37,799 nt of DNA from assembly GCF_900095385.1 (NCBI RefSeq), contig NZ_FMID01000026.1, positions 1 to 37,799 of the forward strand, given 5' to 3'. Within the stretch, counting starts at the first letter, position 1; each line of letters starts with the position of its first letter. The position numbers and the translations under genes were made by a program. The stretch comes from Methanoculleus chikugoensis. Its GTDB lineage: Archaea > Halobacteriota > Methanomicrobia > Methanomicrobiales > Methanoculleaceae. The notes beneath the pieces are model-generated. The model was not told where the DNA came from and searched no databases. It worked only from the letters and a program-made list of their open reading frames with translations. Below are positions 1 to 37,799 of this stretch, in pieces.

Positions 1-51
1 TTCCTCGTTATACGCAGGGACGACCACTGCGATCCGGTGTTCTCGGTACAT
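1..51 (-). CDS. Family 2 glycosyltransferase, N-terminus only (cut by window edge)
   Basis: Reading leftwards from an ATG at 49-51, the 17 visible codons give MYREHRIAVVVPAYNEE. The VVVPAYNEE stretch is the first beta strand and nucleotide-binding start of GT-A fold family 2 glycosyltransferases, which transfer sugars from nucleotide-sugars, often to dolichyl phosphate or surface glycans. The rest lies outside the window. The gene is divergent from the GT-C-like membrane protein at 515, and the archaellin genes follow, so a role in lipid-linked sugar supply for surface protein glycosylation is a reasonable inference. The family call rests on one motif. Confidence 0.72.
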   Translation of the reverse strand, partial: MYREHRIAVVVPAYNEE

Positions 52-514
52 GACGACAGCGCTCCGTCTGCACCCGCAGGCAGGTGCCGGAGAATTTCCG
101 GCTGCCCTGCCGGGGTGCATTACTTGCTACCTATATTCTCTTGTGGTCAGGGATAACCATATCGCTTTCTAAAGCAGTTCGTGCGCTCCCTTTTGATGAA
201 AATCGGTGTATTTTACCAGGATATTGCGGTTTTGATATTAAACATGGTTCGGGCGTGGCCGCACATTATCTCTCTGGGAAATACCGCGCGATCCGCATAC
301 TCTGGACGCCGGACTTGAGCCTCCCGGATCTCCAGCGCTCGTCGGGAGCCGTTTGGGGGTATCGCGGCTTGTGCCATTCCTCTCTTTATTCATACTGCCA
401 GGATATACTTCTCGCATTTGAATGCGAAGACTTTTTACGAAGATATTAAAATTGGCGAGTCTAAAAATTACTAATTCATAGTTCAGCTCCTCTTTACGCA
501 TCAGGGCGGTTATC
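52..514. other. Divergent intergenic region between the two glycosyltransferase-type genes
   Basis: No convincing gene is seen. The part from about 120 to 510 is clearly more AT-rich than the flanking coding DNA. It contains an AT-rich run at 463-480 that could serve as the TATA region for the gene at 515, and an inverted repeat at 76-110. The open frames across it have no family features or matched ribosome-binding site. Confidence 0.5.
76..110. repeat. Inverted repeat upstream of the GT2 gene
   Basis: GCCGGA (86-91) and TCCGGC (97-102) are perfect arms around a GAATT loop. Pairing continues outward imperfectly between 76-85 and 103-110 to give a stem of about 14 bp. It lies 25-59 bases upstream of the GT2 start, so it could be an operator or leader hairpin. 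Function is unknown. Confidence 0.5.
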
Positions 515-2437
515 ATGAGTTCACGACGACGAAAGTCAACAACAAAGCCTCAACCGGATCGGACAGAGGAACCCGGGAATCAGCAGGAACAGGGGGCACT
601 CTCCTGCCTCCTGAGCAAAAACCTCATACCGGTGCTCATCTTCCTCTTCGCGCTCTTCCTTACATTAACATTCTCGAATCCGGCGCTCTTCCTGAACGAT
701 GAGTGGATCACCGTCAACCAGCTTCACCAGCTCGGAGAGGGTCACCAGGTAACCGTGAACGAGGGGAAGTACGGCACGTTCCTGAACGGGACGCCGGGCC
801 CCTACTTCCAGGCCCGCCATAACCTCCTCGGCTACACGATGATGCTCCCCGTTCTCTCGCTTCCTGCGCTCTGGTTCTTCGGCCTCTTCGGCGACCAGTT
901 CAGGCTGGCTATCGTGCTCCTCTGGTCGTTCCTCCCGGTCGCGATGGCGGTGCTGGTCGACGCTTACCGGCCGCAGTATGCACGGTGGCACGGGGTCCGG
1001 TGGACCTGGCTCGTGATCGGTGCGGCGTTCGCAGGACTGCTCGCAAACCTTGCCCTCTACTACCCGTGGCCGTTCACCGCGCCGGACGCGCCTATTGAGA
1101 CCGCAGCGGTGATCTTCACGAACCATCTTCTCTTTGCCGCGCTCGCGGTGATGATCTATCTCATCTGCAAGATCGTCTTCGAGGATACCTGGTTCTCCAT
1201 CTTCGGGACGATCGCCTGCATCGCCTGCTCGTCGTACGTCTTCTGGGCAGCGAACGCAAAGGACCACATGCTGCTGATAGCGATGACCGCGGCGGTCGTC
1301 CTCTTCCTGGTGCGCTACATCCGGTACGGGAGTCTCCGGGATGCCGCGCTCGGGTTTGCATTCATCGGGCTGCTCGCGTGGGCAAGGCCGGAGGTCGGGT
1401 TCACGGTCTTCGTCTTTGCCGCACTCTACTACGTCGCGCTCCAGGTCTCCCGCGGCCTCCTGCAGAAACCTCCGGTGGAGGCTGTCAGAGCGCTCTGCAT
1501 ACCCCTTGCTACGGTCATAGGGGCCATCCCCCTGCTCATAAACAACGCTCTCGTGACCGGAAATCCCCTGGTGCCCGCGTTCTACGTCTACGAGAAGAAG
1601 CTCCTCGCCGGTGCTTCGGGAGAGGAGATCATCGGTGCGGGCGAGGCCGTAAACGGTGTCGTCCAATCGGTCCCGGCACCGCCGGGAGGGATCTCGGGTT
1701 TCCTCTCGGTCCTTGCAAACCACTTCTCCCCGTCGTGGTCGACCCTGCCCGGTGATATCTTTGGCATCCTCTTTGCTCCGGCATCCGGGAACATGAGCCT
1801 CGTCGCGGTCTCGCCGCTGATCGTCCTCGCGATCATCCTGCTCCCGGTGATCTACCTGGACTGGCGGAGGGGGGAGCGGCCGCAAAACCTCGCGGTGGTG
1901 GCCTTCCTCGTCGTCATAGCCTGCGCCGTCTGGGTCGCCTACACCCGGAGCCTTCCGGGGCTGAACGCCAGCCACGGCATCGTCCCGGATATCCGTTACC
2001 TTGCCCCATTCTACCTGCCCGCGGGGCTGCTCGGGATCTATGCCATATCGCGCTTTAACGGTGGCGTCGAGCCGAAGCGGAGGACGTTCTGGCAGATTGC
2101 CGCCATCGGGGTCGTGGCGCCGGTGCTGCTCGTTGCGATGATGCTCATCCAGCCCTACGGCGGCCAGTACCCCGGCTACACGATGTTTTTTACGCAGATC
2201 ACGTTCGCGCTGCTCGCGGCAGCCCTTGTCCTCATCGCGGTGAAGAAGCGGTTCGGCATCCCGGACGCCTGGATTGCAGCGGTCCTGCTCCTTCTCGTCG
2301 CCGTACCGTTCACGTGGCAGCTGATGATGGTCTTCCTCTACTCCGTGGCGAAGTTCAACGGCTACCCGCTCTGGATCCCACTCGTCGAAGCGTTCTTCCA
2401 GCACAATATCGGGGTTTCGGGGCTGGAAAACCTCTGA
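515..2437 (+). CDS. Polytopic membrane protein, GT-C-like (putative dolichyl-phosphate-sugar glycosyltransferase)
   Basis: This 640-residue protein has a short charged cytoplasmic N-terminus (about 30 residues), then a first membrane helix near 35-55 and roughly a dozen further helices. Just after helix 1 is an extracytoplasmic NDEW motif (near residue 62). An acidic pair in the first loop is typical of GT-C enzymes (PMT/ArnT/STT3 types), which take sugar from a polyprenyl phosphate. A second short motif, WARPE, lies mid-protein. Its neighbours are a divergent GT2 gene and convergent archaellin genes, which suggests surface or archaellin glycosylation. That role is inference; no substrate can be read from the sequence. 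A T-run terminator follows the stop. Confidence 0.6.
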   Translation: MSSRRRKSTTKPQPDRTEEPGNQQEQGALSCLLSKNLIPVLIFLFALFLTLTFSNPALFLNDEWITVNQLHQLGEGHQVTVNEGKYGTFLNGTPGPYFQARHNLLGYTMMLPVLSLPALWFFGLFGDQFRLAIVLLWSFLPVAMAVLVDAYRPQYARWHGVRWTWLVIGAAFAGLLANLALYYPWPFTAPDAPIETAAVIFTNHLLFAALAVMIYLICKIVFEDTWFSIFGTIACIACSSYVFWAANAKDHMLLIAMTAAVVLFLVRYIRYGSLRDAALGFAFIGLLAWARPEVGFTVFVFAALYYVALQVSRGLLQKPPVEAVRALCIPLATVIGAIPLLINNALVTGNPLVPAFYVYEKKLLAGASGEEIIGAGEAVNGVVQSVPAPPGGISGFLSVLANHFSPSWSTLPGDIFGILFAPASGNMSLVAVSPLIVLAIILLPVIYLDWRRGERPQNLAVVAFLVVIACAVWVAYTRSLPGLNASHGIVPDIRYLAPFYLPAGLLGIYAISRFNGGVEPKRRTFWQIAAIGVVAPVLLVAMMLIQPYGGQYPGYTMFFTQITFALLAAALVLIAVKKRFGIPDAWIAAVLLLLVAVPFTWQLMMVFLYSVAKFNGYPLWIPLVEAFFQHNIGVSGLENL

Positions 2438-2444
2438 GTCCCGG

Positions 2445-2451
2445 TTTTTTT
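2445..2451 (+). terminator. T-run terminator after the GT-C-like gene
   Basis: Seven consecutive T residues begin eight bases after the stop codon at 2437, in the pattern of archaeal oligo-U terminators. It lies between two convergent genes. Confidence 0.6.
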
Positions 2452-2536
2452 AGACAATTGTCCTGATACTCTTCGCCGGGGCGGGAGCATCTCGCGCACT
2501 CAAAAATGGATGGATATCGGGGGGGAGTTGAACCGG

Positions 2537-3151
2537 TTACCATCGAAGTATGTTAACTGCCATGAATCGTGAGGGCGTTACTCGTGTAATCGCATACGAT
2601 TGGCCGCCCGCCGGCCTGATCTCCACGGTAAACTGATGGTCGATCCCCACAGTGACATCATCCGGAATTCCCACCGTCAGCGTGTACTGCTCAAACGGTT
2701 CAAGGAGAAGATCGTCATTGCTGTTCAGCCGTTCGTAGATATACCACTCCCCACGGGAGGCATACCCGCTGCCTGCGCCGACGTTTGTGGTCGTGCTGCC
2801 GGGTTTTGTCGTTCTCGCCAGGGTTTTGACGTTGTTTGCATCCGAATAGAGTATCACGACGTTATCAAAATCGATGGCACCGCTACCGGGCGAGAGCTTG
2901 ACCGTGAACAGGATACTTTCGAGACGCTTATCGGCAACATTTGCCATCCCGATAACGTCTCCGACTACCTCTACGGACGAACTGGTCTGCGCAACGCCCG
3001 TGTGCACGACCTCCTGGCTCTTCTGCGTCGCGAAGAACCCGGCGCCGAGCACCACGTACGAAAAGACCGCCGCGACGACGATGAACGCGATCAAGACGAC
3101 CGCCGCCTCAAGCCCGGTGAACGCATCTTCTTTTCTCATCAACCTGCTCAA
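2537..3151 (-). CDS. Archaellin (type IV pilin-like filament subunit), paralogue 1, TTG start
   Basis: The N-terminus has a short charged leader, the DAFTG cleavage site for the prepilin-type peptidase, then a hydrophobic helix (LEAAVVLIAF onward) followed by GAGFFATQKSQEVVHTG. This is the assembly helix of archaellins. The C-terminal part is a divergent beta-rich domain that would face outward. I place the start at the TTG of 3149-3151, not at the ATG at 3137-3139, for two reasons. An AGGAGG box at 3161-3166 is correctly spaced for the TTG. That start also gives the same 13-residue leader as the other two paralogues. The gene has its own promoter and lies 383 bases downstream of paralogue 2. 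Confidence 0.9.
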   Translation of the reverse strand: MSRLMRKEDAFTGLEAAVVLIAFIVVAAVFSYVVLGAGFFATQKSQEVVHTGVAQTSSSVEVVGDVIGMANVADKRLESILFTVKLSPGSGAIDFDNVVILYSDANNVKTLARTTKPGSTTTNVGAGSGYASRGEWYIYERLNSNDDLLLEPFEQYTLTVGIPDDVTVGIDHQFTVEIRPAGGQSYAITRVTPSRFMAVNILRW

Positions 3152-3233
3152 GGAACCTTTCCTCCTGTTATCGGGATCCGGGCGAACGCCTTTCTGGATC
3201 GAAACGATTACATGGAGTATATGCACAACCCGA

Positions 3234-3243
3234 CATAAAAATG
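3234..3243 (-). promoter_or_regulatory. TATA-box promoter of archaellin paralogue 1
   Basis: Read on the minus strand, the sequence is CATTTTTATG, followed 19-20 bases later by GCATATACTC (3215-3224). The same two blocks with the same spacing precede paralogue 3 (TATA at 4868-4876, GCATATACTC at 4849-4858), with 21 of 27 positions identical. Conserved promoters imply co-regulation of the two units. Confidence 0.65.
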
Positions 3244-3523
3244 ATCTCTCTCAAAAATCGTCCACTCGCCGGACCGGGAGAACTTCATGGAAGATATTCA
3301 CGGTGCCGAGTAAAAGACCGGGCGCGCATGAAAGTCCATCTGCCTGGTGGGGGGATAGTACGGAGAGTGGAGGGCCATCTCCATGTCTGGTTGGTCTTCC
3401 ATGAGCAATGGTAGATACAATACCCTGAAGCGATCGTCATTAACCCATTGCCGGGGAAAGCAGGGCGTTACCGGGCGAGCTGGTGGATTGTATCGCCGGG
3501 TAAGAGTTCGCACAAAGAACCCG

Positions 3524-3530
3524 AAAAAAA
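3524..3530 (-). terminator. T-run terminator after archaellin paralogue 2
   Basis: On the minus strand a run of seven T residues begins five bases after the stop codon at 3535. This closes the paralogue 3-paralogue 2 transcription unit and supports separate transcription of paralogue 1. Confidence 0.6.
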
Positions 3531-3534
3531 GAGA

Positions 3535-4170
3535 TTAATAGAGGATGTTTACCGGGTAGATCCCTGCCGGAGCCGTCCTCTTCAGCGCAAAGACCGCACC
3601 CACAGAGGGCTGCAGGTTGACCGTGAACGGCACGTTCACCTTTGCGGTCCCTGGGGTCGAGACGCCGATGATGAACTGCTCGCCGGGCTCAAGGATCGTA
3701 TCAGTGTTTGCATTTACCTTCTCGAGAATGCACCACTCGCCCAATTTATCGCTGTCATCTTCTAAATCGGGTGATTTCTTCATTTTTCCTGATGCCACCT
3801 TTAGGCTATCAGCATTACCGGTCGAATTATACTTGACATCCGGAGACCGTGTCTCTGGATCGGTGTAGGTTACAACCATCTTGCTGACATCAAGTGCCGT
3901 GCCCCCGGCGGTGTTGCCGATGGTGAACTTGATGTATTGCAGGTTCTCGCCTCCAGTCGTCGAAATTCCGTAGACGTTGCCGATGACCTCCATGCTGGAG
4001 CTTGCCTGCTGCACGCCGGTGTGGACGACTTCCTGGCTCTTCTGTGTCGTGAAGAACCCGGCGCCGAGTATGACGTACGAGAAGACCGCGGCCACGACGA
4101 TGAACGCGATCAAGACAATCGCGGCCTCAAGGCCGGTGAATGCATTATCATCCTTGAATAAAGTTCTCAT
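3535..4170 (-). CDS. Archaellin, paralogue 2
   Basis: This 211-residue protein has a 13-residue leader ending in NAFTG, then the long hydrophobic helix (LEAAIVLIAF) and GAGFFTTQKSQEVVHTG, nearly identical to its two neighbours. The C-terminal domain is quite different, with a charged loop around residues 90-125. The start ATG (4168-4170) follows a GAGGTGA ribosome-binding site that overlaps the stop codon of paralogue 3. The two genes are 11 bases apart and probably translationally coupled. Filament subunits of this kind are exported and cleaved, then assembled by the archaellum motor complex; no motor genes are in the window. Confidence 0.92.
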   Translation of the reverse strand: MRTLFKDDNAFTGLEAAIVLIAFIVVAAVFSYVILGAGFFTTQKSQEVVHTGVQQASSSMEVIGNVYGISTTGGENLQYIKFTIGNTAGGTALDVSKMVVTYTDPETRSPDVKYNSTGNADSLKVASGKMKKSPDLEDDSDKLGEWCILEKVNANTDTILEPGEQFIIGVSTPGTAKVNVPFTVNLQPSVGAVFALKRTAPAGIYPVNILY

Positions 4171-4181
4171 CTTTCATCACC

Positions 4182-4784
4182 TCAGTACAACTCGTAGTAA
4201 CCGTTTCCAATCAGTGCCGGCGGCGCGGTCTTCGTCATCGGGAGCGCTGCACCGATATCCGGTTTGATGTCGATGTTGAACCGAACGTTGGGCCCGATCG
4301 CTTTACCCTTGAACCCCTTGTCGCCCTCACCGGTCAGCGGGATCGTGATCATGACCATCTCGTGTTTCTCGAGAAGGTGGTTATCATTCTTCTGTTTCCC
4401 GACGAACTCCCGTTTTACCTTGGTTTGTCCCTCGGATTTAGAATCCACATCGACAAACGTCACGAGATGCTCCGTTGTCGCCACCGTGTAGGTCACCTTC
4501 GTCATGTCGACCGGCGATCCGCCGGCTGCAAGCTGCAGGTAGAAGCTCACCTCTCCAAGGTAGGCCGTACTCGATGCCTGGGCAATCACCGGCCCGGATA
4601 GTTCGAGCGTCGAGCTCGTCTGCGCAACGCCTGTATGCACGACCTCCTGGCTCTTCTGGGTCGCGAAGAACCCGGCGCCGAGTATGACATACGAGAAGAC
4701 TGCGGCCACGACGATGAAGGCGATCAGGACGATCGCGGCCTCAAGGCCGGTGAATGCGTCTTCGTTTCTCATCATTTTGCTCAT
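4182..4784 (-). CDS. Archaellin, paralogue 3 (first gene of the archaellin unit)
   Basis: This 200-residue protein has a leader ending in DAFTG at residue 13, a hydrophobic assembly helix, and GAGFFATQKSQEVVHTG, which matches paralogue 1 through that point. The outer domain (residues about 60-200) is Lys-rich and diverges from both neighbours. The start ATG lies nine bases after an AGGAGG box. The promoter lies at 4868-4876. Near-identical helices with divergent outer domains suggest either major and minor filament subunits or antigen-like diversification. Confidence 0.92.
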   Translation of the reverse strand: MSKMMRNEDAFTGLEAAIVLIAFIVVAAVFSYVILGAGFFATQKSQEVVHTGVAQTSSTLELSGPVIAQASSTAYLGEVSFYLQLAAGGSPVDMTKVTYTVATTEHLVTFVDVDSKSEGQTKVKREFVGKQKNDNHLLEKHEMVMITIPLTGEGDKGFKGKAIGPNVRFNIDIKPDIGAALPMTKTAPPALIGNGYYELY

Positions 4785-5143
4785 GAAACGTTTCCTCCTG
4801 TTACCGGAGTCCGAATGAGCCTATCATCCGGAACAATACGGTTCTTTTGAGTATATGCGTAAGCCTGTATAAAAAGTTATTCAAACAGTAGGGGATTTGA
4901 AAACTGCCCTTTTTGATAATGAATCCGTATAAAATCCCTTTTAACGGCCCGCATCGGTCTCAGACAAGTATTTGTAGCCGGAGGTACAACGATACCTGTA
5001 CCGAAAAACCACGCGGATGACCGCCCCGTTTTGGAAAAAACGTTTCGAAATGGGAAATATAATGCAATTTCCGGGTACCGGAAACGGAGAGGCGGATCGG
5101 CCGCACGGGATGGTCCCAATCGAAGGGGAAGAAGGAGCTGGAT
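4785..5143. other. Divergent intergenic region between archaellin 3 and the secreted protein gene
   Basis: It contains the archaellin promoter (4849-4876). It also has two TATA-like elements for the rightward gene: CGTATAAAA at 4926-4934 and AAATATAAT at 5055-5063. The second is embedded in a GGAAAT (5053-5058) / ATTTCC (5067-5072) inverted repeat, which could act as an operator. An 80-codon minus-strand frame there is unconvincing. Confidence 0.45.
4868..4876 (-). promoter_or_regulatory. TATA-box promoter of the archaellin 3-2 unit
   Basis: CTTTTTATA on the minus strand lies about 85 bases upstream of the start codon. A conserved GCATATACTC block sits at 4849-4858, where transcription should begin. 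The block is shared with the paralogue 1 promoter at the same spacing. Confidence 0.65.
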
Positions 5144-5815
5144 ATGACGAAGAAGCAGGATTTTACCTACGTCGTTCTGGGCATCGTGGTCGTCCTCGTG
5201 CTGGCCCTGATCGTCAAGCCGGCGGCGACCGGCGAACCGACGGCGCTCTGGGGGGCCGGGGAGCCGGAGCCGGCGATAACCCCGGCATGGACGCCCACGA
5301 TGCCCCCTGCGACTGCGGCGCCGACGCCGACCCCGGTGCCCACCTGGGACGGGAAGCCCAGGCCGCTCGGGTTCGTCGACCCGACAACCTACCAGATCCC
5401 GGCCGGGGAGAGCAGCCCGAACATGACCGCCTTTCCGCCGGAGACCGCGTCAGGCGTCACCCGATGGGTGACCTACGCGACGATCGACGGACAATGGTCG
5501 GGGACGACCGGGATCGTCCGGGTCCCGTTCCCGATCTGGCGGCTCGACTACTCGGATATCGCGACCTCAAACGACGAGATCCCGCTCTTCAACTGCCAGG
5601 TCATGGACGCCGAAGACCCGAACCGGTTCGTCCGGGTCTTCACCCTCAACTTCGCCGACTTCCTGGCGGTGAAGGATAAGCCCGATCTCAAGAAGCAGCA
5701 GTGGGTGAGCACCTTCTACGAGGGCTACCACGACTACTACTTCGTCGTCAACACCCGGTGCATCGACTCCTACCACCTGAAGATCCAGGTGCCGGAGACA
5801 TACATAGGTACATAA
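5144..5815 (+). CDS. Membrane-anchored secreted protein with Pro/Thr-rich linker, function unknown
   Basis: This 223-residue protein starts at an ATG preceded by AAGGAGCT. Residues 1-6 are basic and 7-27 form one hydrophobic helix (YVVLGIVVVLVLALIV), an uncleaved N-terminal anchor or signal. Residues 35-67 are a Pro/Thr/Ala-rich linker (APTPTPVPT) of the kind often O-glycosylated in archaeal surface proteins. Residues 75-223 are a folded, aromatic-rich extracellular domain with Cys residues near 163 and 211 that could form a disulfide. I do not recognise the domain. A hairpin follows the stop. Confidence 0.7.
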   Translation: MTKKQDFTYVVLGIVVVLVLALIVKPAATGEPTALWGAGEPEPAITPAWTPTMPPATAAPTPTPVPTWDGKPRPLGFVDPTTYQIPAGESSPNMTAFPPETASGVTRWVTYATIDGQWSGTTGIVRVPFPIWRLDYSDIATSNDEIPLFNCQVMDAEDPNRFVRVFTLNFADFLAVKDKPDLKKQQWVSTFYEGYHDYYFVVNTRCIDSYHLKIQVPETYIGT

Positions 5816-5817
5816 GG

Positions 5818-5839
5818 ATGCGGTTGCCCTAAGCCGCAT
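5818..5839 (+). terminator. Hairpin after the secreted protein gene
   Basis: Perfect arms ATGCGG (5818-5823) and CCGCAT (5834-5839) begin two bases after the stop codon. No long T-run follows, so it is either a weak terminator or a 3' stabilising hairpin. Confidence 0.4.
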
Positions 5840-5967
5840 TTGCCGGGAAGGGGACGCCCATCGAACTCCTTCCTTTTCAGGAAGTCGTTTCTTATATCTC
5901 CCGGTGCTCAACTCCCGGCCCTCCCCTGGAGGGGGCGTGATAAGAAGTGCCGAAAGGTTCCGGAGTT

Positions 5968-6118
5968 TCACCGTTCGGCGAGCCAGTGCCTTACAATAAA
6001 CTCCCGCACGATCTGCGCCGCCACCGTCGCCCAGTATCAAACGTGCGATCTCCACGTAACCGAGCCCCGCAACCTGTAGCGCAAGAGCCCACATCACCTT
6101 CTGGATATCGAGCGGTCA
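5968..6118 (-). pseudogene. Decayed duplicate of the 3' end of agmatinase
   Basis: This stretch aligns in the same orientation with the last ~155 bases of the intact agmatinase gene at 7324-7480. Shared blocks include GGCGAGCCAGTGCC, ACTCCCGCACGATCTGCGCC and ATATCGAGCGG, and the stop codon position is conserved (5968-5970). Relative to the intact gene there is a net loss of 8 bases in the region encoding FDSGQTAAVAAQ, which shifts the frame. There is also an in-frame stop at 6116-6118 just before the PLDI codons. Similarity fades upstream of about 6120. It is a remnant and not expressed as enzyme. Confidence 0.75.
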
Positions 6119-6214
6119 CATTAAGAATGCCTGAATCTGCCCGGCGAGTTGCCCTGATGGGATGGACGGTGGAGACCAGTGCTCTCGTTAAGGGTCTCTT
6201 AGATATCAAAAGTC

Positions 6215-6628
6215 TTAGTGCGAGGAAGGCGACTCATTCGTATAATCTTCTGCGCAGATCAGTTCTGCACACATGACGAAATCCATTGCCTTAGTGATGA
6301 TCGACACCACCTCTTCTCGCATAATCTCCCGGCAGATCGTGTAGTCCACTTCTTCCCGAAGTTCTTCAATCAGGTTCAACGCTCGTCCGTGTTCAGGGGG
6401 AAGTTCCCCTGTCTTAACATAGAGAGAACCGACAGCCGAGATCAACCCTGCATGAGATTTTATCTCTACACCTTTTCGGTGCAAAAGAGCAAGAGCCGCA
6501 AGGTACATTGCGTAGTAGGCCCGGTTGATCGCGTCTTCATGGTGGCCTTCGGTGCAGAGGATGCGCGCCGCATCGAGGCGTTGATGCGATTTCCTGAGAA
6601 GCGCTGTTATAACAGACTGATCACCCAT
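6215..6628 (-). CDS. HEPN-domain protein (partner of MNT nucleotidyltransferase)
   Basis: This 137-residue all-alpha protein carries the HEPN signature AYYAMYLAALALLHRKG (about residues 37-53), then KSHAGLISAVGSLYVKTG and a C-terminal ELREEVDY segment. It matches the archaeal HEPN family found beside minimal nucleotidyltransferases. It starts three bases after the MNT stop codon, so the two are co-translated. I do not see the RX4-6H motif of RNase-active HEPN toxins, so a nuclease toxin role is possible but not supported by a catalytic motif. Base composition is less GC-rich than the flanks, consistent with transfer. Confidence 0.85.
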   Translation of the reverse strand: MGDQSVITALLRKSHQRLDAARILCTEGHHEDAINRAYYAMYLAALALLHRKGVEIKSHAGLISAVGSLYVKTGELPPEHGRALNLIEELREEVDYTICREIMREEVVSIITKAMDFVMCAELICAEDYTNESPSSH

Positions 6629-6631
6629 CCT

Positions 6632-6949
6632 TTATACCGCCACCCCGTCCTGGAGAACATGTCTGACAAAGGGATACTGCCGGTGCGCCGCAACATCGGC
6701 ACGGGAGAGTACCTTGACCGAGATTCGCTCGCCCGTCTGCATCAGCAGATCAAAAGCAAGTCCGGTGAGAAATTCGCGAAGTCGAAAGTCCTCTTCAGGC
6801 GTAATTACGAGGATATCGATATCTGAGTCCGGCCGGTCATCTCCCCGGGCTACAGAGCCAAAGAGTATGATCTCTTCTATCGCGTCTCCGCACGCCTCTC
6901 GTGCCTTTGCCGCGAACTCATGGGCGATCGGCCGCTTGACCAACGGCAT
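6632..6949 (-). CDS. Minimal nucleotidyltransferase (MNT), putative antitoxin of the HEPN pair
   Basis: This 105-residue protein has the pol-beta nucleotidyltransferase motif GSVARGDDRPDSDID (GS-X10-DXD, residues about 31-45), with the metal-binding aspartates intact. In MNT-HEPN modules the MNT member modifies or neutralises its HEPN partner, in some systems by AMP transfer. No Shine-Dalgarno lies before the ATG at 6949. A TATA element sits about 27 bases upstream, so the message is probably leaderless. A palindrome between TATA and start suggests autoregulation. Confidence 0.88.
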   Translation of the reverse strand: MPLVKRPIAHEFAAKAREACGDAIEEIILFGSVARGDDRPDSDIDILVITPEEDFRLREFLTGLAFDLLMQTGERISVKVLSRADVAAHRQYPFVRHVLQDGVAV

Positions 6950-7323
6950 ACAACGGAGTAGTTGTGGATATACAACTATAATGATTACTGCTCCGGGAAT
7001 GTAGGGAGAGGTCGCGTTTCCTGAGGGAGCCGTATGGAATTGGAGCCTGATTGCGAGGAGAACCGACAGGGGAGGCGGATCACTCTCTCCAGGGCGGCCG
7101 GGCTCCAGATGAGGCCTCGATATGCCAAAAGGCTAATATTATCGATGCATCCTCTAGAACGCCAACAATTCCTGCGCCCGATACCTTGAGATGTACAGAG
7201 CCTCTGCAGGCTGGTGAAGCTCTGGGGACGTCCGGTTCCCGAATATAATCCCCGGATCGTTGAGAGGGAGCGCGCTCCGTTGAACACGCCATCGACGAGA
7301 ATAGCAGAAAGGAATCTGGATCT
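6950..7323. other. Intergenic region upstream of MNT-HEPN
   Basis: Apart from the MNT promoter and palindrome (6959-6983) I recognise nothing. The frames across 7000-7320 are short and interrupted, and the composition is mixed. It may hold decayed sequence from the same event that produced the agmatinase remnant. Confidence 0.4.
6959..6983 (-). promoter_or_regulatory. MNT-HEPN promoter with operator-like palindrome
   Basis: Perfect 7-base arms TAGTTGT (6959-6965) and ACAACTA (6972-6978) surround a 6-base spacer, 10-29 bases upstream of the MNT start. A TATA-like element (CATTATAG on the minus strand) overlaps at 6976-6983. The position suits a repressor that blocks transcription of a leaderless mRNA. 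Confidence 0.55.
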
Positions 7324-8175
7324 TCACCGCCCGGCGAGCCAGTGCCGGGCGATGAACTCCCGCACGATCTGCGCCGCCACCGCCGCCGTCTGCCCGGAAT
7401 CGAACGGCGCGACCTCCACGTAATCGAACCCTGCGGCGTACGGCGCGAGGGCACGCACGACCTCCCGGATATCGAGCGGCGTCATCCCGAACGGTTCGGG
7501 CGTCCCGAGACCGGGGGTGAGGCAGCAGTCGATCGCATCTGCGTCGATCGAGAGGTAGATCCTCCTTTCCGCAACGTGCTCCCGCACCTCCCGGAGGACG
7601 GCGTCGATCCCCCGTTCCCGCACCGTATCGGCGGTGTAGAGGTGCGTCCTCTCCGCCGCAATCTCGAACTGCTCGCGATCGCCGCTCCGGGCGCCAATGA
7701 TGACGACGTCCTCGACCGCTTCAAGGACGCGCCGGGTGACGCACCCGTGGCTGTAAGGCGTCCCGTCGAGTTCGTCCCGGAGATCCAGGTGAGCGTCGCA
7801 GACGACATAGACATCCGGCCGGACGGCCCGGACCGCGCCGACAGTCGCGGTGTGCTCGCCGCCGAGCATCACCGGCACCTTGTTGTCGCGGACGATATCC
7901 CCCGCGACGTCCGCGGCCTCTCCGGCGACCTCCTCGGGCAGCCGGGAGACCGCAAGGTCGCCGAGATCCGTGATCGGCACTTCAGAAAAGTCTATTTTGG
8001 TCGCGGGATCGTAGGACTCGAAGTTGAACGAGACCTCCCGGATCGCCCGGGGCCCGAACCGCGTCCCCGGCCGAAACGACGTCGTACCGTCGTAAGGCAC
8101 GCCAAAGACGGCGTAGCGGGCATCCTCGTATGACGCATCCGCATCCGCAAAATGGAGATGGGCGAGCTCGTGCAT
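7324..8175 (-). CDS. speB: Agmatinase (ureohydrolase family)
   Basis: It hydrolyses agmatine, or an agmatine-modified substrate, to release urea. The ureohydrolase metal-binding motifs appear in order: GGEH, CDAHLD, and SIDADAID followed by TPGLGTPEPFGM. The aspartates and histidines of the two-manganese site are intact, but CC replaces the usual proline after the SIDADAID block. The N-terminal FGVPYDGTTSFRPGTRFGP is also typical. I prefer the ATG at 8175, where the family alignment begins (283 residues). A TTG at 8208 would add 11 residues and overlap the aIF5A stop. It lies immediately downstream of aIF5A, which suggests a link to hypusine synthesis. Confidence 0.9.
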   Translation of the reverse strand: MHELAHLHFADADASYEDARYAVFGVPYDGTTSFRPGTRFGPRAIREVSFNFESYDPATKIDFSEVPITDLGDLAVSRLPEEVAGEAADVAGDIVRDNKVPVMLGGEHTATVGAVRAVRPDVYVVCDAHLDLRDELDGTPYSHGCVTRRVLEAVEDVVIIGARSGDREQFEIAAERTHLYTADTVRERGIDAVLREVREHVAERRIYLSIDADAIDCCLTPGLGTPEPFGMTPLDIREVVRALAPYAAGFDYVEVAPFDSGQTAAVAAQIVREFIARHWLAGR

Positions 8176-8200
8176 GCCCGTTTTCGTAAGCCAGAAAAGG

Positions 8201-8578
8201 TCACTCAAGTTTCTTCTTGCCCAGGGATGTGATGTACGGGATCTCCTTACCCGGCTCGAGGCCGGCGACCTGCTCCTCGGTCAGATTGAGCTCGAACATC
8301 TCGAAGTCCTTGACGTCCATGAACTGGACGGTCGTGCCGGCGATCGAGATGACCTGCGCCATCTTCCGCTCCACTACGGGCACGTAGGTCTTTGCCGAGA
8401 CCGGCTGGACGATCGAGCGCTTGACGCCGTCGAAGATGCCGATACAGTCGATTCGGGACTTCGCCGCTCCGTGCTTCCCCGGCTTGGAGATGGCGATGGA
8501 GACAATCCTGCAAGGCTCATCATCTACAACGACGTAACGTCCCTCTTTCAGTTTCCCAACTTCTGTCTGTTCCTTCAT
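8201..8578 (-). CDS. eif5a: Translation factor aIF5A (hypusine-containing)
   Basis: This 125-residue protein has an N-terminal SH3-like domain carrying the modification loop SKPGKHGAAK, with the target lysine at residue 35. A C-terminal OB-fold domain follows (about 70-125). aIF5A relieves ribosome stalling, and its lysine is converted to deoxyhypusine or hypusine using polyamine or agmatine. Agmatinase follows directly on the same strand, so both are probably on one transcript. A TATA-like element lies at 8625-8634. Confidence 0.97.
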   Translation of the reverse strand: MKEQTEVGKLKEGRYVVVDDEPCRIVSIAISKPGKHGAAKSRIDCIGIFDGVKRSIVQPVSAKTYVPVVERKMAQVISIAGTTVQFMDVKDFEMFELNLTEEQVAGLEPGKEIPYITSLGKKKLE

Positions 8579-8624
8579 ATTGTCTCACTCAACAAACGCG
8601 TGATTAATGTATCTGGATTGCAGT

Positions 8625-8634
8625 ACATAAATAC
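8625..8634. promoter_or_regulatory. AT-rich divergent promoter between aIF5A and the IMPase gene
   Basis: ACATAAATAC (GTATTTATGT on the minus strand) lies 47-56 bases upstream of the aIF5A start and 34-43 bases upstream of the IMPase start. It could serve as TATA box in either direction. The gap is only 89 bases. Confidence 0.45.
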
Positions 8635-8667
8635 ACCGTAGAATACGAGACGGAACGAGGAGAGTTG

Positions 8668-9444
8668 ATGGAGTTCATCCGGGCGTGTGACGATGTGGCA
8701 GGGGCTGTCCGGGATGCCGTGACCGGCATGGCCGGAACGCCTGAGGCAGGGGCGTACGTCAGGATGGGCGCGGACGGCACGCCCACCAAGAAGATCGACC
8801 AGGTCGCAGAGGATATCATCGTGGACTACTTCACGTGCCACCCCTTCTGCCGGCGCCTGATCAGCGAAGAACTCGGGTGCGCCGAGATGGACGGGGAGAG
8901 CGGCACCATCTTCCTCGACCCGGTCGACGGCACCTACAACGCCGTGGTCGGGATCCCGTTCTACGCCCTCTCCATCGCGTATGCGGAAGGGGGGGTCGTT
9001 CAGGCGGGATACGTCCAGAACCTCGCCACCGGCGAGACGTTCTGCGCCGTCCGGGGTCGGGGGGCAAGCCTCGACGGCCGTCCCATTCATGTCTCGAAGG
9101 TCTCGCTCCTCGAAGAGAGCGCCATGAGCGTCTACGGCCGGAAGTTCGACCCGACCCGTGTCCAGATGATCGGCCGGAAGATCCGGCGCTGGCGCCTCCT
9201 CGGTGCATCGGCGCTCGAGCTCTGCTACGTCGGATGCGGCCGCATCGACGGTTTTATCGACCTACGAGGGACGCTCCGGGTCACCGACGCAGCGGCGGGG
9301 ATGCTGATCTGCGAGGAGGCCGGTGGGACGGTCTCCGATCTCGAAGGAAACGCCCTTGTCTTCCCCGATGAGGTCTCCGTCGGACGGAGCCTCGTCGCCA
9401 CGAACGGCATCGTGCACAACAAGGTTATCGAGTACCTGAGGTGA
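8668..9444 (+). CDS. suhB: Inositol monophosphatase-family phosphatase (FBPase/IMPase)
   Basis: A Mg2+/Li+-type phosphatase of 258 residues. It shows the family metal sites: EELG (about residue 69), DPVDGTYNAVVGIPFYALSIAY (about 90-111) and the C-terminal RVTDAAAGMLICEEAGG. Archaeal members hydrolyse inositol-1-phosphate and fructose-1,6-bisphosphate, and some dephosphorylate NADP. I use the ATG at 8668, after a GAGGAG box, over the adjacent TTG at 8665. NAD kinase follows after 7 bases, the same pair that is fused into one polypeptide in Methanocaldococcus. Confidence 0.93.
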   Translation: MEFIRACDDVAGAVRDAVTGMAGTPEAGAYVRMGADGTPTKKIDQVAEDIIVDYFTCHPFCRRLISEELGCAEMDGESGTIFLDPVDGTYNAVVGIPFYALSIAYAEGGVVQAGYVQNLATGETFCAVRGRGASLDGRPIHVSKVSLLEESAMSVYGRKFDPTRVQMIGRKIRRWRLLGASALELCYVGCGRIDGFIDLRGTLRVTDAAAGMLICEEAGGTVSDLEGNALVFPDEVSVGRSLVATNGIVHNKVIEYLR

Positions 9445-9451
9445 ACCGCGC

Positions 9452-10264
9452 ATGAAGATTGTCCTTGTATCGCGCATCGATGAGGCGGATGCGCTCCGCT
9501 ACACCGCGTCGCTCGCCCGGGAACTCGAAGATCTGGGGCACGACGTTACGTTCGAGGAAGGCACGGCGGAACACCTCGGAGAAGAGGGCGTCCCGTTCGA
9601 GGAGATCGGCGGCGACCTGGTCGTGGTCGTCGGCGGCGACGGATCGGTTCTCCTCACCGTCCACCAGATGAAGAAGCAGGTTCCGGTCCTCGGGATCAAC
9701 TGGGGCGAGGTAGGATTCCTCGCGGACCTGGAACCCGACGAAGCAGGAGCGTTCTTCGCCACCCACACGGATGGGTTCCGTGTCGAGAGCCGGATGCGGG
9801 TCAGCCTCTCCGTCAACGGGGAACTGCTCGGCGACGCCCTCAACGAGGGGCTCGTCGTCACCGACCGTCCGGCGAAGATGCTCCGGTTCGGCGTCTACGT
9901 CGACGGAACGCCCGCGGAGCGGTTCAGGGCCGACGGCCTGCTCGTATCGACCCCGACCGGTTCGACCGCCTACGCCATGAGCGCGGGAGGGCCGATCGTC
10001 GACCCGCAGATAGAGGGGTTCCTCCTCGTACCGCTCGCGCCGTATATGCTCTCGTCCCGCCCCCATCTCATCAGCACCCAGAGGACGCTTGAGATCACCC
10101 TCGATACCGAGAAACCGGCGCACCTCGTCATCGATGGGCAGAGCACGTTCGAGCTCGCAAAAGAGGCCACTCTCACGGTCAAAAAATCGGATCAGCCTGC
10201 GCTCTTCGTCCATACGGGCAAGCCCTTCTTTGAGAAGGTGAACCATAAATTGCGCAATCTCTGA
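9452..10264 (+). CDS. nadK: NAD kinase
   Basis: It phosphorylates NAD to NADP. The protein is 270 residues and carries the diagnostic GGDGS motif at residues 61-65. Further signatures are GINWGEVGFLADL, DALNEGLVVTDRP and DGLLVSTPTGSTAYAMSAGGP. The ribosome-binding site GAGGTGA overlaps the stop codon of the upstream phosphatase gene, so translation is probably coupled. Confidence 0.96.
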   Translation: MKIVLVSRIDEADALRYTASLARELEDLGHDVTFEEGTAEHLGEEGVPFEEIGGDLVVVVGGDGSVLLTVHQMKKQVPVLGINWGEVGFLADLEPDEAGAFFATHTDGFRVESRMRVSLSVNGELLGDALNEGLVVTDRPAKMLRFGVYVDGTPAERFRADGLLVSTPTGSTAYAMSAGGPIVDPQIEGFLLVPLAPYMLSSRPHLISTQRTLEITLDTEKPAHLVIDGQSTFELAKEATLTVKKSDQPALFVHTGKPFFEKVNHKLRNL

Positions 10265-10337
10265 CCCTGCCGATACCTCGAACAGAGATTTTATGAGTGA
10301 CCGCGGGGAATATCTCCACAGAGGAGTGAGCACGATT

Positions 10338-11054
10338 ATGGAAGACCAGATGCGCACGGAGATCCCCTACGCGGAGATCGCAGAGACGCTCAAGACTGCC
10401 CTCAACCTGCGGGGCTCACCGGTCGCGGTGAAACTCGCAAAGAACCCCGACGGCATCCCCGAAGGGGTCGGGCCGATCGACGAGACCGTCCGCCACTGCC
10501 AGATGATCAGCAGGGCACGGCTGAACGGTGAGATCTTCTACGCGACCGCCGACAAACACGTCTGCATGGGGGGCGGCTGGGCGCTCGGGCTGAAGGAACT
10601 CACGCCGAGCCTCCGTTCGGGAGAGTTTTACTACAAACTCGGCAAGTTCGAGAGCTGGGCCGCCTGCATGCGGACCATCCGGCAGGTGCCGCACGTCCCG
10701 GAGCTCGAGACCTACGCGACCGTCTATGCGCCGCTCGAGAAGACGCCGTTCGATCCGCACGTCGTCGTCATCGTTGCAAACCCGCGGGCGATGCTGAAAC
10801 TCGCGCAGACGACGCTCTATCTGCTTGGAGGGCGGATCGAATCCACGATGTCGGGGATCCAGTCGGTCTGTGCGGACGCGACCGCGCTGCCCTATCTCTC
10901 CGGTAAGATCAACTACTCGCTCGGGTGCGACGGTTCGCGCCGGTTCTCGGGAATCGAGGACAACGAGCTCGTCATGGGCATTCCTGCCGAGTTCCTTCCC
11001 GAGTTTGCCCGGTCGCTCCCAATCGTCACCGCCGCACCCGGGTCGGTGAAGTAA
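10338..11054 (+). CDS. DUF169 family protein
   Basis: This 238-residue protein belongs to the DUF169 family, common in methanogens. Recognisable segments are the N-terminal SPVAVKLAKNPDGIPEG, a central HVCMGGGWALGL with a Cys-Gly cluster, and a C-terminal SLGCDGSRR segment. Several conserved Cys (about residues 54, 76, 113, 171 and 195) could hold a metal or cluster, but the biochemical role is unknown. The ATG at 10338 is chosen because GAGGAG precedes it. An ATG 45 bases earlier overlaps a TATA-like GATTTTATGA at about 10288-10297. Confidence 0.82.
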   Translation: MEDQMRTEIPYAEIAETLKTALNLRGSPVAVKLAKNPDGIPEGVGPIDETVRHCQMISRARLNGEIFYATADKHVCMGGGWALGLKELTPSLRSGEFYYKLGKFESWAACMRTIRQVPHVPELETYATVYAPLEKTPFDPHVVVIVANPRAMLKLAQTTLYLLGGRIESTMSGIQSVCADATALPYLSGKINYSLGCDGSRRFSGIEDNELVMGIPAEFLPEFARSLPIVTAAPGSVK

Positions 11055-11157
11055 TAAAACATCCCGCACTAATTTTTCCGGCACACTCCCATCGAGGGGT
11101 TGTTCCGGGGTACAAGGCTTATCTCTCCGGCAGGTCAACTATTCAGCAGGTGGTTTT

Positions 11158-11658
11158 TTGCAGGTATCTATGAAGCTCGAGATGAGGGACCGACCCGGAC
11201 AGCTGGTTGCAGCCCTCCAGCCGATCTCGGCCGTCGGGGGAAACATCATCGCGGTTATCCACCAGAGGGAGACTCCGGCGGCTACGGAGGCGCTGGATGT
11301 CCAGATCGTGCTGGAACTCCCCGAGGGGCGTCTTTCGAGGCTCCTTGAACTGCTCCGCGAGCAGGGCGTCAACGTCGTGCGCATCGACGAGGAGCGGCTC
11401 CTCTATGAATGCACGCTGATCATGATCGGGCACCTGATGCACACGGATCTCTCCGACACGGTCGGCCGGATCGACACGACCGGCTCGGCCGAGGTGACGG
11501 AGCTCTCGCTCGTCATGCCGGCGATCAGTTCCCCGTCTTCGGCCCGCATCACCATCCGTTCGACCACCCGGACGGAGATGAAGAAGGCGATCCGGATCCT
11601 GCGCAGCGTTGCGGAGCAGAAGAATCTCCTCATCATCGAACCCCTGGAGGATACATGA
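11158..11658 (+). CDS. ACT-domain regulatory protein next to homoserine dehydrogenase
   Basis: This 166-residue protein begins with an ACT domain (beta strand MKLEMRDRPGQL, then PISAVGGNIIAVIHQRE), a fold that binds amino acids. The second half (about 85-166) looks like another ACT-like unit. The TTG start at 11158 has an AGGTGG box four bases away. The ATG at 11170 would be too far from it. The stop codon overlaps the start of homoserine dehydrogenase (ATGA), so it is probably the separate allosteric subunit for threonine/methionine feedback on that enzyme. That role is inferred from position. Confidence 0.85.
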   Translation: MQVSMKLEMRDRPGQLVAALQPISAVGGNIIAVIHQRETPAATEALDVQIVLELPEGRLSRLLELLREQGVNVVRIDEERLLYECTLIMIGHLMHTDLSDTVGRIDTTGSAEVTELSLVMPAISSPSSARITIRSTTRTEMKKAIRILRSVAEQKNLLIIEPLEDT

Positions 11659-12644
11659 TGCGGATCGCCATCCTCGGGTTCGGCTCCGTCGGCCGGGGCA
11701 TCGCCCGGTCAATCCTTGCAAAAAACCTTGATATCACCGTCACCGGCCTTGCCGATTCAAGGAGCGGGATCATCGATCCGGCCGGGATCGACCTCGCGGC
11801 GGCGCTTGCCCGGAAGGAGAACGGCGGCCCCTGCGGCGGTCCGGACGTCACCCCCGGCGACGTTGTGGCAAAGGCGGATTACGACGTCCTCGTCGAGGTG
11901 ACCCCGACGAACGTGGACGACGGCGAGCCGGCGCTGGGCCACATCCGGGGAGCCCTCCGGCGGCAAAAACACGTCGTCACCTCGAACAAAGGCCCGATTG
12001 CCCTTGCCTACCCGGAACTCCGGGCGCTTGCAGAGACAAACGGCGTCTTCCTGAAGTACGAAGCGACGGTCTGCGGAGCGATCCCGCTCATCCACGCGAT
12101 GCAGGAGGGGCTTGCGGGCAACACCATCTCCCGGCTTTACGGGGTCTTCAACGGCACCTGCAACTACATCCTCACCCGTATGGGCGAGGATAGCCTCACC
12201 TACGAGCAGGCCCTTGCCGAGGCCCGGGAGCTCGGGTATGCCGAAGCCGACCCCACCTACGACGTCGAAGGGATCGACGCAGGCATCAAACTGGTCATCC
12301 TCGCAAACACCATCCTCGATATGCAGACCACGCTCGACGACGTGGAGAGGACGGGGATCACCCTCCTGACACCCGAGGCCCTGCGGCTTGCGGAAGACCA
12401 GGACTGCACCATCCGGCTCATCGGCGAGATCGTCCCGGAGGCCGGGGTGCTCCGCGTCTCGCCGCGGATCGTTGCAAAAGAGCACCCTCTCGTCGTCGAA
12501 GGGACGCTCAACGCGGTCACCGTGGAGACGGACCTTGCCGGGGACCTGACGTTCATCGGGAAGGGCGCGGGCTCCACCGAGACCGCCAGCGCCGTGATCG
12601 GCGATCTCCTCTACATCCGGGAGCGGCATGTCCAGGGTTCTTGA
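11658..12644 (+). CDS. hom: Homoserine dehydrogenase
   Basis: It reduces aspartate semialdehyde to homoserine for threonine and methionine synthesis. The protein is 328 residues with an N-terminal Rossmann motif (GFGSVGRGIA), then SNKGPIAL, KYEATVCGAIPLI, and GTCNYILTRM at the catalytic and dimer domain. GGAGG at 11646-11650 fits the ATG at 11658 slightly better than the one at 11655. It lacks the C-terminal ACT domain of many bacterial enzymes; the ACT function appears to be in the overlapping upstream gene. The 3' end overlaps the next gene by 17 bases. Confidence 0.95.
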   Translation: MRIAILGFGSVGRGIARSILAKNLDITVTGLADSRSGIIDPAGIDLAAALARKENGGPCGGPDVTPGDVVAKADYDVLVEVTPTNVDDGEPALGHIRGALRRQKHVVTSNKGPIALAYPELRALAETNGVFLKYEATVCGAIPLIHAMQEGLAGNTISRLYGVFNGTCNYILTRMGEDSLTYEQALAEARELGYAEADPTYDVEGIDAGIKLVILANTILDMQTTLDDVERTGITLLTPEALRLAEDQDCTIRLIGEIVPEAGVLRVSPRIVAKEHPLVVEGTLNAVTVETDLAGDLTFIGKGAGSTETASAVIGDLLYIRERHVQGS

Positions 12645-13752
12645 GCGGAGAAAACTGTACCTGCGGCTGATGCGTCAGGCGACGCTTGAGAGAGGCTACT
12701 TCACGGTGGCCGACATCGCTGAGGCGACCGAGACCCCCCGGAGCACCGTCCAGGACTGGGTGAACCGTCTCATCGAGGAGGGGTGCGTCCTCGTCACGGA
12801 GGAGCAGCGGGGGCGGCACGCGGCGCGGTATGCGGCGAGCAGCGTGATGCCGGAGAGCGCCTGCCGCCGGATCTTCACCACGGTCGACGGCGGCGAGGTC
12901 GAGATCTATCACGAGTGCATGAGCGGGGGGTGTGCAGCCTTCTGCGAGTTCCACCACGCCCGTGCCGGCGGCGCCCTGCAGTCCGTCCGCCGGGACGGGA
13001 CGCTGCTTCGCGAGCGGGCAAGCCTCGGGCGGCGGGAGGTGGCCGTCGGGCTCGACCCCGCGCCGGCGGTCGGGATCGTCGGCGTCTTCCACGAGGACGG
13101 CTACGTCCGCCAGCAGATCCGGTCCATCGGCGGCCCGGCCTACTCGCTCACCGATATGATGTCCCTCGCCGAAGGCGTCTGCGGCGTCACCGTCCGCCGC
13201 GAAGGGCCGGTAGTCGAGGGCGAGGTGGTCACCCGGGCGCTCGCCTACGTCGCCGTCGGGATCGACGACACCGATACCGGGACCGAGGGCGCGACGTTCG
13301 CCCTTGCCCTCGCCCTCCTCCAGCACCTCGCGAAACTCGACGGCGTCATGCCGATCGGTCACCGCGTCGCGATGCTCAATCCCCGGCTCGAGGCCCGGAC
13401 GGCCGGGAACTCGTGCAGTTGCATCGAGCTCGCGGTGGATCCCGATCTCGTGCCGCGGATCGAGGAGGCCGCCGTGCGGTTCGTTGCCGGGGAGGCGGCG
13501 TCCCCGGAGTGGGGCATCGCCGTCCGGCAGGGGTTCCGGGTGCCCGGCGCACTCCGGGCCTACGGGAGGAGCGCGAGGGAGGCGGTGATCGGCCGGGAAG
13601 AGGCCGAGAGGGCCGCCGAGCGGTTCGGGGCGCACCTCCACGGCGGCCGGGGCGTCATCGGGGCGCTCGCGGCGGTCTCGCTCATCGGTCTCCCCCACGA
13701 CGTGCTCCTCGATCCCGGACGGGACGTCTGCACCGGGTGGGAGCGGGTTTAG
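12628..13752 (+). CDS. Winged-helix protein with TiaS/methanogenesis-marker-11-like domain
   Basis: This 374-residue protein has two parts. Residues 1-70 look like a winged helix-turn-helix (YFTVADIAEATETPRSTVQDWVNRLIEEG). The remainder has a conserved CMSGGCAAFCEFHHARAGG segment (about 95-113), then the VGIDDTDTGTEGAT motif with aspartates 213, 214 and 216, and a C-terminal GRGVIGALAAVSL. The IDDTD motif defines the agmatinylcytidine synthetase (TiaS) catalytic family. Overall the order and spacing remind me more of methanogenesis marker protein 11. The start lies within hom. Its substrate is unknown. A DNA- or RNA-binding role for the N-terminus is inference. Confidence 0.7.
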   Translation: MSRVLERRKLYLRLMRQATLERGYFTVADIAEATETPRSTVQDWVNRLIEEGCVLVTEEQRGRHAARYAASSVMPESACRRIFTTVDGGEVEIYHECMSGGCAAFCEFHHARAGGALQSVRRDGTLLRERASLGRREVAVGLDPAPAVGIVGVFHEDGYVRQQIRSIGGPAYSLTDMMSLAEGVCGVTVRREGPVVEGEVVTRALAYVAVGIDDTDTGTEGATFALALALLQHLAKLDGVMPIGHRVAMLNPRLEARTAGNSCSCIELAVDPDLVPRIEEAAVRFVAGEAASPEWGIAVRQGFRVPGALRAYGRSAREAVIGREEAERAAERFGAHLHGGRGVIGALAAVSLIGLPHDVLLDPGRDVCTGWERV

Positions 13753-13817
13753 GTGATCGGAGTGAGAACCTTGCTGCCTGTGGCGGTGGTCTTTGGTTTC
13801 GGTTCTTGAGCTGCTTA

Positions 13818-13825
13818 TTTTTTTT
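13818..13825 (+). terminator. T-run terminator after the marker-11-like gene
   Basis: A run of eight T residues lies 65-73 bases downstream of the stop at 13752. It is the first strong oligo-U signal after the 8.67-13.75 kb run of genes. Confidence 0.5.
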
Positions 13826-13862
13826 GAGTGATGCGCCTATTCTTTAACTCATTGCCTCAAAT

Positions 13863-13977
13863 CCCCGGACACGGATTCCCATGGGCTATCGCCGTTGGGG
13901 GAGGGGCTGACGGGGAGGGGGGAGCATCCCCCCTCCCCTGTCTCCGCCCCCGTGCATGGTGATATTTCCGCGGTCCA
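13863..13977. repeat. Dispersed structured repeat, copy 1 (short, core inverted)
   Basis: The flanks (CCCCGGACACGGATTCCC at the left, ATTTCCGCGGTCCA at the right) match copies 2 and 3 in the minus orientation. The core between the ATCGCC (13888) and TGGTGAT (13957) borders is in the plus orientation. The core holds a hairpin with 12-base perfect arms, GGGGAGGGGGGA and TCCCCCCTCCCC, around GCA, one G-C pair longer than in copy 2. The middle section of the full-length element is missing. Confidence 0.75.
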
Positions 13978-14255
13978 GCGTATGGGTATTTATGGCAATT
14001 TCTACTGTTTCCGTAGTCCCCCACGATTCTGTGTACCGGGGTATATCATCGCTCTGCTTGTCCTATTTGCCACGATAGCAATCCCAACGCCATCTCACGC
14101 CCACTCATCTATTGCACTCGTACCTCCGGCACGCCTTCCTCCTGAGTGTCCCCATACCTTCCCTTCTCACTCACCCCCCGCCGTCGAACCCCCTCTCCCT
14201 CGCGCTACCCATAAATACCCGGAACCGGCAGATACCCCTCATCGAGGCAAAGGCG

Positions 14256-14903
14256 ATGAGACGCGAAGTTGAGGAGGAGATCGAGAAACTCTCCTCCCTT
14301 GCACAGGAGCGGGGGGCGGAAGCACGGCGGATAGCGGCCCATGATGTGGTCGTCGCGGAGTGGGTGCGGTTCAAGTGCCGGTTCGGGTACAAGGGCTATG
14401 GAAAACACATGTCCTGCCCGCCCTACGCCCCCACCCCCGCCGAGACGGGGCGGCTGCTCGGCGAGTACGGCACTGCCCTCCTCCTCCGGTTCGAGGGCAT
14501 CCCCGGCCACCCCGACCTCAAACCCGACGAGATACCGCTCGACTTCCACCCGTTCTTCCGCGACCTCATCCTCTGGGTGAACTCGACGGTGCACCTCCTC
14601 GAGAAGACGGCGTTCTACGACGATTTCCCGAAGGCCTTCGGGTTCGGGGGATACCCGTGCATCTACTGCGAGCACCTGCACTGCGTCGCCGAGGAGCACG
14701 AAGGTGTCGTCGACGAGAGCATCCGCAGGCTCTGCCGGCACATGGACCTCGTCCGCCCGACGATGGAGGGTGCCGGGATCGACGTCTTCTCCACCGCCCG
14801 GAAGGTCGGGTGGGACCTGCACGTCGTCCCCTGCCGCGACCTCGAGTACGGGAAGATCGAGCACGGCAACATCACCTCGGTAGGGCTCGTCCTCATCGAG
14901 TGA
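14256..14903 (+). CDS. DUF2284 predicted metal-binding protein
   Basis: This 215-residue cysteine-rich protein has CRFGYKGYGKHMSCPPYAPTP near residues 40-60, the DUF2284 hallmark with cysteines suited to metal or Fe-S binding. A second cluster, GGYPCIYCEHLHC, lies near 130-145. The start is the ATG at 14256, since upstream in-frame codons encode low-complexity sequence. Role unknown. It is convergent with the inositol-phosphate synthase gene, with a 9-base gap. Confidence 0.82.
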   Translation: MRREVEEEIEKLSSLAQERGAEARRIAAHDVVVAEWVRFKCRFGYKGYGKHMSCPPYAPTPAETGRLLGEYGTALLLRFEGIPGHPDLKPDEIPLDFHPFFRDLILWVNSTVHLLEKTAFYDDFPKAFGFGGYPCIYCEHLHCVAEEHEGVVDESIRRLCRHMDLVRPTMEGAGIDVFSTARKVGWDLHVVPCRDLEYGKIEHGNITSVGLVLIE

Positions 14904-14912
14904 CGTTCCCCT

Positions 14913-16016
14913 TCAGTCGTCCCGGGCACCCCGGATGAACTCCTCGGTCATGTGCCAGGCCTCATCGTCCCGGAACTGCACCGGGGGGTGCTTCATGAAG
15001 TAGGCGGACGGTGATATGAGTGGCCCGCCGACACCCCTATCAAGGGCGAGCCTGCAGCACCGGATGGCATCGATGACGATCCCTGCGGAGTTGGGCGAGT
15101 CCTCGACGGAGAGGCGGAGGTCGAGGTGCATGGGAACGTCCCCGAAGAGCCGCCCTTCCATTCTGAGAAAGCAGACCTTGTTGTCCTTCTGCCAGCAGAC
15201 GTAGTCGCTCGGGCCGATGTGGATATCGTCGTCGTCGAGCGGCACTTCGAGGACCGACTGCACCGCTTCGGTCTTCGACGTCCTCTTCGAGGCGAGGCGG
15301 TCCCGGTTGAGCATGTTGAGAAAGTCCGTGTTGCCGCCGGTGTTCAGCTGGTACGTCCGGTCGAGCCTCACTCCCCGCTGCCGGAAGAGGTTCGCGAGAA
15401 CGCGATGAGTGATCGTCGCGCCGAGCTGGGCCTTGACGTCGTCGCCGATGACCGGAAGGCCGCGTTCGCGAAATTTTGCCGCCCAGGCCGGATCGCTCGC
15501 GATGAAGACCGGCATGTTGTTGACGAGGCCGACGCCCGCCTCCAGCGCACAATCGGCATAGAACCGTGCGGCCTCCTCGGAGCCCACGGGAAGGTAGTTG
15601 AGCAGGATCTCGGCGCCTGAGTCCTCGAGTGTCCGGACGACGTCCTCGCGCGACGCCTCCTCCTCGTCGGCGAGCACGAACCTGCACTCCTCCCGATAAT
15701 CCTGCATGTGCCGGGGAAAACCGTCCAGCACCCGCCCCATCCGGACGGCGACACCGGTTCTCGGCAGTTCTCGGCAGAACGTCGTGGTGCAGTTCGGAGG
15801 GGAGAAGATGGCTTCCGAGACGTCTTTACCCACCTTCCTCGCATCGATGTCGAACGCCGCAGCCACCTCGATATCGGACGGCCGGTAGCCGGCGAGATCC
15901 CAGTGCATCAGCCCGATTGCGTCCTTCTCGCTCTTCCCCCGGTAGTATTCGATCCCCTGTAACAGCGAACTGGCACAGTTCCCGACGCCCACGATTGCAA
16001 TCCTGATCGAGTCCAC
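14913..16016 (-). CDS. ino1: myo-Inositol-1-phosphate synthase
   Basis: It converts glucose-6-phosphate to inositol-1-phosphate for archaeal inositol lipids or solutes. The protein is 367 residues with an N-terminal NAD motif GVGNCASSLLQG (about 10-21). Further family signatures are NYLPVGSEEA, NNMPVFIASDP, GDDVKAQLGATITHR, LNTGGNTDFLNM and SPNSAGIVIDAIR. The start is a GTG (16014-16016) preceded by a G-rich ribosome-binding site. A long leader of about 100 bases carries interleaved complementary segments (16085-16113). The IMPase gene at 8668 could supply the next step. Confidence 0.95.
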   Translation of the reverse strand: MDSIRIAIVGVGNCASSLLQGIEYYRGKSEKDAIGLMHWDLAGYRPSDIEVAAAFDIDARKVGKDVSEAIFSPPNCTTTFCRELPRTGVAVRMGRVLDGFPRHMQDYREECRFVLADEEEASREDVVRTLEDSGAEILLNYLPVGSEEAARFYADCALEAGVGLVNNMPVFIASDPAWAAKFRERGLPVIGDDVKAQLGATITHRVLANLFRQRGVRLDRTYQLNTGGNTDFLNMLNRDRLASKRTSKTEAVQSVLEVPLDDDDIHIGPSDYVCWQKDNKVCFLRMEGRLFGDVPMHLDLRLSVEDSPNSAGIVIDAIRCCRLALDRGVGGPLISPSAYFMKHPPVQFRDDEAWHMTEEFIRGARDD

Positions 16017-16084
16017 GACAGCCCCCCGATAGATCCGGTACGCGCCCGGAACACCCCTTTTTTGGCGGGTGCGCCGGGCGCAGA

Positions 16085-16113
16085 TTGAGACGATGCAACC
16101 CTCTCAAGGTTGC
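16085..16113 (-). promoter_or_regulatory. Alternative hairpins or pseudoknot in the ino1 leader
   Basis: GCAACC (16095-16100) pairs with GGTTGC (16108-16113), and TTGAGA (16085-16090) pairs with TCTCAA (16102-16107). The two stems interleave, so the RNA can form a compact pseudoknot or two mutually exclusive hairpins. On the minus strand a TATA-like element (CTTATATTT, 16139-16147) would start transcription just upstream of it. A regulatory leader is inferred. Confidence 0.45.
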
Positions 16114-16340
16114 GTTTTTGGGTATACTACGGAGCGGGAAATATAAGGGTATGGTTCGGGAAGCACCGGATGACCATGGATGATCTCTGCAGGCCCGGCG
16201 GCGTTCCGTGCGGCCCGGCCGCCGGCCGTACCTGCCTGGTGCGTGCGGATAGGCGGTATGACGACCGCATATAACCAGGGCACAGCATGGGGGACGACTG
16301 CTTGCGGTTCCCGCTCGCGGCAGGGTCCACGCTCCGCAAC

Positions 16341-16388
16341 GTTTTATTACCTTCATGCATCCATACCGGCGTAATCCTGTTCAGGAGG
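16341..16388 (+). promoter_or_regulatory. fae promoter and ribosome-binding site
   Basis: TTTTATTA at 16342-16349 is a good TATA box. A strong AGGAGGT at 16383-16389 precedes the ATG at 16398. The strength of both signals suits a highly expressed enzyme. Confidence 0.55.
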
Positions 16389-16397
16389 TATCAGACT

Positions 16398-16901
16398 ATG
16401 GTTGATTTCGAACATGCACTCATCGGAGAAGCGCTCGTCGGCGAAGGGCCGGAGGTTGCCCACGTCGATCTGGTCATCGGGAGGAAAGGGAGCAGCGTGG
16501 AGCAGGCATTCGTCACGGCGCTCGCATCTCCTGCACGGGGGCACACCCCGCTCCTTGCCGTGCTCACCCCGAATATTCCGGCAAAGCCCCCGACGCTGAT
16601 GGTTAACAAAGTCACGATCAAGAATGCGGGCCAGGCTCTCCTGATCTTCGGCCCGGCCCAGGCCGCCGTCGCGAAGGCGGTGGTGGACAGTGTCGCGGAG
16701 GGCATCATCCCGGAGGCGGAGGCTGATAACCTGCTGATCATAGCATCGATCTTCATCGAGTGGGATGCGGCGGAGAAGAAGAAGATCTACGACTGGAACT
16801 ACGAGGCGACAAAGACCGCCATCCGCCGGGCTGTCAAAGGCGAACCGGCGGTTGCCGAGGTGCTTGCACAGAAGGATACGGCGAAGCATCCCTTTGCGTG
16901 A
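16398..16901 (+). CDS. fae: Formaldehyde-activating enzyme
   Basis: It condenses formaldehyde with tetrahydromethanopterin to methylene-H4MPT. The protein is 167 residues, the usual length of stand-alone Fae. It shows the conserved N-terminal GEALVGEGPEVAHVDL, with the catalytic-site histidine, plus TPNIPAKPPTLMVNKVTIKN and GPAQAAVAKAVVDSV. There is no fusion to hexulose-phosphate synthase, unlike some archaeal homologues. In a methanogen it likely detoxifies formaldehyde or feeds it into C1 metabolism. The start follows an AGGAGGT box. Confidence 0.96.
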   Translation: MVDFEHALIGEALVGEGPEVAHVDLVIGRKGSSVEQAFVTALASPARGHTPLLAVLTPNIPAKPPTLMVNKVTIKNAGQALLIFGPAQAAVAKAVVDSVAEGIIPEAEADNLLIIASIFIEWDAAEKKKIYDWNYEATKTAIRRAVKGEPAVAEVLAQKDTAKHPFA

Positions 16902-16974
16902 TGCGACGGTACGACCGGGATCCGGGGTCTATGGAACCGGTTCACCCGGCCGGTCCGGGTTTGCGGGATAACCG

Positions 16975-18387
16975 TTACCCCCGGGTTCGCGGCCGCCCGA
17001 CCCATCGAAAGACCGTGCGGAGAAGGCCCAGGAGGTTTGCAAGGTACGTCTCCTTTGCTTCGAGCCGTCGCAGGAACACGGCCTCTTCAGAGAGGAAGAG
17101 ATCTTTGAGGTGGCCGATGTCTGTCTTTGGGGAGTAGAAGAGGTAGATCGGAATGCCTGCCAGGATGACCAGAACCCCTGCGATCTTATCGAAGGTTGTG
17201 GTTGAGGAGAGAAGGAAAAGGCAGATGGCGATGCCTGCAAGGGGGAGGAGGTGCTGCCCGCGGAGGTTTGCGCCGTCGTCTCTCCGGAGGACGATGAGGG
17301 CAAAGCAGGTGAGCAGGAACGAGAATGCGAGGTTGAGGACGGCGAAGGATATCAGCCCGGAGAGGTTCCCGACGTTGGAGAGGATGAACGCGATAGCGCC
17401 CTGGGCGATAAGGATCACGTAGGGCGTGCCGTAGCGCGGGTGGATCTTCGCGAATGCACGGGGAAAGAGGCCGTCTATCGCCATAGCATATGCAAGCCGG
17501 GCGCTGCCGAGCATCCCCGATTCGTCCGACCCGGAGACCGAGAAGAGGGCGCCGACCGTCATGATGAGCGCGCCTGCCGACCCGAAGAGGATGGTGCCGG
17601 CGGCGACGAGCGGGACGGTGCTTTGGTCGAGTTCGGTCCAGTTGATGAGCCCATAAAGCACGAAGTTCGTCAGGAGGTAGAAGAGGGAGACGATCAGCAT
17701 CCCGCTGACGATTGCACGGGGAATAGTCTTTTGCGGCTCCTGCACTTCGCCGGCCGGGAGCGTCCCGATCTCGAACCCGGCGTAGGCCCAGAAGATCAGG
17801 ACCAGCGCATGGGAGGCGTTATCGAGCCCGAGGGGGAGCAGCGGAGTGTAGTTCGCGATGACCGTCTCCGGCCGGACGAGGAAGACGCCGAGCCCCGCCA
17901 CGATGAGGAGGAGCAGGGGGGAGAGTTTGACGATCGTCAGAGCATCGTTCAGCCTCCCCGCGGCCCTGACGCCGACGATGTTGACGAATGTCAACGATCC
18001 GATGAAGAGTGCCTTGACGGCGACCCCTGCGGCCGGGGTGAGAGGGACGAGCGCCTGGAGGTAATTTACAAACGCGATCGCAAAGACCGGGAGGGCGAGG
18101 AGTTCCGCGATCCACATGCTCCAGCCGGTGAGGAACCCGTAAAAGTCGTCGAACGCCTCCGAGACGTAGGCGAACGGTCCGCCGACACGGGGGACGTAAT
18201 AACTGCAGTAGGCGAAGACTATCGCGATCGCTATGGCGAAGAGCCCGGCCACCGCCCAGAGGACGATCGAGAACGGGCCGACCAGGCCTGCGGTGAGCGC
18301 GGACGCGATGTAGATGTCGGCGCCGACGATCGCCCCGACGATGATGTTCGTCAGGTCGAACTGCGAGAGTTCCCTCTTTACTTCCAT
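16975..18387 (-). CDS. APC-superfamily amino acid permease
   Basis: This 470-residue protein with about 12 membrane helices begins with the APC-type segment FDLTNIIVGAIVGADIYIASAL (an unwound helix 1). Typical APC segments follow, including RVGGPFAYVSEAF and WAYAGFEIGTLPAGEVQEPQKTIPRAI. The C-terminal 50 residues are a soluble charged tail. Substrate specificity cannot be read; amino acids or polyamines are possible. A TATA-like CATTTATCG (minus strand, 18413-18421) lies about 30 bases upstream of the start, so the message is nearly leaderless. Confidence 0.88.
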   Translation of the reverse strand: MEVKRELSQFDLTNIIVGAIVGADIYIASALTAGLVGPFSIVLWAVAGLFAIAIAIVFAYCSYYVPRVGGPFAYVSEAFDDFYGFLTGWSMWIAELLALPVFAIAFVNYLQALVPLTPAAGVAVKALFIGSLTFVNIVGVRAAGRLNDALTIVKLSPLLLLIVAGLGVFLVRPETVIANYTPLLPLGLDNASHALVLIFWAYAGFEIGTLPAGEVQEPQKTIPRAIVSGMLIVSLFYLLTNFVLYGLINWTELDQSTVPLVAAGTILFGSAGALIMTVGALFSVSGSDESGMLGSARLAYAMAIDGLFPRAFAKIHPRYGTPYVILIAQGAIAFILSNVGNLSGLISFAVLNLAFSFLLTCFALIVLRRDDGANLRGQHLLPLAGIAICLFLLSSTTTFDKIAGVLVILAGIPIYLFYSPKTDIGHLKDLFLSEEAVFLRRLEAKETYLANLLGLLRTVFRWVGRPRTRG

Positions 18388-18828
18388 TACAGCGCGATGA
18401 GGGGGCGGTAGCGGCGATAAATGTTCCGCGCTTATCTTTAGGGGGTCAGTATCGTCGGATATTCAGGTAGGATCTCCTGCACTTCAGCCCCCCGAGGAGG
18501 AGGGGTGCTGTGGCTCTTCTGAAAAAAGGTTGCAAAACTCGTGCAGGTATGCCGGATGAAAAACCTGAAGAGGAAAGTGTCTCAGTGCGCCGACCGGGAC
18601 TCGAACCCGGGTTTAGGCGTTGGCAACGCCTAGTGATAACCACTACACTATCGGCGCACGCCTGTGCTTTCGCACTGTGTGCCTTACAACATGGGATTTT
18701 CAGGCTAATAAGGCTATCGAAGCGCGGTCCGAATCGGGCGGTGCCGCCCCGGCAGGATCGCGTGATGGGCGGTGTTTCCGGGCCCATGGCCGGCCTTGCG
18801 GGAGACCGATCACGTCGCTCTCGTGCAC
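18388..18828. other. Intergenic region holding tRNA-Gly
   Basis: It contains the APC gene promoter and tRNA-Gly (18586-18657). The flanking stretches 18422-18585 and 18658-18828 show no further gene or repeat that I can support. Confidence 0.5.
18586..18657 (-). tRNA. tRNA-Gly (GCC anticodon)
   Basis: The minus strand folds into a full cloverleaf. The acceptor is GCGCCGA paired with TCGGCGC, the D arm follows, and the anticodon stem AGGCG/CGCCT surrounds the loop TTGCCAA (anticodon GCC). The T arm is CCGGG-TTCGAGT-CCCGG. The discriminator is A and CCA is not encoded, as expected in archaea. No intron is present. Confidence 0.95.
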
Positions 18829-19518
18829 TTATCGGTGCCCGTGGTCGAGCGCCCGCCTGATGTTTCGGTTTGCAAGGATCCAGAGCCCCGGCGTCAGGAC
18901 CAGGATGAAGACGGCCATGGCGTAGGCGACGATCTCGGCGGAGAAGAGCAGGAAGTTGAAGACACCGTGCAGCACCATCCCGAGCACAAGCCCCTGAAGA
19001 ACGATCGCCGGTCGCCGTTCGGCGGCCGTGAACTTGGCCCTGCCGAGGGCGTAACCCCAGACGCCGGCAAAGAGCGCGTGCCCCGGAACCGAGAAGATCG
19101 CGCGGACGGCGATCGTGCCGAGGGCAAGCGCCGGCGATGTCAGGTATGCCGTAAAGACGTAGAGGACGTTCTCAAGCGTTGCGAGCCCGAGAGCGGCGGC
19201 TGCGGCGTAGACGATGCCGTCCATCGGTTCGTCGAACTCGGGGTTATGGTAGGCGAACCGGCGCACGACCGCAAACTTGCCGTACTCCTCGACGATGGGC
19301 GCGATAACGGCGCCCATGATCAGCGGGGATGCGATGAAGAGGCCGAAGAACCCCTCGACGAAGGCGACGGGAAACGTGACGAGGACGCCGAGGAGGAAGA
19401 TCTTCACGATCAGGGCCGCCGGTTCGGGCTCGAATTTATCCCTGCGGTAGAAGTACCACGCCCAGAACACCCCCGGCGCAAGCGCCAGGGCAAGGATCAC
19501 CAGCGGTTCGACGACCAT
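18829..19518 (-). CDS. PrsW-family intramembrane metalloprotease
   Basis: This 229-residue protein with about 7 membrane helices has the PrsW/CPBP-like active-site motifs inside helices: EE at 77-78 (VEEYGKF), EN at 116-117, H147 (SVPGHALFAG) and H184 (HGVFNFL). PrsW in Bacillus cleaves an anti-sigma factor; archaea lack sigma factors, so the target here is unknown. The start is an ATG at 19516-19518. It is followed by the polytopic membrane protein upstream on the same strand (119-base gap), so the two could be linked. Confidence 0.85.
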   Translation of the reverse strand: MVVEPLVILALALAPGVFWAWYFYRRDKFEPEPAALIVKIFLLGVLVTFPVAFVEGFFGLFIASPLIMGAVIAPIVEEYGKFAVVRRFAYHNPEFDEPMDGIVYAAAAALGLATLENVLYVFTAYLTSPALALGTIAVRAIFSVPGHALFAGVWGYALGRAKFTAAERRPAIVLQGLVLGMVLHGVFNFLLFSAEIVAYAMAVFILVLTPGLWILANRNIRRALDHGHR

Positions 19519-19637
19519 GCTGATCGGGATTCATGGTTTCAAAGTGGAAGAGTCTTTCTCTTCAACGGGCTGCCCTGCGTGACGATCATTGAGACGGACG
19601 AAAATGCCGTTGCCTTCGTTCTCGGTCTAAAAAGAGG

Positions 19638-20582
19638 TTATTCGGGGAGGAGACGGCACCCCGGGGCGAGCCCCTCGAGCACCAGCAGCCCGTAGTACCG
19701 GAAGAACGTGACGAACGGCACCGCGATCAGGAGCGCCACCGGGACGGCGATGACGAGGTAGGGGATGAGGAGCGCGAGGAGCAGCACAATATTCGCCTGG
19801 ATTGCGGCGAGAAGCACGATCCCGACGAGGATGAACGGTATCGCGATGATCACCATTGCAAGGATGACCAGGACTGCCTGCACGATCGCGGCGATGAGGC
19901 CGAGCACGAGCCTGGTGACGATGTAGACGAGGGTCTGCATGACGTTGTTCGATATCGTCCCGAAAAGCCGACGCCAGCCCTCGATGACCCCGCAGTCCTC
20001 GTGGATCATGATCGGGACGACGAAGTCGTTGGTCAGGAGGAAGATGATTCCGAAGAGGAGGGCTGCAACCAGGATGAACGGAATGAAGACCAGGATGAAT
20101 GCAGCACCGCCGACACCCGACCCCCCGATCCCGACGAGCATGAGGATGAGCGCCATCATGGCGAGGATCAGGATCAGCGTGAGGCCGACCTGGAAGAGGA
20201 AGAGCCGGACCCCTTTTCCGAGCCGTTCTCCGAAGAAGGGCCTGATATGGATATCACCCGTCCGGAGCATGTCGACGAAGACGAACTGCATCACCGTTCC
20301 GATAATCCACCAGATGAGAGCGATCACAAGCACGATGAGGATAAACGCCACGATGAGCGGCGCGATATCGGGGAGGGACTCCACGACGCCCGGGGGGAGG
20401 TCGCCTTCTTCGAAGGTATATCCGGAGGTGTTCGGGAAACTTACGCCCCCTCCCACGAAGAGCGCAATCAGGGCCAGGCGGAGCCAGACATCCCACCTGA
20501 TCGGCCAGAGCAGGCTTTTGGTGCGCTGAAAGGCGCCGTCCAGTCTGCTGAATGCATACATATCTTCAGCCATATCACTCAC
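19638..20582 (-). CDS. Polytopic membrane protein, function unknown (DUF7544-like)
   Basis: This 314-residue protein has an N-terminal soluble segment (DAFQRTKSLLWPIRWDVWLRLALIALF), then about six or seven membrane helices rich in Ile, Leu and Val. A central NDFVVPIMIHEDCGVIEGWRRLFGTI segment is typical of archaeal membrane proteins of this type, with no assigned activity. The start could be residue 1, 4 or 8, all methionines. A T-run on the minus strand at 19629-19633, right after the stop, is a likely terminator. Confidence 0.72.
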   Translation of the reverse strand: MSDMAEDMYAFSRLDGAFQRTKSLLWPIRWDVWLRLALIALFVGGGVSFPNTSGYTFEEGDLPPGVVESLPDIAPLIVAFILIVLVIALIWWIIGTVMQFVFVDMLRTGDIHIRPFFGERLGKGVRLFLFQVGLTLILILAMMALILMLVGIGGSGVGGAAFILVFIPFILVAALLFGIIFLLTNDFVVPIMIHEDCGVIEGWRRLFGTISNNVMQTLVYIVTRLVLGLIAAIVQAVLVILAMVIIAIPFILVGIVLLAAIQANIVLLLALLIPYLVIAVPVALLIAVPFVTFFRYYGLLVLEGLAPGCRLLPE

Positions 20583-20689
20583 GTAGAAGATGATCTTCGT
20601 CTCATTAATACCTTGTTTAGGTAAACGGATCCCGGTGATCCGGCCGCGCGTCGCATGCTCACGGGTTTTTGAGGGAACCTGTTTTTCAA

Positions 20690-20699
20690 CACCTTAATG
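20690..20699 (+). promoter_or_regulatory. TATA-like promoter of the tetrapyrrole operon
   Basis: CACCTTAATG lies about 30 bases upstream of the first start codon at 20727. No Shine-Dalgarno precedes that codon, so the operon message is probably leaderless. Confidence 0.4.
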
Positions 20700-20726
20700 T
20701 AGTCCGTTCACCACACTATAGAACGA

Positions 20727-21353
20727 ATGATCCCTCTCATGCTTGACCTGACGGCCAGGAGGGTGCTTATATTCGGCGGAGGCGACGTCGGTGCCCGAAA
20801 GGCTGCGTTCTTTGAGCATGAGGCGGAGGTGACGGTGGTCAGCCGTTCGTTCTCGCCGGACCTCGACGGTCTCGCGATTCGGCGGCAGGAGGCCGATCTC
20901 TCGGCTCTCCCGGACGAGGCGCTCCGGGGCTTTCTTTCGGGTGCGTTCCTCGCAGTAGCCGCGACGCCGGACTCAGCTCTCAACGACCGTATCGGAAGGC
21001 TCTGCGCTGAGGCCGGTGTTCTCTTCAACAACGCCGCAGGCGAGCCCGGGGACGTCACCATCCCTTCGGTCGTCCGGGGCAGCCGCTTCCTCGTTGCGAT
21101 CAGCACCCGCGGAAAGAGCCCCGCTGTTTCGCGGTACCTCCGCATGAGGCTCGAGGCGGATTACGCAGACCTCGATAGGATGATCGAGCTGCAGGAGGAG
21201 ATCCGTCAGGTGCTCCGGGAGACCGAACCGGTGCAGGGAGAGCGGGCCCGCATCCTCTGGGAGATCCTCTCCGACGACGAGATCCGGGTGGCGCTCGCCA
21301 CTGACTACAGCCAGGCACGCGCACTGGCTATCGAGAGGTACCTGCATGCCTGA
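20727..21353 (+). CDS. Precorrin-2 dehydrogenase / sirohydrochlorin ferrochelatase-type protein (Met8/CysG-N)
   Basis: It oxidises precorrin-2 to sirohydrochlorin with NAD. The 208-residue protein opens with MIPLMLDLTARRVLIFGGGDVGARKAAFF, the NAD-binding GGGXVGXRK motif of the family. It also has NNAAGEPGDVTIPSVVRG and ISTRGKSPAVSRYLR. The length matches the stand-alone N-terminal module of CysG. It is the first gene of the operon and overlaps hemA by 8 bases. Sirohydrochlorin is the branch point to F430, cobamides and siroheme-based heme. Confidence 0.93.
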   Translation: MIPLMLDLTARRVLIFGGGDVGARKAAFFEHEAEVTVVSRSFSPDLDGLAIRRQEADLSALPDEALRGFLSGAFLAVAATPDSALNDRIGRLCAEAGVLFNNAAGEPGDVTIPSVVRGSRFLVAISTRGKSPAVSRYLRMRLEADYADLDRMIELQEEIRQVLRETEPVQGERARILWEILSDDEIRVALATDYSQARALAIERYLHA

Positions 21354-22617
21354 ACCGCTCGCCATCCCCCTCGCGCTCGCGGGCGTCAGCCACCACACCG
21401 CGGATATCGCCACGCTCGAGGCGTTCCGGTTCCCCGATGAGGCGGCGTTCCTCCGCGAGGCACGGGAGCGATTCCGGGGCGCGCTCCTCCTCCAGACCTG
21501 CAACCGCGTCGAAGTGCTGGTGCAGGGTGACGCACGGAGCCTTGAAGAGTTCCTGCAGGAGAAGGGCAGGCACGGCTTTACGGTCATCGAGGGCGAGGCT
21601 GTGCCCCGCCACCTCCTGGAACTGGCTGCAGGGATCGACTCGCTGATCGTCGGCGAGGACCAGATCCTCGGGCAGCTCAAGCAGGCGCTCGCGGCCGCGG
21701 AGGCGGCCGGAACCTGTTGCAGCGCCATCGGGCTCTGCATCAAGAAGGCGGTGCACGTGGGAGTCCGTGTCCGGCGGCAGACACAGATAAACCGGGGAGC
21801 GGTTTCCGTCGGTTCCGCGGCCGTGACGCTTGCGGAGAACTTCCTCGGCACCCTCAGCGACCGGCACATCCTGGTCGTCGGGAGCGGGGAGATGGGCGTT
21901 TTGGTGGCGCAGGCGCTCGCCGCGAGGGATCTCACCGCCATCTACGTCGCCAACAGGACATACGAGCGCGCGGTGATGCTTGCGGATAAGATCGGGGGGC
22001 GCGCGGTCAACTTCAAGGACCTCTACCGCTACGTCGCGCTCTCCGACGTCGTCATCTCCTGCACCGCCGCGCCGCATCCGGTCATCCGGACGGAGGATAT
22101 CCGGACGGTGATGGAGGAGCGGTTCTGGCCGCTCGATAAGCACCCCCGCCACCTGATTCTCATCGACATCGCCCAGCCCCGTGACGTCGAGGACGGCGTG
22201 CGGTCGATCGAAGGCGTGCACCTCTTCACCATCGACGACCTGAGAACCATCAACGACGCCGCCATGGACTCCCGGAGGAGCGAGGCGGACCGCGCACGGG
22301 GGATCATCGACGAGGAGACCGACCACTTCATCCGGCTCCTCCGCCGGACGGCGGCCGACGAGACGCTCGCTCTCCTCTACACCTGGGCGGAGTCGATCCG
22401 GGCGCGTGAACGCGACCGGGCGCTCGCACGCCTGGGGGAGACGGACGACCGCACAGGGGAGGTCCTCGACGATCTCTCGCGTGTGCTCACGAAGAGACTC
22501 CTCTCGGACGTGACGACGGCCATCCGCGCGAGTGCTGAGCGCGGGGATACCATGACAGCAGAGGCCCTGATGAGGGCGATTACCCGGGGAGAAACATGTT
22601 TCCAGAACGAAGAATGA
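21346..22617 (+). CDS. hemA: Glutamyl-tRNA reductase
   Basis: It reduces glutamyl-tRNA to glutamate-1-semialdehyde, the first committed step of tetrapyrrole synthesis. The 423-residue protein has the catalytic Cys52 in LLLQTCNRVE, then RRQTQINRGAVSVGSAAVTLAE, an NADPH domain (VVGSGEMGVLVAQALAA) and a C-terminal helical dimerisation domain. Both ends overlap neighbouring genes (8 and 22 bases). Confidence 0.97.
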   Translation: MPEPLAIPLALAGVSHHTADIATLEAFRFPDEAAFLREARERFRGALLLQTCNRVEVLVQGDARSLEEFLQEKGRHGFTVIEGEAVPRHLLELAAGIDSLIVGEDQILGQLKQALAAAEAAGTCCSAIGLCIKKAVHVGVRVRRQTQINRGAVSVGSAAVTLAENFLGTLSDRHILVVGSGEMGVLVAQALAARDLTAIYVANRTYERAVMLADKIGGRAVNFKDLYRYVALSDVVISCTAAPHPVIRTEDIRTVMEERFWPLDKHPRHLILIDIAQPRDVEDGVRSIEGVHLFTIDDLRTINDAAMDSRRSEADRARGIIDEETDHFIRLLRRTAADETLALLYTWAESIRARERDRALARLGETDDRTGEVLDDLSRVLTKRLLSDVTTAIRASAERGDTMTAEALMRAITRGETCFQNEE

Positions 22618-23579
22618 GACGGATGCGGCGGCGGATTGTCCAGCCGCTCCTCCGCGAAACCGAACTTCGCAAGACCGACCTCATCGCGCCGGTCTTCGTG
22701 GACGAATCGATCGATGCGCCGGTTCCAATCGCCTCGATGCCGGGGCAGTTCCGCCGCCCGGTGGACGGCGTCGCCGGCTACTGCGAGCGCCTCCGGGACG
22801 CCGGCATCCGGGCGGTGCTCCTCTTCGGGGTTCCGGCCGCGAAAGACGGCGAGGCAACTGAGGCATACGCGGCGGACGGCGTCGTCCAGCGTGCCGTCCG
22901 GAAGATCAAGGAACGACTTCCGCAGATGGTGGTCGTGACCGACGTCTGCGCCTGCGAGTACACCGACCACGGCCACTGCGGCATCGTCGGAGAGACCGCC
23001 GACGGCCCCGACCTCTTGAACGACCCCTCGCTTGAACTGATGGCGCAGATATCCGTCTCCCACGCGGAGAGCGGCGCCGATATCGTCGCGCCGTCGTGCA
23101 TGCTCGACGGGATGGTTCGGACGATTCGGCAGGCCCTCGACGCCGCCGGATTCCAGGACGTCCTGATCATGTCCTACTCCTCGAAGTTCGCGAGCGCTCT
23201 CTACGGGCCGTTCCGCGACGCGGCGGACTCGGGGTTCAGTTTCGGGGACCGGACGACCTACCAGATCTGCCCGGGCAACGCCCGCGAGGCGGTGATGGAG
23301 TCGGAGCTCGATGTGGCCGAAGGGGCGGATATCCTGATGGTCAAGCCGGCCGGCGCCTATCTCGACATCCTCGCGACCGTCACAGGGTTCGGGCTGCCGG
23401 TCGCGGCCTACCAGGTCAGCGGGGAGTACGCGATGATCAAGGCCGCCGCCGAGCGCGGGTGGCTGGACGAGCGGGCGGTCGCTATCGAGACCCTCACCGC
23501 GATCAAGCGGGCCGGGGCCGCCCTGATCGTCACCTACTTTGCAGAAGACGCGGCGGGGTGGCTCGATGAAGAGCAGTGA
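22596..23579 (+). CDS. hemB: Porphobilinogen synthase (delta-aminolevulinate dehydratase)
   Basis: It joins two aminolevulinate molecules to porphobilinogen. The 327-residue protein carries the cysteine-rich zinc site [15 protein letters not shown], so this is a zinc-type enzyme. The Schiff-base lysines lie in [19 protein letters not shown] and [11 protein letters not shown]. The N-terminus [13 protein letters not shown] fits the family and follows GGGGAG, so I keep the first ATG over the one at 22614. It overlaps hemA by 22 bases and hemL by 14. Confidence 0.97.
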
Positions 23580-24813
23580 CCTTTTCGCACGGGCAAAGGC
23601 CCTGATGCCGGGCGGGGTCAGCAGCCCTGTCCGGGCTATCAAGCCCTACCCGTTCTACGTGGAGCGTGCCGCGGGTTCGCACCTTACGACCGTCGACGGC
23701 GCGGATCTCATCGACTGCTGCCTCGGCTACGGCCCCCTCATCCTCGGCCACGCGCACCCGGATATCCGGGAGGCGATCGAGCGCCAGCTCGAGAAGGGCT
23801 GGCTCTACGGCACGCCGACACCGCTCGAACTCGACCTTGCAGGTATCATCACCGGCGACCATCCTGCGGTCGATATGGTGCGGTTCGTCTCGTCGGGCTC
23901 CGAAGCGACGATGGCCGCGATCCGGCTCGCTCGCGGCTACACGGGTAAGCAGGACATCATCAAGATCGAGGGCGGGTTCCACGGCGCCCACGACGCGGTT
24001 CTCGTCAAGGCCGGGTCGGGGGCGACCACGCTCGGGGTACCCGACTCCGCGGGCGTCCTCGCGGATCTGGTGGCGCACACCCGGCAGGTCCCCTACAACG
24101 ACACGGAGGCGCTGGAAGCCCTCCTCGCCGGAAACGACGACGTCGCCGCGTTCATCCTCGAACCGATCATGGGGAACGTCGGCCCGGTCCTCCCCAATGA
24201 GGGCTACCTCACCGAGGTCCGGGAGATCACCGCCGCCCACGACGTTCTCCTCATCCTCGACGAGGTGATCACCGGCTACCGGGTCGGTATCGGCGGCGCG
24301 GAGGTGCTCTACGGGGTAAAGCCTGATCTCGCCACGTTCGGCAAGATCATCGGCGGCGGCCTCCCCATCGGGGCGTTCGGGGGACGTCGCGAGATCATGG
24401 AACTGGTCGCCCCCGCCGGCCCGGTCTACCAGGCCGGAACCTTCAGCGGCAACCCGGCAAGCCTCGCGGCGGGGTACGCGGCGCTTCGCTACCTGCACGA
24501 GCACCCGGAGGTCTACCGGCGACTCGACGAGGCCACGCGGGCGATCGGGGAGGTCGCCGCGGATGCGGGCAGGGGGACGTTCGTCAGGATGGGCTCGCTC
24601 TTCAAACACTTCTTCCGCAGCGAGCCGCCGCGGGACTACCGCGAGGTCAAGGAGTGCGACACGGAGGCGTTCTCGCGGTTCTGGAAGGCGATGCTTGAAG
24701 CCGGAGTCTTCCTCCCGCCGTCGCAGTTCGAGACGAACTTCCTCTCGGCGGCGCACACAGATCAGGATATCGAACAGATAGCGGACGCATACGGATCATG
24801 TCTCTTCGCATAG
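23566..24813 (+). CDS. hemL: Glutamate-1-semialdehyde 2,1-aminomutase
   Basis: A PLP enzyme of 415 residues that converts glutamate-1-semialdehyde to 5-aminolevulinate. It begins [22 protein letters not shown]. The PLP lysine is K260 in [16 protein letters not shown]. Other signatures are [19 protein letters not shown] and LDEVITGYR. The start is the ATG at 23566 after GGGGTGG, which lies inside hemB. Confidence 0.97.
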
Positions 24814-25682
24814 GCACACGGGGAAGCGCTCTCGCGCTTGCACAGACAGATAAGGTGGTCGGCATCCTCGCCGACCGGGGGATCGAGGCGGAGGTCGTCA
24901 CGATCGCGACCGAGGGCGATACCGCGACCGGAGTCCCGCTCCACGCCATCGGGGGGCAGGGGGTCTTCGTCCGGGCGCTCGACGACGCCATCCTCCGCGG
25001 CGAGATCGACGCCGCGGTGCACAGCATGAAGGACATCCCCGCAGCCCGCCCGGCGGGGCTCACCTGCTCTGCGGTGCTCGAACGGGACTCGCCGGCGGAC
25101 TTCCTCGCGCACGAGTGCTCCCTCGAAGCGGTCTCTGTCATCGGGTCGTCGAGCACCCGGCGCCGCGCCCAGCTCCTCCGCGACGCCCCGGTGCTTGAGG
25201 TGAAGCAACTCCGCGGGAACGTCGATACCAGGATACGGAAACTTCGCGAGGGGCAGTACGACGCCATCGTGCTCGCGGAGGCGGGCCTCGAGCGGCTCGG
25301 GCTCACGCTGCCGGGAGAACCCCTCCCCACCGACCGGTTCGTCCCGTCCCCGAACCAGGGGACCGTCGCGGTCGTCTGCCGGGACGATCCGGCCGTCGCC
25401 GGCGCCTTCGCACCGCTCGACCACGCCCAGACCCGCTTCGACGTCGAGATCGAGCGCGCCGTCATGGAGGAGGTCGGCGGCGGGTGCTTCACCCCGCAGG
25501 GGATCTACTGCCGGAACGGGAACCTGATCGCCGAGGTGCTCGCGCTCGACGGTTCCCGGTGGGAGCGGATCGAGCGGCGCGTCACAACGATCGATGAAGC
25601 CCGGGAGTGGGGGCGGGCGCTGCGTGTGCAGGCGGCCGGACTGATCCGGGAGGCTTACGCGGCACTGGGGATAAAACCATGA
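24798..25682 (+). CDS. hemC: Porphobilinogen deaminase (hydroxymethylbilane synthase)
   Basis: It polymerises four porphobilinogens into hydroxymethylbilane. The 294-residue protein begins [14 protein letters not shown]. It has [23 protein letters not shown] and [11 protein letters not shown], and the dipyrromethane cofactor Cys230 in GGGCFTPQG. It overlaps hemL by 16 bases and shares ATGA with the next gene. Confidence 0.97.
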
Positions 25683-26422
25683 CAGGAAAAGCGTATCTTG
25701 TGGGCTCCGGCCCGGGGGGGCTCGGCCTCCTGACGATGAAGGCCCGCGAAGTGATCGACAGCGCGGACGTGGTCCTCTATGATCAGCTCCCGGGCGAGGA
25801 GATCCTCGCGACCCTCCCGGAGAACGCCGAACGGATCGACTGCGGGAAGTACGGCGGGAACCACACCCTCGAACAGGACGAGATCGAGGCGCTGATGGTC
25901 GAGCGGGTCAGGGCAGGGAAGACCGTCGTCCGCCTGAAAGGCGGCGACCCCTTCCTCTTCGGCCGCGGCGGGGAGGAGATCGAGACGCTGCGGGAGCACG
26001 GTATCGCCGTCGAGGTGGTGCCGGGGGTGACGAGCGCCATCGCCGTCCCGGAGATGGTCGGGATCCCGGTCACCCACCGGCGGTACGCGTCGCAGGCGAC
26101 GTTCATCACCGGCCACGAAGACCCCACGAAACCCGAATCCGCCCTCGACTGGGAAGTCCTCGCACGGCTGAAAGGGACGCTCGTCATCCTGATGGGCGTA
26201 AAGAACCTCCCGGCCATCGCGGCGGCGCTCACCGCGAACGGCAAGGACTCCGCGACCCCGGTCGCGATCATCGAGCGGGGGATGCGGCCCGACCAGCGCG
26301 TGACGGTCGGGACGCTTGCGGATATCGCCGAGAAAGCCCGCACTGCGGGCGTCCGGCCCCCGGCGGTGATCGTGATTGGGGGGGTTGTGGAACTGTATGA
26401 GGGGGACGGGCTGTCGGGGTGA
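25679..26422 (+). CDS. cobA: Uroporphyrinogen-III C-methyltransferase
   Basis: It uses two S-adenosylmethionines to make precorrin-2 from uroporphyrinogen III. The 247-residue protein starts [19 protein letters not shown], with the GXGXG SAM loop. It also shows VLYDQLPGEEIL, RLKGGDPFLFGRGGEE, PGVTSAIAVPEM, GIPVTHR and ILMGVKNLP. The start ATG overlaps the hemC stop. It is the last gene of the operon. No uroporphyrinogen-III synthase (hemD) is fused or adjacent. Confidence 0.96.
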   Translation: MTGKAYLVGSGPGGLGLLTMKAREVIDSADVVLYDQLPGEEILATLPENAERIDCGKYGGNHTLEQDEIEALMVERVRAGKTVVRLKGGDPFLFGRGGEEIETLREHGIAVEVVPGVTSAIAVPEMVGIPVTHRRYASQATFITGHEDPTKPESALDWEVLARLKGTLVILMGVKNLPAIAAALTANGKDSATPVAIIERGMRPDQRVTVGTLADIAEKARTAGVRPPAVIVIGGVVELYEGDGLSG

Positions 26423-26463
26423 GGGGGGTTCTGCTTCTGCCCCCTGTGCCCATATAGGCAATC

Positions 26464-26470
26464 TCTTTTT
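26464..26470 (+). terminator. T-run terminator after the tetrapyrrole operon
   Basis: A TCTTTTT run lies about 45 bases after the cobA stop at 26422, and no gene follows for more than 450 bases. Confidence 0.4.
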
Positions 26471-26580
26471 GCAATTGTTGCCCTTTTCGAGGCTTGTGTG
26501 GTTTTACAGTAGCATGAGCATCAGAAGTGCATGTGTGACCCCGATACACAGAACAGTCAATGTGACAGATCTCCATACAC

Positions 26581-26759
26581 TGGACCGTGGGGGTATCGCC
26601 ATTGGGGGAGGGGCTGACGGGGAGGGGGAGCATCCCCCTCCCCTGTCTCTACCGATCAGGGAACTCTATAACCCCCACCCCACCCGCGCTTCGCGCTCCT
26701 CCCCCGCCCCCCGGGCGGGGGCAGTGCGTGGCGATATTCACCAGAAATCCGTGTCCGGG
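26581..26759 (+). repeat. Dispersed structured repeat, copy 2 (full length)
   Basis: This 179-bp copy begins TGGACCGTGGGGGTATCGCC and ends AAATCCGTGTCCGGG. It contains three hairpins: GGGGAGGGGGA/TCCCCCTCCCC (26619-26629 with 26633-26643), GCGC-TTC-GCGC (26686-26696) and CCCCCGCCC/GGGCGGGGG (26701-26709 with 26713-26721). Inverted ATCGCCA / TGGCGAT borders enclose the hairpin region. Confidence 0.8.
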
Positions 26760-26934
26760 TCCGCTTGATCGTAGAATACGAGCATTTGAAGGAGGTGTGA
26801 TGAAAGCGTTCTCAAACATGGGATCTCATTCGCCCCCGTCGTGCGGGAGAAATACCTTCCTCCCACCTGCACCACACCCCCGCAACCGGAATACTCTTTT
26901 CTCCCCACGCGTTTATTCTCCTACGAGGATTACC

Positions 26935-28578
26935 ATGCGGAGTGAGAAGGTAAAGATTGGCTACCAGCGTGCTCCGAACCGGGCGCTGCTCAGGTCGCTC
27001 GGCGTCACCGACCGTGAGATGGATCTGCCCTTCATCGGGATAGCAAACGCGTACAACAACATCGTTCCCGGGCACCTCCACCTCCGGTCGATCTCGCAGA
27101 AGGTGCAGGAGGGCGTCGCGGCCGCGGGCGGCGTGCCGTTCGAGTTCGGGACGATCGGCATCTGCGACGGGATCGCGATGGGCCACGAGGGGATGCGCTA
27201 CTCCCTCCCCTCGCGGGAGAACATCGCCGACGCCGTCGAACTGATGGTCGAGGCGCACCGGTTCGACGGGCTGGTCTGCGTCGGAACCTGCGACAAGATC
27301 GTCCCCGGCATGCTGATGGCGGCAGTGCGGTGCAACATCCCGACGATCGTCGTCACCGGCGGCCCGATGCTCCCCGGCTACGCGGCGGGCCGCGAACTCT
27401 CGCTCATTGACGTCTTCGAGGGCGTGGGCCGCGTTGCCGCCGGGACGATGAGCGAGGAGGAACTCGGGGAGCTCGAGTGCGCGGCGATGCCCGGGTGCGG
27501 GAGCTGCCAGGGGCTCTACACCGCCAACACCATGGCCTGCGTGACCGAGGCGCTGGGCCTCTCCCTGCCCGGGTGCGCCGCCATCCCCGCGGTCGACGGC
27601 GCGAAACTCTGCATAGCCCGGGAGAGCGGGGAGCGGGCGGTCGGCCTTGTCCGGGAGGGTATCCGCCCCCGCGATATCGTCACCCCAAAGAGTCTCGCGA
27701 ACGCGATACGGGTGGACATGGCGCTCGGCGGGTCGTCGAACACCGTGCTCCACCTGATGGCCGTCGCACGGGAGGCGGGCGTTCCCCTCGACCTCGAGAC
27801 CTTCAACGCCGTCGGCGAGGTGACCCCGCACATCTGCCACATGATGCCCGGCGGCCCGCACTCGATGCTCGCCCTCCACCGGGCGGGAGGCATCCCCGCG
27901 GTTCTCTCGATGCTCGAGCGCTACCTCGACGACGCCCCGACGGTCTCGGGCCGCTCAATCCTTGAGATCGCGAAGAGCGCCAGGGTCGCCGACCCGGACG
28001 TGATCCGGACGGCCGACGCCCCGGTCAGCCCCGCCGGCGGCCTGAAGATCGTGAAAGGATCGCTCGCCCCCGACGGCGCAGTCGTCAAGTGCGCCGCCGT
28101 CCCGGAGGCGATGTGGCGGCACCGGGGGCCGGCACGGGTCTTCGACGGTGAAGACGCCGCGATGGAGGCTATCCTCCACCGCGAGATCGCGGAAGGCGAC
28201 GTCGTCGTGATCCGCTACGAAGGCCCGCGGGGAGGGCCCGGGATGGCCGAGATGCTCTCGCCGACCTCGGCACTGATGGGCCTCGGCTACGCCCGGGTCG
28301 CCCTGGTGACGGACGGCCGCTTCTCGGGCGGCACCCGGGGGCCCTGCATCGGGCACATCGCGCCCGAGGCCGCGGTTGGCGGGCCGATCGCCCTCGTGGA
28401 GGACGGCGACGAGATCGCGATCGACCTCTATAGAAAGAGCCTCGACCTCGTTGTAGAGAGAGCGACCCTCGATGAGCGGCGGAAGGCCTGGAAACCGCCG
28501 CAAAAACGGCTTACCGGTGTGCTCGCCCGCTACGCGCAGACCGTGGAGCAGGCGAACCTCGGCGCCGTCCAGAGGTGA
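26935..28578 (+). CDS. ilvD: Dihydroxyacid dehydratase
   Basis: An Fe-S enzyme of branched-chain amino acid and pantothenate synthesis that dehydrates dihydroxy-isovalerate and dihydroxy-methylvalerate. The 547-residue protein has [29 protein letters not shown], the cluster ligands in MPGCGSCQG, and [22 protein letters not shown] start it at the ATG at 26935, where the family alignment begins. An in-frame ATG at 26800 with a better ribosome-binding site would add 45 non-conserved residues. Confidence 0.95.
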
Positions 28579-28640
28579 CCTCGTCTCCGGGAGAGGAGCG
28601 CATACTCTCCGCCGGGATCGCGGCGCCCGGCGGAGGGCAC

Positions 28641-28678
28641 CTTTTAAACAAACCGGTCCGGTTAAACGGGTTTACCCG
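28641..28678 (+). promoter_or_regulatory. TATA box with tandem palindromes
   Basis: CTTTTAAAC (28641-28649) is followed at once by AACCGG-T-CCGGTT (28651-28663) and CGGGT-TT-ACCCG (28667-28678). Two palindromes between TATA and the expected start site look like operators. Confidence 0.5.
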
Positions 28679-28684
28679 GGCATA

Positions 28685-28750
28685 ATGGCGCACCCGGCGT
28701 TCCGTGCCTCGGTGCCGGAACCGAAATCCGGGCATGCTCGGGTGCCCTGA
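28685..28750 (+). CDS. Possible 21-residue peptide in an orphan mini-unit
   Basis: An ATG at 28685 opens a 21-codon frame (begins MAHPAFRASV, ends GHARVP) about 15 bases after the predicted transcription start of the TATA/palindrome promoter. It ends four bases before a terminator hairpin. There is no clear Shine-Dalgarno. It could be a microprotein, a leader peptide, or an accidental frame in a small RNA of about 110 bases. I recognise no family. Confidence 0.25.
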   Translation: MAHPAFRASVPEPKSGHARVP

Positions 28751-28753
28751 CCT

Positions 28754-28781
28754 CCGTCCGGGGCTCGACGGCGTTTTTTTT
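28754..28781 (+). terminator. Hairpin plus T8 terminator
   Basis: Arms CCGTC (28754-28758) and GACGG (28767-28771) are followed by eight T residues (28774-28781). It would stop transcription from the palindromic promoter at 28641 or from ilvD. Confidence 0.65.
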
Positions 28782-28910
28782 GCCCCGCTTTGTTGCTGCA
28801 CTTTCCTTCGGGCGATTCCAACGATCTACATTTTTAAACCCTCGGAAGTAACCCACTTTTCGGGCGTATCCGTCCAGGACCGTCGCCCATACAGTTTACG
28901 GAGCATAAGG

Positions 28911-29492
28911 ATGATTGACAGATTTCTTGAGGGTAACAAGCGCTTCCTGGAAGATGATTTCGGAAAAGATCCCGACCATTACGGCCCGCTTGCATCAGCC
29001 CAGCACCCCGAGGTCCTCTGGATAGGGTGCTCCGACTCACGCGTGAATCCCGAGCGCATCACCGGCGCGAAGGCCGGAGAGATCTTCGTCCAGCGCAACA
29101 TCGGCAACATCGTCCCGGTTCATGACTGGAACTTCGCGACCGTGCTCGAGTACGCGCTCAACCATCTCAAAGTCGGGGATATCGTCATCTGCGGGCACTC
29201 GGACTGCGGCGCCATAAAGGGGCTCGACCACGAGAGCAAGGATGCCTACGTTCCACTCTGGCTGAACAACGCGATGGAGGCAAAACGCCGCGTCGATGCC
29301 AGGATCCCTGCACCGAAGAGCCCCGAAGAGGAGAAGAACCGGTTGCGCCTTATCGAGACCGAGAACGTCGCCCTGCAGATCGAACACCTGCGCACCTACC
29401 CGCCGGTCAGGACTGCTGAAAAAGAAGGACGGGTTCAGATTCACGGCCTGTACTTCGACCTCGCGACCGGAGAGTTGAAGAAGATATTCTAA
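28911..29492 (+). CDS. Beta-class carbonic anhydrase
   Basis: It interconverts CO2 and bicarbonate. The 193-residue protein has the zinc ligands Cys40, His96 and Cys99 (IGCSDSRVNPE; ICGHSDCGAIKGL) and the Asp42-Arg44 dyad, all intact. The start ATG at 28911 follows GGAG; upstream in-frame codons are leader sequence. Supply of bicarbonate for carboxylations, including carbamoyl phosphate synthesis 2 kb downstream, is a plausible role. The stop codon overlaps the stop of the convergent gene (shared CTAA). Confidence 0.95.
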   Translation: MIDRFLEGNKRFLEDDFGKDPDHYGPLASAQHPEVLWIGCSDSRVNPERITGAKAGEIFVQRNIGNIVPVHDWNFATVLEYALNHLKVGDIVICGHSDCGAIKGLDHESKDAYVPLWLNNAMEAKRRVDARIPAPKSPEEEKNRLRLIETENVALQIEHLRTYPPVRTAEKEGRVQIHGLYFDLATGELKKIF

Positions 29493-29833
29493 GAGTCTTC
29501 AAGCGCATAATCAATCTCTTCTTTTATCAGATCGAGCGAGATCCTCCCGATGGACGTAAGCCTGCCGTTGATCAGGATGATCGGGATGGGGGGGTGGCGC
29601 TCCTCGATGATCTCTCTCACGTAGTCGGGCATCTCCTCGTCGATCAGTGTCGTCTTCACCTCGACCGCATCACCGTAAGCGGCGATCAGTTCGTCGCGCA
29701 GCGCGCTGATGGCGTTTATCAGGTTGTTCGAGGGGTAACAGGTCTCGAGTCCGCAGGATCTCGTCTCGTCGCAGGGAAACGGGCCGCACTCGGACTCTTC
29801 GAGCCCGACAATCTCAACTGTCACTTCAGCCAT
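29489..29833 (-). CDS. Small Cys-rich thioredoxin-fold-like protein, function unknown
   Basis: This 114-residue protein begins with a beta strand (VTVEIVG), then a cysteine-rich loop with four cysteines (ESECGPFPCDETRSCGLETC, residues 14-33). An alternating helix-strand pattern follows, with IPIILINGRLTSIGRISLDLI near the C-terminus where thioredoxin folds have their cis-Pro strand. The pattern suggests a redox or metal-binding protein with a thioredoxin-like fold, but I cannot name a family with confidence. It is convergent with the carbonic anhydrase gene, with a 4-base overlap. Confidence 0.7.
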   Translation of the reverse strand: MAEVTVEIVGLEESECGPFPCDETRSCGLETCYPSNNLINAISALRDELIAAYGDAVEVKTTLIDEEMPDYVREIIEERHPPIPIILINGRLTSIGRISLDLIKEEIDYALEDS

Positions 29834-29861
29834 GCATCATCGGTGGGGAACGGATGCTATA

Positions 29862-30746
29862 TTATCTTTCGTTTCGGGGCGCGAGGAGCGCGGAGAGCGC
29901 CGCCCGGACACCGTCTTCAGCCCCGCCGATCGTTTCCACGTCTCTCGCCCGATCGAGATCGCCGATCAGCACCGGGTCGGCGGGACGGATGCCCAGGTTC
30001 TCCATGAACATCCCCACCACCCTCGTTACGCAGACAAAGGGTTCGCTCCCCCGCCGTCCCGCGACGGCGACGAGCAGGCCCCGGGCGTGCACTTCTTTCC
30101 CCAGGATCTTCTCCCGGGCATGAAGCCACTGGCAGCGATCCATCGCCGCCTTGAGAGCCGCCGGGACGGTGCCGGTATAGACGGGGGTGCATACGACGAT
30201 TACGGAAGCGGCCTCAAGCGCCCGGATGATCGGGGGCATACCATCCTCGACCGGGCAGTAGCCCTGGTCGTAGCAGACGTAGCAGCCGATGCACGGGCGG
30301 ATATCCATCTCCTGCAGGTAGAAGACCCGGGACGTGTAGCCGGCCCGTGCGGCCTCGTCGTCGCACCACGACGCGATCTTCGCGGAGTTCCCGAACCGGC
30401 GCGGGCTCCCCTGCAGGATGACGACATCGGCCGTGCCGGTACCCGGGAGCGGGCGGGTGAAGACCCGTGACCGGGTGTAGAGATGGGGGCGGGACGCCAC
30501 ATCGTGCGCGAGCCGGGCGAAGACAATCTCCGCCGCCTTCCTGGTATCGAAGAGGGAGGCCTGGCGCCCGCTCTCGTAGGTGTTGATAGCGTAGGTGTAG
30601 ACCGTCTCGGTGCCGCGGAGAACCTCGACGGTATACCGGATCATGCCCGGATAGATGGTTCCAAGGTCGTCGCGGACGAGCCTGAGTGTGAACGTCCCTT
30701 CAAGTGTCTCGATGGTCCGGATCTTCTCCGCCGCGCTCTCGCTCAT
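29862..30746 (-). CDS. Iron-sulfur flavoprotein-like NAD(P)H-FMN reductase family protein
   Basis: A 294-residue protein. Residues about 105-290 are a flavodoxin-like FMN domain: VVILQGSPRRFGNSAKIA, then CIGCYVCYDQGYC, a C-X2-C-X2-C-X5-C cluster motif of the Isf family, and TPVYTGTVPAALKAAMDR. Methanogen Isf proteins transfer electrons and protect against oxygen and peroxide. Residues 1-100 form an extra N-terminal domain with beta-rich sequence that I do not recognise. The small Cys-rich gene follows 28 bases downstream on the same strand, so they are likely co-transcribed. Confidence 0.87.
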   Translation of the reverse strand: MSESAAEKIRTIETLEGTFTLRLVRDDLGTIYPGMIRYTVEVLRGTETVYTYAINTYESGRQASLFDTRKAAEIVFARLAHDVASRPHLYTRSRVFTRPLPGTGTADVVILQGSPRRFGNSAKIASWCDDEAARAGYTSRVFYLQEMDIRPCIGCYVCYDQGYCPVEDGMPPIIRALEAASVIVVCTPVYTGTVPAALKAAMDRCQWLHAREKILGKEVHARGLLVAVAGRRGSEPFVCVTRVVGMFMENLGIRPADPVLIGDLDRARDVETIGGAEDGVRAALSALLAPRNER

Positions 30747-30891
30747 TGTGTGTCATCTCACGCCCGGCCGCCTTCAACATTTCGGGTCGATGAAGCCCCG
30801 CCGTTTCGGGTTTCCTGCAGGGGTGCGGGGGCGGGCGCTCGATCCGTCATTACCGTTAATAAGGAATCTGATCCACATTGTATGGTAATTC

Positions 30892-31947
30892 ATGAAGGCG
30901 GTTCTGGGTCTTGAAGACGGAACATCTGTTGTAGGGGATGGTTTTGGCGTTGAGGGGACATGTTCCGGCGAACTCGTCTTCACGACGCAGATGACCGGTT
31001 ACATGGAGGCATTGACCGACCCCAGTTATGCCGGACAGGTTTTGATGTTTACGTATCCCCTCATCGGGAACTATGGTGTAGACCAGCAGAATTTTGAGAG
31101 TCCGAAGGTTCACGCGCAGGGCTGCGTCGCGCGCGAGATCGCACGCGTGCCCGCGGCACGACCCTCGGTTGCAGAATATTTTGAAGAGAACGGCCTTCTC
31201 GGGATATCGGGCGTCGATACCCGCAGCCTGACGATAAAGACCCGGACGGTCGGCACGCTCAGGGCGTCGCTCATCGTCGGGAGCGACGATGGGGACGAGG
31301 CGGTCAGGCGCGCCCGGGCAGCACCCCCGATCGGTGACGTCGACCTCATCGGGAGCGTCTCCTGCCCCGAACCCTACCGGATTGCCGGTTCCGGAAAGCG
31401 GATCGCCGTCATCGATCTCGGGGTGAAGCGGCACATTCTTGAGAGCCTCGGCCGCCGGGGCGCCGATATCCATGTCTTCCCGCACACCGCCACACCGGAC
31501 GAGGTGATGGCGGCAAAACCCGACGCACTCTTCGTCGGCAACGGCCCCGGCGACCCGAGGAGGGCGACGCACGCCATCCGGTGCGTCCGCGACCTCGCCG
31601 GCGAGGTGCCGGTCATCGGGATCTGCATGGGCATCCAGGTGACCGCTCTTGCGCTCGGCGCCGAGACCTACAAGATGAAGTTCGGACACCGGGGGGCGAA
31701 CCAGCCGGTCCGCTACAGGGACGGGAGCATCTCCATCACCACGCAGAACCACGGGTTCGCGGTGGACGAAGAGACCCTGCCCGAGGGCTGCACGGTCTCG
31801 TACCGGAACGTGAACGACGGCACTATCGAGGGGTTCGAGAACAGTGACCTCAATATCACCTGCGTCCAGTTCCACCCGGAGGCGCACGGCGGCCCCCGGG
31901 ACACTGAGATGCGCTTCTTTGACCGTATATACAGGGAGATTCCGTAA
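30892..31947 (+). CDS. carA: Carbamoyl phosphate synthase small (glutaminase) subunit
   Basis: It releases ammonia from glutamine for carbamoyl phosphate used in pyrimidine and arginine synthesis. The 351-residue protein has the N-terminal small-subunit domain (LVFTTQMTGYMEALTDPSYAGQ). The class I amidotransferase triad is Cys245 (GICMGIQ), His328 and Glu330 (FHPEA). The usual GHQ after the nucleophile reads GIQ here. A TATA-like TTAATAAG lies about 35 bases upstream. The stop shares one base with the carB start (TAATG). Confidence 0.97.
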   Translation: MKAVLGLEDGTSVVGDGFGVEGTCSGELVFTTQMTGYMEALTDPSYAGQVLMFTYPLIGNYGVDQQNFESPKVHAQGCVAREIARVPAARPSVAEYFEENGLLGISGVDTRSLTIKTRTVGTLRASLIVGSDDGDEAVRRARAAPPIGDVDLIGSVSCPEPYRIAGSGKRIAVIDLGVKRHILESLGRRGADIHVFPHTATPDEVMAAKPDALFVGNGPGDPRRATHAIRCVRDLAGEVPVIGICMGIQVTALALGAETYKMKFGHRGANQPVRYRDGSISITTQNHGFAVDEETLPEGCTVSYRNVNDGTIEGFENSDLNITCVQFHPEAHGGPRDTEMRFFDRIYREIP

Positions 31948-34900
31948 TGCCGAAGAAATCTCATATCAAGAAAGTTCTTATCATCGGCTCCGGCCCCATC
32001 CAGATCGGGCAGGCGGCCGAGTTCGACTTCTCGGGGTCGCAGGCCTGCCGCGCGCTCCGGGAGGAGGGGGTCGAGGTCGTCCTCGTGAACTCGAACCCCG
32101 CGACGATCCAGACCGACCCCGATACGGCGGACGTCATCTACATCGAGCCCCTGAAGGCCGAACTCATCGCGAAGATCATCGCAAAAGAGAAGCCTGACGG
32201 GATCCTGAGCGGGATGGGCGGCCAGACCGGCCTCAACATGACCGCGGAACTCGCGGAGATGGGTGCGCTCGAGGGTGTCGAGATCCTGGGCACACCGCTC
32301 GAGGCGATCTACCGGGGCGAAGACCGCGAACAGTTCCGCGACCTGATGAACGCCATCGGCGAACCCGTCCCCCGGAGCATGATTATCGAGCACATGAATC
32401 AGATCGACGAGGCGATCCGCGAGGTCGGTCTCCCGGCGATCATCCGGCCGGCATACACCCTGGGCGGCTCCGGCGGCGGCGTGGCGCACACGGCTGAAGA
32501 GATGCGGCGGATATGCGAGCTCGGGCTCGCCCGCTCCCGGATTCACCAGGTGCTCGTGGAAGAGAGCGTCGCCGGGTGGAAGGAGATCGAGTTCGAGGTG
32601 ATGCGGGACGCGGCCGATACCTGCATCATCGTCTGCGGTATGGAGAACGTCGACCCGATGGGCGTCCACACCGGCGAGAGCGTCGTCGTTGCGCCCATCC
32701 TCACCCTGCGGGACGACGAGTTCCAGACGCTCCGGACCGCCGCGATAACGATCATCCGGGCGCTCGACGTCCAGGGCGGGTGCAACATCCAGTTCGCCTA
32801 CCGTGACGGCGATTACCGGATCATCGAGGTGAACCCCCGGGTCTCGCGGTCGTCCGCGCTCGCCTCCAAGGCAACCGGCTACCCGATCGCCCGGGTCGCG
32901 GCAAAGATCGCGATCGGGCTTCGGCTCGACGAGATCATGAACCCCGTGACCGGCGTCACCCCGGCATCCTTCGAGCCCGCCATCGACTACGTGGTGGTGA
33001 AGGTGCCCCGGTGGCCGTTCGACAAGTTCAAGTCGGCGGACCGGACGCTCACGACGGCGATGAAGAGCACCGGCGAAGTGATGGCGATCGGGCGGACGGT
33101 CGAGGAGGCGTTCAAGAAGGCGCTCCGGTCGCTCGACAACGACATGCAGCGGCACACGAACCCGAGCGAGATCCGGATGATCCTGACGTCCCCGACGGAC
33201 GAGCGGTTCGGGTGCCTCTTCGATGCCTTCCGCGTGGGGTTCACGGTCGATGAGGTTGCCGGTCTCACGGCGATCGCGCCGTTCTTTTTAGAGAAGATCA
33301 AGAACATCGTCGACCTCGAGCGGAAACTCGAGACCGATTTCGAACCGGAGGACGTCAGGGCCGCCCGGCGCTACGGTTTCTCGGACGAGGACCTCCTGGC
33401 GCTGACGAAGAAGACCGCCGCCGAGATCGAGGCGCTCTCCGGGACGCCGACCTACAAGATGGTGGACACCTGCGCCGCCGAGTTCCCGGCGATAACCCCC
33501 TACTTCTACTCCACCTGGGAGGAGGGGTGCGAGCTCGTCCGGGACGGCGCGAAGAAGGTGCTGATCCTCGGTTCCGGGCCGATCCGGATCGGCCAGGGGA
33601 TCGAGTTCGACTACTGCACCGTTCATGCGGTGATGGCGCTGCGCGAAGAAGAGGGGATCGAGGTCCATATCGTCAACAACAACCCCGAGACGGTCTCGAC
33701 CGACGCCGACACCTCCGATCGGCTCTTCTTTGAGCCGATGCAGCTTGAGGACGTCATGAACATCCTCAAGAAGGACGATTACTACGGCGTCATGGTCCAG
33801 TTCGGCGGCCAGAACTCGGTGAACCTGGCCGTGCCGCTTGAGGCGGAGATCAAGCGTCTCGGTCTGCCGACAAAGATCCTCGGCACGTCGCCCGACGCCA
33901 TGGACGCGGCGGAAGACCGCGACCGGTTCAGCCGCCTGCTCACTCAACTCGGTATCCCGAGCCCGGCGAACAGTTCCGCCTACTCGGAGGAGGAGGCGCG
34001 GAGGATGGCCGCCGAGATCGGCTACCCGGTGCTGGTCAGGCCGTCCTACGTTCTCGGCGGGCGGGCGATGGAACTCGTTCACGACGAGACCGAACTCGAG
34101 AGTTACATCAAGGAGGCCGTCCGGGTAAGCCGGAAGCACCCGGTGCTGATCGACTCCTTCCTCCAGAGCGCCGTCGAGATCGACGTCGACGCGGTCTCTG
34201 ACGGGACGGACGTCCTGATCGGCGGCATCATGGAGCACATCGAGTGGGCCGGCGTCCACTCCGGCGACTCGGCCTGCGTCATACCGTCGCAGTCCCTCTC
34301 CCCCTCGGTGATCGCGCGGGTGCGGGACTACACGAAGAAGATCGCTCTCGGCCTCGGGGTCGTCGGGCTGATCAACATCCAGTATGCCGTCAGGAACGAC
34401 GTGGTCTACGTCCTTGAGGCGAACCCGCGTGCAAGCCGGACGGTGCCGTTCGTTGCGAAGGCGACGGGCATTGCGCTTGCGAAGATCGCGGCGAAGGTGA
34501 TGGTGGGGCACAAGCTCGCCGATATGGGTGTCGCCGAGCCCGAGATCGAGCATGTTGCGGTCAAAGAGGTGCTCCTGCCCTTCAACAAGCTCCCCGGCGT
34601 CGACACCGTGCTCGGGCCGGAGATGAAGAGCACCGGCGAGGTGATGGGGATCGATTACGACTTCGGCCGCGCCTACTACAAGGCGTGCACCGCCGCGGAC
34701 AACACCCTGCCGACGACGGGAAATATCTTCATCTCGGTGACGGACGAGCAGAAGGAGGAACTCCTGCCGGTCGCGCGGAAACTCCGCGAACTCGGCCTCT
34801 CGCTCTACGGCACGAGCGGGACGGTCGACTTCCTCACCCAGAACGGCGTCGAGGCGAACCTTGTGCGGAAGGTCCAGGAAGGATCCCCGAATGTCATCGA

Positions 34901-35117
34901 TGCGATGCGTTCCGGCAACATCCGGCTGATCATCAACACCCCGGCGGACAAAGCGTCCCGGCAGGATCACATCCAGATCATGCGGGCCGCCGTCGATTAC
35001 GGCATCCCCTACATCACCACGCTCCAGGCGGCGCGGGCGGCGGCGATGGCGATCGACGCCATCAAGCGCGAGGAGATCACCCTCGAGCCGCTCGGGCACT
35101 ATCACGGGCTGGCGTGA
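31947..35117 (+). CDS. carB: Carbamoyl phosphate synthase large subunit
   Basis: The 1056-residue single polypeptide has two homologous synthetase halves, each opening with GSGPIxIGQ. The two ATP-grasp domains phosphorylate bicarbonate and then carbamate. ILSGMGGQTGLN and FGGQNSVNLAVPLE are the equivalent loops. The last ~130 residues are an MGS-like allosteric domain (LYGTSGTVDFLTQNG). It is undivided, unlike some archaea with split carB. A T-run follows the stop (35136-35141). Confidence 0.98.
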   Translation: MPKKSHIKKVLIIGSGPIQIGQAAEFDFSGSQACRALREEGVEVVLVNSNPATIQTDPDTADVIYIEPLKAELIAKIIAKEKPDGILSGMGGQTGLNMTAELAEMGALEGVEILGTPLEAIYRGEDREQFRDLMNAIGEPVPRSMIIEHMNQIDEAIREVGLPAIIRPAYTLGGSGGGVAHTAEEMRRICELGLARSRIHQVLVEESVAGWKEIEFEVMRDAADTCIIVCGMENVDPMGVHTGESVVVAPILTLRDDEFQTLRTAAITIIRALDVQGGCNIQFAYRDGDYRIIEVNPRVSRSSALASKATGYPIARVAAKIAIGLRLDEIMNPVTGVTPASFEPAIDYVVVKVPRWPFDKFKSADRTLTTAMKSTGEVMAIGRTVEEAFKKALRSLDNDMQRHTNPSEIRMILTSPTDERFGCLFDAFRVGFTVDEVAGLTAIAPFFLEKIKNIVDLERKLETDFEPEDVRAARRYGFSDEDLLALTKKTAAEIEALSGTPTYKMVDTCAAEFPAITPYFYSTWEEGCELVRDGAKKVLILGSGPIRIGQGIEFDYCTVHAVMALREEEGIEVHIVNNNPETVSTDADTSDRLFFEPMQLEDVMNILKKDDYYGVMVQFGGQNSVNLAVPLEAEIKRLGLPTKILGTSPDAMDAAEDRDRFSRLLTQLGIPSPANSSAYSEEEARRMAAEIGYPVLVRPSYVLGGRAMELVHDETELESYIKEAVRVSRKHPVLIDSFLQSAVEIDVDAVSDGTDVLIGGIMEHIEWAGVHSGDSACVIPSQSLSPSVIARVRDYTKKIALGLGVVGLINIQYAVRNDVVYVLEANPRASRTVPFVAKATGIALAKIAAKVMVGHKLADMGVAEPEIEHVAVKEVLLPFNKLPGVDTVLGPEMKSTGEVMGIDYDFGRAYYKACTAADNTLPTTGNIFISVTDEQKEELLPVARKLRELGLSLYGTSGTVDFLTQNGVEANLVRKVQEGSPNVIDAMRSGNIRLIINTPADKASRQDHIQIMRAAVDYGIPYITTLQAARAAAMAIDAIKREEITLEPLGHYHGLA

Positions 35118-35135
35118 TACGCCCCTCGCGCACTC

Positions 35136-35141
35136 TTTTTT
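35136..35141 (+). terminator. T-run terminator after carAB
   Basis: Six T residues, 19-24 bases after the carB stop. The next gene is convergent and 700 bases away. Confidence 0.55.
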
Positions 35142-35401
35142 GTCTACCGCGCTTCGCGTGCGATTAGACTGTTCGCGGTATTACTGCCTGATTCTATTCC
35201 CATCCCATCTTGCGAGATCTTTCGCTATTTAGGAATGTATCATCTGCGTTGTTCGTGGTCTCTTGCCGAGAGCACGGGGTGACTCTGAAGAAGAACCATG
35301 CACGGCTTCCCACCGGCAGTCCAAGATCTTCGGTCTTCTTCTGCTCCTGCATTTCGGCCAGTCGCACGCCGCACCTGGCGGTGCTCGAACGGTGCCTGCC
35401 T

Positions 35402-35583
35402 CCCCGGGGCACGGATTTCCCCAGGTATCGCCACGCACTGCCCCCGCCCCTCGCGGGCGGGGGAGGAGGCCGAAGGCCGGGTGGGGTGGGGGTTACAGGT
35501 GCCTACTATAAGGTAGAGACAGGGGAGGGGGCGTGCCCCCTCCCCGTCGGCCCCTCCCCTAATGGCGATACCCCCACGGTCCA
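35402..35583 (-). repeat. Dispersed structured repeat, copy 3 (full length)
   Basis: This 182-bp copy aligns end to end with the reverse complement of copy 2. The three hairpins are kept while bases change in pairs. The short hairpin is GGCC-TTC-GGCC here (35468-35478) against GCGC-TTC-GCGC in copy 2. The top pair of the G-rich stem is G-C in place of A-T. The third stem has identical arms but a different loop. Confidence 0.8.
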
Positions 35584-35825
35584 CTGCACACGGGGAGATG
35601 CAGGAGATGGGGTGGAGCCCCGGCTTGCTCTGGAGGATATGGCTTTCCACCCAGTACGCCATGACTACACATCTCTTTACTGATGGAGACCGGGGAGTTC
35701 ACCTCGCGAACCCTTTCGTAAATCCTCCTGCAAGGTGGCGGGTGAGAAGTGCCTGGGCAGGCGAGCGCCGCCGGATAACAAGCCGCCAGGATACGCGAAG
35801 CGTGCGAGCTGAAAAAAAGAGGGGG

Positions 35826-36698
35826 TTATGCGTTCCCAAGCCAGGCGTCGACCCTGTCGCGGTTGGCATCGACCCACTTCTGTGCGGCCTCCTCTTCAGG
35901 CATGCCGTCCGCGATATCGGTCATGACCGAGGCGATATCCTCGTTGGTCCACTCGAACCGCTCAAGGATGGCGTGGGCCTCCGGGTCGTCGGTCGCGAGA
36001 TCCTGCCGCGCGAGGGTCACGATATCCTCGGCCCCGCCGTAGACGCCCTTCGGGTCGTCGAGGAACTTGAGGTCGAAACGGCCGAACTTCCAGTGCGGCG
36101 ACCACCCGGTCACCACGACCCACTCCTCATTGTTGATGGAGGAGGAGAGTTCAGCCGCCATGCCGGCGCTGCTGCTTGCAACCAGCTCGTAGTCGAGGCC
36201 GTACTCATCGATGGCCTGTTCGGTCCTGGTCATGATGCCCGCACCGGGCTCGATGCCGACGATCCTGCCGCCGAACCGGTCCGAGACACTGTTCATCTCC
36301 TCGATCGAGTCAATGGTCACGTAGGTCGGGACGACAAGCCCGATACGTGCCGCTCCGGGGATGTTTTCGTTGACGTACTCGATCCGGTCGCCGTACTGCT
36401 CCCAGTAGTGCTCATGCGTGTGCGGGAGCCATCCGGTCGTCGTGAAGTCGACGTCTCCGTTGGCGAGCGCCTGGAATAGCGGCCCTGCGTCGACTGCGAC
36501 CAGCTCGACATCGTATCCTGCTTCCTCAAAGACCTGTTTCATTACGTTGCTGCTCGCGATGGCACAGTCCCAGGTGACGTATCCGATGCTGATCTTCTTT
36601 GCCCCGGCGGTTTCCGTACCGGTGCAGCCGGCGGAGAAAAGGCAGAGTGCCAGAACCAGGCCCGTCAGTGCGAACAGGCTTCCAATTTTTCGTACCAT
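35826..36698 (-). CDS. Glycine-betaine/choline-type ABC substrate-binding lipoprotein
   Basis: This 290-residue protein has a lipoprotein signal (LFSAGC, Cys25) and an OpuAC-type binding domain. Segments such as GYVTWDCAIASSNVMKQVFEEAG, FTTTGWLPHTHEHYW and VVVTGWSPHWKFG supply the tryptophans expected of the aromatic cage for quaternary amines. It would capture betaine or a similar osmolyte outside the cell for the permease encoded upstream on the same strand. The start ATG (36696-36698) follows GGTGA. A 384-base gap to the permease suggests its own promoter. Confidence 0.93.
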   Translation of the reverse strand: MVRKIGSLFALTGLVLALCLFSAGCTGTETAGAKKISIGYVTWDCAIASSNVMKQVFEEAGYDVELVAVDAGPLFQALANGDVDFTTTGWLPHTHEHYWEQYGDRIEYVNENIPGAARIGLVVPTYVTIDSIEEMNSVSDRFGGRIVGIEPGAGIMTRTEQAIDEYGLDYELVASSSAGMAAELSSSINNEEWVVVTGWSPHWKFGRFDLKFLDDPKGVYGGAEDIVTLARQDLATDDPEAHAILERFEWTNEDIASVMTDIADGMPEEEAAQKWVDANRDRVDAWLGNA

Positions 36699-37082
36699 AA
36701 TTCACCGTATATCATTTAACCCGCCTTTCCGGGCGGATTGCATTTAGAACCCGGCAGTGTGGGGTTCCGGGTTCTCATGAACTGTCCGGGACGGCGAAGC
36801 GCCATTGACCCGGACATAGAGCAGAGGCGGCGGTAGGTGCCGCTCCTGGCGTGTTTGCACCCCAGGGCAAAACGGCCAGATTTTGACCGGTTCAACGTTA
36901 GATCATAACCCTATTTAGGTTTTACGGGTCCCGTTTGACAAACGGAACTCTCCTGAAACCGGATTTTAAGGGATGTCCGTCCGGGAAACCATGCCCGACG
37001 TGCAGGCAGCACCGGCGTTTTTCCATCGCCCGGCGCCCGGGAAGTTTACGAACAAACATGAGGTCCGATCGGGTCTTTCCCG
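36699..37082. other. Gap between ABC permease and binding-protein genes
   Basis: It contains a GAACCCGG/CCGGGTTC hairpin (36747-36754 with 36767-36774), a CCGTTTG-A-CAAACGG palindrome (36931-36945) and a CCCGG-CGC-CCGGG-like hairpin near 37030-37042. A TATA-like CTAAATG (minus strand, near 36741-36747) may drive the binding-protein gene. No gene is seen. Confidence 0.5.
36747..36774 (-). promoter_or_regulatory. Hairpin just upstream of the binding-protein promoter
   Basis: Perfect 8-base arms GAACCCGG and CCGGGTTC surround a 12-base loop, next to the TATA-like element of the binding-protein gene. It could be an operator or a processing hairpin in a polycistronic message. Confidence 0.4.
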
Positions 37083-37799
37083 TCACGGCCTCTCGTTGTA
37101 CTGCGGCACGAGATTCTGGGTGATCCGGTCGAGGATGATCGCGATGATCACGATGGCAAGCCCCGCCTCGAAGCCCATGCCGATATTCACCCGCTGGATG
37201 CCCACCAGCACCTGGTAGCCAAGCCCTCCGGCACCGATCATCGACGCGATGACGGTCATGGAGAGGGCGAGCATGATGCACTGGTTCACTCCTGCCATGA
37301 TGGTGGGGAGAGCGACCGGGAGCTGCACCTTGAAGAGTTTCTGCCGCGGCGTCGAGCCGAACGCGTCCGCAACCTCGACGAGCTCGGTCGGCACCTGCCG
37401 GATCCCGAGGTTGGTGAGGCGCAGCGCCGGCGGCATCGCGAAGACGACCGTTGCGATGGTGCCCGGCACGTTCCCGAGGCCGAAGAAGATCACGGCGGGG
37501 ATGAGGTAGACGAACGAGGGCATCGTCTGCATGAAGTCGAGGACCGGCCGGAGCGCCGCATTGATCGTGTCGCTTCCTGCGGCCGCGATCCCGAGCGGGA
37601 TCGATATCGCGAGCGCGACGACCGTCGAGACGAGGACGAGCGCCAGGGTGAGCATGGCGAGGTTCCAGAGCTGGAGATCCCAGATCAGCAGCAGGCCGAG
37701 CGCGGTGAGCCCTGCCAGCTTGATGTCGCGCCGGGTGACGAACCAGACCAGAACGGTCGCGAGGATGATCAGGACCGGTATCGGTATGGCGAGCAGGAG
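37083..37799 (-). CDS. Glycine-betaine-type ABC transporter permease (5' end beyond window)
   Basis: The open frame runs without a stop from 37083 to the window edge, so the N-terminus is missing. The visible 238 residues include several membrane helices and the binding-protein-dependent permease loop [20 protein letters not shown], with the EAA-G signature that contacts the ATPase. LVVS-type helices and [32 protein letters not shown] match OpuAB/ProW. The upstream segment ([18 protein letters not shown]) reads in frame, so the first ATG inside (37655) is not the start. The ATPase gene is probably just outside. Confidence 0.93.

What the first reader, a model, noticed from the sequence alone, without database searches (positions are those of the whole stretch)
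26581..26759. Dispersed ~180-bp intergenic repeat whose hairpin stems covary between copies
Three copies lie in the window (13863-13977, 26581-26759, 35402-35583 reversed). Between copies 2 and 3 the short stem changes GCGC to GGCC on both sides with the TTC loop kept. The G-rich stem changes its top pair. The third stem keeps its arms but not its loop. Copy 1 lengthens the G-rich stem by one matched G-C pair. Paired changes point to selection on structure or to a hairpin-based mobile element (MITE-like, with GGAC/GTCC-type ends and ATCGCCA/TGGCGAT inner borders).
Basis: partly seen in the sequence, partly recalled or inferred. Interest (0 to 1): 0.75.

Follow-up and report, generated by a model that had tools for sequence, protein, structure and literature searches.

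The report
Shuffled hairpin repeats filling methanogen intergenic DNA
Methanoculleus genomes carry dozens of copies of a ~190-base hairpin repeat between genes, a relative of which occurs across its whole order; it looks like a non-coding mobile-DNA parasite that rides inside other small transposons and is reshuffled by recombination, and its matched stem changes are real but need not mean a working RNA.

Summary
Window copies 2 and 3 are full-length members and copy 1 is a short form of a high-copy repeat family: about 50 places in this genome and similar numbers in most of 34 (of 35) Methanoculleus species. The element is about 190 bp: 23-nt arms, an 8-bp closing stem TATCGCCA/TGGCGATA, hairpins H1-H3 and constant linkers. 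Covariation is real (112 sequences, 79 double-sided changes against 19 in shuffles). But H2 exists almost only as GGCC or GCGC without one-pair intermediates, H1 loops occur in both orientations, and the core is flipped relative to its arms in some copies: the signature of arm homogenisation and spacer inversion at least as much as of selection on an RNA. Copies avoid genes and promoter regions, favour convergent gene ends, show no clear strand preference, and gave both breakpoints of an 8-kb inversion. In a sister genus and several Methanoculleus species arms+core sit inside a ~450-bp MITE (TIR GGTAGTGC, 8-bp target duplications); core-free 137-bp versions exist, so the repeat was loaded into a MITE and amplified. 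The H2-CTCCTCC-H3-GGCAGT-P1' domain recurs in other families with different complementary stems. RAYT/REP is not supported. I found no prior description.

The parts
26571..26759 (+). Copy 2, full-length repeat element (arm A + core + arm B), between a tetrapyrrole-methylase gene and ilvD
   Evidence: core by profile search 26594-26736, 23-nt arm limits from 100 copies, flanking genes
26571..26593 (+). Arm A (CCCnnTnCAGTGGACCGTGGGGn type)
   Evidence: conservation drops to about zero outside 23 nt in 63 copies
26594..26601 (+). P1 5' strand TATCGCCA (closing stem, pairs with 26729-26736)
   Evidence: 97% of cells paired in 44 copies
26604..26614 (+). P2 G-rich strand GGGGGAGGGGC, partly complementary to the CCCCCACCCC strand upstream of H2
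   Evidence: RNA folds of several copies; not covariation-tested
26619..26643 (+). Hairpin H1 GGGGAGGGGG-AGCAT-CCCCCTCCCC; loop variable and found in both orientations in the family
26686..26696 (+). Hairpin H2 GCGC-TTC-GCGC (GGCC-TTC-GGCC in copy 3)
   Evidence: 28 GCGC/TTC, 24 GGCC/TTC, 28 GGCC/TCC, no one-pair intermediates
26701..26721 (+). Hairpin H3 CCCCCGCCC / GGGCGGGGG, preceded by linker TCCT and followed by CAGT
26729..26736 (+). P1 3' strand TGGCGATA
26737..26759 (+). Arm B (nCCnnTGGAAAGCCGTGCnCGGG type)
35403..35593 (-). Copy 3, full-length element (H2 of GGCC type), downstream of a carbamoyl-phosphate synthase large-chain gene and before a convergent OpuAC gene
   Evidence: core 35426-35570; neighbours
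13864..13986 (+). Copy 1, short form: arm B, P1, P2, H1, P2', degenerate P1', arm A; no H2/H3. A short form is also at the matching place in G006, a full form in G005
35330..35400 (.). Second, unrelated short hairpin repeat (CGGTGC..GCACCG / CTGGCC type) abutting copy 3; the same kind is found inserted inside other cores
   Evidence: sequence; insertions inside cores L026, L035, L040, L069, L073, L074

Best explanation
This is a non-coding, non-autonomous palindromic repeat family of Methanomicrobiales: arms plus a multi-hairpin core, working like a selfish mosaic repeat. SHOWN: it is dispersed at tens of copies per genome in intergenic DNA, away from promoter regions. In a sister genus and several Methanoculleus species the arms+core were captured by a small IS-type MITE (TIR GGTAGTGC, 8-bp target duplication) and multiplied with it. 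An 8-kb inversion between two species has both breakpoints in copies. Modules differ between copies: core orientation, short versus full form, inserted second repeats. INFERRED: copies in this genome, which lack the recognisable MITE ends, are old insertions, tandem duplicates and products of ectopic recombination or gene conversion. Stem complementarity is kept largely by template-switch or conversion repair of one arm from the other (hence two-pair swaps, inverted loops and an inverted core), with some selection for the hairpins during past mobility. Enrichment between convergent genes mostly reflects selection against insertion in promoters and genes; a mild 3'-end role cannot be excluded.
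For: Copy number and spread. Covariation beyond shuffles. No H2 intermediates; loop pairs AGCAT/ATGCT 30/2 and CGTG/CACG 5/2. Arms A..B 38, B..A 6, B..B 4, A..A 1. 8-kb inversion bounded by copies, and short/full forms at matching places. Context of 109 copies: 53 convergent, 45 tandem, 11 divergent, against 57/158/112 for element-free long gaps (Fisher P=7e-10 and 3e-7), none inside genes, tandem orientation 26 same/19 opposite. MITE with sharp ends and 8-bp duplications (exact in L376 GATTCTTC, L379 GAGGAATA, L380 CGATATCA, L385 GGAAAAGG; more with one mismatch). Same MITE with core in Methanoculleus species, e.g. L401 duplication GGATTTTC. Core-free 137-bp versions with duplication AAATTTTC (L422). 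Arm homogenisation and spacer inversion as known processes: PMC8604942, PMC8794818.
Against: No autonomous partner was identified (IS1595 family absent; Y1 transposase absent from most element-rich genomes; only nested IS110 genes in one MITE copy). The MITE left end was not found in the window's own genome, so mobility there is inferred. Arms ending CCC/GGG lack target duplications. The conserved linkers CTCCTCC and GGCAGT across families suggest constraint beyond arm homogenisation.
Confidence: 0.6

Rival explanations
1. A functional structured RNA (trans-acting or a 3'-UTR element) whose stems covary under selection; high copy number comes from mobility of the RNA gene.
For: Fold z-scores of -3.9 to -5.9 in four of five copies; covariation above shuffles; H2-CTCCTCC-H3-GGCAGT-P1' architecture conserved in other families with different complementary stems; G.T exceeds A.C at pairs in the fitted alignment (89 vs 50).
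Against: No orientation bias relative to tandem genes (26 vs 19); core flipped relative to arms in some copies; no G.T excess in the unfitted alignment A1 (per-pair counts); H2 changes lack intermediates; no Rfam match; most copies look interchangeable and many are rearranged.
Confidence: 0.15
2. A DNA-level functional site between gene ends (bidirectional terminator or insulator, nucleoid-protein or topoisomerase site) kept by selection, like proposed roles of bacterial REP/BIME.
For: Strong enrichment between convergent genes, no strand preference; positions shared between species, e.g. the copy 2 site in about ten species.
Against: The same position is empty, rearranged or holds a remnant in other species; the pattern also follows from selection against insertions in promoters; no T-tract or protein site identified.
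Confidence: 0.15
3. A REP/BIME family mobilised by a RAYT or IS200/IS605-type Y1 transposase acting on hairpins.
For: Intergenic hairpins in mosaic arrangements without target duplications at arm ends.
Against: PF01797 is absent from this genome and from most element-rich genomes, while the search rings in control genomes; the genome with most Y1 matches (G033, 18) has few elements.
Confidence: 0.04
4. A simple MITE whose own ends are the 23-nt arms (CCC...GGG), moved by an unidentified transposase.
For: Sharp loss of conservation at the arm ends, imperfect terminal inverted repeats CCCnnTnCA.
Against: No target duplication excess (2.49 vs 2.27+-0.17 in shuffles); arm types occur in mixed combinations; wherever amplification is clearest the unit is longer with different ends.
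Confidence: 0.15

Closest known systems
MITEs (non-autonomous IS derivatives), reviewed in PMC10969869
   Same: Short, non-coding, multi-copy, intergenic, stable secondary structure; in G036 and some Methanoculleus the carrier has TIRs and 8-bp target duplications
   Different: GC-rich rather than AT-rich; the repeat is cargo inside a MITE in some species and stands without MITE ends in this genome; no parent IS found
REP/BIME elements of bacteria (PMC2817692, PMC3116915; RepRanger survey PMC12306157)
   Same: Intergenic hairpins at high copy, mosaic and inverted arrangements, favour gene 3' ends
   Different: Larger multi-hairpin unit; no RAYT; the RepRanger species table, in the part read, lists no Methanomicrobiales
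ERIC/BOX-type modular enterobacterial and pneumococcal repeats (from general knowledge; BOX also mentioned in PMC10969869)
   Same: About 100-200 bp modular structured intergenic repeats of unclear function
   Different: Unrelated sequence; core flips relative to arms; relatives found in several families of one archaeal order
IS110-family elements (bridge-RNA elements, PMC11208160)
   Same: Two IS110-family genes lie inside one MITE copy (L413)
   Different: Nested insertions, not the partner; the core occurs without any IS110 gene in nearly all loci read

Membership tests
MITE (the ~450-bp carrier in G036 and some Methanoculleus) | Terminal inverted repeats | tested here: met
   GGTAGTGC...GCACTACC; in the 137-bp version about 27 bp
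MITE (the ~450-bp carrier in G036 and some Methanoculleus) | Fixed-length target-site duplication | tested here: met
   8 bp in most checked copies, several with one mismatch; also L401, L422
MITE (the ~450-bp carrier in G036 and some Methanoculleus) | Related autonomous IS | tested here: inconclusive
   PF12762 absent in 8 genomes; other IS families not tested
MITE (the 190-bp repeat itself, as in the window) | Target-site duplication at its ends | tested here: not met
   no excess over shuffled flanks
MITE (the 190-bp repeat itself, as in the window) | Terminal inverted repeats | tested here: met
   imperfect: CCCnnTnCA at both ends, then two divergent arm types
REP/BIME with RAYT | Y1 (RAYT) transposase in the genome | tested here: not met
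   0 in G000 and most element-rich genomes
REP/BIME with RAYT | Intergenic, palindromic, high copy, near gene 3' ends | tested here: met
Known structured RNA family (Rfam 15) | Match at gathering score | tested here: not met
   only a tRNA in the window
Structured RNA under selection | Stepwise compensatory change and strand-specific transcription | tested here: inconclusive
   covariation present but no one-pair intermediates in H2; transcription not testable with these tools

The most novel reading that the evidence does not exclude
The core (P1-P2-H1-H2-CTCCTCC-H3-GGCAGT-P1') is an ancient, order-wide structured module of Methanomicrobiales, an RNA or single-stranded DNA signal recognised in trans, that has been recruited by successive unrelated mobile carriers in different genera and is kept because it is recognised, not merely because hairpins self-repair.
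Probability: 0.22. Interest if true: 0.75.

Novelty: new variant of a known kind. Interest (0 to 1): 0.52.

Why it matters
A repeat at roughly 50 copies per genome in nearly every Methanoculleus species, with relatives in several families of the order, does not appear in Rfam or in the papers searched, and it shapes these genomes (inversions, intergenic arrays). It offers a natural test of how far hairpin 'covariation' can arise from mutation (arm repair, loop and core inversion) rather than from selection on RNA, and a clear case of a structured repeat being loaded into a MITE and amplified.

Tried and rejected
RAYT/Y1-driven REP: PF01797 absent. IS1595 as parent of the 8-bp-duplication MITE: absent. 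Autonomous copy between MITE ends: the best candidate (L413) holds two nested IS110 genes, not a partner. Target duplications at the 23-nt arms: none. Clean empty sites for the stand-alone 190-bp unit in a species pair with about 93% identity (G005/G006): none usable, because the gaps are full of other hairpin repeats. A hammerhead-like CTGATGAG in the left extension: variants break it (CTGACGGG), dropped. G-quadruplex as the conserved feature: H1 in G105 is GGGGGCGAAGCCCCC, so the hairpin is kept and the G-tract pattern is not. Strand bias from G.T versus A.C pairs: 89 vs 50 in the fitted alignment but no excess in the unfitted one, inconclusive. Literature searches on Methanoculleus or Methanomicrobiales repeats, archaeal MITEs and REPs: no description of this family.

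Full report
OBSERVATION. The three copies exist as described. A profile of 44 copies places cores at 26594-26736 (+), 35426-35570 (-) and a partial core at 13887-13962 (+). Each full core is flanked by 23-nt arms outside which conservation is nil. Copy 1 is a short form: arm B, P1, P2, H1, P2', P1', arm A, without H2 and H3. At the matching place G006 also has the short form, while G005 has a full form.

COPY NUMBER AND SPREAD. The window's genome (G000, 2.65 Mb) has about 50 places (79 BLAST pieces) and 42 matches to a 3'-domain pattern with none for the reversed control. 34 of 35 species of the genus have matches, mostly 20-50 listed each. The genus is Methanoculleus by named contigs. In the same family G036 (another genus) has 40 and G035 about 23 weak short forms, while G037-G039 have none.

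ANATOMY. Arm A CCCnnTnCAGTGGACCGTGGGGn; TATCGCCA; GGGGGAGGGGC; TGAC; H1 GGGGAGGGGG/CCCCCTCCCC; TGTCTCTACC; variable spacer; CCCCCACCCC; H2; TCCT; H3 CCCCCGCCC/GGGCGGGGG; CAGTGCG; TGGCGATA; arm B nCCnnTGGAAAGCCGTGCnCGGG. Arm order in core orientation, full copies with both arms classed: A..B 38, B..A 6, B..B 4, A..A 1, so core and arms have been flipped or exchanged relative to each other.

COVARIATION. On the MAFFT alignment of 44 copies the four stems are 97% paired, with 30 double-changed cells against 9.5 in shuffles and 0-3 in slid controls, although the number of double-changed pairs (4) is not above shuffles. On 112 distinct copies from G000, G005, G006 and G036 aligned to the covariance model, no shuffle reaches any of the five measures: 19 pairs against 6.9, 79 cells against 19.4. 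That alignment leans towards the structure and rows are related, so these are not probabilities. The pattern of change is informative. H2 occurs as GGCC-TTC-GGCC (24), GGCC-TCC-GGCC (28) and GCGC-TTC-GCGC (28), with no one-pair intermediate among these 80. H3 shifts from CCCCCGCCC/GGGCGGGGG to CCCGCCCCC/GGGGGCGGG in L011 and L016. H1 loops occur in reverse-complement pairs, AGCAT 30/ATGCT 2 and CGTG 5/CACG 2; very short loops could pair by chance. Multi-base changes in both arms at once, together with spacer inversion, are what template switching between inverted-repeat arms produces (PMC8604942; for RNA hairpins PMC8794818), and gene conversion between copies gives the same two-pair swaps. 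At the tetrapyrrole-methylase/ilvD site (copy 2), present in about ten species, H2 is GCGC in some and GGCC in others. So paired changes are real, but selection on an RNA is only one of two sufficient causes.

CONTEXT. With a simple codon-position gene caller on Methanoculleus loci, 109 copies had both neighbours called: 53 convergent, 45 tandem, 11 divergent, against 57/158/112 for long gaps without the repeat (Fisher P 7e-10 for convergent excess, 3e-7 for divergent deficit). None lies inside a gene. Orientation between tandem genes is 26 same to 19 opposite. The gene caller is crude (starts are uncertain), but stops and strands are what count here.

REARRANGEMENT. In a 200-kb comparison of G005 and G006 (mostly about 90-94% identity), an 8-kb segment is inverted with both breakpoints in two inverted copies. 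Other copies differ in form or orientation at matching places, and a second short hairpin repeat is inserted into several cores at different points.

MOBILITY. Forty G036 copies show what the carrier is. The unit is about 430-480 bp, ends GGTAGTGC...GCACTACC, and is flanked by 8-bp direct repeats, exact in L376, L379, L380 and L385 and with one mismatch in others. The same unit occurs in G001, G016, G018, G008, G024, G004 and others. Versions of about 137 bp with the same ends and an 8-bp duplication but no core exist (L422, also L419, L423), so the arms+core segment was inserted into a MITE and amplified with it. In G000 no such MITE left end was found, and the arm ends there lack target duplications. 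Its copies are therefore best read as older insertions, tandem duplicates and recombination products; this step is inferred. No autonomous partner was found: Y1 transposases are absent in most element-rich genomes, IS1595 is absent, and two IS110 genes in L413 are nested insertions.

DEEPER RELATIVES. The covariance model and the pattern CTCCTCCYCCN{3,30}GGRGGCAGT recover relatives in other families of the order. Outside the pattern itself, GATA/GATG/GATT follows at the expected distance and an H2 stem precedes, with wholly different complementary sequences: GCACGGCC/GGCCGTGC (G105), GCCCGCC/GGCGGGC (G121), GCCCGGCC/GGCCGGGC (G122), GGCCC/GGGCC (G088, G093). Two pattern hits, G154 and G041, look like coding sequence and were not used. 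Short forms also occur (G035, G098). This is the strongest hint that linkers and architecture are under constraint across the order.

CONCLUSION. The finding is real and larger than stated: a genus-wide, high-copy, GC-rich mosaic hairpin repeat with relatives in several families of the order, partly spread as cargo of a MITE and reshuffled by recombination. It behaves like REP/BIME, ERIC/BOX or MITE-type repeats but fails the REP-RAYT test and, for the stand-alone unit, the target-duplication test. A functional RNA is possible but not shown.

Noticed in passing
window 35330-35400; L026, L035, L040, L069, L073, L074: A second short dispersed hairpin repeat (two hairpins such as GCACCTGACGGTGC and CTGCCCTTCGGCCAG, ~45 nt) with stems that differ widely between copies; it is inserted into H1 or next to H3 of several cores.
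   Followed up: partly
L125-L134 (G006:C1 about 977 kb to 985 kb) versus L135-L144 (G005:C14): 8-kb inversion between two species with both breakpoints in inverted copies of the repeat.
   Followed up: partly
L129 18286-18432 and L139 17802-17948: A 320-bp intergenic stretch containing the repeat is 100% identical between G005 and G006 although the genomes differ by about 7% around it: recent transfer or conversion.
   Followed up: no
L413 1005-4683: Two IS110-family genes, apparently nested insertions, lie inside one MITE copy in G036.
   Followed up: partly
L419, L422, L423, L425: Short ~137-bp core-free MITEs, TIR GGTAGTGCTC, with an 8-bp duplication seen in L422.
   Followed up: yes
L067, L091 (tetrapyrrole-methylase/ilvD gap): Another simple repeat, CACGCGAAGACGCGAAGAACGCGAAGG, fills the gap in species lacking the hairpin element.
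   Followed up: no
window 2961-4813: Three diverged ~220-nt direct repeats (72-83% identity to the first), probably within duplicated genes.
   Followed up: no
L330 (G121:C47): Tandem array of the relative with a shared spacer TTCCGGATTCTACCAATGAACCTCC at a contig end.
   Followed up: no
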